From Armatimonadota bacterium (GTDB taxonomy: Bacteria > Armatimonadota > Fimbriimonadia > Fimbriimonadales > Fimbriimonadaceae): 64,000 nucleotides of DNA. Below, piece by piece: positions 1 through 64,000 of this stretch. Both the position numbers and the translations under genes were made by a program. The notes under the pieces were generated by a model. The model had not been told where the DNA came from, did no database searches, and worked only from the letters and a program-made list of their open reading frames with translations. The stretch spans positions 1 through 64,000 of the forward strand of contig JBAXHT010000003.1 of NCBI GenBank assembly GCA_037138755.1. Reading direction: 5' to 3'. The first letter of the stretch is position 1; the number at the start of each line of letters is the position of its first letter.

Positions 1-72
1 GAGGTTTTTCGCTTGACAGTGCCACCCCATTCCCTTCTGCTTACCCCGCCCACGCAAGTGGCTCGCCGCTTG
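1..72 (+). repeat. Dispersed repeat copy D (partial at edge)
   Basis: Shares the core CGCTTG-x-CAGTGCCACCC, then TTCTGCTT-A/G-CCCCGCCCACGC and AAGTGGCTCGCCG, with an inverted copy at 1556-1613 and a direct copy near 1890-1955. Related, more diverged copies lie at 61768-61868, 62647-62711 and 63948-64000. It probably continues to the left of the window. Confidence 0.7.
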
Positions 73-408
73 CTCGGAAGTCCAGTGTTTGAAGATCCCG
101 AGGGGCATCCGACACAAATCGGTGGCCCATGGACATGGCTCGTGAAACCTGGAACGGCGATAACACCAGACGGCATTGTTCATATACACCATGCAGACTA
201 TGATGAGTACATGGAAGATGAATGGTGGCGAGACCATGAACATCAGCATATTTGGCAGTATCGACAGATGCGAAACCAGTTTCTACTTGCAATCCTTCTC
301 GATTACAAGGACAACGGTTATGACAATTCCAATTTAGAAAAGGACGCAAACAACTGGGCCAATTTCTTGAGGGACCATCCAGAATGCAGAGAAAAACATC
401 TAGATTAA
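1..408 (+). CDS. Toxin-like domain protein, open at left edge
   Basis: The reading frame is open to base 1. The first in-frame start inside the window is TTG at 13, but the first ~24 codons translate a dispersed repeat, so the true start may lie upstream. The body (from ~25) has PWTW, a His/Asp-rich stretch and then HEHQHIWQYRQ, followed ~35 residues later by NLEKDANNWA. An HE-xx-H-like motif plus a downstream E/A-rich helix resembles metallopeptidase-like C-terminal domains of polymorphic (Rhs-linked) toxins. Rhs repeats lie just downstream, which fits. The family assignment is inference; no named family is recognised. The stop overlaps the start of the next gene by 25 bp. Confidence 0.45.
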   Translation, partial: EVFRLTVPPHSLLLTPPTQVARRLLGSPVFEDPEGHPTQIGGPWTWLVKPGTAITPDGIVHIHHADYDEYMEDEWWRDHEHQHIWQYRQMRNQFLLAILLDYKDNGYDNSNLEKDANNWANFLRDHPECREKHLD

Positions 409-716
409 GCACTTTGTTCGTCGGAGTCTTCCTCGTCACCTCTGCCCTTCAGTTGGTTGGTTGTACCAAACCGTGCAGGATTGTGCTCGTCAATGGAATG
501 GCTGCTCCGGCGGCGGTTACGGTTGACAACGGCGGTTCAGTAACTATTCCCGGCTTTGGACAGGCACTTTTGACAGGGGGGAAAACTCTACGTGTTGGTC
601 AGAACTTCAAAATGGAGATTAATCGAGGTGGCCGTAAAACATCTCAGGAAGTAGATCAGGTCAACTGGAGTGCTGATCGCTACGATGACCTGTTGGTCGT
701 GGTGCTCAGAGAGTAG
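384..716 (+). CDS. Small lipoprotein, unknown function
   Basis: 110 residues. MQRKTSRLSTLF begins a classic type II signal with lipobox LVGC (Cys27), so the protein is probably exported and lipid-anchored. The rest is a small beta-rich domain with no recognised family. The gene overlaps the end of the toxin-like frame by 25 bp and is followed after 5 bp by a 40-residue membrane peptide, so these look co-transcribed. A lipoprotein downstream of a toxin-like domain could be its immunity partner, but nothing in the sequence proves that. Confidence 0.6.
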   Translation: MQRKTSRLSTLFVGVFLVTSALQLVGCTKPCRIVLVNGMAAPAAVTVDNGGSVTIPGFGQALLTGGKTLRVGQNFKMEINRGGRKTSQEVDQVNWSADRYDDLLVVVLRE

Positions 717-721
717 GTTTT

Positions 722-844
722 ATGACGAGCAACGATAAGAGGATTCTAGAGCAGTCTCTACTGATCGCAATCTCTGTCGTTGGGGTGCTGATGCTTCTGT
801 TCTTTGTTGCCGGTTTTGGGATTCTGTCGGGGATCATCAGATGA
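722..844 (+). CDS. 40-residue single-pass membrane peptide
   Basis: The frame runs from ATG 722 to TGA 842-844 and gives 40 residues. After MTSNDKRILEQ a continuous hydrophobic stretch of about 25 residues (LLIAISVVGVLMLLFFVAGF) forms one membrane helix. It starts 5 bp after the lipoprotein stop, and its stop overlaps the next ATG (ATGA at 841-844), which is typical of translational coupling. The function is unknown. Because it is so short the call rests on composition and operon spacing, not on homology. Confidence 0.5.
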   Translation: MTSNDKRILEQSLLIAISVVGVLMLLFFVAGFGILSGIIR

Positions 845-1611
845 AGAAGATGGTTACGGCCGACGAGCTAGTCCCACGCACACGATCTACGAGTCCCTGG
901 CTGGTCTCCACGAGGGCTAACCGTCACGGCGAGAATACAGTTCTGGCCTACGACGCCCTCGGCCGTGCCTGGCGCAAGTTCTTGAACAATGGACTCTACG
1001 AGGAGTAATCGTACGACGCCTCTAACCGCCTCATCTCGGTAGGGCTTTACAACCCTTCGCCATCGACGATGATTCGGTTCGAGTCGTATACGTACAACCT
1101 CGCGAACCAGATGACGAGCAAGACGGTGGGCGGAGTGACGACGAGTTACACCTACGATCTTGCGGGCCAACTCGCCAGCGAGTCCCGTCCTGGCTACTCG
1201 TGCTCGTACACCTACGACGCCAATGGTAACCGTCTCACCAAAACCCTAAACGGAGTCACTGAGACCTACACCTACGACGACGGTGACAAGATGCTCACCG
1301 CTGGTTCCAAGAGCTACGGCTACGATGCGGCGGGAAGAACTACGTCCGTCACCAACGGCTCGTCGGTAACCAACCTGAGCTACGACTGGGAATCCAGGCT
1401 CACAAGCCTCAGCGGAGCAACGACGGCGAGCTACACGTACAACGGCCTAGACACCCGTGTGTCCAAGATTGAAGGCGGAGTCAGCAACACCTACGTCCGC
1501 GACGGCGTAGGCGTCACCGCTCCGGTCATCCGTGACGCTTTTGCCTCCTACACCCCGGCGAGCCACTTGCGTGGGCGGGGCAAGCAGAAGCAGTTTGGGT
1601 GGCACTGGTAA
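841..1611 (+). pseudogene. Rhs/YD-repeat protein remnant, nonsense-mutated
   Basis: From ATG 841 the frame reads YD-repeat sequence (AYDALGRAWRKF) to an in-frame TAA at 1006-1008, then continues in the same frame through SYDASNRLIS and at least six more YD-type repeats (YTYDLAGQL, YTYDANGNRL, YGYDAAGRT, LSYDWESRL). TAA stands where a tyrosine codon (TAT/TAC) would complete a YSYD repeat, so this is a single nonsense change. The repeats stop at FASYTP; the last ~18 residues are translation of an inverted dispersed repeat. There is no Rhs hyperconserved core or toxin. Intact Rhs proteins exceed 1,000 residues, so both ends are missing. A restart at ATG 1069 could still make a 180-residue fragment. 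Confidence 0.8.
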
Positions 1612-1613
1612 GC
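1556..1613 (-). repeat. Dispersed repeat copy F (inverted)
   Basis: The reverse complement reads GCTTACCAGTGCCACCC, then TTCTGCTTGCCCCGCCCACG and AAGTGGCTCGCCG, nearly identical to bases 12-70. It replaces the expected continuation of the Rhs frame, so the element (or a recombination at it) truncated the gene. Confidence 0.75.
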
Positions 1614-1658
1614 CCTTCAAGAGATGCTATGAAGATTCTAGGAGCTTGCTTACCAGTG
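1603..1658. repeat. 11-bp inverted repeat at repeat junction
   Basis: CACTGGTAAGC (1603-1613) is perfectly inverted as GCTTACCAGTG (1648-1658), 34 bp apart. The right arm begins another partial copy of the dispersed repeat (GCTTGCTTACCAGTG at 1644-1658), so two elements appear to meet end to end here. Confidence 0.65.
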
Positions 1659-1993
1659 AACCTGCTTGTAACCATGCGTGAGCAGAAATCAAGCCTGAGG
1701 ATGCGATTCATCACATTCAGTGAAACCCTGCCGCACAGGACTTTGTTCTGATATGATAGGTTATCGATTGTCCTGAACCTGGGAAACTCTGCCCGATGAA
1801 AAGGGAGAGATTGAGGTGGAGTCGAGTTGGAAGCATGAGCGAAAGGCTGTTCACTGACAAGCTAGTCTGTTGGAGTTTGAAAGTCCCGAGAGGTTTTTCG
1901 CTTGCCAGTGCCACCCCATCCGATTCTTTTTACCCCGGCCACGCCAGTTGCTTTACGGAGTGAGTATGGGAAGGACCCACTTCACAAAGGTAG
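1659..1993. other. Non-coding stretch with a full-length repeat copy
   Basis: No convincing gene is seen. The right part is a dispersed repeat copy (E, about 1852-1955). It opens with CACTGACAAGCT, as the copy at 62647 does, and carries GAGGTTTTTCGCTTG-C-CAGTG, as the left window edge does. The left part (1660-1850) holds nothing I can name. Confidence 0.5.
1852..1955 (+). repeat. Dispersed repeat copy E
   Basis: This is the longest copy that shows both ends in one place: CACTGACAAGCT at the left, the GCTTGCCAGTGCCACCCC core at ~1900-1917, and CCGGCCACGCCAGTTGCT at the right. It links the two halves seen separately in the other copies and implies an element of about 100 bp without a coding region. 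Confidence 0.6.
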
Positions 1994-2002
1994 GTGGCTC
2001 TA

Positions 2003-2422
2003 GTGACTTACATGGACTACCCTTTGAAATTTGATTTGGACGGTGGTTTTGAACTCGTCATTGAAGCGACGAACGGATGCGTGCACGCATACTGCTATCA
2101 TAGTGGCTCCATTGAAGGTGATGTTTGGCTATTCAATTACGTAACTGACCTGGAAGTTCAGGGCGATGTGGAAATCAAACCAAACCCAGACACTAATTGT
2201 CGCGAGCCTAAGCGCCTACAATTGCCAGAAGAAGGTGAGTTTAGAGCCTTTTTTAACCCGGCCAATCGAAGAATAGGAGTCTATCTTAGAGGAACACTCA
2301 TCGCAGTTATCTGGGATGGGGCCAAACCGGGAAAGTCTGCATTCGCTGCTGTCAGCTCTGGATGGGCCCATGTCATGGAAAATCCACCGGACTTGACTAC
2401 CTTTCAGTCCTACCCGTCCTGA
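2003..2422 (+). CDS. Hypothetical protein, possible immunity partner
   Basis: About 139 residues, acidic, with aromatic-rich beta-strand-like segments (FELVIEATNG, YCYHSGSIEGDVWLFNYV, RIGVYLRGTLIAVIWDG). No signal peptide and no recognised family. GTG 2003 is preferred because AAAGGTAGG ends 8 bases upstream; GTG 1994 and ATG 2012 are alternatives. A small cytosolic protein alone after an Rhs scar fits an orphan immunity protein, but that is position-based inference. Confidence 0.5.
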   Translation: MTYMDYPLKFDLDGGFELVIEATNGCVHAYCYHSGSIEGDVWLFNYVTDLEVQGDVEIKPNPDTNCREPKRLQLPEEGEFRAFFNPANRRIGVYLRGTLIAVIWDGAKPGKSAFAAVSSGWAHVMENPPDLTTFQSYPS

Positions 2423-2576
2423 CCCCTACTGACCAGTTCCAAATACACTGACGAGCATTGATCTTCGGGACCAGCACCTAGTTTTTGTCCACAATGTGGT
2501 CGGAACAACTTCGCGATACATTTTCGAGTCATTTTGGTGCGTGTGTTCGTCAAACAAGAATAGCAAGATGAAACGT

Positions 2577-2668
2577 GTGTTGATACGGAGGGGGGTGAGG
2601 GTTCCGCCGCAGATGTGGCGGGATACGGCTATACGCCGAATCTCCCGCGCCGCCGCCCGGATCAACAC
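2577..2668 (+). ncRNA. Candidate structured RNA upstream of HNH gene
   Basis: GTGTTGAT (2577-2584) pairs perfectly with ATCAACAC (2661-2668), extended inward by CGG/CCG across one mismatch. Inside are hairpins CCGCC-GCAGATGT-GGCGG and CGGC-TATAC-GCCG. The 3' arm shares four bases (2665-2668) with the terminator that follows, so closing stem and terminator are mutually exclusive, as in riboswitch-like attenuators. It matches no riboswitch class I know. It could also be a free small RNA ending at its own terminator. Confidence 0.4.
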
Positions 2669-2705
2669 AGCCCAGCACATTGCGTGACTGGGCTGTGTGC
2701 GTTTT
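2665..2705 (+). terminator. Rho-independent terminator before HNH gene
   Basis: ACACAGCCCAG (2665-2675) and CTGGGCTGTGT (2688-2698) form an 11-bp perfect stem with a 12-base loop, followed by GCGTTTT. It lies 23 bp before the HNH start, so it either ends upstream transcription or attenuates the HNH gene. Confidence 0.7.
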
Positions 2706-2727
2706 GGCTTGTTAAAAGTGAATTAAG

Positions 2728-3270
2728 ATGGCAGTGCAAGAAGTATTAGTTTTGAATAGCAACTATGAGCCTTTGAACGTGTGTCATGCTCGGCGGGCGA
2801 TGGCTTTGTTGATGCTTGGCAAGGCGGATGTATTGGTTCAGCGGGACGAGCCGATATTGACGACTCACGGTGAGATAGATTCTCCGGCGGTGTTGCGGAT
2901 GAAGTATTTGGTTCGGCGTCCGCACCCCCAGTTGCGTTTGTCGCGTCATGCAGTGTTGGCTCGGGATAACCATATTTGTCAGTACTGTGGTGTGAAGGCG
3001 AAAGAGATGACGATTGACCACGTGGTTCCTCGTTGGGCGGGCGGTCCTCACACTTGGGATAACTTGGTGGCTTGTTGTCGCCGGTGCAATTTGAAGAAGG
3101 CAGACAAGACTCCGCAGCAGGCAAATATGAAGTTGGCTCGCAAGCCGAAGCGGCCCTCGTTTGTTCCATATCTTTCTTTGCCGACCTATATGAAGGCGCA
3201 GGGACGAGATGAATGGCGCGACTTTTTGCCTTATTTTCCTGAACTTCAATCTCTGCCGTTGGCTAGCTGA
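2728..3270 (+). CDS. HNH endonuclease family protein
   Basis: 180 residues. The N-terminal part has the VLVLNSNYEPLNV-x-ARRA-x-ALL signature of chromosomal HNH proteins found in cyanobacteria, Deinococcus and actinobacteria. The C-terminal part is a complete HNH fold: zinc cysteines C84/C87 and C117/C120, the catalytic DH pair (97-98) and N112. The family presumably nicks or cuts DNA, but its cellular role is not established. It is not the IscB/HEARO type, lacking RuvC and the arginine-rich bridge. The start sits 23 bp after a strong terminator stem, so expression may depend on attenuation or a promoter inside the leader. Family call firm; role unknown. Confidence 0.85.
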   Translation: MAVQEVLVLNSNYEPLNVCHARRAMALLMLGKADVLVQRDEPILTTHGEIDSPAVLRMKYLVRRPHPQLRLSRHAVLARDNHICQYCGVKAKEMTIDHVVPRWAGGPHTWDNLVACCRRCNLKKADKTPQQANMKLARKPKRPSFVPYLSLPTYMKAQGRDEWRDFLPYFPELQSLPLAS

Positions 3271-3332
3271 GGTTTTCCCCTAAGATGATGGCGTCCAGGG
3301 GGTAAAATCCCATGCTTAAATGATCCCCATGG

Positions 3333-4607
3333 ATGGGTCGGATCAAGCTCATGGACGCATTATTAATCAAGGGTGGGAAGCGGCTCTCGGGAGTCATCGA
3401 GGTTGCGGGAAGTAAAAACATAGCCCTTGCGGTTTTATCAGCGGTGCCGCTAGCGCAGACTCCGGTGCTGCTGAAAAACGTTCCGGTCATTAGCGATACG
3501 CAGATCAAGGTTCAGTTGCTGGAGGCGTTCGGCGCTAAGGCTGAGTGGAGGGGAAGCGACCTTCGGCTTGATTGTTCTGACCTGCATTCGGCGGAGCCAG
3601 ATGAGGATATGGTTCGGCTCATCAGGACTTCTTTTTACATGCTTGGGCCGCTGGTGGCTCGGGTCGGAAAGCTGCGGATGGCGGCACCGGGTGGCTGTAA
3701 GATTGGGGCGCGACCGGTCGATTTGCACCTGAAGGGCTTACACGCGTTGGGGGCCAATGTTGAATTGGACGGTGGTGTTTACGAGGCTTCGGCAGGGGTT
3801 TTGCAGGGAGCCGAAGTGTATCTTGACATGCCCAGCGCTGGAGCGACTCAGCACATCATGTGCGCCGCAAGTATGGCGCAAGGGATAACCACGATTCAGA
3901 ATGCGGCGATGGAGCCGGAGATTGTTGCGTTAGCAGAGTTTTTGATTTCGCTCGGGGCGAAGATTACTGGTCAAGGCTCTTCGATGATCACCGTTGAAGG
4001 TGTCGATCAGCTCCACGGGTCGGATTACAAGATTCCGGCGGACCGAATCCAGGCCGGAACGTTCTTGATCGCGGGCGCGATGACGGGTGGGAACGTCACG
4101 GTTCGGGATATCAATGCAGACGACCAGACAGCCGTCGTCAACAAGTTGCGCGAGGCAGGCGCGGAAGTAGAAACTACCGAGACATCGGTGACGGTTAACG
4201 CGCCGAACCGGTTGAACGGGGTGAACATTAAGACGATGCCGCATCCTGGGTTCCCAACCGACGTTCAGCAGCCGATGTCTGCGGCACTGTGTGTTGCCAA
4301 GGGAGCTTCGGTGGTGGAGGAGACAATTTACGAATCTCGGACCGGACACCTTCCGGAGCTGAGCCGGATGGGTGCAAAGATTCGGCAAGAAGGTCGTTCG
4401 GCTTTCATCGTTGGAGTTGATAAGTTACGAGGTGCAAAGGTTCAGGCCAGCGACCTGAGGGCGGGAGCTGCTTTGTGCTTGGCGGGGTTGGTCGCTGAGG
4501 GCGAGACATTGGTGCAAAACATCCATTGGATCGATCGGGGATACGACTCGATAGAGCGAAAACTGACCGAGTTGGGGGCCGAGGCTTTGCGAGTTCAAGA
4601 GGGTTAG
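3333..4607 (+). CDS. murA: UDP-GlcNAc 1-carboxyvinyltransferase
   Basis: Catalyses the first committed step of peptidoglycan synthesis, transferring enolpyruvate from PEP to UDP-GlcNAc in the cytoplasm. The length (424 aa) is typical. It shows GSKNIAL (Lys28, substrate binding), the active-site loop PGGCKIGARPVDLH with Cys122 (the cysteine targeted by fosfomycin in other bacteria), and PGFPTDVQQP near the C-terminus. Starts at 3333 or 3351 are both possible; neither has a strong ribosome site. It sits between the HNH gene and mreB on the same strand, a wall-synthesis and shape pairing. Confidence 0.95.
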   Translation: MGRIKLMDALLIKGGKRLSGVIEVAGSKNIALAVLSAVPLAQTPVLLKNVPVISDTQIKVQLLEAFGAKAEWRGSDLRLDCSDLHSAEPDEDMVRLIRTSFYMLGPLVARVGKLRMAAPGGCKIGARPVDLHLKGLHALGANVELDGGVYEASAGVLQGAEVYLDMPSAGATQHIMCAASMAQGITTIQNAAMEPEIVALAEFLISLGAKITGQGSSMITVEGVDQLHGSDYKIPADRIQAGTFLIAGAMTGGNVTVRDINADDQTAVVNKLREAGAEVETTETSVTVNAPNRLNGVNIKTMPHPGFPTDVQQPMSAALCVAKGASVVEETIYESRTGHLPELSRMGAKIRQEGRSAFIVGVDKLRGAKVQASDLRAGAALCLAGLVAEGETLVQNIHWIDRGYDSIERKLTELGAEALRVQEG

Positions 4608-4628
4608 AAAAGGTAACCTGAGGCTAAG

Positions 4629-5648
4629 TTGAGATTTGTCCCCCAGTTAGGAATCGACCTCGGAACCGCGAACCTCTTGGTCTACCGGCGCGGAAAGGGG
4701 ATTGTGCTTTCGGAACCCACGGTTGTCGCAGAAAGCATTACTACGGGGAAGATCTTGGCAGTTGGAAATGATGCCCGTGAGATGCTTGGGCGGACTCCGA
4801 CGAACATCCGGGCAGTCCGACCGATGAAGGACGGGGTGATCGCGGATTATACAATCACTCTCAAGATGCTGGAGCATGTGATCCAGAAGACTTGCGGGAC
4901 TCGGTTGCCGTTCAAGTTCGCTCCAACGACTTTAATCTGCGTACCGGCTGCGGTTACCAACGTTGAAAGGCGGGCAGTCATCAAGGCGGCCAAAGAGGCT
5001 GGTGCAGGCATTGCGATGACCGTGGAGGAACCGTTCGTGGCTGCGCTAGGGGCGGGCCTACCGATCAATGCTCCAGGCGGGAATATGGTGGTTGATATTG
5101 GTGGCGGAACCACCGATATTGCGATCTTATCGTTGGGTGGAATCGTTCTTTCTTCGAGCATTCGGGTTGCGGGAAACAAGATGGATGAGGCGATTATTCG
5201 TCACGTTCGCAACGCCTATAACTTAATGATCGGCGATATGACGGCTGAGGATATCAAGATCAAGCTCGGAACTGCTTATCCGGCTTCGCAAGAAGCTCGC
5301 ATGGAAGTCCGTGGAAGAGATATGATTCACGGTCTCCCGAAGACAATCGAAATTTCGTCAATTGAAATCCGTGAGGCTCTGAATGAGCCAGTGCGGCAGA
5401 TCGCTGAGAAGCTGTGTCAGGTACTCGAGGAGACTCCGCCGGAGCTTGCGAGCGACGTGATTGAGCGTGGGATTACTCTGACGGGTGGTGGCGCGTTGCT
5501 CCGGGGTCTTGACCGATACTTGCAGGACGTCACTCAGGTCGATGTTCGCGTAGCGGAGAATGCGTTAACTTGTGTTGCTACCGGAACTGGCATGGCGATC
5601 GAAGACCTGGAGAACATCAAGAACAGCGGAGCTTTGACATCGTTATGA
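4629..5648 (+). CDS. mreB: Rod-shape protein MreB
   Basis: Bacterial actin homologue that forms membrane-associated filaments guiding lateral wall synthesis. The 339 residues carry the actin-fold nucleotide motifs: phosphate-1 IDLGTANLLVY (9-19), phosphate-2 VDIGGGTTDI (155-164) and adenosine GITLTGGGALLRG near the C-terminus. The start is TTG, chosen because GAGG lies about 6 bases upstream and translation from it gives the standard N-terminus. It follows murA by 21 bp. Its stop overlaps the next ATG (ATGA, 5645-5648). mreC and mreD are not adjacent. Confidence 0.95.
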   Translation: MRFVPQLGIDLGTANLLVYRRGKGIVLSEPTVVAESITTGKILAVGNDAREMLGRTPTNIRAVRPMKDGVIADYTITLKMLEHVIQKTCGTRLPFKFAPTTLICVPAAVTNVERRAVIKAAKEAGAGIAMTVEEPFVAALGAGLPINAPGGNMVVDIGGGTTDIAILSLGGIVLSSSIRVAGNKMDEAIIRHVRNAYNLMIGDMTAEDIKIKLGTAYPASQEARMEVRGRDMIHGLPKTIEISSIEIREALNEPVRQIAEKLCQVLEETPPELASDVIERGITLTGGGALLRGLDRYLQDVTQVDVRVAENALTCVATGTGMAIEDLENIKNSGALTSL

Positions 5649-6175
5649 GAACTTTTGCGCTAGTGACATTTCTTATCCTCGCTACCTTGTGTTCTGCTCA
5701 AAGCGGGGAAGAATTCAAGAAGCCGACGCCAAAAGTCGTGAAGACCTCGGTAGCTCCCGTGACTCGTGCTGAGGCACGAAAAGTTTTGGATCGCGCATGG
5801 AGTGTTCTAGCAAAGGGCCTTAAACTCGCTGGAGGTTCTCCGGTGAAAATGACCAATGGTCCGGAGGCAATCACTAAGAACGAGGTGCTAGCGGAGTTCT
5901 CGCTCATTGTTCAGGCCACTACGAAGCAGTTTAAGCGAAGTCCGAGACCAGCGAGTTTTGATGCCAAGAGACTTCGGGTTGACGGAGACTCAGCTCAAAT
6001 GCAGTTCCTCGTGGCCAAGGGCTTGGTGATGCCGTTGGGGCCCTTGGTGACGGGTAAGAATGGGCCAGTTTCTACCTCGGAGTTTGGCGATGCAGTGGGG
6101 GTGTTGATCGCGCGATTGGCCGATCTCTGCCACCTGCCTAGTACGACATATTCGCCGAACTTGATGCCAGGCTAG
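5645..6175 (+). CDS. Exported protein coupled to mreB
   Basis: 176 residues from ATG 5645, with a signal peptide (MRTFALVTFLILATLCSAQ, cleavage likely after SAQ) and a basic mature part of unknown family. The 4-bp ATGA overlap with mreB indicates coupled translation. Its function is not recognisable; a periplasmic role linked to cell shape is only a guess from position. Confidence 0.6.
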   Translation: MRTFALVTFLILATLCSAQSGEEFKKPTPKVVKTSVAPVTRAEARKVLDRAWSVLAKGLKLAGGSPVKMTNGPEAITKNEVLAEFSLIVQATTKQFKRSPRPASFDAKRLRVDGDSAQMQFLVAKGLVMPLGPLVTGKNGPVSTSEFGDAVGVLIARLADLCHLPSTTYSPNLMPG

Positions 6176-6176
6176 A

Positions 6177-8042
6177 TTAGCTGCGTAGCCAGACTTGCAT
6201 AAAGCTCTTTTCGCTCGCGTTCCACTCGCGGTAGGGAATCAACTTGAGGGTTGTTTGGGCAAATTTTGGCTCTTGGTTGTAGTCGTAAAGAGGACCGTCG
6301 TCGTCGAGTTGAAGAAGGGCTTCTACTTCAAGTGTAGGGGCTCCGGCTTTCGTGCGCGCGGAGCCAAGTTGAATTTCCTCGGACAGATCAAGAGTGGCCC
6401 GCTGGGGGGCACCGTCTTCGGAAAGGCTCTCGGCGCAGTACACGGATGGTCCATATTGAATGGCCACTCGGCCCAAGTTGTCGAGCACTTTTGAACTAGA
6501 CGCGACGATTCTCGGCTCCATCTCAAACTCGACGTTGAGGGTGCGCTCGCCTTCCCAAACTTCGTCGAATACTGCAAAACCCTCTTCGTACTCGGCGGGC
6601 TGGGCGCCCGGTAGCGTGGTTGTGACTTCTTCGGCCCAATCAGGGATTCTGATCGCCAGTCGGTAGCGGGTCGGCTTCGTAGCTTTGACCGTGATCTGGG
6701 CTTCACCTTTATGGGGGTATTGGGTTTTGATGCCGACTTTCAGACCATTTTCTAAGGTGAATTCACATTCGATAGGGAAGGCGATGTAAAGGGTCTTGTT
6801 GTCGGCCTGCAGTGCGTAATCGGTGATCGAGGCAATCAGGCGTGCAATGTTTGGCGGGCAGCAGGCGCAGCCGAACCAGGGCTGGCGTTCGGTGTTCGCC
6901 CGGCTTTCGAGAGGGTTGTCGTAGAAGTATCTCGTTGTGTCTTGTGCTATTCCGCTGAGGACTCCGTTGAAGATGACTCTTTCGAGAACGTCGAGGGGAT
7001 CTGTCGAAGGGTTTGCTTCAAAAGATCGGCGAGCCCACATTGCCAGAGCGATTCCAGCGCAGGTCTCGGCGTACGCGTTGAGGTTCGGAAGGTCAAAGTC
7101 GGCAGTGAACCCCTCGCCGTCGCCGGTTGAGCCGATACCACCGGTGATGTACATTCGCCGTTCGGTGAGGTTCGTCCAGATTCGGTTGAGGGCACTTTGT
7201 AGCTCTTGGTCTTTACGGCGGGCGGCTGAGAGTTGAGCAGCGGAGTAGAGATACGCTGCGCGAACGGAGTGGCCGACGATGGTGTCTTGGTCTCGGATAG
7301 GCTTATCATCCTGGAGGTAGGAACCGTCATATTTTCCGTCTTTGAACTCGAGCCAGTGGGCTTTCGGAACAATGATGTTTGTCTCCGGAGTTTCGAACTC
7401 GGTTTCGAAAGGTGAAGGTCGTTGGCCGCGGCAGTCAATCATCCAGTCGGACAATTCGGCGTACTTCTTGTGTCCGGTTTCGTGCCAGAGTCGGTACAGG
7501 GCAAGTTCGATCTCGGGGTGTCCACATGATCCAACTCGCGTTCCTGGGCCGAACGTGTCAGTGATGCAGTCCACTGCTTTGATCGCAACTGGCATGAGAC
7601 GGGAGTCGCCCATTTGATTTAGAGCGATGCAGGCTTCGACCAGATGTCCGATGCAGTACATCTCGTGCATGTGCACGAGATTTTTCCACTTCCAATCCGG
7701 CTTGTTGAGCTGGACCAGCGTGAAGATGTAGCCGTCTTCGGCTTGCGCGTTGACGATCGCCTGGATTGCAAGTTCCATTGCGGCCTTGGTCTCGGAATTT
7801 GGGTTGAGCACCTGGGAGTATGCGGCGGCTTCGAGCCATTTGTAGAGGTCACTATCGTCGAATCGGATGCCACGATGGGTTCCGCTTTTACCCTCGGCGA
7901 CATCAAGAAAGTTCTGTAAGCGGCCGGTTGTAACGATTTGCGTCCATTGGTGGATCAGACCCTTCGCGGCAAGTTCGGTTTGATACCTTCCCCAAAAACC
8001 TCCGACGGATCGGAACTGCTTGAGAGGAATGGGAGACGGCAT
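6177..8042 (-). CDS. GH127-family beta-L-arabinofuranosidase-like
   Basis: 621 residues, the usual length for GH127 (formerly DUF1680). Family members remove beta-L-arabinofuranose from plant glycans and use a cysteine nucleophile held at a zinc site. The expected ligands are present: E326 and C328 in YAETCAG, and C394/C395 in FGCACCPPN. An alpha/alpha-barrel fold is expected. There is no signal peptide (MPSPIPLKQF), so it is cytoplasmic and probably acts on imported oligosaccharides. It is divergent from a LacI-type regulator with 82 bp between the starts, and that regulator likely controls it. Exact sugar specificity cannot be read from sequence. Confidence 0.88.
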   Translation of the reverse strand: MPSPIPLKQFRSVGGFWGRYQTELAAKGLIHQWTQIVTTGRLQNFLDVAEGKSGTHRGIRFDDSDLYKWLEAAAYSQVLNPNSETKAAMELAIQAIVNAQAEDGYIFTLVQLNKPDWKWKNLVHMHEMYCIGHLVEACIALNQMGDSRLMPVAIKAVDCITDTFGPGTRVGSCGHPEIELALYRLWHETGHKKYAELSDWMIDCRGQRPSPFETEFETPETNIIVPKAHWLEFKDGKYDGSYLQDDKPIRDQDTIVGHSVRAAYLYSAAQLSAARRKDQELQSALNRIWTNLTERRMYITGGIGSTGDGEGFTADFDLPNLNAYAETCAGIALAMWARRSFEANPSTDPLDVLERVIFNGVLSGIAQDTTRYFYDNPLESRANTERQPWFGCACCPPNIARLIASITDYALQADNKTLYIAFPIECEFTLENGLKVGIKTQYPHKGEAQITVKATKPTRYRLAIRIPDWAEEVTTTLPGAQPAEYEEGFAVFDEVWEGERTLNVEFEMEPRIVASSSKVLDNLGRVAIQYGPSVYCAESLSEDGAPQRATLDLSEEIQLGSARTKAGAPTLEVEALLQLDDDGPLYDYNQEPKFAQTTLKLIPYREWNASEKSFMQVWLRS

Positions 8043-8086
8043 CTTGATGAAAGATTACCGCACATTCTAGGTTCATATTGGGCTAT

Positions 8087-8096
8087 GATAATTATC
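8087..8096. promoter_or_regulatory. Palindromic operator candidate
   Basis: GATAATTATC is a perfect 10-bp palindrome within the short divergent region between the GH127 gene and the LacI-type regulator. TATGAT (8084-8089) overlaps it and could be a -10 element for the regulator. Position suggests the regulator's own operator. Confidence 0.4.
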
Positions 8097-8124
8097 GTGA
8101 AACAGGGAAGTGTGCGGGGGCTGG

Positions 8125-9150
8125 ATGCCGCCTAACAAGCAAAAGTCGAAACGAATTACGTTGCACGATGTTGCTGCGGAAGCGGGAGTTTCCATCCAAA
8201 CGGTTTCGCACGTCATGACCGGGAACCCTACGGTCAAACTTCCCGAAGCCACGCGCGAAAAGGTTCGAGAGGCCGCGAAGAAGGTTGGATACACTCCCAA
8301 TCGCCACGCTCAGGCGATTAGGAGCGGAAAAACAAATGTCATTGCTATTTGGATGCCGGTCGATCGCCCAATTGTGAGCTACATGCGCATGCTCCGGTTG
8401 GTCTCACGGGAGGCCAAAAAAACCGGGCACGAGCTGATGATTGTTCCTCTAGATCGCGAATCAGGTTTGACGGAGCAAGCAGTTGCACCGAATATGTGGC
8501 CGGTTGACGGGATCCTTGCGATGGACTCGGGAGCGGCCGTTCAAAAGTATCGGGAGACCGCAGAGGGGAAATCGACTCCCGTCGTCGTGATCGGATACGA
8601 GTTGGTTGAGAACGGCGATGCAGTGGCTTGGAACGTCGCTGAGTCCGTTCAGAGAGCGACGAAGCGGCTAGTCGATTCGGGTTGTAGGAAGATTGTCTAC
8701 ATCACGATGGATTGGCAGGAACGGGATTTTCCGAATGAGCGGCGGCGGGCGGGTTACATGGCCGCGATGCTTCAGGCTGGGTTGGAGTCGTCGGTTGTCG
8801 TTGTCGATGAAGAGTCTCGTATTGGTGCTTCTCGTGCGGTTAATGGGTACATCACGGCGAACGGGGTTCCCGATGCTTTCGTTGGTATGACGGACTTGCT
8901 TGCGATGGGTGCGGTTCGTGCGGTTCGAGCTGCAGGTAAGCAGGTACCTCAGGATTGCCAAGTCATGGGCTATGGTTCGCATCCTGATGCCGAAGACTTT
9001 GAAGTGCCGATTTCGACTCTGCGATCGCCGATCGGCGAGGTGATTCCCCGAGCTTGGGAGAAGTTGAATCAACGCATTGAAGATCCGACTTTGTCTAGCG
9101 AGCTTGAGACGTTCGAGATGGAATTTATTAAGCGCGACTCGACTCGCTAG
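8125..9150 (+). CDS. LacI-family transcriptional regulator
   Basis: About 341 residues. The N-terminal helix-turn-helix reads ITLHDVAAEAGVSIQTVSHV and is followed by the hinge helix (YTPNRHAQAIRSGKTNVIAIW). A periplasmic-binding-protein-like effector domain follows. ATG 8125 is preferred (GGGGGC just upstream); GTG 8110 would add five residues. Divergent to a GH127 glycosidase, it is probably a local repressor responding to an arabinose-containing sugar. Its 3' end overlaps the convergent membrane-protein gene by 4 bp. Confidence 0.88.
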   Translation: MPPNKQKSKRITLHDVAAEAGVSIQTVSHVMTGNPTVKLPEATREKVREAAKKVGYTPNRHAQAIRSGKTNVIAIWMPVDRPIVSYMRMLRLVSREAKKTGHELMIVPLDRESGLTEQAVAPNMWPVDGILAMDSGAAVQKYRETAEGKSTPVVVIGYELVENGDAVAWNVAESVQRATKRLVDSGCRKIVYITMDWQERDFPNERRRAGYMAAMLQAGLESSVVVVDEESRIGASRAVNGYITANGVPDAFVGMTDLLAMGAVRAVRAAGKQVPQDCQVMGYGSHPDAEDFEVPISTLRSPIGEVIPRAWEKLNQRIEDPTLSSELETFEMEFIKRDSTR

Positions 9151-9911
9151 GGCCGCCTTGGCGGAAGCGCTTTGATCGCTGAATAGCTTGTTTCTTCGAG
9201 CTCTGCAATCGCCTGTTGGATCGCTGTGATCTGATCCATGAGGGTGATCGTTTTGCCCATCGCCTCGGTCTTCTTGGCGACTTCGGCCAGTTGGAGGATT
9301 AAGCCACAAACTCGAGCGAGGTCTTCTGAGGCGGCAAGCGCTTCGGGGTCGGCTGCGACCATGCCGTCCCATTTCTTCCTTTGCATTCCCACAGGGCGGT
9401 ACTGGCCGTGGAGAGAAAAGACGACCTCGCGCATCGCTTTGCGGATTGATTGTTGGACCTCGCGGTGAGTTTCGTTGCCGAGGACGTTGAGTGAACTCTT
9501 TTTTGCAAGCCACTCTTTGACCTGAAAATAGGACGTTGCTGCCGTCTCGAGTTGGGTAGCTAGGGCCGGATGAATTCGTTCGTTCAGCGTTCCCTGAGTG
9601 GAGTAGCGGCTGAACTCTCGAATCATTTCTATGTAGTGGGCTTGTAGAGCGTCGGTTCGTTCTCGCCTTGATTCGTCCCTTCGTCGAGCCCACTTGTAGG
9701 CTTTGTAGGCAATAAACAATGCGATGCAGAGCCAGACTAGACCGAACCTACCGGCTTGATCCCTGAGAACAAGAATCATGATGAAGGCGACGAGGACAAA
9801 AACAAGTACGGCAAAACCGAGGAACCTTCCTTGCTGCCTTGACTCTTCGACCGCCTCAGCCTCGCGCAGAAACGCCGCAAATCGCACCATTCCTCTCCCT
9901 AGCCGAGCCAC
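9147..9911 (-). CDS. Two-TM membrane protein, unknown function
   Basis: 254 residues. A charged N-terminus is followed by two adjacent membrane helices (about 28-49 and 53-71), a basic patch (KWARRRDESRRER) and a long helical cytoplasmic region rich in Glu, Gln and Ala. No catalytic motif is seen. It is convergent with the LacI-type gene (4-bp overlap of the 3' ends). Confidence 0.65.
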   Translation of the reverse strand: MARLGRGMVRFAAFLREAEAVEESRQQGRFLGFAVLVFVLVAFIMILVLRDQAGRFGLVWLCIALFIAYKAYKWARRRDESRRERTDALQAHYIEMIREFSRYSTQGTLNERIHPALATQLETAATSYFQVKEWLAKKSSLNVLGNETHREVQQSIRKAMREVVFSLHGQYRPVGMQRKKWDGMVAADPEALAASEDLARVCGLILQLAEVAKKTEAMGKTITLMDQITAIQQAIAELEETSYSAIKALPPRRP

Positions 9912-10005
9912 GCTTTAGTTTAGCTTGTCGGCGGGAACACCTTCAGGATCGCAGTCGAGTCAGCTAGAACGCGCGAGAAGTGGGTTATGATTGATTCGTT
10001 TGGTG

Positions 10006-10557
10006 ATGAAGTACTGGAAGGTAACGACCGTTGCTCTGGTTGTTTTGATTCTGATCTGGAGTAGCTTGCTGGTCCTCAAGGGTCGTCGCTCAGTGCCCAA
10101 GCCAATTGTGATAAGGGCTGCGGTGGATGCGGACTTTCGCGGCTCTGCCGCCTTGCAGTATGCGGCCAAAAGGTATCGGCAGCGCGGCGCCAAATACATT
10201 TGGGGGACGAATGATTGCTCTGTATTCGTCTCGGACTACCTCTTGAGGCTCCCTCATCCGCCGAAAACACGACTGACCACGTGGAATCTGAATCAAGTGG
10301 ATGTTGAGCCGTTTGGACTGACCATCGAAGGTTCAGTCAAACCGGGAGACGTTTTGAACTACCGTTACCGCTCGCGAAAACGAAACGAGGTGGCAGGGCA
10401 TTGCGGGGTCGTTGTCCAGAAACCGGATGGACTCTGGGTTGTCCATAACTGCGTGAGCATGGGGTTGGCGATACAGCGGATCTCTAGTTTCTACACCACG
10501 GCTCAGTCCCTTGGAGTGAGCAAGTTGGAGGTCACAGTTTTGCGGCCGAAGAAATAG
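10006..10557 (+). CDS. Membrane-anchored NlpC/P60-like hydrolase
   Basis: 183 residues from ATG 10006; TTG 9991 would add five. An N-terminal hydrophobic anchor is followed by a papain-like layout: Cys in NDCSVFVSDYL (residue 76 counting from TTG 9991), His in VAGHCGVVV (137) and another His in VVHNC (152). This order fits NlpC/P60 or related cysteine peptidases or amidases that act on cell wall. The match is by motif order, not by a named subfamily. Convergent with the secreted subtilase; a weak GC hairpin around 10563-10595 may end both transcripts. Confidence 0.6.
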   Translation: MKYWKVTTVALVVLILIWSSLLVLKGRRSVPKPIVIRAAVDADFRGSAALQYAAKRYRQRGAKYIWGTNDCSVFVSDYLLRLPHPPKTRLTTWNLNQVDVEPFGLTIEGSVKPGDVLNYRYRSRKRNEVAGHCGVVVQKPDGLWVVHNCVSMGLAIQRISSFYTTAQSLGVSKLEVTVLRPKK

Positions 10558-10601
10558 AAAATCCCCCGATTGCAGTAAGCAACCGGAGGACCGTGCTTGG
10601 C

Positions 10602-11939
10602 TTAGAAGCGGCCGACGTTGAGGCGTCCGCCCGTTACACATCGAGTGCTCACGGAAGACGTTGCTGTTGTTTGGGACAGAATCGCCGAACGAATCTGAGC
10701 GGCGGTTGCCGACGGGTTGATCGACTTGAACAATGCGGCTGCGCCAGTGACGTGAGGTGTCGCCATTGACGTTCCGCTGTACGATGCGTACGCTGACGTG
10801 TCTCCTGCTCCTGGAACTGTTGAAACGATACTGCTTCCTGGTGCGAACAAATCCACCTGAGTCTTTCCAAAGTTGGAGTAGCTTGCGCGTTGACCGGCGT
10901 TGGTAAGAGCTCCAACTGCGATGACGTTCGACATCGTGTAGTTACTCGGATAGTTGGGAGTCGTGTCGTTGTTCGTTCCGTTGTTTCCAGCGGCTGCGAT
11001 GAATAGGATGCCGGCGTTGTTAGCCCGTGTGATTGCATCAGCAAGAGCCTGGCTGAATCCGCCGCCACCCCATGAGTTGTTGGTGGCAACGATATTGAGG
11101 CCGTGGCGCACCTTCAGGTCGGTGATGTAGTCGATTGCCTTGACTGCATTCGCGGTCGTTCCACCTGATGCTCCGAGGAACTTTGCTGAAATCATCTTGA
11201 CGTTCCAGCAAACTCCTGCGACACCGATTCCGTTTCCTCCGACGCCTCCGATGGTTCCGGCGACGTGAGTTCCGTGGTCGTCGCCTGTTCCGTCGTACAC
11301 GGTGTTGTCTCCGCCAGCGAAGTCCCAGCCTCGAGAATCGTCCACATAGCCATTACCGTCATTGTCAACTCCGTCCACCGGATCATAGGGGTTGAGCCAG
11401 AAGTTGGCCGTTAGATCAGCGTGATTGAACATGACCCCCTCATCAATGATGCCCACGTAAACCGTGGACGAACCGGTCTTATTGGCGTTCCAGGCGGCGG
11501 CGGCGTTGCTGCCAAACGTGTTTGTGCGAAGCGGTGTTGAGGCGCCATACATTCCCCAAAGTCCGCCATTGGTGTACTGGGTGTCATTGGAAACGACCTG
11601 CGTCCGGTAGATCCAGTTTGGCTCGGCATAGTCAACGTCACCGTTCGCCTTGAGATCATCGATGGTGTTCTTCACATCGCCAGAAATCTTGACAACGACG
11701 GTATCTGTAGCGGTGGTCGCGTTGATGGACGCGGTGGCTAGAGGAGCTTGGTTCAACGAGCCAATGCGCTTGACTAGAGCCTGTCGAACACGAGGCGTCG
11801 TCGACTCTTTGAACTTGACGATGATTTCGCCGGGCATGAACGTTGGGCCATTGAGGGGGCCGATGAATTTTGATTGGGCGAAGCCGCACGCGGCTAGACC
11901 GAGGACGAGACTTGCGGAGGTCAAGAATCTCAATTGCAT
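10602..11939 (-). CDS. Secreted subtilisin-like serine protease (S8)
   Basis: A signal sequence (MQLRFLTSASLVLGLAACGFAQ) contains LAAC, so it may be a lipoprotein or be cut after FAQ. An inhibitor-like propeptide follows (PGEIIVKFK...). The peptidase domain has the full triad: Asp169 in GIIDEG, His225 in DDHGTHVAGT and Ser394 in SGTSMATPH, with the oxyanion Asn in NNSWGG (numbered from GTG 11948). DEG replaces the usual D-T/S-G, a tolerated variation. DPVDGVDNDGNGYVDD is a calcium-binding-like loop. ATG 11939 is chosen over GTG 11948, which would add three residues. It probably degrades extracellular protein. Confidence 0.9.
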   Translation of the reverse strand: MQLRFLTSASLVLGLAACGFAQSKFIGPLNGPTFMPGEIIVKFKESTTPRVRQALVKRIGSLNQAPLATASINATTATDTVVVKISGDVKNTIDDLKANGDVDYAEPNWIYRTQVVSNDTQYTNGGLWGMYGASTPLRTNTFGSNAAAAWNANKTGSSTVYVGIIDEGVMFNHADLTANFWLNPYDPVDGVDNDGNGYVDDSRGWDFAGGDNTVYDGTGDDHGTHVAGTIGGVGGNGIGVAGVCWNVKMISAKFLGASGGTTANAVKAIDYITDLKVRHGLNIVATNNSWGGGGFSQALADAITRANNAGILFIAAAGNNGTNNDTTPNYPSNYTMSNVIAVGALTNAGQRASYSNFGKTQVDLFAPGSSIVSTVPGAGDTSAYASYSGTSMATPHVTGAAALFKSINPSATAAQIRSAILSQTTATSSVSTRCVTGGRLNVGRF

Positions 11940-11950
11940 GGAATTCACTT

Positions 11951-11970
11951 ATTCCGCAACGCTGCGGAAT
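11951..11970. promoter_or_regulatory. Hairpin at the protease ribosome site
   Basis: ATTCCGCA-ACGC-TGCGGAAT is an 8-bp perfect stem with a 4-base loop, directly before the subtilase start. On the minus strand its 3' arm holds the GGA that could serve as ribosome site for GTG 11948, so the hairpin may reduce translation. Confidence 0.35.
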
Positions 11971-12023
11971 CATCACATTTTCCCGAGCAAAGCTGTTAGA
12001 AAAAAGGGTCTAGTTCGAAAGCC

Positions 12024-12515
12024 CTAGCGTGGAACTCGAGTGACCCACTTGATTTCTTGTTCTCCCGAGTGCATCACAAGTTCAGAAAGTTGTCCGGCGT
12101 GTCCGGCGAGATGGCGAAGATTCATGAGCTGATGATCGAGCTTTGGCATGTTTGGATACCAGTGGAAGCCCGACTCTTGGCTATCAAGATCGAGTCGGTT
12201 AATCCAGGATTCGATGTTCTGGTCGATGAACGCCAAGTATTCAAGCATTTTCGCCTTTGGGAAAGGATCGAGAATCGGCGGATTTGCATCATGCCAAAGA
12301 TCTGTGCAGTCGCGATGGTGCTCCCACGTGACAAAGTCATCTTCGCGAGACATCGCGTAAAGGTGAGTGTAGAAAAGCGCATGGTAGGCAATTCTCCAGA
12401 AGTTTCGGGGAAACGTTCCCCCGATCCAAGTCTCTTCTGGACACTTTTCAATTGTCTCGCGAAGCATTGCGAGCGTAGCTCGGTACTGCCCGGTGAGGGC
12501 CCGTCTGATTGGCAT
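12024..12515 (-). CDS. DinB-family protein
   Basis: 163 residues from ATG 12515 (MPIRRALTGQYRATLAML); longer upstream translation lacks a family match. The four-helix DinB/YfiT fold is indicated by IAYHALFYTHLY and by HLAGHAGQLSELV near the C-terminus, which supply the metal-binding histidines. DinB-like proteins include thiol-dependent transferases and many members of unknown role. Its 5' end overlaps or closely abuts that of the divergent hydrolase-like gene. Confidence 0.75.
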   Translation of the reverse strand: MPIRRALTGQYRATLAMLRETIEKCPEETWIGGTFPRNFWRIAYHALFYTHLYAMSREDDFVTWEHHRDCTDLWHDANPPILDPFPKAKMLEYLAFIDQNIESWINRLDLDSQESGFHWYPNMPKLDHQLMNLRHLAGHAGQLSELVMHSGEQEIKWVTRVPR

Positions 12516-13887
12516 AGTTTGCGAACGATACCCGGATATACTCGCGGCTGTGTTGGCTGGATTTGCAGGAATAGTATTGGGTTCGCAGGTTGTTCGAGAA
12601 GTTCGCGGGACTTGGGTTACAACGACCGCCAACGAGGCGATTAGCAACCCAGCTAACACCTCGGCTTCGATGCGGAAGCTTCGCGAGATTGGGCTGAACA
12701 CGGTTTACGTCGAGTGCTGGAAGAACGGATATACCGAGTTTCCCTCCGAGGTTATGAAGAAAGCTACGGGAATCTCGATGAAGATTTCGCCGTCGCCAAG
12801 TGGGGCAGTGCAGCGAGATTTACTTGACGAGACGCTGAATGCCGCCCATCGCAACGGTCTCATCTACGTTGGCTGGTTTGAATATGGATTCATGGCGGCC
12901 TGGAAGGATACGCAGAATGAACTTCGGGCTCGAAAGGACTGGCTGAGCCTAGATAAGAATGGGAATGAGGTTGCTAAGAACGGGTTTGTCTGGCTCAATC
13001 CACTTCATCCCGATGCTCAGAAGTTGCTTCTTGGGATCGTCAAAGAGGCTATCAAGAAGTACGACATGGACGGAATCCAGCTCGATGATCGGATCGTTTG
13101 GCCGTACATCGACATGGGCTACGATGAGTTCACCCAGAACCTTTACGCCTCGGAGCACAACGGGCAACGCCCGCCTTTGGACCCCAAGGAACCTGAGTGG
13201 GTTCGGTGGCGAACTGAGAAAGTTCAGGCCTTTTCCAAACGGTTCGTGAAGGAAGTTCGGGAGGCGGCGGGGAAAGACTTCATCATTTCGCTCTCTCCGG
13301 GTCCGCATCCTTGGGCGTTGGATAACTATTTGATCGACTGGCCCGCTTGGAGTCGGTGGACGGATTCGCCGACCTGGGATGAGTACGTGCCGCAGGTGTA
13401 TCGCATGAACTATCCGTCCTTCGAGCGGGATTGGAAGCAACAGGTTGGATTCATGGGGACGCGGAACAAGGACCTCATCGCCGGAATTCGACTGGTGGGC
13501 GATGGTCCAGATCAGAAGGCCGAAGACGTGGTGAAACATCCTTCTTTGACCCGCGAAACGCTGAGCGGCGGGCACTGCTGGTGGTACAGCAAAGGGGTTT
13601 TGGAGAAGTTCTCAAACGAGATCGCGGCTTTTTACGATGTGCCGAAATACGGTCAAGCGGCGCATCCGCGTTTTGGGGCGAGCTGGCGTCCTGCTCCGGT
13701 GGTCGCGGTCGCGGCAGGTTCAAAGGATCGCTGGAAGGCAAAGTTGACGGTTGGCAACTGGCGGGTGATCGGGAAGTTTAGCGATACCTGGCGGACCGTT
13801 GCCACTGTTCGAGCGACCGCCACCCAGCAGGTGGTGGTTTCAGTTAAAGGAGCCGATGCAGTCGAATTCTTGGTCAGCCGCCGGTAG
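12493..13887 (+). CDS. GHL10-type glycoside hydrolase-like protein
   Basis: Up to 464 residues. From about residue 39 (RGTWVTTTANEA) it follows the glycosyl-hydrolase-like 10 family (DUF187): MRKLREIGLNTVYVECW, the Asp-rich strand YDMDGIQLDDRIVWP and FIISLSPGPHPWALDNYL are typical (beta/alpha)8-barrel elements. Members are thought to act on cell-wall or surface glycans. Residues after ~390 form a small beta domain. The start is uncertain: GTG 12493 gives a basic plus hydrophobic N-terminus but overlaps the divergent DinB gene by 23 bp; GTG 12550 or TTG 12553 would avoid the overlap. Confidence 0.75.
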   Translation: MRARLIGIVCERYPDILAAVLAGFAGIVLGSQVVREVRGTWVTTTANEAISNPANTSASMRKLREIGLNTVYVECWKNGYTEFPSEVMKKATGISMKISPSPSGAVQRDLLDETLNAAHRNGLIYVGWFEYGFMAAWKDTQNELRARKDWLSLDKNGNEVAKNGFVWLNPLHPDAQKLLLGIVKEAIKKYDMDGIQLDDRIVWPYIDMGYDEFTQNLYASEHNGQRPPLDPKEPEWVRWRTEKVQAFSKRFVKEVREAAGKDFIISLSPGPHPWALDNYLIDWPAWSRWTDSPTWDEYVPQVYRMNYPSFERDWKQQVGFMGTRNKDLIAGIRLVGDGPDQKAEDVVKHPSLTRETLSGGHCWWYSKGVLEKFSNEIAAFYDVPKYGQAAHPRFGASWRPAPVVAVAAGSKDRWKAKLTVGNWRVIGKFSDTWRTVATVRATATQQVVVSVKGADAVEFLVSRR

Positions 13888-13902
13888 GTTACTACTGGGC
13901 CT

Positions 13903-14361
13903 TCACCAGTTCCAGCCGTCGTCGCCGCTGAGCGTTTGGATGAAATTGAGCTGACCGGAGTGGTACCAGTTGTGGTTGGCTACAAACCGGCAGCGAGCTG
14001 AGCTAGTGGTTGGCCCACGTTCGGTTTGAACGGTTCCGAGCAAGTCTTCCTCGGACAGCGCATCGATGGTTGCCATAAACCTGTCGCGCGACGCCAGTAG
14101 GCTGGCGATCACTACTTCTTTGGCTTGAAAGTCCGGGGGCGCGGTTACGAATCCCTCGTATGGCCATGGAGCAGGAGTTTCACCTCGAATTGTTGCTCCG
14201 ATATGGTCATTAACTGCGTTGATTTCGAAGATGATGTCCGCCACGGATCGTGATTTCCCTTGAAAACTCTTGGTGAATAGGTCTTCGGGCATTGCGATCA
14301 GGTCCTTCTCCAATATCGTGAATGAACCCCTTACACTTTCGATGGTCTCCGCCTTTGTCAT
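13903..14361 (-). CDS. DinB-family protein (second)
   Basis: 152 residues. N-terminal MTKAETIESVRGSFTILEKDL and C-terminal FVANHNWYHSGQLNFIQTL fit the DinB/DUF664 four-helix fold, with histidines in NDHIGATIRGE and HNWYHSGQ as likely metal ligands. It starts 9 bp after the YCII gene stops, on the same strand, so the two are probably one operon. The biochemical role is unknown. Confidence 0.72.
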   Translation of the reverse strand: MTKAETIESVRGSFTILEKDLIAMPEDLFTKSFQGKSRSVADIIFEINAVNDHIGATIRGETPAPWPYEGFVTAPPDFQAKEVVIASLLASRDRFMATIDALSEEDLLGTVQTERGPTTSSARCRFVANHNWYHSGQLNFIQTLSGDDGWNW

Positions 14362-14370
14362 GCTCTGAGA

Positions 14371-14718
14371 TTACTGCAAAGGACGAATCTCTATGCCGAA
14401 GCCGAACTCGGCACCAAGCTGGGCGGCGGGATGAAGGGATGCGATTCTGATTGCTTCCTCCATGTCTTCTGCCTCGATGATGAAGACACTTCCGAGCTGT
14501 GAAATCCCTGGCACGAACGTGCGCTTGCTCGGCTGTTGCGACGGTCTTAGTGAGACTGCCTGAGAGTGATGCTCGACACCTGCTTCGAAGATCACTTTTC
14601 CGGTCTCTCGAAATGGGATGCAGAGGGAGGCGCATTGGGAGAGGATTTCGGATTTGGCGGCCTCCGGGGCCGCATCGAACTCGTCCATGTTCAGGTAACC
14701 GAGACAAAGGAATTGCAC
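14371..14718 (-). CDS. YCII-related protein
   Basis: 115 residues from GTG 14718 (VQFLCLGYLN). The family pattern is clear: a KYLLLGYL-like first strand, an acidic helix (DEFDAAPEAAKSEIL), and near the end FIIEAEDMEEAIRIASLHPAA followed by IEIRPL. YCII proteins are small ferredoxin-like folds of unclear function, often fused or linked to sigma factors. Translation can extend further upstream only by reading through the tRNA-Leu gene, so those codons are excluded. Confidence 0.78.
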   Translation of the reverse strand: MQFLCLGYLNMDEFDAAPEAAKSEILSQCASLCIPFRETGKVIFEAGVEHHSQAVSLRPSQQPSKRTFVPGISQLGSVFIIEAEDMEEAIRIASLHPAAQLGAEFGFGIEIRPLQ

Positions 14719-14766
14719 CTTGTTAGGATACTTACTGGAAATAAATGCTGGGAGTAGCCAGGAAAT

Positions 14767-14853
<87 letters not shown>

Positions 14854-14937
14854 ACAGGCGGACATTGAGTATGGCACGAGAATCGGCGGGGTTGCAAGCG
14901 AGACGCGGATCGCAATTTGGACGTAAATGAAACAGGA

Positions 14938-15735
14938 ATGCCTACGCGCGAGATTGCTTTTGTCGTCGAACCCTTAGTTGCCCATGAGGCCGAGGGCGTC
15001 AAGATTCGCAGAACCATTGGTAGCGAGCGGCTCGCGATTCTTGATCCGTTCATGCTTTTGGATCACTTGACGCTTGAGGCACCCACCGATGGTCGTGTTG
15101 GGTTCCCGAGGCACCCGCACCGGGGAATCGAGACGCTGAGCTACGTGATCGACGGCCGTGTGTTTCATAAGGATTCACTCGGAAATGAGGACTCAGTAGG
15201 TCAGGATGAAGCTCAGTGGATGACCGCCGGGCGCGGTATCTGGCACGAGGAAATGCTTGAGGCAGTTGATGGAAAGGTGGAGATGCTTCAGCTCTGGTTT
15301 GCGCTGCCGAAGGCAGACAAAATGATCGCTCCTGGGTACGCGGCGGGACGTCAGCTAACGGTGATTGATGAGGATGGGACGCATGTCCGCGACGTTTCGG
15401 GGGCGTTTTCGACCATCACTGGCGATCCCTACATCGCCCAAGTTGACCTGAATGAATCCGAGTTTGCTTGTGAGGTGCAAAACCTCGCCACGACCGCGTT
15501 CTATGTTTTTCGGGGTTCAGTTTCGGTCGAGGGTCGAGAGGTGGAAGCAGGGAATCTGGCGGTGCTAGGGAGTGGAGACGAAGTCCGTGTAATCGGAAGT
15601 GGTCGACTTCTGTTCATCTCGGCGATGCCGTTGATGGAGCCGATTTTGCAGTACCGCTCATTCGTGATGAACCACCCGGACGATATCCGAGTGGTCGAAG
15701 AAGACATCAAGAGCGGCCGCTTTGGCTTAGAGTAG
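14938..15735 (+). CDS. Pirin-family protein
   Basis: 265 residues from ATG 14938 (TTG 14917 would add seven). It is a bicupin with the pirin signatures FPRHPHRGIETLSYV and QWMTAGRGIWHEEML, supplying the N-terminal metal-binding His and Glu residues. Bacterial pirins are variously quercetinases or regulators of metabolic enzymes; sequence alone does not decide. It stands alone between tRNA-Leu and a convergent lipoprotein gene. Confidence 0.88.
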   Translation: MPTREIAFVVEPLVAHEAEGVKIRRTIGSERLAILDPFMLLDHLTLEAPTDGRVGFPRHPHRGIETLSYVIDGRVFHKDSLGNEDSVGQDEAQWMTAGRGIWHEEMLEAVDGKVEMLQLWFALPKADKMIAPGYAAGRQLTVIDEDGTHVRDVSGAFSTITGDPYIAQVDLNESEFACEVQNLATTAFYVFRGSVSVEGREVEAGNLAVLGSGDEVRVIGSGRLLFISAMPLMEPILQYRSFVMNHPDDIRVVEEDIKSGRFGLE

Positions 15736-15741
15736 ATGCGT

Positions 15742-15963
15742 TTACTCGCCTGCATGGGCGGCTGCACAGGCGGCACAAAATGTTTTGCCGTCCTTCTGCT
15801 GCGCCTCGGCAGCGGCGACCATCGTCCCGCAAGCGGAGCACTTCTTCTGCTCGGTTGCGGCGGCAGATGTGGATGGGGTGGAAGAGGTTTTTGAGTTGTC
15901 GGCTGGCGCACAACCGAACAGCGACGCGCAAAGGATCAAAGTTGGGAAGACGAGTTTCATCAT
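15742..15963 (-). CDS. Small cysteine-rich lipoprotein
   Basis: 73 residues. MMKLVFPTLILCASLFGC is a type II signal with lipobox LFGC. After a Ser/Thr/Ala linker come two CxxC pairs, KCSACG and FCAACA, in a layout like a small zinc ribbon. Function unknown. It is convergent with pirin, 6 bp away. Confidence 0.6.
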   Translation of the reverse strand: MMKLVFPTLILCASLFGCAPADNSKTSSTPSTSAAATEQKKCSACGTMVAAAEAQQKDGKTFCAACAAAHAGE

Positions 15964-16007
15964 TTCTGCCTTGTCGATGCTTGATTCTCTCGATCAGTTC
16001 CGGGAAC

Positions 16008-16331
16008 TTATGGCTTGATCTGCAACTTGTCAACAGTTTTCTCCACGCCCTTGGTCTCTTGAACGAGTTCGAGAATGAGTTTCTTGGCTTTGAGTGTGGG
16101 AATCGTTCCTTTGAGGGTGATTGTGCCCGCTTCGGATTCGACGGAGAACGTGCTGGTGTCAACGCCTTTCCGGAGGTTCAGGACGGTGTTGACTTTGGCG
16201 GCAAGGCCAGCGTTCCCGAGTGAGCGGGTTGAGCTTTCGGCGAGTTTGGTGGCGTCCTTTTTGAGGTCCGCTTGGTCAGCGGCATTGCAACCGAGCATCA
16301 AAATCGAACCGAGTAGAAGACTTGACTTCAT
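16008..16331 (-). CDS. BON-domain lipoprotein
   Basis: 107 residues. Signal MKSSLLLGSILMLGC has lipobox MLGC. The mature part is a BON domain: STFSVESEAGTITLKGTIPTLKAKKLILELVQETKGVEKTVDKL shows the alpha-beta-beta-alpha-beta pattern with the central conserved Gly. BON proteins such as OsmY bind membranes. The start overlaps the gcvT stop by 4 bp (ATGA), so it is translated with gcvT despite the unrelated function. Confidence 0.75.
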   Translation of the reverse strand: MKSSLLLGSILMLGCNAADQADLKKDATKLAESSTRSLGNAGLAAKVNTVLNLRKGVDTSTFSVESEAGTITLKGTIPTLKAKKLILELVQETKGVEKTVDKLQIKP

Positions 16332-17413
16332 GCTCGTTTAAAGAACCTCTTGTTAACAACAACTCCGGGCTCACGTTTTCCGCGAACTTCGATGGCAACG
16401 GCGGTGCCTTGCTTAATATCGGAGCGGAGGAACGCGAAGGCTATCCCGGTATCGAGCAAGGGAGATACGACTCCGCTGGAAACTTCGCCGATTTCTTCGT
16501 CGCCTAGGAAGACCTTCATCCCTGGTGCGATGAGCCGTTTGGCTTCGAGCTTGATGCCCTGGAGCTTTGTGCTAGTTCCTTCCTCTCGGGCTTTGTTGAT
16601 GATGTCCGAGCCGTTGAAGGTTTTGGTTTTGCTGATGACCCATCCAAGCCCGGCGGCGATGGGAGAGAGTTCGTCGGTGAGTTCGTGGCCATAGAGAGGA
16701 AGTCCGGCTTCGACGCGGAGGGTGTCTCGTGAACCGAGACCGCATGCCACGACTCCGGCTTGGAGTAGCGCATTCCAAACGGTTTCTGCTTCATCTTTGC
16801 TGTAGATCAGCTCGTAGCCGTCTTCGCCCGTGTAGCCGCTGCAAGCGGCAAAGGTTTCGACGCCAGCGACTTTGCAGTTGACGACTTCGAAGAGGGCGGC
16901 ATCGCGGATCGCGGCGGAGTTATCAGAGAGGTTTGCAACGATCTCGCGTGCAGTTGGTCCTTGGACGGCAACCATCACGGTATCTGCAGTTTTGTCGTGC
17001 ATCGCAACGGTTGAGGGCATAAACTTCTTCGACCATTCGACGTCCTTTTGGTGGTTGGAAGCGTTGAAGACGACTTCAAAGTGATCGGAAGCTATGCGGT
17101 AGACAATGATGTCGTCAACGATCCCGCCCTCAAGGTTTGGCATCATCGAATACTGCCCTTGGCCATCTCCGAGTTTGGAAACGTCGTTTGTGGTGATCTG
17201 CTCTAAGAATGCCTCAACGCCTTGTCCAGAGAATGAGACCCGAGCCATATGCGAGACATCGAACATTCCGGCGCCTTCACGGACAGCCTTTGACTCCGCG
17301 ATGATGCTGGTGTATTGAACCGGCATGTCGTAACCCGCAAACGGCACCATTCGGGCGTTGAGTTTCAGGTGGGCGTCGTACAGGGGCGTTCGCAACATTG
17401 CGGCTTCGGACAT
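16328..17413 (-). CDS. gcvT: Glycine cleavage T-protein (aminomethyltransferase)
   Basis: 361 residues, normal length. In the glycine cleavage system the T-protein releases ammonia from the aminomethyl group on the H-protein and passes the methylene to tetrahydrofolate. Signatures are PVQYTSIIAESKAVREGAGMFDVSHM at the N-terminus, VQGPTA, CSGYTGEDGYEL and a C-terminal beta-barrel ending VVNKRFFKR. gcvH and gcvP are not in the window. The upstream leader shows no glycine riboswitch. Confidence 0.95.
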   Translation of the reverse strand: MSEAAMLRTPLYDAHLKLNARMVPFAGYDMPVQYTSIIAESKAVREGAGMFDVSHMARVSFSGQGVEAFLEQITTNDVSKLGDGQGQYSMMPNLEGGIVDDIIVYRIASDHFEVVFNASNHQKDVEWSKKFMPSTVAMHDKTADTVMVAVQGPTAREIVANLSDNSAAIRDAALFEVVNCKVAGVETFAACSGYTGEDGYELIYSKDEAETVWNALLQAGVVACGLGSRDTLRVEAGLPLYGHELTDELSPIAAGLGWVISKTKTFNGSDIINKAREEGTSTKLQGIKLEAKRLIAPGMKVFLGDEEIGEVSSGVVSPLLDTGIAFAFLRSDIKQGTAVAIEVRGKREPGVVVNKRFFKRA

Positions 17414-17462
17414 AGTCTAAAGAATACCGGCGGGTGAACTCGTGCGAAGCACTTCGTGATCC

Positions 17463-17483
17463 AAAGCGGAAACAAGTTTCCGC
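17463..17483 (-). terminator. Terminator hairpin after HEAT-like gene
   Basis: On the minus strand GCGGAAAC-TT-GTTTCCGC is an 8-bp perfect stem followed by TTTGG. It lies 13 bp beyond the stop of the gene ending at 17496 and ahead of gcvT. The U-tract is short. Confidence 0.5.
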
Positions 17484-17495
17484 ACTCCACAGGTC

Positions 17496-18491
17496 TTACC
17501 CTTCGAACGCAAAGACCGGTTCAGGGGTGTGGTCAACGCCGCCCTTCAGAATATCCTCGGCCATCGCAAAGGCGAAGATGCTGAGTTGCGGATCTGTCTC
17601 GCGCTTAGCATGCTCGCGGAGTTCCTGAACCACGCGAGGCTCCATATCGGGAACCCATTCGCAGACGTGGAATAGTCCGTGGATCGCCGATCGTCGTCCG
17701 ACCAGCGACGGAGCATTGAGGCACTCAAGCAGCGCCTGGCCGCCTTGGCGGTGGGGAAGGTGGCCACCGAGCACGACTCCCGCCTTATAGACCGATCTCG
17801 CGAAGTCGTCTTCCGCGTCCCAAAGCATTCCCTTCATCGCGCTCACCGCTCTTGCGTTGTCTTCTTCGGAGTCGATGTAAGCCGGAAGATCTTCGAAAAG
17901 ATCGAGGACGCACCACTGCGCTGAACGTCGCCAAGGATGCTTGCGGTCCTCCAGGATCTCGCAGAGGGCAGGGAAGTAGGAGGTTCGGAAGTGCGAAACT
18001 TCCACAAACTCATGCGCCGCGTTGGCGACATCTCGATCTTCGCAGTAGAACAGCTTGATGATGTCTAGAGGCGCAAGCTGGCGGATTTCTCCAGCGTATC
18101 GCGATGTTTGCTCCAAAGCTTTGGCGATGATGAATTGCCTCTTAAAAAGTGGCTCGGCAGCCTTTTTGATCGCGTTTAGCATGTCGGGTTCCGTCTCTGC
18201 CCGGGCCTCATGCCACAATGCGGGACATCTCCCGAACACACCAAAGGGAGTTCGGGCTACCTCGACGTCGAACGTCTCGCCATACGCTTCGAACGTCGCT
18301 TTACCCGTCCAGTCGGATGCCAGCACGTGGTACTCGTAGCTCACGGGGTGTGGCGGCCAGTGGAACTTAATGCGATGCGGCGGGTTGACGGCTTTGCTTC
18401 CGGTTCGAGCCGCTACACGCGCGATGTAATCCCGAATGTCCTGAACCAGGGCATCCGAGTCAAACGGCTCTTCAACGCGCTTGTGCGGCAT
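17496..18491 (-). CDS. HEAT-repeat-like protein, unknown function
   Basis: About 331 residues from ATG 18491 (TTG 18497 would add two). The N-terminal half is an alpha/beta module rich in Trp and aromatic residues (RIKFHWPPHPVSYEYHVLASDW). The C-terminal half is helical with HEAT-like repeats (RRSAQWCVLDLFEDLP, VGRRSAIHGLFHVCEW). No catalytic motif is evident, and I do not recognise the family. It lies 20 bp downstream of the phosphoesterase gene, so co-transcription is likely. Confidence 0.6.
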   Translation of the reverse strand: MPHKRVEEPFDSDALVQDIRDYIARVAARTGSKAVNPPHRIKFHWPPHPVSYEYHVLASDWTGKATFEAYGETFDVEVARTPFGVFGRCPALWHEARAETEPDMLNAIKKAAEPLFKRQFIIAKALEQTSRYAGEIRQLAPLDIIKLFYCEDRDVANAAHEFVEVSHFRTSYFPALCEILEDRKHPWRRSAQWCVLDLFEDLPAYIDSEEDNARAVSAMKGMLWDAEDDFARSVYKAGVVLGGHLPHRQGGQALLECLNAPSLVGRRSAIHGLFHVCEWVPDMEPRVVQELREHAKRETDPQLSIFAFAMAEDILKGGVDHTPEPVFAFEG

Positions 18492-18511
18492 CCTCAACTG
18501 TTAAGATACCG

Positions 18512-20923
18512 CTACTTTGCTGTCGCAAAGTGCGCGGGATACTGAACTCCTGGCTTGTAGCCCGCCCAAAGCAAGCGGTTGAGAGAGTCAAAATCTGCAC
18601 GATCGATCTCGGAGAAGTCGAGAGTTTTCGACCACTCAGCAAGTTTTCCGCTCTCTGGATTCTTTTCGTTCACGTTGTATTTCGGCTCGATCACTTTAAA
18701 TGGTTGCAGATCGGGCTTTGATGAAGCCGCCATGATCATCGGGGGTGCTATGGCGTCGTATTGGCTGAGAGGCGCAGTGCCCAGGATGAGACCCATTGTT
18801 CGCAGCATCGAGGAGGTGGTGTAGTGCATGGAATCGACGACGCCACGGCGAGTGTACGGCGAAATGAAGTGGGCGACGGTGCGGTGGGCGTCAACGTGAT
18901 CGGGGCCGTCTTGGGCATCGTCTTGGATCACAAAGATTGCGGTCTCCTTCCAGAACTTGGAGTGAGATACTGCATCGACCAGCCGCCCGAGTGCGAGGTC
19001 GTTGTCGGCGACCATCGCCTTTGGTGAATATGTTCCGGGGCTGAAGCCGTGGGTGTGGTCGTCGGGGAGAGCCATCACCATGAGATTCGGTAGCTCACCA
19101 GTTCGCTCGGCTTCTTTGAACTCGCGAAGGAAGTCGTCAATCTTTTCGGTATCGCGTCCGCCGCGAGCAAAGATCCTCTCCCACGTCGCGCTGTAGCCAT
19201 ACCTCTCCGGATCGGCTTTGATTTCGGCTGAGTTGAGCGAATCGTGATCTTCCTGAACGTCTACATATTCGCCATAGACTCGGGCTTTGAGTCCCTGTTT
19301 TCGGGCCTGCGTCCAGATGTACTCTCCCGGTGAAGAGGTCAGCCTCAAGTCGCTACGAATCTGGGATCGTCGTGAGTAGCCGAGGACCCACTGCTTTTCG
19401 CAATAGTCGTTGGCAAAAGCGGCGTCGGTCCACTGGTGTCCGCACTGGGAGCATTCGCCGTCGGCGTAGAAATTGTCGAACAAGATGAAGTCCTTCGCAA
19501 GCTGGTGCGAATTGGGAGTGACATCTTCGCCGAACAGGCATAGCGACGGATCGCCATTGCCTTGTTTCATATCGCCGAACACTTGGTCATAGGTTCGGTT
19601 TTCGCGGATAACGTAGATCACGTGCTTGATCGACTTCATCGCATCCATCGCCGACTTTTGCTTCATGAGCAGCTCATCGGCCTCGCGCTTTCGAGCAAGT
19701 GCACCTTCGCGAGCGGACTGGGTGTACGCCTTCAGTTCTTGGGTTGTGGGAACGTCGAGGAGGGTTAGCCTCCCTTTAAGCATCGTTGAAATGTAGCGGT
19801 AGGGGATGTTGTACTGCTGGCCCCGCACGCCTTTGACGGTGGTATCAACTTTGGAGCCGGCGTTTGGTCCGTACTCACCCTTGGCGGTGCCAATGATCAG
19901 CCGTTTTCCATCGGGAGTTTCCTTGACAAGGGTTGGATAGCGGTCGGTTGGGATGTGTCCGATGAGGTTTGGTGTGGCCTTGGTGAGATCCACGACCGCC
20001 ACCGAGTTGTTTCCTGCGTTGGCGACGTAGAGCCGAGATTCATCTCGGGATATGCTCAACGCAACCGGGCTGCTCCCAACTGATTGCGCTAGACCGAAGC
20101 CGATGTTGACCTTACTGACCGGCTTGGTGCCGTCGATGACGGCGACATAGTCTGCCCCGGAGACCGATACGAAGAGGCGGCCGTCTTTTGCGTATTGGAT
20201 CGAAGAAGGGAGAGGGCCCACTTCGGCGTAGCGGGTCATGGACATCGTTTTTGTGTCGTAAATTGAGACAGACTTATCTCCCCAATTCGAAACTGCAATG
20301 TGCTCGCCGTTCGGCGAGAGTGCCAGCGCGTAAGGGCGGTAGCGCAGCCGGTTCTTCTGGACTGGATTCCACCCTGAGTCAAGAGTTATGAGTTCGTCGG
20401 TCTGGATGTTGAGGACATAGATTCGGTCCTTTGTCCGAACGATGGATGAAACGAAACGGTCATTTGCCGGAATTGACGTATCCAGCCAAGGCTCCTTGCT
20501 GACCAACTTTCCGCCATCCAGAGCAAAGCGGTGAATCATTTCGCCCGACTTTGGCTGTCCCGCAGAAAGGAGGATTTCGGACTCGTTCTGGGCGTCCAAT
20601 CCAATCCAGGCAGTGGGAACGGTGATGGTTTGGCCGACGGTGCCTGATTCTAAGTTAATCAGATTCAAAGTGTGGTCATTGAACCCGGCGGTGTTCACGA
20701 GTGCGTGGCGACCGTCGGCAAGGAAGGCGACGTCCTGGGGGAAGTCGCCAGGCAGGTCGATGAGCTTGCCAACTTTGCTGACCGTCCAGCCGTTAGGAAG
20801 TTTGAGCGAGCCATCCGGGCGAACTCCGGGGAGATCACCCGTCTTTGCCTTCCAGCCCAGCATCGCCAGTCCAGCGATCATGATAAGGACGCCGCCCGTT
20901 TTCAACCCAAACTTTGCCGCCAT
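18512..20923 (-). CDS. Beta-propeller plus phosphoesterase protein
   Basis: About 803 residues from ATG 20923, which has GGGGA at good spacing. An N-terminal membrane anchor (VLIMIAGLAMLGW) is followed by a YncE-like beta-propeller (repeats such as YALALSPNGEHIAVSNWGDKSV and LSISRDESRLYVANAGNNSVAVVDL) up to ~residue 420. The rest is a phosphoesterase/phospholipase C-type domain (HVIYVIRENRTYDQVFGDM, FDNFYADGECSQCGHQW, HTHGFSPG) of the alkaline phosphatase superfamily. It probably acts outside the cytoplasm on a phosphoester. The substrate cannot be read. Confidence 0.8.
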   Translation of the reverse strand: MAAKFGLKTGGVLIMIAGLAMLGWKAKTGDLPGVRPDGSLKLPNGWTVSKVGKLIDLPGDFPQDVAFLADGRHALVNTAGFNDHTLNLINLESGTVGQTITVPTAWIGLDAQNESEILLSAGQPKSGEMIHRFALDGGKLVSKEPWLDTSIPANDRFVSSIVRTKDRIYVLNIQTDELITLDSGWNPVQKNRLRYRPYALALSPNGEHIAVSNWGDKSVSIYDTKTMSMTRYAEVGPLPSSIQYAKDGRLFVSVSGADYVAVIDGTKPVSKVNIGFGLAQSVGSSPVALSISRDESRLYVANAGNNSVAVVDLTKATPNLIGHIPTDRYPTLVKETPDGKRLIIGTAKGEYGPNAGSKVDTTVKGVRGQQYNIPYRYISTMLKGRLTLLDVPTTQELKAYTQSAREGALARKREADELLMKQKSAMDAMKSIKHVIYVIRENRTYDQVFGDMKQGNGDPSLCLFGEDVTPNSHQLAKDFILFDNFYADGECSQCGHQWTDAAFANDYCEKQWVLGYSRRSQIRSDLRLTSSPGEYIWTQARKQGLKARVYGEYVDVQEDHDSLNSAEIKADPERYGYSATWERIFARGGRDTEKIDDFLREFKEAERTGELPNLMVMALPDDHTHGFSPGTYSPKAMVADNDLALGRLVDAVSHSKFWKETAIFVIQDDAQDGPDHVDAHRTVAHFISPYTRRGVVDSMHYTTSSMLRTMGLILGTAPLSQYDAIAPPMIMAASSKPDLQPFKVIEPKYNVNEKNPESGKLAEWSKTLDFSEIDRADFDSLNRLLWAGYKPGVQYPAHFATAK

Positions 20924-20999
20924 ACGTTTCCCCAATCTCTGGTGCGAAGATTACTCCGCGTCCTTTGCCAGACCTTAGCCAACACTGATTAAGAGAAGG

Positions 21000-23597
21000 T
21001 TAAGCCGGGTCTTGAACTTGGAATTGAAACACATCATTTTCGACGGTGACCCGGACGGTCTGACCCTCCCGAATCTCGCCTTTGAGCAACAAGGTGGATA
21101 GCGGGTTAACCAGTTCGCTTTGGATCGATCGTTTGAGCGGACGCGCTCCGTAGACCGGATCAAACCCCTTGATCGCGAGGCTCGTTAGAGCTTCTTCGGT
21201 GAGAATGAGTTCGATGCGGCGGTCGGCAAGGCGGCGCTTGAGGCCCTCAAGCTGGATACCGACGATACCCTTGATCTCGTTTTGAGTGAGCGGTCGGAAG
21301 ACGATCATCTCGTCGAGACGGTTGAGGAACTCGGGTCGGAAGTGGGTCTTCAGCTCTTCGAGTACTAGCGGCTTTACTTCATCAAAGCTTGGTCCGCTAA
21401 CGGGGTCGCCGTAGTGGTGGCTTCCGATGTTGCTGGTGAGGATGATGACGGTGTTTTTGAAGTCAACCGTGCGCCCCTGGCCGTCGGTAAGACGACCATC
21501 ATCGAGAACTTGGAGGAGGACATTGAAGACCTCAGGATGCGCCTTTTCGATCTCATCGAGCAGGATGACCGAGTACGGTTTTCTCCTCACAACCTCGGTG
21601 AGCTGACCTCCCTCGTCGTAGCCGACGTAGCCCGGAGGGGCGCCGATGAGGCGAGAAACGGAGTGCTTCTCGCCGTACTCGCTCATATCGATGCGGGTGA
21701 GGGCTTTATCGTCGTTGAAGAGGAGCTCGGCGAGGGCTTTGGCGGTTTCGGTCTTTCCGACGCCAGTGGGGCCGAGGAATAGGAACGAGCCGATGGGTCG
21801 ACTGGGATCGCTGAGGCCGGAACGGGAACGTCGCACGGCATCGGAGACGGCGATGAGGGCCTCGCGCTGTCCGACGACGCGCTTTTCGAGCTGCTCTTCG
21901 AGGCTAAGGAGTTTTTGCATTTCACCCTGAAGCAAGTTACGGACGGGCACGCCAGTCCACTTGCTCACAATCTCGGCGATGTCCTCGCTATCAACTTCCT
22001 CTTTGAGCATTTTGCCATCGGCTTGGAGCCTTTTGAGGTCCTCGCTGGCGACTTCGATGCGCTTGTTGACGGCGGGGATCCGTCCGTATTGGATCTCGCC
22101 CGCCCGGGCGAGGTCTCCCGCGTTGGTGGCGTGCTCAAGCTCGCTCTTGAGCTGCTCGAGTTCGGCTTTGCCTTCGCGCACGACTTCGATCTGATCCTTT
22201 TCCTTCTGCCAGATGGCGCGGAGACCGCCTGCTTTTTCTTTGAGTTCGGCGATTTTGCGTTCAACGCTTTCGAGTCTCTCCTTGCTCGCGCTGTCTTCTT
22301 CTTTTTGAAGCTGTTGCTGGCTGATTTGGAGTTGGACGATTTCGCGTTCGACCTCGTCGATCTCATTCGGCACCGAGTCAATTTCGATTTTAAGTTTGCT
22401 ACCCGCTTCGTCGATGAGGTCGATAGCTTTATCCGGCAGGAAACGGGCGGTGATATAGCGGTTCGAAAGGGTCGCGGCGGCGACGAGGGCGGAGTCGGTG
22501 ATGCGGACGCCGTGGTGGACTTCGTAGCGCTCCTTAAGACCCCGAAGGATCATGATGGTCTCGTCAACGGTGGGCTCCTCGACCAAGACCATCTGGAAGC
22601 GGCGTTCGAGAGCTTTGTCTTTTTCGATGTACTGGCGGTACTCGTTGAGGGTGGTCGCGCCGACGCACCTCAGCTCGCCTCGGGCGAGCATTGGCTTGAG
22701 CATCTGGGCGGCGTCCATGGAGCCTTCAGCTTTTCCGGCACCGATGAGGGTGTGCATTTCGTCGATGAAGAGGATGACTCGGCCCTCGGCTTTTTTGACA
22801 TCGTCGAGCAGCGCTTTCAGGCGCTCTTCGAACTCGCCTCGGAACTTCGACCCCGCGACCATTGCGCCAAGGTCGAGAGTAATGACGCTTTTGTCCTGAA
22901 GGCTTTGGGGCACGTCTCCAGCGACGATTCGCTGGGCGAGACCCTCAACGACGGCAGTTTTTCCGACTCCGGGCTCGCCAATGAGGACGGGGTTGTTTTT
23001 GGTGCGTCGGCTGAGGACGTGGATGACGCGGCGGATTTCTTCGTCGCGTCCGATAACTGGATCGAGCTTGCCGCTTCGGGCTTTGGCGGTGAGGTCAACG
23101 CCGTACTTTTCGAGGGCTTGGTAGGACTCTTCGGCGTTGGGGTCGTTGACTTTGCGTCCGCCCCGAATGTCATCGATGGCTTTGATGAGATCGGTTTCTT
23201 GAACTCCGGCGGCGCGGAGCATTTTGCCGACGTTGCCGGGTTCTTTACTCAGGGCGAGTAGGAAGTGCTCGGTGGAAATGTATTCGTCTTTGAGCTTTTC
23301 GGCTTCTTTGAAGGCTTCTTGAAAAATGGTGTTGAGGCGGCCCGTCATGCTCGCGCCGTAGCCAGCCGAGTCCGGGACTTTGGCTTGATTGTCGAGATAT
23401 TTTTCTAGTTCTTGTTTGATCGGCTGAGTTTCGACGCTGAGCTTTTGGAGGAGCGGCTTGATCAGCCCTTGCTCTTGTTCGAGCAGCGCGAGCATGAGGT
23501 GCTCGGCATCAATGGCCTGGTGCTGGTACTTTTCCGCAACGGTTTGCGCGCCTTGGAAGGCGTTTTGGGCTTTGAGAGTGAGTTTATCGAATCGCAT
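21000..23597 (-). CDS. clpB: Disaggregase chaperone ClpB
   Basis: 865 residues, normal length. It is a hexameric AAA+ unfoldase that rescues aggregated proteins together with DnaK. Domains: N-domain (1-145), NBD1 with Walker A GEPGVGKT (207-214), a coiled-coil middle domain (about 405-525, rich in Glu/Lys/Gln) that distinguishes ClpB from ClpA/ClpC, and NBD2 with Walker A GPTGVGKT near residue 600, followed by the C-terminal small domain. It is monocistronic in appearance. No CIRCE element is seen upstream. dnaK lies elsewhere in the window. Confidence 0.97.
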
Positions 23598-23745
23598 ATG
23601 AGTCTTCTACTGTCAAATCATTGTACGTCAGGATACTCAAAGTAGTTTCGAGTTTGGGGTTCGGAGTGGGGAGTTTTGTGGACAACTCAAAGACGCAGCT
23701 TGGTTTGAAACCGATTCGCGTTGGTTCACGTTCAGATTTTCAATC

Positions 23746-24252
23746 ATGAAGCAAAGCGTTTGGCACTGGTTTGCGGTGACGGGATTGTTCATCGGTTCGG
23801 TGATGCTCGCCCTTTCGGTCGTCCTTGATCCGAATCGATTGTTAGGTGCCTTCCAGGATAGTCTGCTGATGGCTTGCGTCATCAACCTGGGTTTCGGCGC
23901 GTTTGGTGGCTACTTGGGCGGTTTGATCAAGTTCCTCGATTCAAGGGACTCAGTCGAGCTCGCGGCTCTGTTTGGAGTGAAGATCGGGCTGTTTGTGTTT
24001 GCGGTCCTGATGATTGTTTCGCTTGTTCTGAAGTGGTGCGATCAGCCGCCGACGGCGGCACCGGGCACACTGATTTTGGCTCCCTTTGCAGAGCCAGGGT
24101 TGCTTTGTATCTGCTGTGATCCAACCTGGTTAATGGCTCTCAACGGAGTTGGCTCAGCCGGTTCTTCAAAAGCTGATCGTAAGAAGCTTGAAAAGGAGAT
24201 TGAGCTACAGCGGAGGCAGGATGCTGAGGATCGGAAACGGAAGTCGGGGTGA
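23746..24252 (+). CDS. Membrane protein, unknown function
   Basis: 168 residues with about three hydrophobic segments (near 8-26, 40-60, 75-95), a Cys-rich stretch (GLLCICCDPTW) and a charged C-terminal helix (KADRKKLEKEIELQRRQDAEDRKRK). No known family is recognised. Followed after 3 bp by another membrane protein gene. Confidence 0.6.
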   Translation: MKQSVWHWFAVTGLFIGSVMLALSVVLDPNRLLGAFQDSLLMACVINLGFGAFGGYLGGLIKFLDSRDSVELAALFGVKIGLFVFAVLMIVSLVLKWCDQPPTAAPGTLILAPFAEPGLLCICCDPTWLMALNGVGSAGSSKADRKKLEKEIELQRRQDAEDRKRKSG

Positions 24253-24255
24253 GAA

Positions 24256-24684
24256 TTGCGGAAAGGGAAAGTTCACGAGCAGGTTTGGATTGAGTCCGTG
24301 TGGGCGGGAATCGTCTGTCTCGTGCTTACGGGGTTGCCTGTTGGAGTAGCTTGGGTGGTTCAAAGGTATGCACCAGGGATGGAAGCTTGGGGGTTCAGGG
24401 CCCCGGTCTGGATTCCATTTGCTTTGATAACTAGCGTAGGGTTTGGTTTGGGCCACGCAATAATAAGGAATCGGGACGAGATTCGTACCGTTCGGCAATG
24501 GCATCCGAGAGAGTCGGTTTGGCACGGAGTAGGGCATGCGGTGGTGGTCATTGGCGGCGGATTCTGGTTGTTGGGCCGGGGAGAGAACCCGTTTATCGCA
24601 CCACTTATCGCCGGCGTAGGGATTTACGTATTGTTGGAGGCCTTTTGGCCATTCATACGCGACTACATGACCGGGAGCTTTTGA
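24256..24684 (+). CDS. Small four-TM membrane protein
   Basis: 142 residues from TTG 24256. Hydrophobic segments near 16-36, 51-69, 90-107 and 112-130 suggest four helices. Conserved-looking charged residues are few. Function unknown. It starts 3 bp after the previous stop and converges on mnmE 8 bp away. Confidence 0.6.
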   Translation: MRKGKVHEQVWIESVWAGIVCLVLTGLPVGVAWVVQRYAPGMEAWGFRAPVWIPFALITSVGFGLGHAIIRNRDEIRTVRQWHPRESVWHGVGHAVVVIGGGFWLLGRGENPFIAPLIAGVGIYVLLEAFWPFIRDYMTGSF

Positions 24685-24692
24685 CGTCGGGG

Positions 24693-25985
24693 TTACTTGC
24701 CGATGCAGAAGTCGCGGAAGATTCGCTCCAAGAGGTCCTGATCAGCAGTCTCGCCGGTGATGAGCCCCAGCTCATGGAGGGCGGAGCGGAGGTGGGTGAC
24801 GAGAAGGTCGGGGGGGTGATTGGCGGCGAGGCCGAGGAGAGCGGTTTTGACGGAGGTCATCGCGGCGCCCAGGTGCTCAGTGTGGCGGCGGTTGGGTACG
24901 AGGCCGCTCAGGTCTCCCGACCACTTTTCTAGTTGGCTGACGAGCTGATCTAGTCCGGCTCCGGTGTAGGTCGAGACGAGTATCCCCTCTTCCGAACTGT
25001 GCAGATCGGCTTTGTTAGCGACCAAAACGACGGGGGCGTTGAACTGGGTGAGTTCATTCTGGTCTTCCGCAGTCAGGCCCAGGGAGCCGTCGAAGACGTA
25101 CCAGATGAGGTCGGCTTGGGCGGCCATCGCCCGGGCGCGCTGAATTCCGATTGCCTCGATCTGGTCTCCGGATTCGCGCAGGCCGGCGGTGTCAATGAGG
25201 TTGCACTGGAATCCGCCCAGAACGCAGGTCTCCTCCACGTAGTCGCGTGTCGTGCCAGCAATGTCGGTGACAATGGCGCGGTTGATGCCTAGGATTCGGT
25301 TGAGAAGGGAAGACTTTCCGGCGTTGGGCGGGCCGACAATAGCAATTCGGATTCCCTCGCGGATGAATAGACCTTGTTGGCCATTGATAATCAACGGGTT
25401 GAGGATAGTAGCAACGTCAGAGAGTCTGTTGCCAAGGGCTTGTGTGTCGACTTCGCCGATTTCCTCGCTGAAGTCGACGCTTGCCTCGATTGCGGCTAGA
25501 GCGGAGACGAGGTGTTCGCTCGCGGAGTTTACGGAGGAGCGCAATCCGCCATCACGAAGGTCATTTGCAACTAATAACTGACGATCTGTGATGGCTCGGA
25601 CGCTGTCATTGACGGCCTCGGCCTGGGACAGATCGAGGCGGCCGTTAAGGAACGCTCTTTCTGTGAATTCGCCGGGGCGGGCGAGGCGGGCTCCGTTCTT
25701 TTCAAGTTGTTGGATCAGCAGGGTGACCGAGGCGGGGGAGCCGTGGACGTTGAGCTCGGCGGATTCCTCTCCAGTATAGGAGTGCCCGGCGGCAAAGAGG
25801 AGGATGAGGCCGTCGTCGCCGTGGGAGAACGTTCCGTAGTAGGCGCGGTGAGACGCCGGGTGGGCGGGGAAGTTGTTGAAGACTTTTTCGGCAACTTGCC
25901 AGGCTTCAGGCCCGCTTAGACGGATGATGGCCACGGCTCCGCCGGGGGCAGTGATGGGGGCGCAGATGGTGTCGAACGGAGTCAT
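24693..25985 (-). CDS. mnmE: tRNA modification GTPase MnmE
   Basis: 430 residues from ATG 25985. With MnmG it installs cm5U-type groups at U34 of certain tRNAs. The N-terminal folate-binding domain (DTICAPITAPGGAVAIIRLSG) and helical domain surround a G domain with G1 GPPNAGKSSL, G3 DTAGLRES and G4 NKAD. The C-terminus is CIGK, with the family's invariant cysteine. The start overlaps the upstream methyltransferase stop (ATGA). Confidence 0.96.
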   Translation of the reverse strand: MTPFDTICAPITAPGGAVAIIRLSGPEAWQVAEKVFNNFPAHPASHRAYYGTFSHGDDGLILLFAAGHSYTGEESAELNVHGSPASVTLLIQQLEKNGARLARPGEFTERAFLNGRLDLSQAEAVNDSVRAITDRQLLVANDLRDGGLRSSVNSASEHLVSALAAIEASVDFSEEIGEVDTQALGNRLSDVATILNPLIINGQQGLFIREGIRIAIVGPPNAGKSSLLNRILGINRAIVTDIAGTTRDYVEETCVLGGFQCNLIDTAGLRESGDQIEAIGIQRARAMAAQADLIWYVFDGSLGLTAEDQNELTQFNAPVVLVANKADLHSSEEGILVSTYTGAGLDQLVSQLEKWSGDLSGLVPNRRHTEHLGAAMTSVKTALLGLAANHPPDLLVTHLRSALHELGLITGETADQDLLERIFRDFCIGK

Positions 25986-26731
25986 GACCGGTGGGCTACG
26001 AACCTCAAGCGCACATAATCCGCGATCCAGATTCCTTGGTCGTCGCAAAGCGACTGTTGTAGGAGGTACTCGGCGTGCGCGACGGCTTCTTCGGCCTCTT
26101 CGGGGCTCAGTCCCGCGAGGGCAGATTTTCCGAAGGTGGCATACCAGCCGCGAACCCCTTCTGGCAACGGTGTTGGACGGTGGATGATCTCAGTGGACTC
26201 GACTTCAAAACCGGCCATAACGAGTCGCTGCCGAAATGCAGTTTCGGTGGGATAGTTGTGGGGGTATCGGTCAGTTATGTCGTAGCCCAGCCGTGCGACC
26301 CCGGCGAGAAGAGCAGTCCGAACGGCGGCGATGTTTCCGTGCCCGCCAAACTCGCCGACAAATCGGCCATCAGGCTTCAGTGCGCGATGAACGCCAGAGA
26401 GAACGGCATCATGGTCCCGAATCCAGTGGAGGACCGCATTCGTAAACACCGCATCGAACTCGTTTTCGAACGAAAGGGCCGTCGCGTCCATCACTGATGC
26501 ATCCAAACCACGCCCAACTGCGTCCGAAATCATCTCGGCAGAAGAGTCGATGCCTAGGACTGAAGCCCCTTTTTCAGCCAACGAAGCGGTCAAAACTCCG
26601 TCTCCGCACCCTAAATCCAAAATTCTTTGTCCCGAAACGTCTCCAAGCAAGTCCAATACGGATGCACCATAGAATGCGACAAATCCGGCATTTTCTCGAT
26701 ATTGCTTCGGATCCCAGGTCTGTGCGCTCAC
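25982..26731 (-). CDS. SAM-dependent methyltransferase (class I)
   Basis: 249 residues, GTG start. Motif I is LDLGCGDGVLT, followed by the acidic strand GIDSS, DAVFTNAVLHWI and a helical C-terminal region. The pattern resembles trans-aconitate or malonyl-ACP (BioC-like) methyltransferases, but the substrate is not assignable. It is coupled to mnmE by a 4-bp overlap, which may be convenience rather than pathway. Confidence 0.82.
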   Translation of the reverse strand: MSAQTWDPKQYRENAGFVAFYGASVLDLLGDVSGQRILDLGCGDGVLTASLAEKGASVLGIDSSAEMISDAVGRGLDASVMDATALSFENEFDAVFTNAVLHWIRDHDAVLSGVHRALKPDGRFVGEFGGHGNIAAVRTALLAGVARLGYDITDRYPHNYPTETAFRQRLVMAGFEVESTEIIHRPTPLPEGVRGWYATFGKSALAGLSPEEAEEAVAHAEYLLQQSLCDDQGIWIADYVRLRFVAHRS

Positions 26732-26803
26732 ACGAAAGAGGCTACCAGACCTCTAAAGAACCGAGTAGCGATTCCAATAACCTGAATGGGCACCCCAGCA
26801 ATC

Positions 26804-26869
26804 CTGCTAGGTTCTTACCTGGCAGTACACCTAGCTGTGATATTTATCAAATTCCATCTCAAATATCAC
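26804..26869. promoter_or_regulatory. Two inverted repeats before LuxR-type gene
   Basis: CTGCTAGG-TTCTTA-CCTGGCAG (26804-26825) is an 8-bp stem with one G-U pair. GTGATATTT (26837-26845) and AAATATCAC (26861-26869) are perfect 9-bp arms 15 bases apart. They lie between the divergent methyltransferase and LuxR-type genes and could be operator or leader structure. Confidence 0.45.
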
Positions 26870-26927
26870 TCCGCCGTGTGGAAAGAACTTTGTGAAGGCG
26901 GTTGAAAGAGAAAGTGAGGGGTGGGTT

Positions 26928-27203
26928 ATGCCAATAACAACGACTGTAAGAACTGAAGGCGCAAGCCGGTCGGTTCGATTAACAAAACGAGAAATTGAAG
27001 TTCTTAGTTTGATTGCACAGGGTCACAGCAGCAAGGAAGCGGCTGACGTTCTGTATGTTTCAAAGCGAACTGTTGATTTTCATCTTGCCAACATTTACGA
27101 CAAGCTTCAGGTTAACAACCGAGTGCAGGCGTTCCGCGCCGCAACTAGGTTGGGTCTGATTCCGTTCGAGCCAAGCTTCGGCCATGCTCGCGGCGACGCT
27201 TGA
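26928..27203 (+). CDS. LuxR-type helix-turn-helix regulator
   Basis: 91 residues from ATG 26928, chosen because GAGGGG lies 6 bases upstream; GTG 26892 is possible. It is essentially only the LuxR/GerE DNA-binding domain: LTKREIEVLSLIAQGHSSKEAADVL followed by VSKRTVDFHLANIYDKL. There is no receiver or ligand domain, so activity may depend on level or partners. It lies upstream of a PEP-CTERM protein gene but is separated from it by a strong terminator. Confidence 0.88.
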   Translation: MPITTTVRTEGASRSVRLTKREIEVLSLIAQGHSSKEAADVLYVSKRTVDFHLANIYDKLQVNNRVQAFRAATRLGLIPFEPSFGHARGDA

Positions 27204-27230
27204 TCCACGACTGATTGTTCAATCGCGAAC

Positions 27231-27263
27231 GTGCTCTCTACCACTCGGTGGAGGGCACTTTTT
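27231..27263 (+). terminator. Rho-independent terminator after LuxR-type gene
   Basis: GTGCTCTCTACC (27231-27242) pairs with GGTGGAGGGCAC (27247-27258) over 12 bp with two G-U pairs and loop ACTC, followed by TTTTT. Confidence 0.85.
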
Positions 27264-27339
27264 GCATGTGGGTGCCTGGTAATTTTGCCAATCCTCCTGT
27301 GGGCCATTTACAGCAGAAATAGCAGCGAGTAATCTAGCG

Positions 27340-28416
27340 ATGATGTTATTACGTGTCGGCGTGCTTGCTCTTGGGGCTGTCCTTTCGTCGGGCGCATTTG
27401 CCCAGTTTTCGACCGGCAATCTCGCGGTTGTCCTTGTCGGGGATGGAACTACCGCCCTCGGTGCGACGGGTGCAAAGACCCAAATCGTCGAGATTGACAG
27501 AGCGACCGGGTTGCTGACGAGCAAAGCTTGGGATCTGACATTTAATGCCTCCACGCGGCAAAACGGAATTGTTTTGACGGGCAACTCGGTGTCGGAAGGC
27601 GGACTCAACAGTTACAACGGCAAGGCCGTATTGGGTGGCTATTCCGCGGCGGTCGGGACTGGAAGCCTGGGGAATCTTGCCACAAAGAGAGCCCTGCAAG
27701 TGGACTACGGAACGGGTGGGATTACGTTTAGTGACTTTATTGCAGGTGGGAACATTCGAAGTGTTGCGACTTCGGATGGATCAACCTATTTCGCTGCGAT
27801 GAGCACGGCAGGGGTGATGAAAGGCGTCACTGGAAATCTGACGCCAACGTTTGTTTCTGGCACGGATACCAACATTCGGTTTACACAAGTTGGACCCGGC
27901 GTTGAAGTGTTCTACTCAATCAATGGTTCGGGCGGTGGGTTTATGAAGACCACCAATACCGGAAATGCGGCATCTTGGTCCACTGCCGCAAACACCATCG
28001 GTATTGCTGATTTCGCATTTAGTTCGGACGGACTAAACCTTTATCTTGCTGCAGATGCCGGGACGACGCCAGGCGCGGGAGTTTATCGGCTCTCTCGAAC
28101 CAGCACTTCGTCGGCGTTCACCGGTGCGGCGACAAGGATCAGTGATGTCGCTACTCGCTATCTGACGCTCTACGAGACGGGAACCAGCACTTCGGTTTAT
28201 GCGACCCGACGGCCCACCAACGTGACGAGTACTCTGGTTGCATTGGATGGTGCGGACACGGCCACCACAGTGATTTCGCCTAGTTGGTCCTTTACCACCA
28301 GCGCAAATCAAGTTGTGATGGGGGTAGACCTGGTTCAGGTAGTTCCGGAACCTGCGACCCTGGCTGTACTTGGCCTCGGTCTTGGAGTTCTAACCCGAAG
28401 ACGCAAGTCACGCTGA
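27340..28416 (+). CDS. PEP-CTERM exported protein
   Basis: 358 residues. The signal peptide is MMLLRVGVLALGAVLSSGAFAQ. The mature region is low-charge and Thr/Ser/Gly-rich, with beta-strand periodicity suggesting a propeller. The C-terminus is a PEP-CTERM sorting signal: VPEPATLAVLGLGLGVL then RRRK. Such tails direct export followed by exosortase processing at the cell envelope. No exosortase gene is in the window. Flanked on both sides by similar terminators. Confidence 0.85.
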   Translation: MMLLRVGVLALGAVLSSGAFAQFSTGNLAVVLVGDGTTALGATGAKTQIVEIDRATGLLTSKAWDLTFNASTRQNGIVLTGNSVSEGGLNSYNGKAVLGGYSAAVGTGSLGNLATKRALQVDYGTGGITFSDFIAGGNIRSVATSDGSTYFAAMSTAGVMKGVTGNLTPTFVSGTDTNIRFTQVGPGVEVFYSINGSGGGFMKTTNTGNAASWSTAANTIGIADFAFSSDGLNLYLAADAGTTPGAGVYRLSRTSTSSAFTGAATRISDVATRYLTLYETGTSTSVYATRRPTNVTSTLVALDGADTATTVISPSWSFTTSANQVVMGVDLVQVVPEPATLAVLGLGLGVLTRRRKSR

Positions 28417-28433
28417 TGTCGAGGGCAGGAATC

Positions 28434-28466
28434 GTGCTCTGTTCCATGTTTGGAGCAGGGCACTTT
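28434..28466 (+). terminator. Rho-independent terminator after PEP-CTERM gene
   Basis: GTGCTCTGTTCC (28434-28445) pairs with GGAGCAGGGCAC (28452-28463), 12 bp with two G-U pairs and a 6-base loop, followed by TTTC. The arms share GTGCTCT/AGGGCAC with the terminator at 27231. Confidence 0.75.
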
Positions 28467-28494
28467 CGTTGTGCTCTCGGGCATACTTTGTTGC

Positions 28495-28986
28495 ATGTCT
28501 CGGCTGACTTATCTTGATCCATCAAACTTAGAACTTCGCCGTCGCGAAGGATCGTTGTTTTTGGATGTCGAGATTGATGGCGCATGGGTCGAGAATGTGC
28601 GTCTTGTTCGGGCGTTTCCTCTGTCTCATACCGAATCGTTCATCTCGGTAAGAGATGAGGATAACAAGGAGTTTGGGATTATCGAGTCGCTTGCGGCTCT
28701 CGACAACGAATCTCAAAAGCTCGCTCACGAAGAGCTAGACCGTCGTTACTTCACCCCCGCCATCACCCGAATTAAAGCACTCAAAAACGACGCCTCAATG
28801 TGGTGGTTTGATGTCGAAACTACCCGGGGCCCGTCTGACTTTTACGTCAGAAACTGGCGAGATAATGCCCACGAGCTGACTCCCGGTCGGTGGCAGATCA
28901 CAAGCGTTGACGGCGGACGGTACGAGATATTGAACCTGGATGAGCTTGATGAAAGAAGCCAAGTCCTTATTGAGCAGCTTCTTTAG
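28495..28986 (+). CDS. DUF1854-like protein
   Basis: 163 residues from ATG 28495. It looks like DUF1854, a family sometimes found beside cyanophycin genes: an N-terminal VRLVRAFPLSHTESFISVRDEDNKEFGII strand pattern, then WWFDVETTRGPSDFYVRNWRDNAHEL and C-terminal RYEILNLDELDERSQVLIEQLL. No cyanophycin gene is nearby. Its 3' end overlaps comF by 47 bp (or 38 bp if comF starts at 28949). Confidence 0.65.
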   Translation: MSRLTYLDPSNLELRRREGSLFLDVEIDGAWVENVRLVRAFPLSHTESFISVRDEDNKEFGIIESLAALDNESQKLAHEELDRRYFTPAITRIKALKNDASMWWFDVETTRGPSDFYVRNWRDNAHELTPGRWQITSVDGGRYEILNLDELDERSQVLIEQLL

Positions 28987-29638
28987 TGCGATTTATCCGG
29001 CGAAGTGCGCCGTGTGCGGACTTGTTGGCTTCGATGTCGTTTGTGACCAATGTCAGCAAGAGCTGATTCGAGAGGAACTCCACTTCGTCCAGCCGATTGC
29101 TTTTGTCGACGAAGTATGGGCTTTTCATGCTTATGAGCAGACGGCGGCGGAGATGGTCAAGGCTCTTAAGTATCATCGCGAAACTGCGCTGGGACATCGG
29201 ATGGCGGGGGACGTTTTGGATGTTTATACGGCGCATTTCGCCTCGGTAGATTTCATCGTTCCGGTTCCGATTCATCGTTCGCGGCTGGCGTGGCGCGGAT
29301 TCAACCAAGCGGTGGCACTCTGCTCCCGACTACCGGATTCTATGGTTCGAGAGGGCTTGGTGAGGACTCGAAGAACAACACCTCAGGTTCATCTGAATGC
29401 TGAAGAGAGAGCGAACAATCTGGAAGGGGCGTTTGAGGCTCTGTCGATTCCAAAGGGTTGTCGAGTTCTTCTTGTGGACGACGTTTTCACCACTGGAGCC
29501 ACGGCGAGCGAGTGCGCTCGCGCGCTCAAAAAAGCCGGCGCCAGCTACGTTGGAGTAGGTTGCTTTGCGGCTAAGCGGAGGGACTATCCCGCTTCGCCTG
29601 CATCGCCTGCATATGACCAGCGAGCAGAAGACCAATAA
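28940..29638 (+). CDS. comF: ComF-family phosphoribosyltransferase-like
   Basis: 232 residues; ATG 28949, preceded by GGATGAG, is an alternative start. N-terminal zinc-type cysteines (CAVCG, CDQCQ) precede a PRTase domain with VPVPIHRSRLAWRGFNQA and the PRPP loop VLLVDDVFTTGATASE. In naturally competent bacteria ComF is needed for DNA uptake, but it is also common in bacteria not known to be competent. Its last ~68 bp overlap the convergent TMEM14-like gene. The tail after residue ~215 (YPASPASPAYDQRAEDQ) is non-conserved. Confidence 0.85.
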   Translation: MSLMKEAKSLLSSFFSAIYPAKCAVCGLVGFDVVCDQCQQELIREELHFVQPIAFVDEVWAFHAYEQTAAEMVKALKYHRETALGHRMAGDVLDVYTAHFASVDFIVPVPIHRSRLAWRGFNQAVALCSRLPDSMVREGLVRTRRTTPQVHLNAEERANNLEGAFEALSIPKGCRVLLVDDVFTTGATASECARALKKAGASYVGVGCFAAKRRDYPASPASPAYDQRAEDQ

Positions 29639-29921
29639 GCACAAGCGAGGCGATGACCATGACTCCTGCAGGATAGACTTTGCCTTCGGAAAAGAATGGC
29701 TTGATGAACCGTCCCATTCCACCAAGCGCAACTAGGAGGGACATGATGCGACCAGCGCGGGGGTTCTTGGTCCAAACAAACAACGAAACTAGCTCTAGCA
29801 CGCCGATTCCCCCTCCACCCATCAGTGACGGAAGGGATTGCTTTGCCATATAAGCCTCAACCCCTAGGCCGATGCACAGAATAGCGTAGACGACGACCGC
29901 CGCGTTGATTGTTTTAGTCAT
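29571..29921 (-). CDS. TMEM14-like small membrane protein
   Basis: 116 residues with four hydrophobic segments. VVYAILCIGLGVEAYMAKQSLPSL followed by GGGGIGVLELVSL resembles the TMEM14/FAX1-like family, whose plastid members export fatty acids. The bacterial role is unknown. It overlaps comF at the 3' end. Confidence 0.6.
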   Translation of the reverse strand: MTKTINAAVVVYAILCIGLGVEAYMAKQSLPSLMGGGGIGVLELVSLFVWTKNPRAGRIMSLLVALGGMGRFIKPFFSEGKVYPAGVMVIASLVLIGLLLAGHMQAMQAKRDSPSA

Positions 29922-30016
29922 GCAAGGGAGTTTACTAGGTGAAAGTTGGCAGTTGAATCGCTCTCTCTTCCGATTGCGTTTTCTTGTTCAATCTCACACT
30001 CTATGTTACAAACTAC

Positions 30017-31042
30017 TTACTCAGCCATGCACATGCCATCGGGGATTCCGCCGGTGTCGTAGGTTTTGACAACCTTCCAGGTCTTTGAGCTGATTTCTGC
30101 GATAGCGTGGGAGGTGACTAGGACGACCAGGAGGTTGCCATTCTTGCGACGCCAAAAGTTCATAGGGGCTGGCCATTGGTTTCCGTAATCTTTGTTCGCA
30201 ATTGGTCTTTGCTTTAACTCGACGGTGGCCGTCTTAGTCCACTTTGTGGTGTCGAACACTTCGACGACACCTGAGCCGACGCAGGAGATGGCGAGTCGTT
30301 TTCCGTCGGCGGTAAAGATGGTTCGGATCGCGGCGGGCGTGTCCTTGATCGTGTGGATTACTTCGAGCGAGCGAGTATCGATGATGCTCGTGTCATTTCC
30401 ACCGACGTTGGCGCAAGCGATATACGATCCGTCGGGAGAGATTGAGATGCCCTCCGCTCTGTTCCCCGCCACAATCTGTTTCGTGATCTTGCCTGCGCTG
30501 AAGTCAAAGGCTGTTATCGTTCCGGAAAAGGCGTTGACGGCAAATGCGTTCTTGTTATCGTTTCCGAAAACGACAAGGTGAGTGCCCTTCTGTTGTGTAG
30601 GCATTGTTCGCAAAACTTTGCCGCTCGGGACGTCGAACTCGTTGATAGAATCCGATACGTGAGAAGTGAATACAAGACGGTCATTACTTAACCATTGAAT
30701 GCCGTGTGGGGCGCCGTTTGGCTCAATATTGACGGTCTTCTTGATCTCGCCTTTCTCGATATCTACGAAAGTTAGAGTCTTTCCTGGTCCTCCAGGGCCG
30801 CCGCCCATATCGCTGATGGTAGCCGTCTTCTGGTCGGGCGACACCATCACTTCGTTCGGATTTGGGCCGGTGGGCAACTTTGCTCTCGGCTTTCCAGACT
30901 TCTCGTCGATTAACCAAACCGTATTCTCCGCCTTGTTGAGAACGAGAATGGTTGGAACGACCTTTGGGGCGAGGAGAGTAAGAACGCAAATCGCAGTGAT
31001 CATCACACTTATTACGATTTGTAATAGATCAAACGGTTCCAA
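30017..31042 (-). CDS. YncE-like beta-propeller protein
   Basis: 341 residues with an N-terminal membrane anchor or signal (LLQIVISVMITAICVLTLLAP). Repeated blades follow, such as PNEVMVSPDQKTATISD, AEGISISPDGSYIACANVGGNDTSIID and TIFTADGKRLAISCVGSGVVEVFD, giving a seven-bladed YVTN-type propeller. It is probably extracytoplasmic. Binding partner unknown. The fold resembles the N-terminal half of the phosphoesterase protein at 18512-20923. Confidence 0.8.
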   Translation of the reverse strand: MEPFDLLQIVISVMITAICVLTLLAPKVVPTILVLNKAENTVWLIDEKSGKPRAKLPTGPNPNEVMVSPDQKTATISDMGGGPGGPGKTLTFVDIEKGEIKKTVNIEPNGAPHGIQWLSNDRLVFTSHVSDSINEFDVPSGKVLRTMPTQQKGTHLVVFGNDNKNAFAVNAFSGTITAFDFSAGKITKQIVAGNRAEGISISPDGSYIACANVGGNDTSIIDTRSLEVIHTIKDTPAAIRTIFTADGKRLAISCVGSGVVEVFDTTKWTKTATVELKQRPIANKDYGNQWPAPMNFWRRKNGNLLVVLVTSHAIAEISSKTWKVVKTYDTGGIPDGMCMAE

Positions 31043-31075
31043 GAAAGTTCAAAAACCGATGCTCAGACACAAAAA

Positions 31076-31150
31076 TGGAGCGGGCAACGAGATTCGAACC
31101 CGCGACCTACTCCTTGGCAAGGAGTCGCTCTACCACTGAGCTATGCCCGC
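31076..31150 (-). tRNA. tRNA-Gly (GCC)
   Basis: Minus-strand cloverleaf: acceptor GCGGGCA/TGCCCGC, D-arm GCTCAGTGGTAGAGC, anticodon stem ACTCC/GGAGT with loop TTGCCAA (anticodon GCC), T-arm GCGGGTTCGAATCTCGT, discriminator T and encoded CCA. 75 nt in all. Confidence 0.96.
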
Positions 31151-31217
31151 TCGCGGATCAATATGTTACCCCGGTCTTAACGCGGCAGGTCAAGCGTTGC
31201 AGTCATAATCATTGCTA

Positions 31218-31949
31218 ATGAGTCCCGACTTAGCTTCCCTTTTGCAAATCGTTCGTGAGCAAGGGGAGTTCGCAAAGTCGACCTCGCTTCGGTCTGAGAT
31301 CAAGATTAAAGGTGACGGGAGTGTCGTCACTGGAACGGACGTTGCAGTTGAGAAAGCTCTGAGACGCACGCTTCCCGCACTCGCCAAAGGGTCCAGCTTT
31401 TGGGGTGAGGAACTCGGGTGGGAAGAAATGTCGGCCGGTGGAATCTGGTTGGTTGATCCGATCGACGGAACTTCCAATTACGCTTCGGGAAATCCCCTGT
31501 GGGGAATCTCGGTTGCTTTGCAGGATGCGGAAGGCCTGAAGATCGGATGTATCGTGCTTCCCGAACTGGGTTTTGAGCTCTGCGCAGAACGAGGCGGCGG
31601 CGCATTCTGGAACGGTGAGCGCCTTCCGGTTCTCGAGCCAACAGATACTTTGCCTCACGAACTGATCAGTGTTAACGACTCTGCATTTCGTCAGCTGGAC
31701 GGAGCGGTGGTCGGTAAACCTCGCCTCTGCGGAGCGTTTGTCGTCGATGGAGCGTTTACGGTGCGCCGATGGTTCAAGAGCCTCTATGGAATGAATGAGA
31801 AGCTATATGACGTAGCCGCCACAGTTCTGGCAGCCCGAGAAATCGGTTTGGATGCGCGATACTGCGATAGCTCAGTATGGGATGAGAAAGACCTTTTGTC
31901 CGATCAGAAGATCGGCAAAGCTTGGCGAATCGGTTTCGTTAACGACTGA
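31218..31949 (+). CDS. Inositol-monophosphatase-family phosphatase
   Basis: 243 residues from ATG 31218. The Mg/Li-dependent phosphatase motifs are present: GEELG for the first metal Glu and WLVDPIDGTSNYASG for the DPIDGT metal loop. The C-terminal motif is less canonical (LYDVAATVLAAREIG with D preceding AA). Substrates in this family include inositol-1-phosphate, PAP, histidinol phosphate and FBP, so the substrate stays open. The 3' end overlaps ispDF by 11 bp. Confidence 0.85.
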   Translation: MSPDLASLLQIVREQGEFAKSTSLRSEIKIKGDGSVVTGTDVAVEKALRRTLPALAKGSSFWGEELGWEEMSAGGIWLVDPIDGTSNYASGNPLWGISVALQDAEGLKIGCIVLPELGFELCAERGGGAFWNGERLPVLEPTDTLPHELISVNDSAFRQLDGAVVGKPRLCGAFVVDGAFTVRRWFKSLYGMNEKLYDVAATVLAAREIGLDARYCDSSVWDEKDLLSDQKIGKAWRIGFVND

Positions 31950-33069
31950 CGGATGCCGTCGCAAACGCACAAATGCCTTCGGCGCGTCCAATTGCACCAA
32001 GGCCCTCGTTTGTGGTCGCCTTGATGCTGATTCGTTCCACCTCGACGCCGACCAACTGGGCTAGTCTTTCTCGTATATCAGTGGCCCGAGGCATGATCTT
32101 TGGCCTCTCAGCTTGGATCGCAATGTCGATGTGATTCACCGTCCAGCCGGAGGTGTGAACACGACGAACAGCCTCAACGAGAAAATCAGAGGACGCTCGG
32201 TCTTTGTTGGCTGGGTCATCGTTGGGGAAAAGCTGGCCTATATCGCCAGCGGAGATCGAACCGAGAAGTGCGTCGACGACGGCGTGAATTACGACATCCG
32301 CGTCTGAATGTCCTTCGAGCCCAATCTCTCCAGGAAATAGAACACCCCCGAGCCAGCACGGACGCGCCGCGTCAGTTGAGAATCGATGGATGTCATAACC
32401 CAGCCCTGTCCGGCTCTCCGTCCCGAGCAGAGCCCGAGCACGGGCCAAGTCCTCCGGAGTCGTGATCTTGAAGTTAGCGGGGTCGCCCATGACGTGGTGA
32501 GTACGGTACCCGGCTTTTGATAAGAGTTCGACGTCGTCAGTTACTCCTTCGATTCCCTGGGTAATCGCCAGAGAGAACATTTCAATTGGCGCTCCCTGTG
32601 GAGTTTGAGTTGCCACGAGATGCGATCGGTCCAGGTGCTCATCAATCTCGGGACCGTCTACGGATTTGATGGTGTCGACTACCGGAATAGCGGCAGCGAC
32701 CGCCTTGCCCTCAAAGATCTTCTGAGCGACGCGGTAGATGACTTCTGCAGAGACAAAAGGGCGAGCCCCATCGTGGAACATGATTCCCTCACACCCGATC
32801 TGCGAGGCTTTCCAAAGTCCGGCTACCGTCGATGCGAGCCTGGTGTCGCCACCCAACAGCACTTCGCCTTCGTTTCCAACTAGTTGCTTGACCGAAGTGA
32901 AGTTCGCATCACTACTAACCACGAGAACTTCGGAGATCAGTGGATGGTCGCGAAAGGCAACAAACGAGTGCCACCAGACAGGCTTTCCTTTTAGCAGAAT
33001 CGCGAGCTTATCGGAACCAAACCGCTGGGCCGAGCCAGCGGCAAGAATCACCGCTCCCAGCTTCATCAT
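31939..33069 (-). CDS. ispDF: Bifunctional IspD/IspF, isoprenoid synthesis
   Basis: 376 residues joining two MEP-pathway enzymes. IspD (about 1-225) adds CMP to MEP and has AAGSAQRFGSDKLAIL and FHDGARPFV. IspF (about 226-376) forms the cyclodiphosphate and has GYDIHRF, EGHSDADVVIHAV and IKATTNEGLG. The two catalyse non-consecutive steps, IspE acting between them, and the fusion is known in several phyla. It is translationally coupled to the PIN-TRAM gene by a 4-bp overlap. Confidence 0.95.
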   Translation of the reverse strand: MMKLGAVILAAGSAQRFGSDKLAILLKGKPVWWHSFVAFRDHPLISEVLVVSSDANFTSVKQLVGNEGEVLLGGDTRLASTVAGLWKASQIGCEGIMFHDGARPFVSAEVIYRVAQKIFEGKAVAAAIPVVDTIKSVDGPEIDEHLDRSHLVATQTPQGAPIEMFSLAITQGIEGVTDDVELLSKAGYRTHHVMGDPANFKITTPEDLARARALLGTESRTGLGYDIHRFSTDAARPCWLGGVLFPGEIGLEGHSDADVVIHAVVDALLGSISAGDIGQLFPNDDPANKDRASSDFLVEAVRRVHTSGWTVNHIDIAIQAERPKIMPRATDIRERLAQLVGVEVERISIKATTNEGLGAIGRAEGICAFATASVSR

Positions 33070-34229
33070 CGGCGCGGCTTTCGAGCTCGACCGTCAACCG
33101 GCTCGCCCTCAACCTCGGCAAAAATCAACTTTCCACGCTCAGTTTGAATGACCTGGGTAACCATCACCTCAAGAGTTTCTCCGATGTGACCACGTCCGTT
33201 TTCGACGATGACCATCGTGCCGTCTTCGAGGTAACCGACGCCCTGTCCAATCTGATTTCCTTCACGAACAATGCTGAGTTCGAGGGTTTCCTGGGGGAGC
33301 ACGTTCGGGCGGAGCGAAAGTGCTAGGTCGTTGATGTTCAGTACTCGAACATCTTGCAGAGTTGCTACCCGATTAAGGTTGTGGTCGTTCGTCACCAAGT
33401 CTCCACCGAGAGCAGTCGCCAAACGAACGAGTCGTGAGTCAACCCCGTCTCCTTGATCGGGCGCCAGGCGATCATGCAGACCAACCTCAATATTGAACTC
33501 AGCCTGCATCAATTTCAGGATATCAAGCCCGCGTCGCCCTCGCTGGCGGCGTAGCGCGTCATGGCTGTCTGCGATGTACTGAAGCTCTTCCAGAACGAAC
33601 TGGGGGACGTAGATTTGACCTTCAACAAATCCGACCCGGGCGACATCATAAACGCGACCGTCAATGATGACGTTTGTGTCGAGGATCTTTAACCCGGTGC
33701 GGCGAGCGCGAACCTTACCTCGATACCAGGGCAGCGACTCCTTCATCGTGTGGAGCGCATACACCGAAAGAGCTGTGAACAGGAATCCAATTCCAGCAAC
33801 GGCCAGCGCGACAACGACCTTGTTAGGAATGATCGCGAGGAAGAAGTTGATAAAGAACGTAGCGACGAGGAAGCCAATAATCGTCCCGAAGAACCAGGTG
33901 AGCTTTTCGCTATCATCTGTGCTGTCCCAGCGAGCGCCCAGCTTTTCAACAATGCGCATCAGCAGCGTCGCTACGAACCAGCCAACAAGCACTCCGGCGC
34001 CAACAAGCGGTAACAAGCCAAAGAACCCTTCTGGTGCTTTGTAAGTGTTCTCAGATGATGCTCCCAGTCGCCCTGCAACCCAATTGCCGCCCATTTCCAG
34101 CCACTCACGACCAAATTGGGCAAACAGCAGAGCCGAACTTGTGGAAAACACTGCCAAGATCAGCCATTGGAGCAGCGAACGTCGCTTTTGTGGATTCACG
34201 TTTCGAGGTTTGCGTTCTTGTTCACTCAT
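33066..34229 (-). CDS. PIN/TRAM-domain membrane protein
   Basis: 387 residues, YacL-like. After a basic N-terminus there are about four membrane helices (near 18-36, 69-92, 112-132, 136-160). A PIN nuclease-fold domain follows, with acidic residues in ILDTNVIIDGR, in VLEELQYIADS and in LVTNDHNLNRVA, then a C-terminal TRAM domain (VREGNQIGQGVGYLEDGTMV). The role is uncertain; it probably acts on RNA at the membrane. The position directly upstream of ispD is conserved in many bacteria. It starts immediately after the transglutaminase stop. Confidence 0.9.
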   Translation of the reverse strand: MSEQERKPRNVNPQKRRSLLQWLILAVFSTSSALLFAQFGREWLEMGGNWVAGRLGASSENTYKAPEGFFGLLPLVGAGVLVGWFVATLLMRIVEKLGARWDSTDDSEKLTWFFGTIIGFLVATFFINFFLAIIPNKVVVALAVAGIGFLFTALSVYALHTMKESLPWYRGKVRARRTGLKILDTNVIIDGRVYDVARVGFVEGQIYVPQFVLEELQYIADSHDALRRQRGRRGLDILKLMQAEFNIEVGLHDRLAPDQGDGVDSRLVRLATALGGDLVTNDHNLNRVATLQDVRVLNINDLALSLRPNVLPQETLELSIVREGNQIGQGVGYLEDGTMVIVENGRGHIGETLEVMVTQVIQTERGKLIFAEVEGEPVDGRARKPRR

Positions 34230-35630
34230 CTACTTCTGCTCCAACACTTCGATTTTTGCGCCTGATAAGACGGTAAACGCAAACGCCGTGTCAACGTTTC
34301 CTTCAGATAGTTTAACATGGGTTGCGCTGAATTCCGGTGCACTTGGAATACTATCGTACGGAACCCACTTCGATCCTGTGAACACTTCAACCCATGCGTG
34401 GTAGTAGAAGGTTCCGTCAAAGCTGACCAAGCCACTTGCAAGCTTGGCTGGAAGTTTAGCTGCCCGGCATAAAGTTGCGGTTAAGATCGCGTAGTCCCGG
34501 CAAACTCCAACCCGCGTTTTCAGAACTTCGTTCGCGTCGCGCAGAATGCCAATTCCAGCGTCTGGAGTCATGATGGAGTTCACGTGCGTCCGAATCTTTT
34601 CCGCCGCTTTTGCAGTGTCTGTCGTGGACCCAACGATCTTCTTTGCGAGGGCGACCATTTTGGGGTTATCGCTCGGGATCAGGTGACTCGCTTTGAGCCA
34701 CGTCGGTTGCGCTTTCGCACATTCGGATATCGACTTGGAGGGTTCGGCTCGGGGCTGTGTAATGCTGACTGTCCAACCAGAATCGGACTTCTCAATTTTT
34801 TGGAAGTCGCCGCTCGGCATCCCCCGAAGATTCTCCGCCGAAACCTTGAGCTTAAGAAACTTTGTGGTTTGGGGGTTGTTAAGTGTTGGAGTCGGTCGAA
34901 TCGCAGTTACTTCAGCCAGATCGGGCCTTGTCCCGGTGTTTTTTATCTCCTCCAAGGCTTGGGCTTTGCTCAGAGGCTTCATTTCGACACCAATCGAGGT
35001 CCCAACTTTGACGATATCTCCCTTTCCGGAAAGATAAATCTTAGTCGTCAGCCGAGGATCCTCGACGATGACGGGAGCAATCGATACTCCGTCCATATCC
35101 TCTTTTTCGCCAAAGAATGCTCGGTTCTTCATCAAGGCGACGGAAGAAGGATCGAAAATATAGAAGTTCAATTCCTTGCCGGCGATCCCGGGTTGAGCCT
35201 GAAGCGCAGTAATTGGATCGTCGTAGATGCGACCGTCCTTAGGCAGGGGGATCGTCGTATTCGACAGGGTCCCTCCGTTGTTGATGCTTGCCTCAATTGA
35301 AGTCTCTGAAAATCGAGCTTCAACGGTTTGCGTCCTTCCCGCACTGGACGTCAGGAACCTCATTCTAAGAGGTCGATTTGCCACAGTAATTGTCTCCGAG
35401 TCGATCTTCATGTCGACTTCGGAGCCGATTAGGCCAATTTTTAGAACGGTCAAGGACCGAGAGCGCTCAGCACTCTTCCCGGCAAATACCGTCCGAGTCG
35501 TTTCATAGAGCGCATAGCCGACTCGCTGACCCTGCAAATAGACCCCAAAATATTGAGCTTCCAGCATCCCGGCGGCAAGAGACAATGTGACCATAGACCC
35601 TATATTGACGCACACGCAGGCCCGAAGCAT
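34230..35630 (-). CDS. Exported transglutaminase-like protein
   Basis: About 466 residues from ATG 35630; TTG 35645 and ATG 35597 are alternatives. The N-terminus looks like a signal sequence (VTLSLAAGMLEAQ). A long beta-rich region precedes a transglutaminase-core domain with the triad Cys in GVCRDYA, His in YYHAWVEV and Asp in VPYDSIP (382, 416 and 431 counted from 35645). Bacterial members are often proteases or amidases rather than crosslinkers. First gene of the operon leading to the PIN-TRAM gene and ispDF. Confidence 0.82.
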   Translation of the reverse strand: MLRACVCVNIGSMVTLSLAAGMLEAQYFGVYLQGQRVGYALYETTRTVFAGKSAERSRSLTVLKIGLIGSEVDMKIDSETITVANRPLRMRFLTSSAGRTQTVEARFSETSIEASINNGGTLSNTTIPLPKDGRIYDDPITALQAQPGIAGKELNFYIFDPSSVALMKNRAFFGEKEDMDGVSIAPVIVEDPRLTTKIYLSGKGDIVKVGTSIGVEMKPLSKAQALEEIKNTGTRPDLAEVTAIRPTPTLNNPQTTKFLKLKVSAENLRGMPSGDFQKIEKSDSGWTVSITQPRAEPSKSISECAKAQPTWLKASHLIPSDNPKMVALAKKIVGSTTDTAKAAEKIRTHVNSIMTPDAGIGILRDANEVLKTRVGVCRDYAILTATLCRAAKLPAKLASGLVSFDGTFYYHAWVEVFTGSKWVPYDSIPSAPEFSATHVKLSEGNVDTAFAFTVLSGAKIEVLEQK

Positions 35631-35725
35631 TCCAAAGAATTGCAACCTTTTATCAAAACTGGGTACGGTGTCCCCGCAAACGCGGCATCATATCTATCGC
35701 GGCAACGTAGACTCAAAAGGAATTT

Positions 35726-38374
35726 ATGGCAACCAAACTGGTCATCGTGGAATCGCCTGCAAAGGCGAAAACCATCGGCGGATACCTCGGAAAGGATTAC
35801 GAGGTGCTCGCGAGCATCGGACATATCCGCGATCTGGTGCCAAATGGCCGAGGTCTTCCGCCCGAGTTCAAGAAGAAGTGGTGGAGCGATTACGGGGTCG
35901 ACGTTGATAACAACTTCGAGCCGTTCTACGAAGTGCCTGCTGAGAAGGCAGCCCAAGTCAAGAAGCTCAAAGACGCGTTGAAGTCGAAAGAAGAACTGAT
36001 CCTAGCGACTGACGAAGACCGAGAAGGTGAGGCGATTTCGTGGCACCTTCTCGAAGCCTTGAACCCCGCCAAAAAGGTGAAGATCAGTCGAATAGCATTC
36101 CATGAAATCACCAAGGAAGCAATTCAAAAGGCTATTCAGGAACCGCGAGAGATCGACATGGATCTGGTCGAAGCCCAGGAAACCCGCAGGATTCTTGACC
36201 GCCTTTACGGCTACACGCTTTCCCCCGTACTGTGGAGCAAAGTCACCAAGAACCTCTCTGCGGGCCGCGTTCAATCTCCAGCTGTCAAGTTGGTCGTCGA
36301 GCGAGAACAGGAACGACGGGTCTTCATTGAAGCCGAGTATTGGGATTTGCGCGCTCAGTTCCGGGTGAAAGATGGTTCCTTCACAGCTGACCTCAAAATG
36401 GTTGAGAAGAAACGCCTTGCCGAGGGGAGAGACTTCGAACCGACAACTGGTGAGACAAAGGCGGACGTCCTTTGGGTCAATGCTGAAGAGGCCGCAAAGC
36501 TTGCGGTCGCAGCTCAGACTGCCAAGCCTTATGAAGTAGAAAGCCTGACCGAGAAAGAGGGCCGGATGAACCCCTCTGCTCCGTTCATGACGACCACCCT
36601 TCAACAGGACGCCAACCGCAAGTTTAGCTTCGCGGCAGATCGAACAATGCGAATCGCTCAGACGTTGTACGAAGGCGTCGACATCGGGGGCGAAACAACT
36701 GGTCTGATCACCTACATGCGTACCGACTCGCTGACTCTTTCAGGCGAAGCGCTGAGCGGAATTCGAAGCTATGTTGGCAAGCACTATCCTTCGGCTTTGC
36801 CGAGCAAGCCTAACCAATACCGAAGCAAGGTCAAAAACGCGCAGGAGGCTCACGAAGCGATTCGTCCGACCGACGTCAACCGGACTCCGTCTTCTGTTCG
36901 TGGATACCTCACTGACGACCAATTCAAGATTTACAACCTCATTTGGCAACGTACCGTCGCCTCCCAGATGATTCCCGCAACGGTGTCGCGGACGGAAGCC
37001 CTAATTGGGGTGGATAGCACCAGCGGACACCTCACCTTTCAAGCCAATGGCTCGCAAATTCTTGACCCAGGCTTCCTGGCTGTGTACAGGGAGGGCCAAG
37101 ACGAAGAGGACGACAGTGGAGACAAACTTCTGCCCCGAATGCAACAGGGCCAAGCCGTCGATCTTCTCGATCTCAACGCCCTTGAGCACCATACGTCTGC
37201 GCCGTCGCGATACACCGACGCTACATTAATCAAGCGGCTTGAAGAACTCGGGATCGGGCGACCCTCGACATACGCATCGATCATCTCGGTCATCGTCGAT
37301 CGCGGGTACGTTCGGAAGTCAGGCAAAACTCTCTTCCCAACTTGGCGAGCGTTCATGGCGATGGAGGTTCTTGACGTTCACTTCCGTGAGGTGATGGACT
37401 ATCAGTTCACCGCGCTAATGGACGAGACGCTCGATGAAGTCTCCGAGGGCAAAGCGAGTGCAAAGGACTACCTGCACTCATTCTTCCTCGGTACCGAAGC
37501 AAAGCCCGGTTTGAAGACCATGGTCGAAGAGCGCAAAACCCAGATTCCGTTCCCCGCTCCGATCATCGGAAACCACCCAGAATCTGGCGAGGTCATCATC
37601 GTTCGCAACGGTAAAGATGGGGGTGCATTCCTTCAGCTTGGCGACAAAAAGCAGTACGCCAATGTACCTGACGATCTCGCTCCGGCTGACCTTACGGTAG
37701 CCAAAGCCGTAGAGCTTTTGAACTCTAAAGCATCAGGGGCCGAATCTATCGGAGTCCACCCTGGGACTGGACGGAATCTCCTCCTCAAGTTCCGCCAGGG
37801 GTACTACCTGGAAGCTGAACGAACCGAACAAGAGATCGAAGACAAGGTCAAACCCATCTGGATATCGCTTCCCGCCGGGGCCGATCCCAAAACCCTATCC
37901 CAAGAAGATCTGAATATCCTCTGCTCCTATCCGCGTGAAATTTCGAAAGAAGTGTTCTTCAAGATGGGTAAATTTGGCCCCTATGTCGAGAAGGGTGAAG
38001 AGCGAAGAACAATCGAGGATTGGCGCGCTGGCGCGACGATGACGCTTGAAGAAGCCGAAGTGATCCTTGCTCAGCCAAAAACCTTCGGAGCAAGAAAGAC
38101 CGCTGCCGCTGGCCCGATCCTCGAGTTCGGCAACCTTGAAGGGTGCGCCGGTAACGTGCGAGTCCTCAGCGGTCGTTTCGGTCCCTACGTGACGGACGGC
38201 GAAACGAACGCAACCCTACCGAAAGGCAAGGACCCCGCAACCGTGACCGCAACCGAGGCAGCCGACATCCTGCAACGTAAACGCGATGCAGGACCGTCGA
38301 CCCGAAAGCCGTTCAAGAAAGCTGCCGCTAAGAAACCTGCGGCAAAGAAGGCACCGGTCAAGAAGAAGAAGTAG
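35726..38374 (+). CDS. topA: DNA topoisomerase I
   Basis: 882 residues. It relaxes negative supercoils by single-strand passage. The toprim domain has E9 in VESPAKAKTI and D96/D98/E100 in ATDEDREGE. The catalytic tyrosine is Y330 in TGLITYMRTDS. Instead of C4 zinc fingers it carries repeats of the FGPYVEKGEE / FGPYVTDGE type and ends in a Lys/Ala-rich tail (AAKKPAAKKAPVKKKK), as in actinobacterial TopA, which helps DNA binding. The ribosome site AAAAGGA precedes ATG 35726. Divergent from the transglutaminase operon. Confidence 0.97.
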   Translation: MATKLVIVESPAKAKTIGGYLGKDYEVLASIGHIRDLVPNGRGLPPEFKKKWWSDYGVDVDNNFEPFYEVPAEKAAQVKKLKDALKSKEELILATDEDREGEAISWHLLEALNPAKKVKISRIAFHEITKEAIQKAIQEPREIDMDLVEAQETRRILDRLYGYTLSPVLWSKVTKNLSAGRVQSPAVKLVVEREQERRVFIEAEYWDLRAQFRVKDGSFTADLKMVEKKRLAEGRDFEPTTGETKADVLWVNAEEAAKLAVAAQTAKPYEVESLTEKEGRMNPSAPFMTTTLQQDANRKFSFAADRTMRIAQTLYEGVDIGGETTGLITYMRTDSLTLSGEALSGIRSYVGKHYPSALPSKPNQYRSKVKNAQEAHEAIRPTDVNRTPSSVRGYLTDDQFKIYNLIWQRTVASQMIPATVSRTEALIGVDSTSGHLTFQANGSQILDPGFLAVYREGQDEEDDSGDKLLPRMQQGQAVDLLDLNALEHHTSAPSRYTDATLIKRLEELGIGRPSTYASIISVIVDRGYVRKSGKTLFPTWRAFMAMEVLDVHFREVMDYQFTALMDETLDEVSEGKASAKDYLHSFFLGTEAKPGLKTMVEERKTQIPFPAPIIGNHPESGEVIIVRNGKDGGAFLQLGDKKQYANVPDDLAPADLTVAKAVELLNSKASGAESIGVHPGTGRNLLLKFRQGYYLEAERTEQEIEDKVKPIWISLPAGADPKTLSQEDLNILCSYPREISKEVFFKMGKFGPYVEKGEERRTIEDWRAGATMTLEEAEVILAQPKTFGARKTAAAGPILEFGNLEGCAGNVRVLSGRFGPYVTDGETNATLPKGKDPATVTATEAADILQRKRDAGPSTRKPFKKAAAKKPAAKKAPVKKKK

Positions 38375-38390
38375 TTCCGCAGTCTAGAAT

Positions 38391-38837
38391 ATGAGTGTGG
38401 AACTCAAAGAAATCCAGCATGGCTCGGCGGAATACGCTAAAGCAGTCCAACTGCGCCGCGAAGTTCTAAGGTGGCCCCTGGGGCTCGAGTATACGGAAGA
38501 ACAGTTAGCCGCCGAGGCCAGTGTGAGGCACTTCGTAGGGGAATGTGGTGCCACCGGCGAACTAGAGATCCTCTGCTATGCGCTTCTGACCGAGGAAGTG
38601 CCGGGGTTGGCTCGGATCAAGCAGGTAACCGTCCGTCAAGACTGTCAAGGGAAGGGACTAGGAACTGAGATCATGCTGTTTACCGAGCAAGCCGCAATCA
38701 AATCTGGCTATGAGCGAGTTACGCTCTGCTCGCGGCACTACGCGATCCCTTTCTACGAGAAGCTAGGTTACGTTTGTACAAGCGACTGGTTCGAGGAAGT
38801 GGGAATGCCTCACAAATCGATGCTCAAATCACTTTGA
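38391..38837 (+). CDS. GNAT-family N-acetyltransferase
   Basis: 148 residues. The acetyl-CoA motif A is RIKQVTVRQDCQGKGLGTEIML (Q/RxxGxG/A form), followed by VTLCSRHYAIPFYEKLGYV. It is closest in layout to small ElaA/YjcF-type GNATs. Substrate unknown. It follows topA by 16 bp and overlaps a convergent gene by 9 bp. Confidence 0.85.
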   Translation: MSVELKEIQHGSAEYAKAVQLRREVLRWPLGLEYTEEQLAAEASVRHFVGECGATGELEILCYALLTEEVPGLARIKQVTVRQDCQGKGLGTEIMLFTEQAAIKSGYERVTLCSRHYAIPFYEKLGYVCTSDWFEEVGMPHKSMLKSL

Positions 38838-39224
38838 TCGGCGTCGCCTTCGAGGCATCGCTGGTAATTTGATCCCGGCCGATTTGAGCATCTGAAAGGC
38901 CTTGACCACAGTTCCAATCGTTGCAAGCGCCGGAGCGTAGCGGCCAAAGTTGGCGGATCCTAATTGAGCGATCATCGCTAGTGAATCAGCACCGGTCGAG
39001 GTCTTCTCGCCGACATTCTTCACCGTCGATTGCACGTTGGTTGCAATGTCATCAACCTTTGCCGAAATAGAATCCAACCGGTCTGAGATTCGGTCGATCT
39101 TCGGCTTCAACTCTTTGCTGAGTTCCAAAACCTTCAGTAACGCAAAAATGAGCACGCAGAAGAAGACCAAGTTGATTACAAAAAACAACCCAGAGACCAC
39201 CAACCACCAAGATGGAATTTCCAC
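38829..39224 (-). CDS. Membrane-anchored coiled-coil protein (DUF948-like)
   Basis: 131 residues. A single N-terminal helix (WWLVVSGLFFVINLVFFCVLIFALL) is followed by heptad-like sequence (LKPKIDRISDRLDSISAKVDDIATNVQSTVKNV), then an Ala-rich helix and a basic tail (RRRRRSK). This layout matches DUF948 general-stress-like proteins. No enzyme motif. Function unknown. Confidence 0.6.
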   Translation of the reverse strand: MEIPSWWLVVSGLFFVINLVFFCVLIFALLKVLELSKELKPKIDRISDRLDSISAKVDDIATNVQSTVKNVGEKTSTGADSLAMIAQLGSANFGRYAPALATIGTVVKAFQMLKSAGIKLPAMPRRRRRSK

Positions 39225-39318
39225 TTCTTAATGATAGTCGGTAATCAGTGGCGCAGGGTTAGAGGGAAGCGAATAATCGTTGAACCCAAAGACGGTTCGA
39301 TGATCTTCACCAACTCGG

Positions 39319-40557
39319 CTACTTCACCTTGAACGGCCAGTTCCCGCAGGCCGCCGAGCCCTTGTCATCATTTATATAGACGTACAGCCGATACCGGCCA
39401 GGGAGGCCTGGGACCTTGGCTTCTAGCTTCCCGCCTTCGGCGACTTGCCAGCCACCTTGGACGATTGCGCCTGTTTTCTCGCCTTGTCCGTCGTGTTTAC
39501 GCTCGGGAGTTTCGTCGCGGACTTCCCATCGGACTTTAAGGCTTTTCGAGTCTGGATCGTGATAACTGACATTTGCGCTGAAGGTCGAACCCGGTGAGAC
39601 TTCTTGACCCTTTATGTCGAGTTCGAACGAGTCGATTTCGGGAGCGCAGTTGTGGGGCAAGTGCCCGCTCCAGGCTCGAATCATGACGTCGACTGCTTCA
39701 GTTCTCTCGCCAGTTGGCAAATACATTCCGAACCAAGTCGGAGTTTCTTCCTGCTTGTCTCCCCAGAGGAACGCGTAGGAACCGAGGCACCAACCCTGCT
39801 GAGAGCGAACCGACTTCTGGTAGTCGCTTGCGTACTTCTTGGCTTTTTCGGTGGAAGTTGGTTCGTAAGCGGCTCCCCAAGCAGTTTTTTTCGATTCCCA
39901 GGGTCCAATTGGACCAAATTCCGTGACGATGTAAGGCTTAGTCCAGCCGGCCTCTTTGAGTCGCCTGGGGACCGTGGCGAGGCCGCCGTAACTGTTGATG
40001 CCCAAAACATCAATGGACGGGCAATACTTGCGGATGTTTGCAATCTTCTTTGTGTCGAAGTCGGCAATCACGGTTGAAGTTGGGTGATTCGGATCCAATT
40101 GCTTCGCCAGTTTTGCGAGGTCTTCGATCGCCTTCCAAGTTTCAGGGATATCGTTTCCGATTTCCATCTCGTTCCCAAGTCCCCACACAAGGACCGCTGG
40201 TTTGTCTTTCAATCGCAGAATATCTTTCTTGACCGACTCATACTGCTCAGCGACCTGCTTTGGGTTCTTGTAGTCAAAGTAATTCTTGTGCCCCAGCCAT
40301 ATCCCGACCATGATCGAGATTCCCCTTTTATGGGCCTCGTCAAGCTCCTCTGCGACCTTCTCGGTTCCCCAAGTGCGCATGGAGTTACCTCCGGCTTCTT
40401 TGAGCTGTTTCATTTTGATCGTTCCGCCGACACCTTTGACGAAATACTTCTGGGTTCCGCGCATCAGCTGGTACCCGGCAGGCGTCTTCACTATTGAAAC
40501 TTTGATGGGTCCAGCGGACTGTTGCAGAGCAAGAGCCAAAGCTGCGAAGAGGAGCAT
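39319..40557 (-). CDS. GH2/GH5-like TIM-barrel glycosidase
   Basis: 412 residues with a short signal peptide (MLLFAALALALQQSAG). The barrel has the clan GH-A pair: acid/base E130 in WGLGNEMEIG and nucleophile E213 in VTEFGP. NSMRTWG and GINSYGG strands also fit GH2-type C-terminal barrels. A small beta-sandwich follows from about residue 310. Because the sugar-binding domains of beta-galactosidase and glucuronidase are absent, the substrate stays open. Confidence 0.78.
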   Translation of the reverse strand: MLLFAALALALQQSAGPIKVSIVKTPAGYQLMRGTQKYFVKGVGGTIKMKQLKEAGGNSMRTWGTEKVAEELDEAHKRGISIMVGIWLGHKNYFDYKNPKQVAEQYESVKKDILRLKDKPAVLVWGLGNEMEIGNDIPETWKAIEDLAKLAKQLDPNHPTSTVIADFDTKKIANIRKYCPSIDVLGINSYGGLATVPRRLKEAGWTKPYIVTEFGPIGPWESKKTAWGAAYEPTSTEKAKKYASDYQKSVRSQQGWCLGSYAFLWGDKQEETPTWFGMYLPTGERTEAVDVMIRAWSGHLPHNCAPEIDSFELDIKGQEVSPGSTFSANVSYHDPDSKSLKVRWEVRDETPERKHDGQGEKTGAIVQGGWQVAEGGKLEAKVPGLPGRYRLYVYINDDKGSAACGNWPFKVK

Positions 40558-40576
40558 AGGTTCATTCTAGCCGCTC

Positions 40577-41068
40577 ATGTTTCATAATCATATGGGAATG
40601 CAGGAGCGGCCGAGTTGGGATACCTATTTCATGGAGATTGCCCATCTTGTGGCAACTCGGGCTACTTGCCCCCGGCGTTCAGTTGGGGCGGTTCTAGTGA
40701 AGGACCGCAGAATCCTCGCCACTGGCTATAATGGCGCTCCGAGAGGAATCTCCCACTGCCCTGAGCAGGGTGGAAGCACCGACTGGCCCCAGGGTTGTTT
40801 GAAGGCTGGACACTGCATCCGGGCACTTCATGCAGAACAAAATGCGTTGCTCTCCGCGGCCATGATCGGAACTCCGTGCCAAGGCAGCACAATCTACGTC
40901 ACCTGCCAGCCGTGCAACATGTGCGCGAAGATGCTCATCAATGCCGGAATTGAGCGAGTGATTTATGAAGGTGACTACCCGGATGAATTCTCACTTGAAC
41001 TGTTCCGCGAATCGGGAATGGAGCTCTATCGCTACGTGGCAAAAGAACTCGTCAAGGTGACTCTTTGA
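40577..41068 (+). CDS. dCMP/cytidine deaminase-family protein
   Basis: Up to 163 residues; ATG 40592 or 40598 are equally plausible starts. It shows the zinc deaminase motifs: HAEQNALL with the catalytic Glu and CQPCNMCAKML with the two zinc cysteines, plus GYNGAPRGISHC, which favours deoxycytidylate deaminase (ComEB-like), making dUMP for thymidylate synthesis. First gene of a coupled run with the glycosyl-1-phosphate transferase, uppP and pth. Confidence 0.88.
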   Translation: MFHNHMGMQERPSWDTYFMEIAHLVATRATCPRRSVGAVLVKDRRILATGYNGAPRGISHCPEQGGSTDWPQGCLKAGHCIRALHAEQNALLSAAMIGTPCQGSTIYVTCQPCNMCAKMLINAGIERVIYEGDYPDEFSLELFRESGMELYRYVAKELVKVTL

Positions 41069-42093
41069 TCTTCATCGCAGCCCTGCAGGACTCCCTGAAG
41101 GGCATGAAGCAGCCGTTCATTGCGGGGATCATTGCACTGATCGTCAGCTATGTTCTGACGCCCTACGTGCGCAAACTTGCGATCCACAAGGGCGCCGTGG
41201 ACGACCCGACCCGAGACGATCGAAGGGTTCACACCGAGCCGATCCCTCGTTGGGGCGGCCTCGCGATCTACGCCGGAATTCTGCTTTCTGTGATCTCAGC
41301 ATTTGTCATCAGTGGCCAGCCGCTAAAACCCTACGTCATTGGAATTCTGTTGATCGGCGGGATTCTCATGCTCGTTGGTGCCCTGGACGATCTTTACCAA
41401 TACAAGGCCAAACTTCAAGCTGGAATCCTTTTTTTGGCTGGCGTCGCGATCCAGTTTTTCTATAACAATCCCGAGGATTGGAAGCTCTCGCGGGTCCATA
41501 TCTACGGCTTTGAGATGCCGTTTACCAACCAATACATCTGGCTAGCTTGGGCGGCGATACCGCTTACTGCCATCTACATCTTTGTCGTGACAAAGACGAT
41601 GGATACGATTGATGGGATCGATGGTCTGACTGCGGGGATCGCAACCATCGCCGGGGCTACGCTTTCGCTCATCGCGGTTTTCGGTGCTCAGCCCCGGGTT
41701 GCAATTCTTGCCGCTGCTGTGGCGGGGTCCTCGCTTGGATTCCTGCGACACAACTACAACCCAGCTAAAATCTTCATGGGTACGGGAGGCGCCTATGTGC
41801 TCGGCTTCACGCTTGCTTGCCTCAGCGTTGTCGGGACTCTCAAAACTGCCGCCGCCGCCGCGATCTTTATGCCGCTTCTCATTTTTGGGCTCCCGCTCAT
41901 CGACGCGATGAATGTCGTTGTGCGGCGCATCAAAAACAAAGTGCCGATCACCCAAGCTGATAAGCGGCACATGCACCACGAGCTTCTGGCACGAGGCCTC
42001 TCCCAGCGGCAGACAGTATGGGTGCTATACATCGCTGCGGCGGTACTCTGTACAGCCGGACTCCTAGTGATCAGGGTTTTTGGCGCGAAATAG
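41065..42093 (+). CDS. WecA/TagO-like undecaprenyl-P sugar-1-P transferase
   Basis: 342 residues from TTG 41065, overlapping the previous stop. About ten membrane helices. It transfers a sugar-1-phosphate from a UDP-sugar to undecaprenyl phosphate, starting surface polysaccharide synthesis. Motifs: VGALDDLYQYKAK (D108/D109), TMDTIDGIDGL (180-188) and the HMHHELL loop. Unusually the FMGD-x-G motif reads FMGTGGAYVLGF, with Thr240 where Asp is expected. It is followed at once by uppP, which regenerates the same lipid carrier. Confidence 0.85.
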   Translation: MIFIAALQDSLKGMKQPFIAGIIALIVSYVLTPYVRKLAIHKGAVDDPTRDDRRVHTEPIPRWGGLAIYAGILLSVISAFVISGQPLKPYVIGILLIGGILMLVGALDDLYQYKAKLQAGILFLAGVAIQFFYNNPEDWKLSRVHIYGFEMPFTNQYIWLAWAAIPLTAIYIFVVTKTMDTIDGIDGLTAGIATIAGATLSLIAVFGAQPRVAILAAAVAGSSLGFLRHNYNPAKIFMGTGGAYVLGFTLACLSVVGTLKTAAAAAIFMPLLIFGLPLIDAMNVVVRRIKNKVPITQADKRHMHHELLARGLSQRQTVWVLYIAAAVLCTAGLLVIRVFGAK

Positions 42094-43023
42094 ATGGATA
42101 TTCTACAAGCAATCGTTTACGGCGTCGTCGAAGGAGCTACTGAGTTCATTCCGGTCTCTTCGACGGCCCACATTTATCTGGTTCCTTATGTTTTTGGGTG
42201 GGAGAAGCCCGCTACCGAGTTCACCGCCATCATTCAACTTGGTGCTATCTTGGCGGTTGTTCTCTACTTCTGGAGTGATCTTTCCAGGGCTGCCACAGCC
42301 TGGGTCAAGTCTTTGATGGGCGGACCGAAAGACACGGTCGAGGTGAGGACCGGCTGGGCAGTCGTAATTGCAACCGCGATTATCTCAATCGTAGGATTGG
42401 CTCTTCATAAGTACATCGAGGGCCCTTTTCGTTCACTGTGGGTGATCGGAAGCTCCCTCATCGTGATGGGTCTCATCATGGTTTTAGCAGAGAAGCGAGC
42501 CACACAGTCCCGAGGTGCCGAGTCTGTCAGTAACCGCGATGGAGTCCTGATCGGTTTGTGGCAATGCATTGCCCTCATACCGGGTATGAGCCGTAGCGGC
42601 TCTACGATCTCTGGAGCCCTCCTCGGTGGGTTCGACCGAGCCTCGGCGGCTAGGCTCTCTTTCTTGATGTCTGTTCCGGCCATTGCGCTGGCAGGAGCCT
42701 ATGAAGGTGTTAAAGAAGTGAAGCACCTTAGGGAAGCAAATCTCGTAGTGCCTACTTTGGTAGCGACGGTAGCAAGCTTCGCTGTTGGCTATGTCTGTAT
42801 CAAATGGCTGATGGGATTCATCCAGAAACGTGGTGTTGTTCCTTTTGTCGGTTACCGTGTTGCTCTCGGTGCATTCGTGCTCGTCATGTGCGCGACAGGG
42901 AAGTGGGATCCGAATCCCGAACTGAACAAAAAGTCGACAACAGAAAAGGTAACTGCTCATCGTCAGTTGCAGACTCCTGACCTAACCCAAGATGTTTCGC
43001 AAAAAATCGCCCGCGCCCGTTGA
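42094..43023 (+). CDS. uppP: Undecaprenyl-diphosphatase
   Basis: 309 residues, BacA type. It recycles undecaprenyl pyrophosphate to the monophosphate carrier at the membrane. Catalytic residues lie in EGATEFIPVSSTAH (E13, E17, H26) and in the PGMSRSGSTI loop. It starts directly after the stop of the WecA-like gene, so the two carrier-lipid enzymes are co-translated. The C-terminal extension after residue ~275 is hydrophilic and not conserved, because it overlaps the pth start by 32 bp. Confidence 0.95.
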   Translation: MDILQAIVYGVVEGATEFIPVSSTAHIYLVPYVFGWEKPATEFTAIIQLGAILAVVLYFWSDLSRAATAWVKSLMGGPKDTVEVRTGWAVVIATAIISIVGLALHKYIEGPFRSLWVIGSSLIVMGLIMVLAEKRATQSRGAESVSNRDGVLIGLWQCIALIPGMSRSGSTISGALLGGFDRASAARLSFLMSVPAIALAGAYEGVKEVKHLREANLVVPTLVATVASFAVGYVCIKWLMGFIQKRGVVPFVGYRVALGAFVLVMCATGKWDPNPELNKKSTTEKVTAHRQLQTPDLTQDVSQKIARAR

Positions 43024-43588
43024 TGTCGAGTGGCTGATTGTCGGTCTTGGCAATCCCGGTCCTGAATACTCGGGAACACGTCACAACATCGGGTTCGAAG
43101 TCATCGATGCGGTGGCCGAGAAGCACGGGATCAAACTTGACAAAGCTAAGCACAAATCTCGCTACGGACTGGGCGTCATCGAAGGATCAGGTGTGTGTTT
43201 GGTTAAGCCGATGACCTTCATGAATCTCAGTGGACAAGCGGTTGCTCCTCTGCTTAAAGAGCATCGGCTTAAACCTGACCGCCTCCTTATCATCGCTGAC
43301 GAACTCGATCTTCCGCTTGGACGGCTCCAACTCAAACCCAAAGGAGGCGCTGCTGGGCATAACGGGCACAAGAGCGTGAAGGCGTTGATCGGCACCGAGG
43401 AGTATCCTCGGCTCCGGTTCGGCATCGATTCGAGTCGAAAGGAAGATACCATCGACTTCGTTCTCTCAAAGTTCCATCCTGAAGAACGAGTTGACATCCA
43501 ACAGCTTCTCAAGAAAGCCGTACGTGGAATTGAGGTCCTCGTCGAACAGGGGTTCGAAAGAGCGCAAAACGTTGTTAACGAAGGCTAG
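42992..43588 (+). CDS. pth: Peptidyl-tRNA hydrolase
   Basis: 198 residues. It frees tRNA from prematurely released peptidyl-tRNA. Key residues are present: N21 and H31 in GLGNPGPEYSGTRHNIGF, KPMTFMNLSG, and DELDLPLGRLQLKPKGGAAGHNGHKS. The first ~10 residues (MFRKKSPAPV) lie inside the end of uppP and precede the conserved start of the fold. A GTG (43023, overlapping the uppP stop) could also serve, since the fold begins at VEWLIVGLGN. Confidence 0.95.
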   Translation: MFRKKSPAPVDVEWLIVGLGNPGPEYSGTRHNIGFEVIDAVAEKHGIKLDKAKHKSRYGLGVIEGSGVCLVKPMTFMNLSGQAVAPLLKEHRLKPDRLLIIADELDLPLGRLQLKPKGGAAGHNGHKSVKALIGTEEYPRLRFGIDSSRKEDTIDFVLSKFHPEERVDIQQLLKKAVRGIEVLVEQGFERAQNVVNEG

Positions 43589-45153
43589 CTTGCGAGCAGG
43601 AAGGGCTTGTCGGGTCTGACAAAACGCAAGTCAACGCGCACGACCAAGTCCGGATCAACCGCCATCCAAGGGAAGCCTTCAATCGAGGCAAGTGCATTCT
43701 CGAACCGTTCGGGTGAGATGTCATTCGAAGCTACGATGAACTCGGAACCTGAGTATCGGCCAACAAGCGATCCAGCGGGTAGACCAACGGAGATTGCCGA
43801 AGCGACCCGCGATAAGACCTCGTCACCAACTTTCCGACCAAATCGGCCGTTGATCACGTCGAGATTGCGCACGTCGAACACCGCGACTGTCGGAGAGCCC
43901 AGCGACTTCATTCGTGACACGAATTCCGTTCGATTCAATGCGCCTGTCTGAGAATCTACATTTGCAATCAGCGCGAGATGCCCGACGTGAGCCTTGACTT
44001 GGTCTTCCGAGTAGGTCCAGCCGGTTTCATGCAACATCACTTGAGACTCATCCAGGAGGGTCTCGTTTAGTCCAATCGTGAAGTCGTGCATGTGCGCCCA
44101 ATAGTCAGATCGCTGTAACTGGATGCGCTGATCAAACTCCAGTGCCTTCCAAAGCGCCCGCATGGCGCCTTGATGATCTCCTGAACTTTCACATGCCTCG
44201 GCGAGCCACCGATGGAGGCTGGCAAGGTCTTCGGCAGATGTCGAATCTGGTGCGTGGATAATCGCCGCCGCGATAAGGTCCTTCGCGCTCAAAAAGTCAT
44301 CCAGCATGAATTTGGTGTAACCAATGAGACCTTGAATTCGAGCCTCCGTGCGAAATCCTCCGAGCCGGGTCGAAGCCTCGGCAGCCTGCTTAAGATTTGC
44401 CAATGCCTCGGATGGTCGATCCTGCAGAATAAATGCCTCCCCCAGAGTCCGGAAGGCCGATTCGTACGATCCTGGGGAGAGTTCCGTTGATCTGTGTTCA
44501 AGAATCTTGAGCAGCAGGGACGTGGCGATCTGTGCGTCGACCAGCGCGTAACCGGACTCTTGAAGCTGTTGCCGAGCCCACGCCCGCCTCACGTAAACCT
44601 GTGCAAGCGAGACTCGAAGGTCGTCTTCAGACTCACGATCCCCCAATTGGTCCACAATTTCCAACGCACTAATCCGGCAACGAATGGCATGGTCCAACAA
44701 GCCTAAAGCCGAATAACTCTCAGCGTAATGCATCAGGATCCAAGCAATCCCTCTCATATCCCGAACTTGACGGAAGTACTCCAGCGCGCTCTGCCAGTCA
44801 CCGAATGCCTCAACCGGTTTGCCTTCCTCAAGCGACAGCCAGCCGCGAGTCTGGTGGATTCTTCCCATCACGTAGGTAAGCCTGAGTTCAAAGGCGACAC
44901 TCATCGCGTCATGAAGATGCTTGAGCGCGTCCTCCCGTCTTCCGAGGCAGGCATAGGCTGAGCCGAAAGCCGCCAGGGCGTAGGCTGATGTTTGGTAATC
45001 ACCCGGATTCGAAAACTCAATCGCAGACTTCGCGAGTTCAATCGCACGATGTGGTACGCGACTGCTCAGCTCAAGTGCGAGCTTTCCATCGGCAAGGGCT
45101 TGTTCGTGCTGTTCGGGCATCCGCTTAGCAGTTGCCATGAACCATCGATTCAT
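43585..45153 (-). CDS. TPR protein with degenerate GGDEF domain
   Basis: 522 residues (ATG 45138 is an alternative start). Residues ~15-370 are tetratricopeptide-like helices. Residues ~400-515 have a diguanylate-cyclase fold: DSQTGALNRTEF, VAVFDVRNLDVINGRFGRKVGDEVL and VGRYSGSEFIVAS. The signature GGDEF reads SGSEF (468-472), so catalysis is probably lost and the domain may only bind or scaffold. No transmembrane segment. Last gene after the M48 and YkvA-like genes (5- and 12-bp spacings). Its 3' end overlaps pth by 4 bp. Confidence 0.75.
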   Translation of the reverse strand: MNRWFMATAKRMPEQHEQALADGKLALELSSRVPHRAIELAKSAIEFSNPGDYQTSAYALAAFGSAYACLGRREDALKHLHDAMSVAFELRLTYVMGRIHQTRGWLSLEEGKPVEAFGDWQSALEYFRQVRDMRGIAWILMHYAESYSALGLLDHAIRCRISALEIVDQLGDRESEDDLRVSLAQVYVRRAWARQQLQESGYALVDAQIATSLLLKILEHRSTELSPGSYESAFRTLGEAFILQDRPSEALANLKQAAEASTRLGGFRTEARIQGLIGYTKFMLDDFLSAKDLIAAAIIHAPDSTSAEDLASLHRWLAEACESSGDHQGAMRALWKALEFDQRIQLQRSDYWAHMHDFTIGLNETLLDESQVMLHETGWTYSEDQVKAHVGHLALIANVDSQTGALNRTEFVSRMKSLGSPTVAVFDVRNLDVINGRFGRKVGDEVLSRVASAISVGLPAGSLVGRYSGSEFIVASNDISPERFENALASIEGFPWMAVDPDLVVRVDLRFVRPDKPFLLAS

Positions 45154-45165
45154 GGCTAGGGAGGC

Positions 45166-45384
45166 TTACCGGGTTTCTAGCGACTTCTTCCTTTGCCCAA
45201 GGATGTATGCAACCACGCCGACAATTACGAGCAAGTCATCGATCCAGCCAACGACCGGCATCAGGTCAGGCAAGAAGTCGAAAGGGAACAGTATGTACAG
45301 AACACCTAAGGCTGCCGCGATGCGGACGCCCTTGGGGTTCTTCGGATTCCGAGCGGCTTCCGCGAGCCGAACACCACGGTTCAC
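45166..45384 (-). CDS. YkvA/DUF1232 small membrane protein
   Basis: 72 residues, GTG start. A basic N-terminus, then VRIAAALGVLYILFPFDFLPDLMPVVGWIDDLLVIVGVVAYIL: the YILxPxDxxPDxxPxxGxxDD signature of DUF1232 is exact. These are small membrane proteins of unknown function. Middle gene of a three-gene minus-strand cluster with an M48 protease and the TPR/GGDEF-like protein. Confidence 0.85.
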   Translation of the reverse strand: MNRGVRLAEAARNPKNPKGVRIAAALGVLYILFPFDFLPDLMPVVGWIDDLLVIVGVVAYILGQRKKSLETR

Positions 45385-45389
45385 ACTCT

Positions 45390-46241
45390 TTAAGACTTGC
45401 CGCCAGACTTGGGCGTTACACCCTTGGGGATTTTGGCCTGGCGCATAGCCTCGGTCTCAAAAGGCAATGGTCGTAGCGCAGGATAACTTCGACCCGGGTT
45501 TTTCTTCAGAGTATCCGCGGCAAGGGTCCGAATCTTCTTGATTCGGTTAACGTCGTCTGGGTGGGTCGAAAGCCACTCTGGACCGGACCCCGCTCCTTTC
45601 ATTGCCCTAAACATCTCGAAGACTCGAGCCATCCCTTCAGGGTTGTAGCCGGCCTGCACGACGTGGCGGAATCCGTACTCATCCGACTCCCTTTCCTGGC
45701 CACGTCCGTTTGCAACGTCGACGCCAATTTGCTTTATCGCCTGTAGCACAGTCATCTGTTGCTGTCTAACTCCAAAGATTGAACCTAAAATTAGCAATCC
45801 AGCCTCTTTCTCTTGAGCCGAGTTCACTGCGCTAGCCCAGTGCTCTCGGCGAATATGAATAATCTCGTGCCCCATGACTCCGGCCAGCTCATCAATCGTC
45901 TGAAACTTGTCGATCAACCCGGTATAGAAAAAGATAGGCCCACCCGGGATCGCAAACGCGTTCACTTCTTTGGAGTCAATCACATCAAATGTAAAGACCC
46001 AAGGTTCGCTCTTCTTCTCTGCGGCCGAGCGAGTATCCAGGATTTGTTGGCCGACCTGTCGCAATAACTTGACCCTTGGATCGCTCTCAGGAAGAATTTT
46101 CTCCTTCTTTCGGAGCTCGGCCGCATACTCGGCACCCGCTTTGATTTGCTCCTCCTTGGAAGGCTTGAACATTTGGGCGGTAGCTCCACTGACCATTCCG
46201 GCGAGAACAAGTGGAAGTGCAAGAAATCTCATAGTGTCCAT
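45390..46241 (-). CDS. Secreted M48-family metalloprotease
   Basis: 283 residues with a signal peptide (MRFLALPLVLAGMVSGATAQ). The zinc site is H125-E-I-I-H129 with third ligand E185 in ESDEYG, and NAFAIPGG precedes it, all typical of M48B (BepA/LoiP-like) peptidases that do quality control in the cell envelope. No TPR tail; the C-terminus is basic and unstructured. Likely first gene of the operon with the DUF1232 and TPR/GGDEF-like genes. Confidence 0.9.
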   Translation of the reverse strand: MDTMRFLALPLVLAGMVSGATAQMFKPSKEEQIKAGAEYAAELRKKEKILPESDPRVKLLRQVGQQILDTRSAAEKKSEPWVFTFDVIDSKEVNAFAIPGGPIFFYTGLIDKFQTIDELAGVMGHEIIHIRREHWASAVNSAQEKEAGLLILGSIFGVRQQQMTVLQAIKQIGVDVANGRGQERESDEYGFRHVVQAGYNPEGMARVFEMFRAMKGAGSGPEWLSTHPDDVNRIKKIRTLAADTLKKNPGRSYPALRPLPFETEAMRQAKIPKGVTPKSGGKS

Positions 46242-46469
46242 TTTACGACGTGCAACCCAGCCACAAGGCTTCTAAAGAGATGTTGCGAGAAATTCTGTAA
46301 AGTCTCGGAGTAGCGGAGCCAATGATATTTCTATCGCAGGGTGAAAATTCGATTCGTTCAGTAAAAAGGCAAACCTGGTAATTCAGCCTAAACCTAAAGA
46401 CTGCGCGGTAAGGAACCAACACTTTGCTTGGGAGCATCCCGGATCAGACTGGGTGATGAAAAACCAACT
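46242..46469 (+). promoter_or_regulatory. Leader of the pilin-like cluster
   Basis: 228 bases without a gene. AGGC(46369)-to-GCCT pairing encloses AAACCTGG, and further GC-rich inverted segments lie up to the pilin start. GGCAAACC and GCCTAAACC recall two half-motifs of c-di-GMP-I riboswitches, but spacing and the middle stem do not fit, so only a possible structured leader is claimed. Confidence 0.25.
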
Positions 46470-46823
46470 ATGAAGCGAAACAACAAGAAAAACCGAGGCT
46501 TTACCCTCGTCGAAATTATGATCGTGGTCCTTATTATCGGGATTCTCGCTGCGATCGCCGTCCCTAACTTCGTGAAGGCACGAGAATCGGCTCGACGCCA
46601 GACCTGTATCGGTAACCTGACGCAGATCAACTCGGCGAAAGAGCAGTGGGCAATGGACCAAAGGAAGACCAGCGGAGACGCTTGCGCTTCGACCGACGTT
46701 GCTCCTGCCTACATCAAGTCCTTCCCTGTATGCCCAGCTGGCGGTACCTATACCGTTGCGGTCATCGGAACCAACCCAAGTTGCACCAAGTCGGCAGCGC
46801 CTGACCTCCACGTGCTTCCGTAA
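46470..46823 (+). CDS. Type IV pilin-like protein 1
   Basis: 117 residues from ATG 46470. It has a standard prepilin leader: MKRNNKKNRG then FTLVEIMIVVLIIGILAAIAVPNF, with cleavage after Gly and Glu at +5. The globular part carries four cysteines (QTCIGN, DACAS, VCPAGG, PSCTK), probably disulfides, and ends at LHVLP. Proteins like this occur in many copies in Fimbriimonadales. Its role (pilus subunit or minor pilin of a secretion system) is unknown. Followed by its own strong terminator. Confidence 0.88.
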   Translation: MKRNNKKNRGFTLVEIMIVVLIIGILAAIAVPNFVKARESARRQTCIGNLTQINSAKEQWAMDQRKTSGDACASTDVAPAYIKSFPVCPAGGTYTVAVIGTNPSCTKSAAPDLHVLP

Positions 46824-46852
46824 GCTCCACCGGGATCTTACAACAACAGAAG

Positions 46853-46883
46853 TCCTCAACCAAGATTCTTGGTTGAGGATTTT
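46853..46883 (+). terminator. Terminator after pilin-like gene 1
   Basis: TCCTCAACCAAG (46853-46864) and CTTGGTTGAGGA (46868-46879) form a perfect 12-bp stem with a 3-base loop and are followed by TTTT. Confidence 0.9.
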
Positions 46884-46987
46884 CGATGAATGAGTGGGCT
46901 CAGCTTGGCGGATATGGAACGACTCTTACGGAAGGTTAATACCACTCGGCAGGAGCGATCAATGCACGCGGAACTGAGAGGAAATTA

Positions 46988-47350
46988 ATGAGCGCTATGA
47001 AACGAAACAACAAACAAAACCGGGGCTTCACCCTCGTCGAAATTATGATCGTCGTCCTGATCATCGGGATTCTTGCCGCAATCGCGGTTCCCAACTTTGT
47101 GAAAGCTCGAGAGTCGGCTCGCCGCCAGACTTGTATCACGAACCTGAAGCAAATCAACTCGGCAAAAGAGCAGTGGGCAATGGACCAAAGGAAAGCCAAC
47201 GGTGATGCTTGCGCATCTACCGACGTTGCTCCGAACTATCTTAAGTCGTTCCCAACCTGCCCAGCGGGTGGTACATACACCGTTGCCGTCATCGGTACAA
47301 ACCCCAGCTGCACCAAGTCCGCGGCGCCTGACTTGCACGTCCTTCCATAA
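46988..47350 (+). CDS. Type IV pilin-like protein 2
   Basis: 120 residues from ATG 46988, preceded by AGAGGAAATTA, the best ribosome site in the cluster. It is nearly identical to copy 1 (same leader RG/FTLVE, same four cysteines, same LHVLP end) with scattered changes such as TNLKQ for GNLTQ and PNYLK for PAYIK. This is a recent tandem duplication. It has its own leader of about 100 bp and its own terminator, so the two copies can be expressed independently. Confidence 0.9.
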   Translation: MSAMKRNNKQNRGFTLVEIMIVVLIIGILAAIAVPNFVKARESARRQTCITNLKQINSAKEQWAMDQRKANGDACASTDVAPNYLKSFPTCPAGGTYTVAVIGTNPSCTKSAAPDLHVLP

Positions 47351-47366
47351 CTTCGTTTTCAAGCAT

Positions 47367-47402
47367 AAAAACCTCGGCCGTGTGTGGTCGAGGTTTTTGT
47401 TT
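47367..47402 (+). terminator. Terminator after pilin-like gene 2
   Basis: AAAAACCTCGGCC (47367-47379) pairs with GGTCGAGGTTTTT (47386-47398) with one G-U pair and a 6-base loop, followed by a second T-run. Confidence 0.85.
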
Positions 47403-47439
47403 TTGTGGAGTTTGGAACTTCTGGCACCGATAACTAGGT

Positions 47440-47784
47440 ATGCGGCAACGCGCCTACACCTTGATGGAAATCATGATCGCGGTCTTGATCATGGGTGTGT
47501 TGGCGGCAGTTGCGATTCCGAATTTTGTAAATGCCCGTGTACGGGCGAGACAAAAGACCTGTATCAGCAACATGATCCAGCTAGAAACTGCGAAAGAGCA
47601 GTGGGCGACCGAGAACAAGAAGTCAACTGGAGATGCTTGTATGCTCTCCGACATCATCGGCCCTGGGTTGCATATCAGAACATCGCCGTCTTGTCCGGCG
47701 GGCGGAACGTATTCCGTGAATGCTGTGGGCACCAAGGCTTCCTGCACCCTGTCGGCAGCTCCCGAGTTGCACGCGCTGCCATGA
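47440..47784 (+). CDS. Type IV pilin-like protein 3
   Basis: 114 residues. The leader is only MRQRAYTLMEIMIAVLIMGVLAAVAIPNF: the Gly before the cleavage site is Ala and Phe+1 is Tyr (A/YTLME), so processing may be altered. Glu+5 is kept. The body follows copies 1 and 2 (KTCIS, AKEQWA, DACML, CPAGGTY, ASCTL, LHALP). The stop overlaps the next ATG (ATGA), the first of two such overlaps. Confidence 0.82.
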   Translation: MRQRAYTLMEIMIAVLIMGVLAAVAIPNFVNARVRARQKTCISNMIQLETAKEQWATENKKSTGDACMLSDIIGPGLHIRTSPSCPAGGTYSVNAVGTKASCTLSAAPELHALP

Positions 47785-48140
47785 GAACGAACATCAAGAG
47801 CAATGTCATTTTTGCTCTCATTCTCGGGGTTACCGCTATCGGTGTTCCTCAAATTGTTCCCGAAGGCCTGTTGACGCAAACAAGGTTTGGAAATTCTAGG
47901 GAGAACTCCAGGAAGCGCTGCTGCGTCGCCAATTTGGCCCAAATCCTCTCCGCAAAAGAACAGTGGGGTATAGACCACTACAAAAAGGAAGGTGCACAGA
48001 TGGTTTGGGGAGACATTGTAGGCCCATACATCAAGAACAAACCAACTTGCCCAGAGGGTGGTATTTATGTTCTCGGCAAGCTGGGTCGCAACCCGAAGTG
48101 CATCCAAGTGGGCTACGAAACCCCGCACGTTCTCCCATGA
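47781..48140 (+). CDS. Pilin-like protein 4, no prepilin signal
   Basis: 119 residues from ATG 47781 (ATGA overlap). The N-terminus MRTNIKSNVIFALILGVTAIGVPQIV is hydrophobic, but the G/FTLxE site and Glu+5 are gone. The body is still recognisable: RCCVANLAQILSAKEQWGID, YIKNKPTCPEGGIYVLGKLGRNPKC and a final PHVLP. It is either a membrane-anchored derivative or a decaying paralogue. The longer open frame to the left is not used. Confidence 0.72.
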   Translation: MRTNIKSNVIFALILGVTAIGVPQIVPEGLLTQTRFGNSRENSRKRCCVANLAQILSAKEQWGIDHYKKEGAQMVWGDIVGPYIKNKPTCPEGGIYVLGKLGRNPKCIQVGYETPHVLP

Positions 48141-48550
48141 AGATTTTTGTCCGTCCGGTATTGCTACTACTTGCCGTATTCGTTTGGGGCATCGTGGGAA
48201 ATCAAATTTTCGACCTTCGGCGCGCTAACATTCGGGATGTTGGCAGTGCGCGTTCTCGTTGTATCAGTCAACTTGTCCAACTGGAATCGGCGAAAGAGCA
48301 ATGGACAATGGACAACAAGGCGCAAAAGGGAGCCGAGGTTACTCTGGTTGACGTGATTCCTTCGTACATCCGAGTTTGCCCAATCTGCCCGCAACAGGGT
48401 ACATATCTCCTCGGCAAAGTTGGTGATCCAGTTCGTTGTATCGGCGCGAATTCCGATACTGCGCACGTCTTGCCCTCGGCGCCTTCCGCAAACCGAGAAC
48501 CGAAAACCCCCAAAGTGCCAAACTATAGAGCATGTCCCGACCGATTGTGA
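48137..48550 (+). CDS. Pilin-like protein 5, no prepilin signal
   Basis: 137 residues from ATG 48137, again with ATGA overlap. N-terminus MKIFVRPVLLLLAVFVWGIVGNQIF is a plain signal anchor. The family body remains: RCISQLVQLESAKEQWTMDNK, SYIRVCPICPQQGTYLLGKVG, VRCIG and AHVLP, then a 24-residue Pro-rich tail. The end overlaps the alaS start by 19 bp. Confidence 0.72.
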   Translation: MKIFVRPVLLLLAVFVWGIVGNQIFDLRRANIRDVGSARSRCISQLVQLESAKEQWTMDNKAQKGAEVTLVDVIPSYIRVCPICPQQGTYLLGKVGDPVRCIGANSDTAHVLPSAPSANREPKTPKVPNYRACPDRL

Positions 48551-51234
48551 CCGTCCGAGAGCTGCGCGAGAAATATCTGCGGTTTTTCGCCTCGAAGGGC
48601 CACATGATCCACGACTCTGGCTCGCTCATTCCCTACGACGTCACCGGACGCCTGGACGAGAGCCTCCTTTTCAACGGCGCGGGCATGGTGCAGTTCAAGC
48701 CCTACTTCCGAGGTGTCGCAACTCCGCCTCAAAAGCGGCTGACGACCGCCCAAAAGTGTGTGCGAACCGGTGACATCGACGAAGTTGGCGACGACAGCCA
48801 CCTCACCTTCTTCGAGATGCTCGGCAACTTCTCGTTCGGCGACTACTTTAAGAAGGAGGCCATCGATTACTCCTGGGAGTTCCTGACTTCCTCCGAATGG
48901 CTCGGCCTTGATCCGTCGCGGCTCTCTTTCACCGTCTTTGAAGATGATCAGGAAGCCTATGACTTCTGGTCCGCTCACCTCACCGCCGCCGGACTCGATC
49001 CCTCGGTCCGTATCTTTAAGCTCGGTGACGAAACAAACTACTGGCCCGCCGGCTCCTTCACCAAAGGTCCCCCCGGCCCCTGCGGCCCTAACTCCGAGAT
49101 GTTCTACTGGCAAGGCGCTGGCGATCCTCCGTCAGCCCCTTACACCACCGAAGACTGGTTGGCCGATGACGCCGCCAAGAACTGGCTGGAAATCTGGAAC
49201 GACGTCTTCATCCAATACGAGTGGCAGGGAACCGAGAGCGATAGCGGCTGGATCAAAACCGGCATGCCCAACCTCCCGTTCAACGGCATCGACACCGGAA
49301 TGGGCATCGAACGAACCGTCGCCGTCCTGAACGGCTACAAATCCGTCTACGACACCGACGCCTTTTCAGCGATCTTCGCCAAGTTGGACGAGCTTTGCTC
49401 CCCCTCTCCACAAGTGGAGAGGGGGTTGGGGGGTGAGGCAGTCACCGCCGCCCGCCGAATCATCGCCGACCACATCCGCACGGCCTGCTTCTGTATCGCC
49501 GACGGAATCCTTCCTGCCAACAACGGTCGAGGCTACGTCCTGCGCCGACTCATCCGCCGCGCTGTCCTCAAAGGCCAACGCACCCTCGGCTTCAACGACC
49601 TCTTCATGCACAACGTCGCCGACGCAGTGTTCGAGACCTTCGGTGGTCACTATAAGGAGCTCGCTGAACGAAAAGACATCATCGTAGAAACTCTCAAGAG
49701 CGAGGAAGAGCTGTTCCGACGCACTCTCAAACGAGGTTCTGAACTCCTCGAAGAAGCCATCTCGGATTTATCGGGCCAATCCGTCCTCTCCGGCCCCACG
49801 GCCTTCCAACTCTACGACACCTTCGGATTCCCCCTCGAAGTCACCCAAGAACTCTGCGCAGAGGCGGGAATCTCTGTCGACCTCGACGGCTTCAACCGAG
49901 CCATGCAGGAAGCCCAAGAGCGCAGCCGAGGCGCGCAGGGCGACAAGTCCGCCTACGGCGACCTTGAAGCCACCGAGGAACTCAAAACCGAAGACGCCCC
50001 TGACACCACCGAATTCCTCGGCTACTCCGCTACCGAGTCAGTGAGCAGTGTCACAAGAATCCGCCACACCGCCCCCGGCAAAGCCAAAGTTGCCCTCGAC
50101 CGAACCCCCTTCTACGCCGAAAGCGGCGGACAAACCGGCGACACTGGCATTATCGGTAGCTACCGCGTCACCAACACCACCAAAAGCGCAGGCATCTTCT
50201 GGCATGACATCGAAGGTGAGAACATGGAATGGCTCCTCGGAAACGACGTGGAAGTGCGAGTCGAAAGCCCACGCAGGAGCAAAACTCAGCGGCACCATAC
50301 CGCGACCCACCTCCTCCAAGCCGCCCTCCGTCACCACCTCGGAACCAGCGTGAACCAGGCGGGAAGCTATAACGGCCCCGACAACCTCCGCTTCGACTTC
50401 ACCCACGGCAAAGCCCTCTCCCAAGAAGAGATCGCTAAGGTTGAGCAAACGGTCAACGAAGAAATCCTCAAAAACACGACCGTAACAACCTACGCCGACC
50501 TCCCCATCGCCGAAGCGAAAGCCAAAGGCGCAATGGCCCTCTTCGGCGAAAAATACGGCGACAAAGTCCGCATGGTCGAGATCGGCGAGTTCAGCAAAGA
50601 GCTCTGCGGAGGAACCCACGTGCGCACCACCGGCGAAATCGGCCTCTTCAAAATTGTCAGCGAAAGCAGCGCCGCCAGCGGAGTCCGCCGAATCGAAGCC
50701 GTCTGCGGCGAGGCCGCGTACGCCCTCGTCAACCAGCAGCAGAGCGACCTCAAAGAAGCCGCCGCCCTCCTCAAGACGAACCCCAAAGAGATTGTCCAAG
50801 CCGTCGAAAAGACCCTTGAACAGCTCAAAGAAGAGCGCAAGAAGCGAGAGAAAGCCGAAATGGCCGCGATGAGTGGAGAAAGCACAAAGCAAGAAACCAC
50901 CAACATTAACGGCATCGAGCTCTGGGTGAAAAACTTCGGCGACGCCGACCAAAAGGTGGCGTCCCAAGCTATTGACAACGAGGCCAACGGGAAACCCGCC
51001 CAGGTGACCCTCGGAGCTGTCGTCGGCGAAAAGATCACGTTCATGTGCAAAGTCGGCCCCGACGCCCTAGCCAAGGGAGCCCATGCGGGGAACATCCTGC
51101 GCGAAGTCGCGAAGATCGCGGGTGGTGGTGGAGGCGGTCAAGCCGCGTTTGCAACCGCGGGTGGCCGAGACGCCACCAAAGTCGAAGAAGCCCTTAGCGC
51201 CGCCGCCGCGATCCTAACCGATCAGCTTTCCTAA
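48532..51234 (+). CDS. alaS: Alanine-tRNA ligase
   Basis: 900 residues. Class II catalytic domain (KYLRFFASKGHMIHDSGSLIP, RTGDIDEVGDDSHLTFFEMLGNFSFGDYF), editing domain with HHTATHLL and the zinc motif CGGTHV, and the Gly-rich C-terminal C-Ala domain (GGGGGGQAAF). Codons end mostly in C, unlike most genes upstream. Residues ~288-302 (CSPSPQVERGLGGEA) are encoded by a palindromic repeat inserted in frame. It starts inside the end of the last pilin-like gene. Confidence 0.96.
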   Translation: MSRPIVTVRELREKYLRFFASKGHMIHDSGSLIPYDVTGRLDESLLFNGAGMVQFKPYFRGVATPPQKRLTTAQKCVRTGDIDEVGDDSHLTFFEMLGNFSFGDYFKKEAIDYSWEFLTSSEWLGLDPSRLSFTVFEDDQEAYDFWSAHLTAAGLDPSVRIFKLGDETNYWPAGSFTKGPPGPCGPNSEMFYWQGAGDPPSAPYTTEDWLADDAAKNWLEIWNDVFIQYEWQGTESDSGWIKTGMPNLPFNGIDTGMGIERTVAVLNGYKSVYDTDAFSAIFAKLDELCSPSPQVERGLGGEAVTAARRIIADHIRTACFCIADGILPANNGRGYVLRRLIRRAVLKGQRTLGFNDLFMHNVADAVFETFGGHYKELAERKDIIVETLKSEEELFRRTLKRGSELLEEAISDLSGQSVLSGPTAFQLYDTFGFPLEVTQELCAEAGISVDLDGFNRAMQEAQERSRGAQGDKSAYGDLEATEELKTEDAPDTTEFLGYSATESVSSVTRIRHTAPGKAKVALDRTPFYAESGGQTGDTGIIGSYRVTNTTKSAGIFWHDIEGENMEWLLGNDVEVRVESPRRSKTQRHHTATHLLQAALRHHLGTSVNQAGSYNGPDNLRFDFTHGKALSQEEIAKVEQTVNEEILKNTTVTTYADLPIAEAKAKGAMALFGEKYGDKVRMVEIGEFSKELCGGTHVRTTGEIGLFKIVSESSAASGVRRIEAVCGEAAYALVNQQQSDLKEAAALLKTNPKEIVQAVEKTLEQLKEERKKREKAEMAAMSGESTKQETTNINGIELWVKNFGDADQKVASQAIDNEANGKPAQVTLGAVVGEKITFMCKVGPDALAKGAHAGNILREVAKIAGGGGGGQAAFATAGGRDATKVEEALSAAAAILTDQLS
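49397..49438. repeat. Palindromic repeat inside alaS
   Basis: CCCCCTCTCCAC (49400-49411), AA, GTGGAGAGGGGG (49414-49425), then TTGGGGGGTGAGG. A perfect 12-bp inverted repeat with a trailing GGGTGAGG tail resembles a palindromic repeat seen between genes of many bacteria. It adds about 14 codons without breaking the frame. Confidence 0.75.
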
Positions 51235-51397
51235 GCCGAACCCGGATCAAGCCGCCAACTCCAACCGTCAGAGCCGCCAAAGAAGCCGGCTCTAACGATT
51301 GAGACTCACGAGGAGCCATTGATCCGAACATCGCCGGAGCATCCGCCCGCGCTCCTGCCGGAACCAAAACCATCACCGCAACCACCAGTTTCAACAT
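51194..51397 (-). CDS. Tiny PEP-CTERM-like protein
   Basis: 67 residues from ATG 51397 (MLKLVVAVMVLVPAGARADA is a good signal peptide). After only ~15 residues comes SLEPASLAALTVGVGGLIRVRLRKA, which has the order of a PEP-CTERM tail: EP-A, hydrophobic helix, basic end. The protein is thus almost only export and sorting signals. The 3' end overlaps alaS by 41 bp. It may be a remnant of a larger protein or a short surface peptide. About 177 bp up to argS show nothing else. Confidence 0.5.
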   Translation of the reverse strand: MLKLVVAVMVLVPAGARADAPAMFGSMAPRESQSLEPASLAALTVGVGGLIRVRLRKADRLGSRRRR

Positions 51398-51574
51398 CGT
51401 TAACCCGATGGATGACAGCTGCAAGATTCATGCCATTGAAGGCAGGGTGAACTCGAAAGTCGGAAGCCTGCCGCTAGTATGTGGGACTGCCTGATGCGAA
51501 CGCGCGCCCCGAGCCGTTCGACCGCCTCCAACTTCCGACTTCTGACATCCAACCTGACGAAGTAAACTACTGCC

Positions 51575-53890
51575 TTGCTACGAACCTTCCTTGCCTCCGT
51601 CTTCCGCGCCGCCTTGACCCAGCTCGTTGAGCAAGGCCGCCTGCCAAAGGAGGTTCTAGACGTTCGTATCGAAATTGCCGACCCCAAAAACCCCGATCAT
51701 GGCGACTTCGCCTGCAACATCGCCATGTCCGCGAGCAAGGTAGCCGGGAAGAACCCGCGCGAATTCGCCGAGTTGTTGGTGGAACCGCTGTCGACCTATC
51801 GAGGCGATGTGGCGTACTCGGAGAAAAGCGGTGTCGATAGCGATCCGATTGTGTCCGAGGATACGATCAGTTTCACAACGAAGACCATCATGTACGAGCT
51901 GTCCTACGAACTCTTCGACAAAATCGAAGTCGCTGGCCCCGGCTTCATAAACCTCACGCTGAACCCTGAGTACGTCGCCTCCCACGTCGGCGTCATCAAC
52001 GCCCTGGGTGAAGGTGACCTCGCCAAGCAGAGCCCGGTCGAGAACCCGCTCAAGATCAACGTCGAATTCGTCTCCGTCAACCCCAACGGCCCCATCACCA
52101 TCGGCTCCGGTCGAGGTGCCGCCTACGGCTCCACCCTCTGCAACATCTTCGAAGCCGCCGGTCACACCGTCCACCGCGAGTACTACATCAACGACGGCGT
52201 CAACTCGGAGCAGATGAGGCTATTCGCGGAGTCGGTGCGTGCGCTAGGTCGAGGTCAGGAGGTTCCAGAAAAGGGATACAAAGGTGATTATGTTCACGAA
52301 GTTGCCAAATCCCTAGCCGAGGTGAGTTTCGTGCAAAACGCTACGACCATCCACGAGATTGCTGGCTTCTGTGCATTCGCGATCGCGCAAACGTCGTCTC
52401 CCACAATCACCCTAGGTAAGTCCAAGAATGGCGAGTGGCTTCATCTTGGCGGGGCAGGATGGAGCCACGCTGGGCTGAGTTCGTTAGTCGATCAGCTGAC
52501 AATTGAATCTGCGCGAGGGTTCTTCAACCAGGTTGATCGCAAGCTAGGGTCCCTTGGAGTCGTTAAGGATGGCTTCTCTGGAGACGTCGAAGAGCGACAT
52601 GGCACTGATCCAGCCGCTCAGTGGTATGAATACTCCGTCCCACAGCACGTAGCAAACATCGGGTTGCAACGTGCTTCGGAACGTCTGATGATCGAGGCTC
52701 AGCGGTCTGCACTCGCGGCCTTCGGTGTCACCTACGACACCTGGTTCTCCGAGCAATCCCTCCACGACGTCGGAACCGTTGCCGACGAAATCAAATCTCT
52801 CGCCGCCAAAGGAATCGCCAACACCGACCCCACCCGGACCAAGCTCAAGTTAGCCAAAGGCGGAAAGATCGAGGATGTGATCATCGAATCCCAAACCGCC
52901 GATGTCGACGACGAAGGGGAAGTCCAGCAGGCCGAAGCCACCGCCGAAGGTGAAACCCTTTGGCTCCGCTCCACCAAGCTCGGCGACGACATGGACCGCG
53001 TCCTTCTCCGCAAAGACGGTCGCCTTACCTACATCGCCAGCGATGTTGCATATCACAAAGACAAGTTCAACCGCCCAGCCGGAGCGGACAAATTGATCAC
53101 CATCCTCGGCCCCGACCACCACGGCTACATCGGCCGCCTCACCGCCGTCGTCGCCGCCATGCTCCTGGAGCCAAGCGAACTCGGCGAGCCCTGCCCAGAC
53201 GAGTTCGACGCCAAGCTCTACCGCGACGAAAACGAGAAAGCCGCTTGCCAGAAGGCGCTGAAAGAAGCCCGCGAGAAACTAGAAGTCCAGATCTACCAAC
53301 TCGTCCGCTTCATGAAGGAAGGGAAGCCTGCCCCGATGCGAAAGCGGGACGGCAACATCTACGCCCTCATCGACCTCATGCGCGAAATAGGCGAGAAGCT
53401 AAAACCAGAAGGAACGGAGCAAGAAAAACTTGAGTCCGGCAAGGACGTTGCCCGCTTCTTCTATCTGATGCGCTCACACGACACCACGTTCGACTTCGAC
53501 CTCGACCTCGCCGAGAAGCAGTCCGACGAGAACCCTGTCTTCTACGTCCAGTACGCCCACGCCCGAATCTGCTCGATCCTCGAAAAAGCTGGCGAGCAAG
53601 GCGACGCCAACCTCGCGCTCCTCACCCACCCCAAAGAGAAAACCCTTATCAAGCGCATCGCCGACCTCCCCAACGAAGTCAGCCGCGCCGCCGAGGACTA
53701 CGGCGTCCACCGCCTCACCACCTACGCCATCGAGCTCGCCCGGGCTTTCCACGGCTTCTACGGCGATTGCAAAGTCATCTCCGAAGATGCCGCTTTGACC
53801 GCGGCCAGAGTTCAGCTTTGCGAGGCGACGAAGAAGGCGCTCAAAGAAACGCTCGATTTGCTTGGCGTCAGCGCTCCGGAGCGGATGTAA
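51575..53890 (+). CDS. argS: Arginine-tRNA ligase with insertions
   Basis: 771 residues against ~550-590 usual. TTG start. The recognisable core includes KIEVAGPGFINLTL, VEFVSVNPNGPITIGSGRGAAYGS, the DALRALV-like tail (HRLTTYAIELARAFHGFY) and a DALR anticodon domain. HIGH reads TIGS (175-178) and the KMSKS region reads PMRKRDG (from 588). Two extra segments, ~68-108 and roughly 250-375, have codon use unlike the C-ending core. The second holds WLHLGGAGWSHAGLSSLV and has no counterpart I know in ArgS. There is no second argS in the window. Confidence 0.88.
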   Translation: MLRTFLASVFRAALTQLVEQGRLPKEVLDVRIEIADPKNPDHGDFACNIAMSASKVAGKNPREFAELLVEPLSTYRGDVAYSEKSGVDSDPIVSEDTISFTTKTIMYELSYELFDKIEVAGPGFINLTLNPEYVASHVGVINALGEGDLAKQSPVENPLKINVEFVSVNPNGPITIGSGRGAAYGSTLCNIFEAAGHTVHREYYINDGVNSEQMRLFAESVRALGRGQEVPEKGYKGDYVHEVAKSLAEVSFVQNATTIHEIAGFCAFAIAQTSSPTITLGKSKNGEWLHLGGAGWSHAGLSSLVDQLTIESARGFFNQVDRKLGSLGVVKDGFSGDVEERHGTDPAAQWYEYSVPQHVANIGLQRASERLMIEAQRSALAAFGVTYDTWFSEQSLHDVGTVADEIKSLAAKGIANTDPTRTKLKLAKGGKIEDVIIESQTADVDDEGEVQQAEATAEGETLWLRSTKLGDDMDRVLLRKDGRLTYIASDVAYHKDKFNRPAGADKLITILGPDHHGYIGRLTAVVAAMLLEPSELGEPCPDEFDAKLYRDENEKAACQKALKEAREKLEVQIYQLVRFMKEGKPAPMRKRDGNIYALIDLMREIGEKLKPEGTEQEKLESGKDVARFFYLMRSHDTTFDFDLDLAEKQSDENPVFYVQYAHARICSILEKAGEQGDANLALLTHPKEKTLIKRIADLPNEVSRAAEDYGVHRLTTYAIELARAFHGFYGDCKVISEDAALTAARVQLCEATKKALKETLDLLGVSAPERM

Positions 53891-53941
53891 ACCCCCGAAA
53901 CGAATCACCATCTTCGTGCGTCCCGTAAGACAGGAAACTCA

Positions 53942-54685
53942 ATGTCAGAAAATCCAAATCGTAGTCTTATCGGAACCGGAATCATCGCCTTTGCGGTGAT
54001 CGCCTCGACCATGCTCCTCGGCAACGCCGTCGTGCGCGCTCGCGGAGGCGGCGAGATCAAAGTCACTGGCTCCGCCCGCAAGGACATCGACAGCGATATG
54101 ATCGCCTGGACGGGGCGCATCTCTTATCGTTCGGATACCATGGGAAATGGCTACTCGGCGGTCAAAACGGCGATCGGCAAGCTGACGGATTACTTAAAGA
54201 GCAAGGGCTTGAGCGAGAAAGAGATCGTCATCGGTGCGGTCCAGACAACCGCGCTCTACGAAGAAAAGAAGGAAGGCGGATACGACAACGGCGGCTACCG
54301 TTCGATCAAAGGCTACGACGTCTCCCAGGCTGTCACGGTGCGATCGACAAAGGTCAACGAAGTCGAGCAGATTAGCCGCGAGTCAACCGACCTCATCGCC
54401 CAAGGCGTTCCGCTGGTCAGCGAGACACCGCAGTTCTTCTACACCAAGATCGGTGACGTCAAGCGCGAAATTCTTGGGTTAGCCGCTGAAGACGCCCGTA
54501 AGCGAGCTGAAGAAGTCGCTAGTAAGTCTGGCGCCGGAGTTGGCGATGTTCGCGGTGTCCGCATGGCCCCGTTGCAGATCACTCCGCGCTACGACTTTGA
54601 AATCTATGACTCAGGTTTCAACGACTTGACCTCGAAAGAGAAGTCGATTTCGGCGGTTGTGACGGTCACGTTCGGTGTGAAGTAG
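53942..54685 (+). CDS. SIMPL-domain (DUF541) protein
   Basis: 247 residues. An N-terminal anchor (SLIGTGIIAFAVIASTMLLGNAVV) is followed by the SIMPL fold: IKVTGSARKDIDSDMIAWTG, LTDYLKSKGLSEKEIVIGAVQT, GYDVSQAVTVRSTKVNEVEQI, AAEDARKRAEEVASKSGAGVGDV and a final VTVTFGVK. Family members are exported or outer-membrane proteins of unclear role; one stabilises NF-kB signalling in eukaryotes. 10 bp ahead of the AhpD-like gene. Confidence 0.88.
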   Translation: MSENPNRSLIGTGIIAFAVIASTMLLGNAVVRARGGGEIKVTGSARKDIDSDMIAWTGRISYRSDTMGNGYSAVKTAIGKLTDYLKSKGLSEKEIVIGAVQTTALYEEKKEGGYDNGGYRSIKGYDVSQAVTVRSTKVNEVEQISRESTDLIAQGVPLVSETPQFFYTKIGDVKREILGLAAEDARKRAEEVASKSGAGVGDVRGVRMAPLQITPRYDFEIYDSGFNDLTSKEKSISAVVTVTFGVK

Positions 54686-54695
54686 TTCACGAAAA

Positions 54696-55235
54696 ATGGC
54701 TCACGTCGCACTTAAGAACGATTATCCCGGCATCGGGGGACTGCTCACAAGCTTTCCCGAAACCGGGAATATCCTCCTCAACCTGGCGGAGACCTTACTG
54801 AGAGGGCCGTCGAGCCTCACTTCTGCCGAGCGAGAGACAATCGCCACGATGGTGTCGGCTGGCAACAAGTGCAAGTTCTGCACGATGTCACATGCCGCAG
54901 CCGCGCGTTCGCACTGGGGCGAGGATTCGGACATCGTTGATTCGGTCTTAGCAGGGGATTACTCTAAACTTGACGCGAAACTGTCAGCTTTGTTGGCAAT
55001 TGCCGAACACGTTCGTGGGAGGGTCACCCCAACTCCGGACCACTTGGTCCAGCAAGCACGCGACGCCGGGGCTGATGATAAGGCGATCCACGACACCGTC
55101 CTCATTGCTGCCGCTTTCTCGATGTACAACCGCTATGTTGAAGGCCTCGCCACGTACGCACCGGAAGGTATCGAAGCGTACGCAGCGATGGGCGAGCGCC
55201 TGGCGAAACAGGGGTACCTGAGCCCTCGTAGCTAG
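54696..55235 (+). CDS. AhpD-like peroxidase-related protein
   Basis: 179 residues, carboxymuconolactone decarboxylase fold. The active-site motif is NKCKFCTMSHAAA, CxxC plus downstream His as in AhpD-type alkylhydroperoxidases, which reduce peroxides through a dithiol. SLTSAERETIATMVSAGNKC and AIHDTVLIAAAFSMYNRYVEGL are conserved helices. It likely serves oxidative stress defence; the partner is unknown. Its 3' end overlaps the convergent GH4 gene by 4 bp. Confidence 0.85.
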   Translation: MAHVALKNDYPGIGGLLTSFPETGNILLNLAETLLRGPSSLTSAERETIATMVSAGNKCKFCTMSHAAAARSHWGEDSDIVDSVLAGDYSKLDAKLSALLAIAEHVRGRVTPTPDHLVQQARDAGADDKAIHDTVLIAAAFSMYNRYVEGLATYAPEGIEAYAAMGERLAKQGYLSPRS

Positions 55236-56632
55236 TTAAAGCCAGGTAAGAACTGTGCTTCAGCATCGAAGAGTCGCTTCGTAAGCTCGCGGATCTCTGC
55301 CGGGCAGCACACGGCCGAAGTCAATGGGTCGAGCATCAGCGCCCACTCGGCATGCTGCTTCGACTTTTGCACCGCCGCGTCTGCGGCGAGGTCGAAGTAG
55401 CGCATGTTTGAGTCGCAGATCGCCGCCATTTGCGAAGGGAGGCGGCCAAACTTCGTGGGCTGGATCCCGTTATGGTTGATCAAGCAGGCAACCTCAACGC
55501 AGCCATCATGAGGGAGGTTTGAGATCAACCCCTGGTTCGGGGCAACGTTTCCGTAGACGACGATGGGAGCGTTCTTCTCGATGGACTCGATGATCCAGGC
55601 ACCGTATTCGAACGACCGCTTGAGGTCAAGCTCCTTCTCGCCGGAGATCATCTTGTCACGGTTCTCATCCGCCGTCTTGCGCCATGTGGGCCAGTTGTTG
55701 GCGTAGAACGACTCCTCGCCACGGTAGCCGGTATCGGTGTACTTATCAAGAAGGTCCTTGCGCTTGCGGTAGTAGGGAAGGTACTCGGAAAGGTGGCCGC
55801 TTGACTCGGTGATGAACGCTCCAAAGTGGAGCATCATGTCGCTTCGCACGGGTTCCTTGGTGGCGAAATCCGACGATCGATCCGCCGCCATCTCCATGAG
55901 CTTGGGATAGAGTGACTTTCTGTCTGGACCGTTGAACTCCGTGAACCAGGCGAGGTGGTTGATTCCTGCACATTGCCACTGAACCTGTTCGTAGGGAACT
56001 TCGGCGAAGCCAGCCAGCATTCGTGAAGTCCCCTGGACCGAGTGGCAAAGGCCGATCTGCTGAATCTCCGGCACCGCCCGAGCTCCGGCAAGAATCATCA
56101 TGCTCATGGGATTGGTGTAGTTGAGCATGATCGCCTTGGGGCAAAGCTCGCGCATGTCGCGCAGGATGTCGAGGTAAACCGGAATCGTCCGCATCCCCTT
56201 CATGAGGCCGCCGGGACCAAGAGTGTCGCCGATGTTCTGGCTAATGCCGAACTCGAGTGGGATGTCGTTATCGAACCGAACGCATTCAGTTCCGCTGACT
56301 TCGATGGAGTTGACGACATAGTCGATGCCCGTCATCAACTCGCGCCGATTGGTCGAGCCTACAAGCTTCCATTTGTCGCTTTGACCCACCGTATCGATCA
56401 GCTTCTGCATCAGGGTCATCTGAAGCTGAAGCCGAGCCCCGTCGATATCGCACAGGCGCAGTTCGCCGCCTTGGTTATCGGGGATCAGGACGACATCGCG
56501 AAGCACAGAGTTCGTAAAGAAGCTCCCGGCGCCCATCATCAGGACGTTGACTTTGCGAGGCATCGAACCCGGAAGTCCATTGCGCTCGTCGGCTTTGCTA
56601 TGGTCGAGGTGCGATTCAGTGGCGGCACTCAT
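55232..56632 (-). CDS. GH4-family glycosidase (alpha-galactosidase-like)
   Basis: 466 residues; the start may be the later ATG 24 codons in (MPRKVNVLMMGAGSFFTN). The NAD-binding GAGSFFTN motif, NYTNPMSMM, CHSVQGTSRML (metal-binding Cys/His) and GINHLAWF are typical of GH4, which hydrolyses by an NAD+ and Mn2+-dependent redox route. Length and motifs suit alpha-galactosidase/galacturonase members, but sugar specificity is not certain. It is cytosolic, so it works on imported sugars. Confidence 0.88.
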   Translation of the reverse strand: MSAATESHLDHSKADERNGLPGSMPRKVNVLMMGAGSFFTNSVLRDVVLIPDNQGGELRLCDIDGARLQLQMTLMQKLIDTVGQSDKWKLVGSTNRRELMTGIDYVVNSIEVSGTECVRFDNDIPLEFGISQNIGDTLGPGGLMKGMRTIPVYLDILRDMRELCPKAIMLNYTNPMSMMILAGARAVPEIQQIGLCHSVQGTSRMLAGFAEVPYEQVQWQCAGINHLAWFTEFNGPDRKSLYPKLMEMAADRSSDFATKEPVRSDMMLHFGAFITESSGHLSEYLPYYRKRKDLLDKYTDTGYRGEESFYANNWPTWRKTADENRDKMISGEKELDLKRSFEYGAWIIESIEKNAPIVVYGNVAPNQGLISNLPHDGCVEVACLINHNGIQPTKFGRLPSQMAAICDSNMRYFDLAADAAVQKSKQHAEWALMLDPLTSAVCCPAEIRELTKRLFDAEAQFLPGFN

Positions 56633-56714
56633 AATGAATGCAAAGTTTAACCGCCACCGTTGAAACGCGCCTAGTTTGCAGTCGAAAAATGGATGCTAGA
56701 CCGTGAAAAGATCA

Positions 56715-57350
56715 TCAATCGACAGTCCTCTCGCCCTCATTCCATCCTAGAAGTGGTGCTATTCTTTCGCTCATCTCCGTCAAAGACCATTCCGGAAGCG
56801 CTGATTCCCCACCAAGCTGAAGAACGCGAGTTGTTCCGACTCGAAATCTGCCGTTTGAGTAGCCCACCTGAGGCATTATCGAGAACGCCATCATTGCTAA
56901 GTCATCCTCCTTGTATGGGTCCACCAACGCGAAATGTGCATAGACCTTTCCTCTCCATCTCCTCAAGGTTTCGACTTCTTCGACATCTTTTAGGGAGGAA
57001 GCGCACCTTGCCTTGAGCATTTGTTTTTGGGAGCTGGTTGGTTGCGGAGTGCTTTCAAGCCAGTCGAACTCTCTATCCTGCTCCGCTTTCATAAATCCTT
57101 GAAGCCGTATATAGCTACAGATCGATACAGTGAACCAGGCAAATGCAGGTTCAATTAGTGCTAGTTCTCGTGGTTCGAGTCCAAGCATTGGGGCATGGTT
57201 TTCAGCGTCAAACAAAGTTAGGATGTCACGTCTGCACCCCGATGACCTTTGAAATTGGTCGACTTTGAATTCTATGGCGGCCACGCTATCTCTTAAAAAG
57301 AACAATCCTGATTCAAGGTTTGCGAGCGCAAGATGTGTGTTTCGGATCAT
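56715..57350 (-). CDS. HEPN-like helical protein, unknown function
   Basis: 211 residues, helical, no signal peptide. RRWRGKVYAHFALVDPY contains an R-x5-H element (RGKVYAH) like the RNase site of HEPN domains, with an acidic patch after it. The upstream part (LESGLFFLRDSVAAIEFKVDQF) is also helical. No partner nucleotidyltransferase (MNT) gene is adjacent. It sits between GH4 and cysK and does not fit either pathway, so it may be a recent insertion. Family is inference. Confidence 0.45.
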   Translation of the reverse strand: MIRNTHLALANLESGLFFLRDSVAAIEFKVDQFQRSSGCRRDILTLFDAENHAPMLGLEPRELALIEPAFAWFTVSICSYIRLQGFMKAEQDREFDWLESTPQPTSSQKQMLKARCASSLKDVEEVETLRRWRGKVYAHFALVDPYKEDDLAMMAFSIMPQVGYSNGRFRVGTTRVLQLGGESALPEWSLTEMSERIAPLLGWNEGERTVD

Positions 57351-57379
57351 TAATGGTAGCCCTTCTTCCTGATCTGGAA

Positions 57380-58297
57380 CTACGCCGTAAAAAGATCATC
57401 AATGGATAGGTATCTCTCGCCCGTGTCATAGCAGAAGGTAAGCACCGTCGCTCCGTCCGGGAGTTCGGGAAGCTTCTTGGCCACCGCCGCCAAAGACGCT
57501 CCCGACGAGATGCCGATGAAGATGCCTTCCTCTGCTGCTGCCCGTCGAGCGTATTCAAATGCCTCGGCTTCCTCAATCTGGATCACTCCGTCGAGAGTAT
57601 CGGTATGGAGGTTTGCCGGGACGAACCCGGCTCCGATTCCCTGGAGCCGGTGGGGCGAAGGGGCTCCACCCGAGATCACCGGGGACTTGGCTGGCTCCAC
57701 GGCAAAGACCTGGAGAGAAGGGAACTGGGGCTTCAAAACCTCGGCAACGCCGGTGATGTGTCCGCCCGTTCCGACTCCGGTGATGATCGCATCAAGACCG
57801 TCTGGGAAGTCAGCCAGAATCTCGGCCGCCGTCGTTCGGTGGTGGACTTCGATGTTGGCCGGGTTCTCGAACTGCTGGGGAATCCAGCTATTGGGCGTTT
57901 CGGCGGCAAGCTCTTTGGCCCGCTCGATCGCGCCCTTCATTCCTTTCTCCTTCGGAGTCAGATCGAAGGTTGCCCCGTACGCCGACATGATTTTGCGCCT
58001 CTCGATGGACATCGACTCGGGCATCACAAGGATCAACTTGTATCCTTTGACCGCCGCAACCAGAGCGAGGCCGATTCCGGTGTTGCCCGAAGTCGGCTCA
58101 ATAATCGTGGTTCCCGGCTTGAGCGACCCATCCGCCTCCGCCGCTTCGATCATGGCGAGCGCGATTCGATCTTTGATCGATCCGCCCGGATTCTGCCGCT
58201 CGAGCTTCATGAAGACGTTACATCGATCCCCAAAAAGCCGGTTGAGCCGCACGTGCGGAGTGTTGCCGATTGCTTCGAGGATGCTGTTGTATTTCAT
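57380..58297 (-). CDS. cysK: Cysteine synthase (O-acetylserine sulfhydrylase)
   Basis: 305 residues, PLP-dependent. Converts O-acetylserine and sulfide to cysteine. Lys42 in NPGGSIKDR forms the internal aldimine. [16 protein letters not shown] and [16 protein letters not shown] are the PLP-phosphate and substrate loops. It is coupled to cysE by a 4-bp overlap, so both cysteine-synthesis steps are one operon. Confidence 0.96.
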
Positions 58298-59088
58298 TTT
58301 GGGTTGTATTTCACAAAGGAGCCAGGGGCGACGGATTCGGTGATCCAGGCGTTTCCACCGATGATCGAGCCACGACCGATGACAGTCTCGCCGCCGAGAA
58401 TCGTTGCATTAGCGTAAATCAGAACATCGTCTTCGATGGTGGGATGGCGTTTCGATTTCGCCATTTCCTTCGAAATCGAAAGTGCGCCGAGGGTCACGCC
58501 TTGATAAAGTTTTACGCCGGAGCCAATGACCGTTGTTTCACCAATCACAACTCCCGTGCCATGGTCGATGAAAAACCTTTCGCCAATCTGGGCGCCCGGA
58601 TGAATATCGATTCCAGTCTCTCGGTGGGCCTTCTCGGTGATGATTCGAGGGACGAGCTTGAATCCTTGCAGATGAAGGAAGTGAGCAAGCCGGTAGTGGG
58701 CGGTCGCAAGAAAGCCAGGATAGGAGAGAATGATTTCGTCAAGCGTTGTTGCGGCCGGATCACCAAGGAGAATCGCATTGGCATCCAGCACGAGACTTTC
58801 CCTGATCTGCAAAAGTGAAGCAAAGAGTGATTCAGGTCTCAGAGTGGGCAGCTGAACCAGTTTCGAGAGCGATTCGGTTAACTGCGATATTGATTCAAGT
58901 CGCTCGCGCACAACTTTGTCCTCACAGTCCGCACTCTTGCAGAGTTCAGGAAAAAGCGCAGAGAGCACTTGTCCAACCCACTGCTCCGACGTGTGCTTTA
59001 GCGACAGCAGCGGCCGACTCGCATGAGCGATCTCGATAAACTGCTGGGTGTAGTCGGTTTCGCTCATTGTCCTGAAATACGACTTCAT
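58294..59088 (-). CDS. cysE: Serine O-acetyltransferase (EpsC type)
   Basis: 264 residues; ATG 59067 is an alternative start with AGGA just upstream. It makes O-acetylserine for CysK. The helical N-terminal part leads to a left-handed hexapeptide beta-helix: [59 protein letters not shown], with the catalytic His in [10 protein letters not shown]. The bulky N-terminal helices match the EpsC/SrpH subfamily. Divergent from dnaK. Confidence 0.94.
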
Positions 59089-59131
59089 CGTACCGCCCGT
59101 CGCAGGAAAGTGGAACCCGTCGCAACGTCCA

Positions 59132-59173
59132 AGGTATTCTTATCGTATACCTACTTGAGTGTCTAAGACTCAA
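59132..59173. promoter_or_regulatory. Inverted repeats between cysE and dnaK
   Basis: AGGTAT (59132-59137) and ATACCT (59147-59152) are perfect 6-bp arms with a 9-bp spacer, the spacing of CIRCE but not its sequence. TTGAGT (59155-59160) and ACTCAA (59168-59173) form a second repeat. TTGAGT could also be a -35 box with TTTAAC (59178-59183) 17 bp downstream. Confidence 0.4.
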
Positions 59174-59208
59174 ATGGTTTAACGCCATAATAGTAAGTAA
59201 GAGCCAAC

Positions 59209-61092
59209 ATGGGAAAAACAGTAGGAATTGACTTAGGAACTACCAACAGCGTCGTCGCCGTCATGGAGGGCGGTGAGCCAGTCGTTATCGCAACGGCCGA
59301 AGGCTCCCGAACCTGCCCATCCGTCGTCGGCTTTAAGCAGAATGGAGAGCGCCTCGTGGGCGTTACTGCAAAGCGACAAGCGGTGGTAAATCCGGACAAT
59401 ACAATTTCGTCGATCAAGCGATTCATCGGCCACCAATTCAGCGAAGTCTCCGGCGAGCAGAGCCGAATCAGCTACAAACTCAAAGCCGGGAAGAACGGGC
59501 AGACGGTTGCCTATGTGCCCGCTCTCGATAAGGAGCTAACCCCCGAAGAGGTTTCGGCAATGATTCTTCAGAAGCTGAAGACTGACGCGGAATCGTATCT
59601 CGGTGAAACGGTCGACCAGGCGGTCATCACTGTTCCCGCTTACTTCAACGACGCTCAGCGAACCGCAACCAAGAACGCCGGGGAGATCGCCGGACTCAAA
59701 GTTCTGCGAATCATCAACGAGCCAACCGCTGCTTCTCTGGCCTACGGGCTCGATAAGAAGGCTAATGAGACCATTCTGGTCTTCGACCTTGGTGGAGGAA
59801 CGTTCGACGTCTCCGTCCTCGACGTCGGCGAAGGCGTTTTTGAAGTTCGCTCGACCAGTGGCGATAGCCACCTTGGCGGAGACGACTTCGACAATAAGAT
59901 CGTTGACTGGCTTGCTGCGGAGTTCAAGAAGGACCAGGGCGTCGATCTTCTAAAGGATCGTGCGGCCGTCCAGCGACTTCGTGAGGCTGCAGAGCGAGCA
60001 AAGATTGAGCTCTCGAGCCAAATGTCGACTCAGATCAACCTTCCGTACGTCACGGCGGTTGACAACGAGCCGAAGCACCTCGACTACTCCATGACCCGTG
60101 CGAAGTTCGAAGAGCTGACCAGCGACTTGATGGACCGAGTCAAGAAGCCATTCAACCAAGCGCTCGAAGACGCAAAGATTAAGGCCGGCGAAGTCGACGA
60201 AATCATCATGGTTGGCGGCTCCTCACGAATGCCCCAGGTTCAAGACCTGGTCAAGAAGCTCACCGGCAAAGAGCCGAATCGCTCGGTTAACCCGGACGAA
60301 GTCGTTGCCATCGGCGCGGCCATCCAGGCCGGAGTCCTTGGCGGAGAAGTCAAGAACATCGTTCTCCTCGACGTCACCCCGCTGTCGCTGGGTGTCGAGA
60401 CCCAAGGCGGAATTTTCGACAAGCTGATCGACCGAAACACCACGATTCCAACTAAGAAGAGCCGGGTTTACACAACTGCCGCGGATAACCAGCCGGAGGT
60501 CGAAATCCACATCCTTCAGGGTGAGCGACCAATGGCTCGCGACAACAAATCGCTCGGACGCTTCCACCTCGCCGGAATCCCGCCTGCACCGGCCCGGGTT
60601 CCGCAGATCGAAGTCACCTTTGATATCGACGCCAACGGAATCCTGCATGTTAGCGCGCAGGAGAAAGGAACCGGTGCCAAGCAGTCGATCACGATCACTG
60701 GTTCGGGCAACCTGAACCGTGATGAGATTGAGCGAATGGTTCGAGAGGCCGAAATGAACGCCGAAGCTGACCAGCAATTCCAAGAACTCGCCGAGTTGAA
60801 GAACAAGGCCGACAGCCTTGCCTCCCAGACCGAGAAGACACTTCGAGATGCAGGTGACAAGATCGACGAGGCGACGAGACAATCGGCAACCGAGAAGATC
60901 GAGGCCGTTCGAAAGGCGGTCGTGAGTGGATTTGAAGAAGAAATCAAGACCACCTACGCCGACCTCGAACAGCTTTCTCACTCGATTGCTGAGAAGTTGT
61001 ACGCAGCTTCCGGAGCCGAAGGCGGAGTTTCTGAAAACACGGCTACTGACGGCGAAGAAGTCATCGACGCCGAGTTTAAAGAAGAAAAGTAA
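59209..61092 (+). CDS. dnaK: Chaperone protein DnaK (Hsp70)
   Basis: 627 residues. ATP-driven chaperone for folding and, with ClpB, disaggregation. The nucleotide-binding domain has [54 protein letters not shown] and [11 protein letters not shown]. The linker [11 protein letters not shown] leads to the substrate-binding beta domain, helical lid and acidic tail ([13 protein letters not shown]). dnaJ and grpE are not adjacent. No CIRCE operator upstream, only other inverted repeats. Followed by a good terminator. Confidence 0.97.
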
Positions 61093-61116
61093 GGACAGCC
61101 ATTAGCGGTCTGCCCT

Positions 61117-61146
61117 CAGCCCTCAGCGCTTAGCTGGGGGCTGTTT
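61117..61146 (+). terminator. Terminator after dnaK
   Basis: CAGCCCTCAGC (61117-61127) pairs with GCTGGGGGCTG (61133-61143) with one G-U pair and a 5-base loop, followed by TTTACTG. Confidence 0.75.
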
Positions 61147-61225
61147 ACTGTTCGGGTCGCGCATTTTTGTGCAAGAGATATTAGGACTGCTCGCTGATGT
61201 GTCGGGATTAGCTATGCTTGTTCCT

Positions 61226-61762
61226 ATGGATTTCCGAGTCGTGCGTCTATTGCTTACCGTTTCTACTCTCGTCGGAGTCACAAGTCTGCCACTTGCCCAA
61301 ACCTCAAAAAAGCTCAACCCTGAGTTTCTTATGGAGAAAATGACGGGAAAATGGGTGATGCGGGGGACGATCGCCGGGGACAAGGTCACGCACGATGTCA
61401 CTGCGGACCGGATTCTTAACCGTCAATATGTCCGCATTCACGAAGTCTCGCGCGAGAAGGACTCAGCCGGAAAACCTGCGTACGAAGCATGGCTCCACAT
61501 TGCCTGGGACAAAGCGAACGAGGAGTTTGTGGTCATGTGGCTAGACAATACTGGAGTCACCAACTTTTCTGCCGACGGAGTGGGACACGGAAAGCCGGTT
61601 GGTGACCGGATCCCGTTCGTCTGGAAATTGGCCGACGGGAGCGGAATTCATAACACGTTTGCTTACGAGCGCGAGAGCAATTCGTGGTCTTGGAGCATCG
61701 ACAACGTGGACAAGTCTGGGAAAGCATCTGCTTTTGGCCGGGTGACGTTGAAGCGGAAGTAG
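61226..61762 (+). CDS. Exported protein, DUF1579-like
   Basis: 178 residues from ATG 61226 (MDFRVVRLLLTVSTLVGVTSLPLAQT is a clear signal peptide). The mature part has lipocalin-like beta strands: LMEKMTGKWVMRGTIAGDKVTHDVTADRIL, YVRIHEVSRE, WLHIAWDKANEEFVVMWLDN. The pattern is close to DUF1579/heme-binding-like barrels, but no ligand residues are certain. Function unknown. Flanked by the dnaK terminator and a dispersed repeat. Confidence 0.6.
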   Translation: MDFRVVRLLLTVSTLVGVTSLPLAQTSKKLNPEFLMEKMTGKWVMRGTIAGDKVTHDVTADRILNRQYVRIHEVSREKDSAGKPAYEAWLHIAWDKANEEFVVMWLDNTGVTNFSADGVGHGKPVGDRIPFVWKLADGSGIHNTFAYERESNSWSWSIDNVDKSGKASAFGRVTLKRK

Positions 61763-61767
61763 AGGTT

Positions 61768-61868
61768 ACAAGCTGGGCTGGCGAATGGCGAATGGCGATT
61801 GGCTCGGGTGTTGGGTCGATTGTCAGTGCCACCCGAGGACTTCTCCAGCCCACGCGGTGGTTCGTCGC
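61768..61868 (+). repeat. Dispersed repeat copy A
   Basis: Reads ACAAGCTGGGCTGG, a tandem GGCGAATG twice, GGCGATTGGCTCGGGTG, then GATTGTCAGTGCCACCC, ACTTCTCC and AGCCCACGCGGTGG. It shares the CAGTGCCACCC core with the copies in the first 2 kb and the GCTGGGC/GGCGATTGGCTCGGGTG part with the copy at 62647. Confidence 0.65.
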
Positions 61869-61874
61869 GCTGCT

Positions 61875-62489
61875 TTAACGGCTTGCTCGCCGTCGGCTAA
61901 GCGCAACTAGGCCAAGACCCAGACACGCAAGGGTCGCGGGTTCAGGTACAGCGGCTACGACAGACACGTTGTCTAGAGCGGGACCGAAAGAAGTTGCGTC
62001 GAGGCTCGCAAACTTTAGAGTCGCTGCTGTGTCATCTGCCACGAAGCTGAATGATTTTTGCACCCATCCGATGTTCGGTCTAGAGAAACCTGTGGTGTCG
62101 AACGTATAGATTTGGGAGAATGAATCTACAGTTACTTGCGCGTTCTTGACCACCGGGTTACCGTCGGGGTTTCCGGCAAAAAAGAATTCGACGCTGTAGG
62201 TGGTGCCGGGAACCGTGACGAAAGACTGCTCTACCGAGCCAGCAAAGACTCGGGACAGATCAATACTCTTAGTGCCGTGTTGGGCAGTCCAATAGCTTTC
62301 GATCCAGTCGACGTTTGTCGCGGACCAACCGGGGAGAATGTTTGACGTACCGGGGATGGGCTGAACACCAGCAGAGCCGGTATAGTTACCTAGCTCGAAA
62401 CTTCCGTTGACAAGAATATTGGCCGAAGCAGATACAGAGATGGCCGAGATGGCAAGTAGGAGCGCGACGCGAATTGTGAACACTCGCAA
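61875..62489 (-). CDS. PEP-CTERM protein, DUF642-like
   Basis: 204 residues. Signal MRVFTIRVALLLAISAISVSASA, then ILVNGSFELGNYTGSAGVQPIPG...GWSATNVDWIESYW, the start of DUF642/choice-of-anchor domains. SFGPALDNVSVVAAV leads into the PEP-CTERM tail VPEPATLACLGLGLVAL then RRRA. It is probably exported and exosortase-processed. The DUF642 fold is often linked to carbohydrate binding. Its mid part keeps the beta-sandwich pattern (AQVTVDSFSQIYTFDT). Confidence 0.82.
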   Translation of the reverse strand: MRVFTIRVALLLAISAISVSASANILVNGSFELGNYTGSAGVQPIPGTSNILPGWSATNVDWIESYWTAQHGTKSIDLSRVFAGSVEQSFVTVPGTTYSVEFFFAGNPDGNPVVKNAQVTVDSFSQIYTFDTTGFSRPNIGWVQKSFSFVADDTAATLKFASLDATSFGPALDNVSVVAAVPEPATLACLGLGLVALSRRRASR

Positions 62490-62804
62490 ATTTTACAGCG
62501 ATATTGCGATTATTCGGCTAGTAGAAATGCTAGTCGTAGCCAATGTGACTCAAGAAACTTCCGGTGCTACCACAATCGCAATTTGGACGCAATGAATCAG
62601 CGTGCCGTGATCCATTTGGGGAGTTTTGGGTTGGAGGCATGGAGGAACACTGACAAGCTGGGCGGACGGAGGGCGATTGGCTCGGGTGGTTGGTCGCTTG
62701 TCGATGCCAGACTACTTCCTACCTAGTTTGCCAGAAATTTGGATTTTATTAAACTTGCCTAGCAGAGGGTCAGATTTTATAAGAAGCAAAGGTAACATCC
62801 CGGC
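62490..62804. other. Intergenic region with repeat copy
   Basis: 315 bases without a gene between two divergent PEP-CTERM genes. They hold one diverged dispersed-repeat copy (62647-62711); nothing else is clear apart from an AT-rich stretch (62730-62790) that could be a promoter for the rightward gene. Confidence 0.45.
62647..62711 (+). repeat. Dispersed repeat copy B (diverged)
   Basis: ACACTGACAAGCTGGGCGG, then GGGCGATTGGCTCGGGTGG, TTGGTCGCTTGTC and GATGCCAG. It starts like copy E at 1852 and ends like the CGCTTG-x-CAGTGCC core with an insertion. Confidence 0.6.
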
Positions 62805-63929
62805 GTGAAGGCAAGTGAGTTAAGACGAGGTACGGCTGTCTTGGTCAGTATCGTTTTCGTACAGATCAGTAATGCTCAGTACACGGCAACAATTCTGAAC
62901 AAAACGGGATTTGCTAACCCCAAGCCATCGGGTGCTAGCGGAAGTGCTACCGTGGGAACGGGAGACGTCACGGTTGGGCAGGTTCAGATTCCCCATGCCA
63001 TGCTGTGGACCTCGCCGGGAGCAACTCCAATTGATCTTAACCCAGAGGGGTTCATCCAAACCTTCGCTACTGCCTCAACCGGTACAAATCAGTACGGATA
63101 CGGGTACGGAGACGTAACCAGCTCGCGTTTTCATGCGCTTAAGTGGTCGGGGACAGCAGGAAGTTACGAAGATCTTAATCCCACGGGTTATCAAACAACG
63201 CAGATTTTTGGAGCTCATGGGAACTCGCAAGTTGGGATTGGTTTTGGTTTGATCACAAACAACACATGGAGGGCGATGCTGTGGCAAGGAACCGCCAATA
63301 GCTTTGTCGACCTTTCACCAGGAACGGTCTCCTCTGCGAAAGCAGTCGGGGTCTGGGGATCTCAGCAGGTTGGGAACACCCAAGTGAATGGAATGCATGC
63401 GCACGCGGCGTTGTGGAGTGGGTCTGCGGAATCCTGGGTCGACCTTCATCCGGCATCTTTTACACGAACCGAGGCCACTGGAGTTTGGAATGGGGTGCAA
63501 GTTGGATTTGGAGAGAGCACGGCAACGGGCAACCAGAGCCACGCTTTGCTTTGGCGAGGGTCGGCGGCTTCTGTTGTTGATCTTAATCCGACCGGTTTCT
63601 CGTTCTCGCAAGCTCTCGCGATCTCCCAAGCTGGCCAAGTGGGATTTGCGTATGGCGCGGCGACTTCTTTTCGGAGTCGTGCTGGGTATTGGAACGGTAC
63701 AGCTGGCTCGTTCGTCAATCTCCATTCTCAGTTGACGGGGCTTGGAGTGAACTTCATTGAGAGCCAAGCCACGGGCATCGTGGATAATGGCGACATCGTT
63801 GGTTGGGGTTTCGACAGCGCCAGTAACTATCACGCATTGAGGTGGTCGCAACCTGTTCCCGAGCCGGCCACGGTGGCCGCGCTTGGTCTCGGATTGGTTG
63901 GTTTGGTTCGCAGACGTCGACGCAACTAG
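62805..63929 (+). CDS. PEP-CTERM protein with HAF-type repeats
   Basis: 374 residues, GTG start, signal sequence ending SNAQ. The body is a series of ~45-residue repeats: HAMLWTSPGATPIDLNPEGF, HALKWSGTAGSYEDLNPTGY, RAMLWQGTANSFVDLSPG, HAALWSGSAESWVDLHP, HALLWRGSAASVVDLNPTGF. This is the pattern called extracellular HAF-family repeats, probably blades of a propeller. The tail PEPATVAALGLGLVGL then RRRRR is a PEP-CTERM sorting signal. It is surface-displayed or secreted. Function unknown. Confidence 0.85.
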   Translation: MKASELRRGTAVLVSIVFVQISNAQYTATILNKTGFANPKPSGASGSATVGTGDVTVGQVQIPHAMLWTSPGATPIDLNPEGFIQTFATASTGTNQYGYGYGDVTSSRFHALKWSGTAGSYEDLNPTGYQTTQIFGAHGNSQVGIGFGLITNNTWRAMLWQGTANSFVDLSPGTVSSAKAVGVWGSQQVGNTQVNGMHAHAALWSGSAESWVDLHPASFTRTEATGVWNGVQVGFGESTATGNQSHALLWRGSAASVVDLNPTGFSFSQALAISQAGQVGFAYGAATSFRSRAGYWNGTAGSFVNLHSQLTGLGVNFIESQATGIVDNGDIVGWGFDSASNYHALRWSQPVPEPATVAALGLGLVGLVRRRRRN

Positions 63930-63947
63930 GTTGCGGTAGCGGCTGAA

Positions 63948-64000
63948 AACTGACGAGCTGGGCGGGCGGATGGCGATTGACTGCTCGACGCTAGTATGGT
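63948..64000 (+). repeat. Dispersed repeat copy C (right edge)
   Basis: ACTGACGAGCTGGGCGGGCGG then GGCGATTGACTGCTCGACG, matching the left half of copies A and B. It is cut by the window end. Confidence 0.55.

Follow-up and report, generated by a model that had tools for sequence, protein, structure and literature searches.

As essential enzymes, aminoacyl-tRNA synthetases tend to be well conserved, and a site in one of them that holds unrelated sequence in close relatives, swapped by recombination while the remainder is kept constant, would point either to an unrecognised selective pressure or to remarkable tolerance. Aminoacyl-tRNA synthetases such as ProRS have been named among the segmentally variable genes, which encode conserved enzymes whose conserved regions are separated by a variable stretch of 70 aa or more (Zheng, Roberts and Kasif 2004, PMC387263). 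RNA polymerase carries the BEAN/HABAS domains, which are ancient, related domain types (PMC11515920). Bacterial arginyl-tRNA synthetases (ArgRS) are represented by the TIGR00456 profile and by the solved structures 3fnr, 6ao8 and 5b63.

Here we analyse argS in a 64,000 nt stretch of a Fimbriimonadaceae genome (assembly GCA_037138755.1, contig JBAXHT010000003.1, positions 1 to 64,000, forward strand), referred to below as the window. Its product matches the bacterial ArgRS profile, shares their overall fold and has both the N-terminal and the DALR anticodon domain. It differs from them in that TIGS and PMRKRDG stand where HIGH and KMSKS are usual, that two sites (sites 1 and 2) carry orphan inserts, and that two further sites (3 and 4) show expansions, which are family-wide. 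The gene can be placed among the segmentally variable genes already described, as insert 2 adds a net 104 aa and the corresponding stretch spans 38–258 aa in the family; it differs from that class in that close relatives carry unrelated sequence there and a recombination tract is visible. With the BEAN/HABAS case it has in common that an essential enzyme of information processing has received domain insertions polyphyletically, but those in ArgS are of recent date and for the most part unrelated to one another. In the open literature that we searched, most subscription journals lying outside it, we found neither hypervariability or cassette-like turnover of ArgRS inserts nor the loss of HIGH, or the TIGS–MRKRDG state, in ArgRS of Fimbriimonadaceae.

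The argS Gene and Its Catalytic Motifs

The open reading frame at 51575–53890 on the forward strand encodes 771 aa from a TTG start. The features discussed below are:

51575..53890, + strand: argS, arginyl-tRNA synthetase, 771 aa, TTG start; TIGR00456 335.9 bits; sole argS
51791..51907, + strand: insert 1, residues ~73–111, N-terminal domain, net +36 aa; missing in G016 and G001
52097..52108, + strand: TIGS (175–178), HIGH position; state common to the family
52196..52318, + strand: 5′ flank of insert 2, residues 208–248, ordinary ArgS diverged from sister species (aa identity)
52319..52657, + strand: insert 2, residues ~249–361, orphan, at the site 2 hotspot, net +104 aa; no relatives found
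52658..52729, + strand: 3′ flank of insert 2, residues 362–385, ordinary ArgS diverged from sister species (aa identity)
53336..53356, + strand: MRKRDGN (588–594), KMSKS position (PMRKRDGN 587–594); family-wide

The protein scored above the curated cut-off of the TIGR00456 profile (261.65 bits). Three Pfam domains matched in the order PF03485 (N-terminal, 69.3 bits), PF00750 (catalytic, 29.5 bits) and PF05746 (DALR, 122.3 bits), all above their cut-offs, the catalytic match being weak and broken. When an AlphaFold model was searched with Foldseek, the best 20 matches were all ArgRS, with 3fnr first (target-normalised TM 0.88). A search for a second argS, as proposed in the preliminary description, found none in the window's genome (3.27 Mb in 20 contigs, 97.35% complete). 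As the sole argS, the window gene presumably encodes a functional enzyme, the one arginyl-tRNA synthetase that this bacterium has, and formation of Arg-tRNA(Arg) is its expected activity.

The literal HIGH and KMSKS sequences are typical, HIGH of class I synthetases, and are not required by the profile. Both are absent, in agreement with the preliminary description, which had read TIGS (175–178) and PMRKRDG at these places; the latter occupies residues 587–593. The second lysine of the KMSKS position is retained as K590. HIGH is indeed lost, but as an old, family-wide state and not as a peculiarity of the window gene: among the Fimbriimonadaceae genomes examined, every main ArgS copy that could be read has NPNGP(I/V)T(I/V)GS, and MRKRDG wherever that region was readable. 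TIGS/MRKRDG is thus a property of Fimbriimonadaceae, and because it is old and family-wide the loss of HIGH is independent of the inserts. The other families of the same order retain HxGH or xLGH in the genomes sampled (IHLGH, IHVGH, LTLGH, LSLGH), together with MSKR, MKKR or similar. Departures from HIGH also occur in other ArgS (HMGN, SLGH, SVAH).

The ITIGS loop of the window ArgS resembles the ITIGN loop that is normal in TrpRS (signature TIGN), a different enzyme whose likeness is limited to this one short loop. By this analogy TIGS would be compatible with class I chemistry, with both histidines dispensable in principle. Fimbriimonadaceae may thus provide a natural example in which a class I synthetase, apparently present as the sole copy, does its work in the absence of both HIGH histidines. 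A second ArgS was seen in one other genome (L185, G053:C5:370200-373800); it reads ITVAAARGA (TVAA) in place of HIGH and retains MRKRDG. It may be contamination, since that metagenome-assembled genome (MAG) is 4% contaminated.

Two Inserts Absent From Sister Species

The preliminary description had noted that argS is longer than usual. Indeed, the gene has 774 codons, compared with 634 in the sister species, the difference being due to in-frame gains of 36 and 104 aa. Both inserts are absent from the two very close sister species G016 and G001, which bears out the earlier view that they were added later and shows that insert 2 is recent. Residues 362–771 are 96% identical in amino acid sequence to G016 and 93% to G001. 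The second insert had been drawn at residues 209–383; the insert is real, but this range is too wide, as residues 208–248 and 362–385 are ordinary ArgS. These flanks are themselves diverged. Amino acid identity to G016 is 0.80 in the 5′ flank and 0.79 in the 3′ flank, while G016 and G001 share 0.98 and 0.92, respectively; at the nucleotide level identity to G016 is 0.71 and 0.75, vs. about 0.9 over most of argS. A few windows in the 3′ part of argS also drop to 0.70–0.77 nucleotide identity with G016.

Insert 2 looks coding, as it is stop-free in its own frame over 113 codons (p = 0.025, dinucleotide model) and has GC1, GC2 and GC3 of 0.62, 0.47 and 0.56. The other five frames contain 3–7 stops each. 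AlphaFold confidence was low (pLDDT about 31–53 in insert 2 and <50 at residues 81–109 in insert 1), and an insert of another family member (G098) modelled alone gave a mean pLDDT of 41; for this reason we make no claim about the fold of the inserts.

The segment is not shared across Armatimonadota: of 291 genomes searched in the phylum, only the one that carries insert 2 gave a match. GTDB species, scanned by pattern, yielded no relatives, nor did phages, plasmids, viral contigs or Pfam, and no relatives among defence systems were found. Nor did we find a donor allele, so that the insert's own recombination history is read from the diverged flanks only. Pfam contained no splicing family (intein or intron) matching insert 2, only a sub-threshold TSP3_bac hit (E 0.12), and there were no convincing repeats at the insert ends. 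An origin of the inserts within the genome itself was rejected, the longest DNA match being about 23 nt. A likeness of insert 2 to a segment of MFS transporters (L038, L040; 38–39% over 46–50 aa, E 0.0125–0.015 per genome over 113 genomes) was judged to be chance.

The codon contrast noted earlier is real, with C3 at 0.31 in insert 2 and 0.56 in the argS core, but the odd side is the core. Elsewhere in the window, most genes have C3 of 0.22–0.50 and GC3 of 0.54–0.70, and argS and alaS are C-rich exceptions. Since the inserts match average window genes and it is the argS/alaS core that is unusual, codon use gives no sign of foreign origin, and we rejected the argument from codon use to such an origin. 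Its GC content is 0.552, that of the window 0.549. Across the family, insert GC3 was below that of the core in 19 of 22 insert-bearing ArgS (mean difference 0.16, Wilcoxon p = 0.0004). Some family inserts may be foreign, as insert GC lies below that of the surrounding locus in five genomes (G086, G095, G098, G101 and G079).

Site 2 Is a Hotspot of Length Variation in the Family

Stretch lengths were compared in one alignment of 69 family ArgS and 58 others. Site 2 has a median length of 48 aa in the family (range 38–258, sd 48.5) vs. 80 aa in the others (range 48–93). The preliminary description knew of no ArgS counterpart of the segment; its position, however, coincides with this stretch, whose length varies from 48 to 93 aa in ordinary bacterial ArgS. 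As a control, the stretch between HIGH and YYIND is 24 aa in every family member (sd 0). Site 2 is at least 65 aa long in 20 of the 69 family ArgS, with about 18–210 extra aa, and on a tree of these 69 sequences, built from conserved columns, the long state must have changed at least 15 times.

The site-2 inserts are mostly unrelated to one another, the clear related pairs being G079/G080 and G092/G093; a few short ones show weak mutual similarity. Unrelated inserts occur even in close relatives. The ArgS of G097 and G098 are ~96% identical in amino acid sequence over most of their length, yet at site 2 they have unrelated stretches, 153 and 258 aa long, respectively. The blocks adjoining site 2 in this pair drop to 0.35–0.60 amino acid identity.

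In a control with CysS from the same genomes, the span differed by about 22 aa, except for one 35-aa insertion in G071. AlaS also varies in the family, the long linker expansions seen being low-complexity and repeat-like, and other ArgS and AlaS sites likewise acquire repeat-like sequence.

Recombination and Selection at Site 2

The one clear tract came from G079 (L159) and G080 (L158), two closed and near-identical chromosomes. Their argS genes are mostly 93–100% identical at the nucleotide level, except for a sharply bounded tract at codons about 165–345, within which identity over codons about 180–345 is mostly 51–80%. Correspondingly, dS is about 0.8–1.55 in the tract vs. 0.1 elsewhere in argS. 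This is a homologous allele replacement centred on site 2. A second, short dip in identity lies at the repeat-like site 3, and AlaS also dips between the two genomes (0.78–0.83).

The dN/dS ratio at site 2 was 0.21 for G079/G080 and 0.38 for G092/G093, from which it follows that the shared inserts are constrained as proteins by purifying selection. With values below 1 there is no direct sign of positive selection.

Interpretation of the Variation

We favour, at a probability of roughly 0.55, the reading that the window gene is the only ArgRS, with anciently remodelled motifs, and that its site-2 loop is hypervariable, diversified at least partly through allele recombination, perhaps under selection by a binder. 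The catalytic motifs changed in an ancestor of the family, TIGS replacing HIGH and MRKRDG replacing KMSKS. Separately, within the insertion part of the catalytic domain, the presumably exposed loop at site 2 is hypervariable: it acquires, loses and exchanges translated segments that are unrelated and measure from tens of aa to about 200. On the favoured reading, alleles recombine homologously and so account for at least part of this turnover, the crossovers falling in the conserved blocks to either side. Insert 2 of the window and its diverged flanks would be one recent case, probably brought in by the same allele replacement. The diversification is perhaps selected, because site 2 would meet an inhibitor, toxin, phage protein or partner that itself changes; our best guess for the function is diversification directed at an inhibitor or partner. 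A more specific arms race, in which a putative inhibitor (toxin, phage protein or antibiotic) led to fixation of the altered active-site signature and to the swapping of surface cassettes by recombination, is speculative and somewhat doubtful. Several observations run against the favoured reading: the search for a donor allele of insert 2 found none, a few other argS stretches are also diverged from G016, dN/dS below 1 gives no direct sign of positive selection, and AlaS of the family has linker expansions as well, though repeat-like ones, and dips in identity between G079 and G080.

The main rival is that a surface loop accepts any in-frame segment and that ordinary recombination spreads the alleles, the inserts having no particular role. 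Such neutral tolerance is a tentative possibility, and it would account for the length variation of ordinary bacterial ArgS at site 2 (48–93 aa), the repeat-like gains at other ArgS and AlaS sites and the host-average codon use of insert 2. It sits less well with the purifying selection on shared inserts (dN/dS 0.21 and 0.38), with the swapping of unrelated sequence between close relatives, with a tract centred on site 2 and with the stability of CysS in the same genomes. The preliminary description had suggested instead that the inserts alter the binding of arginine or tRNA. They do lie within the N-terminal and catalytic domains of a sole ArgS; still, sister species whose C-terminal halves are 93–98% identical have neither insert, and other relatives carry unrelated sequence there while the substrates are the same. 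With the core enzyme unchanged between carriers and non-carriers, the suggestion is not upheld and appears improbable. Even less likely, insert 2 could be an intein, an intron or a translational bypass, an intervening element eliminated once the gene has been transcribed or translated. Its location inside an essential gene and its absence from sister species would suit such an element, but Pfam gave no splicing family, the frame is open with a coding-like base pattern, and the inserts of relatives are mutually unrelated and constrained as proteins. We give equally little credence to the gene being decayed or an artefact of assembly. An assembly of 20 contigs without a further argS would fit this, yet both inserts are in frame within a stop-free frame of 774 codons, and closed genomes, G079 and G080 among them, contain inserts of the same kind.

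Further Observations on argS and alaS in the Family

At 49399–49426 of the window, within alaS, lies a palindrome, CCCCTCTCCAC-AAG-TGGAGAGGGG, that is translated within SPSPQVERGLGGE. It is a repeat-like element in frame, and similar ones are present in argS and alaS of relatives.

The ArgS of one family member (L018, genome G022) contains an in-frame MshEN domain at site 4 (G022:C53:15656-16027, E 2.8e-19). Its closest relative within that genome is 70% identical and is part of the adjacent, divergently oriented gene, whose frame of 602 codons probably encodes a PilB/GspE-type ATPase. The sister genome G065, with a nearly identical ArgS, lacks the domain, which indicates that whole domains can enter ArgS in Fimbriimonadaceae.

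A search with TIGR00456 found no argS in four MAGs that are 87–94% complete (G010, G017, G056, G084), probably owing to missing contigs. In the complete genome of Uphvl-Ar1 (G094; L069 and L182), argS is spread across three frames and alaS across several, probably through sequencing errors. In G093 (L153), the ArgS open frame reaches 1341 codons.
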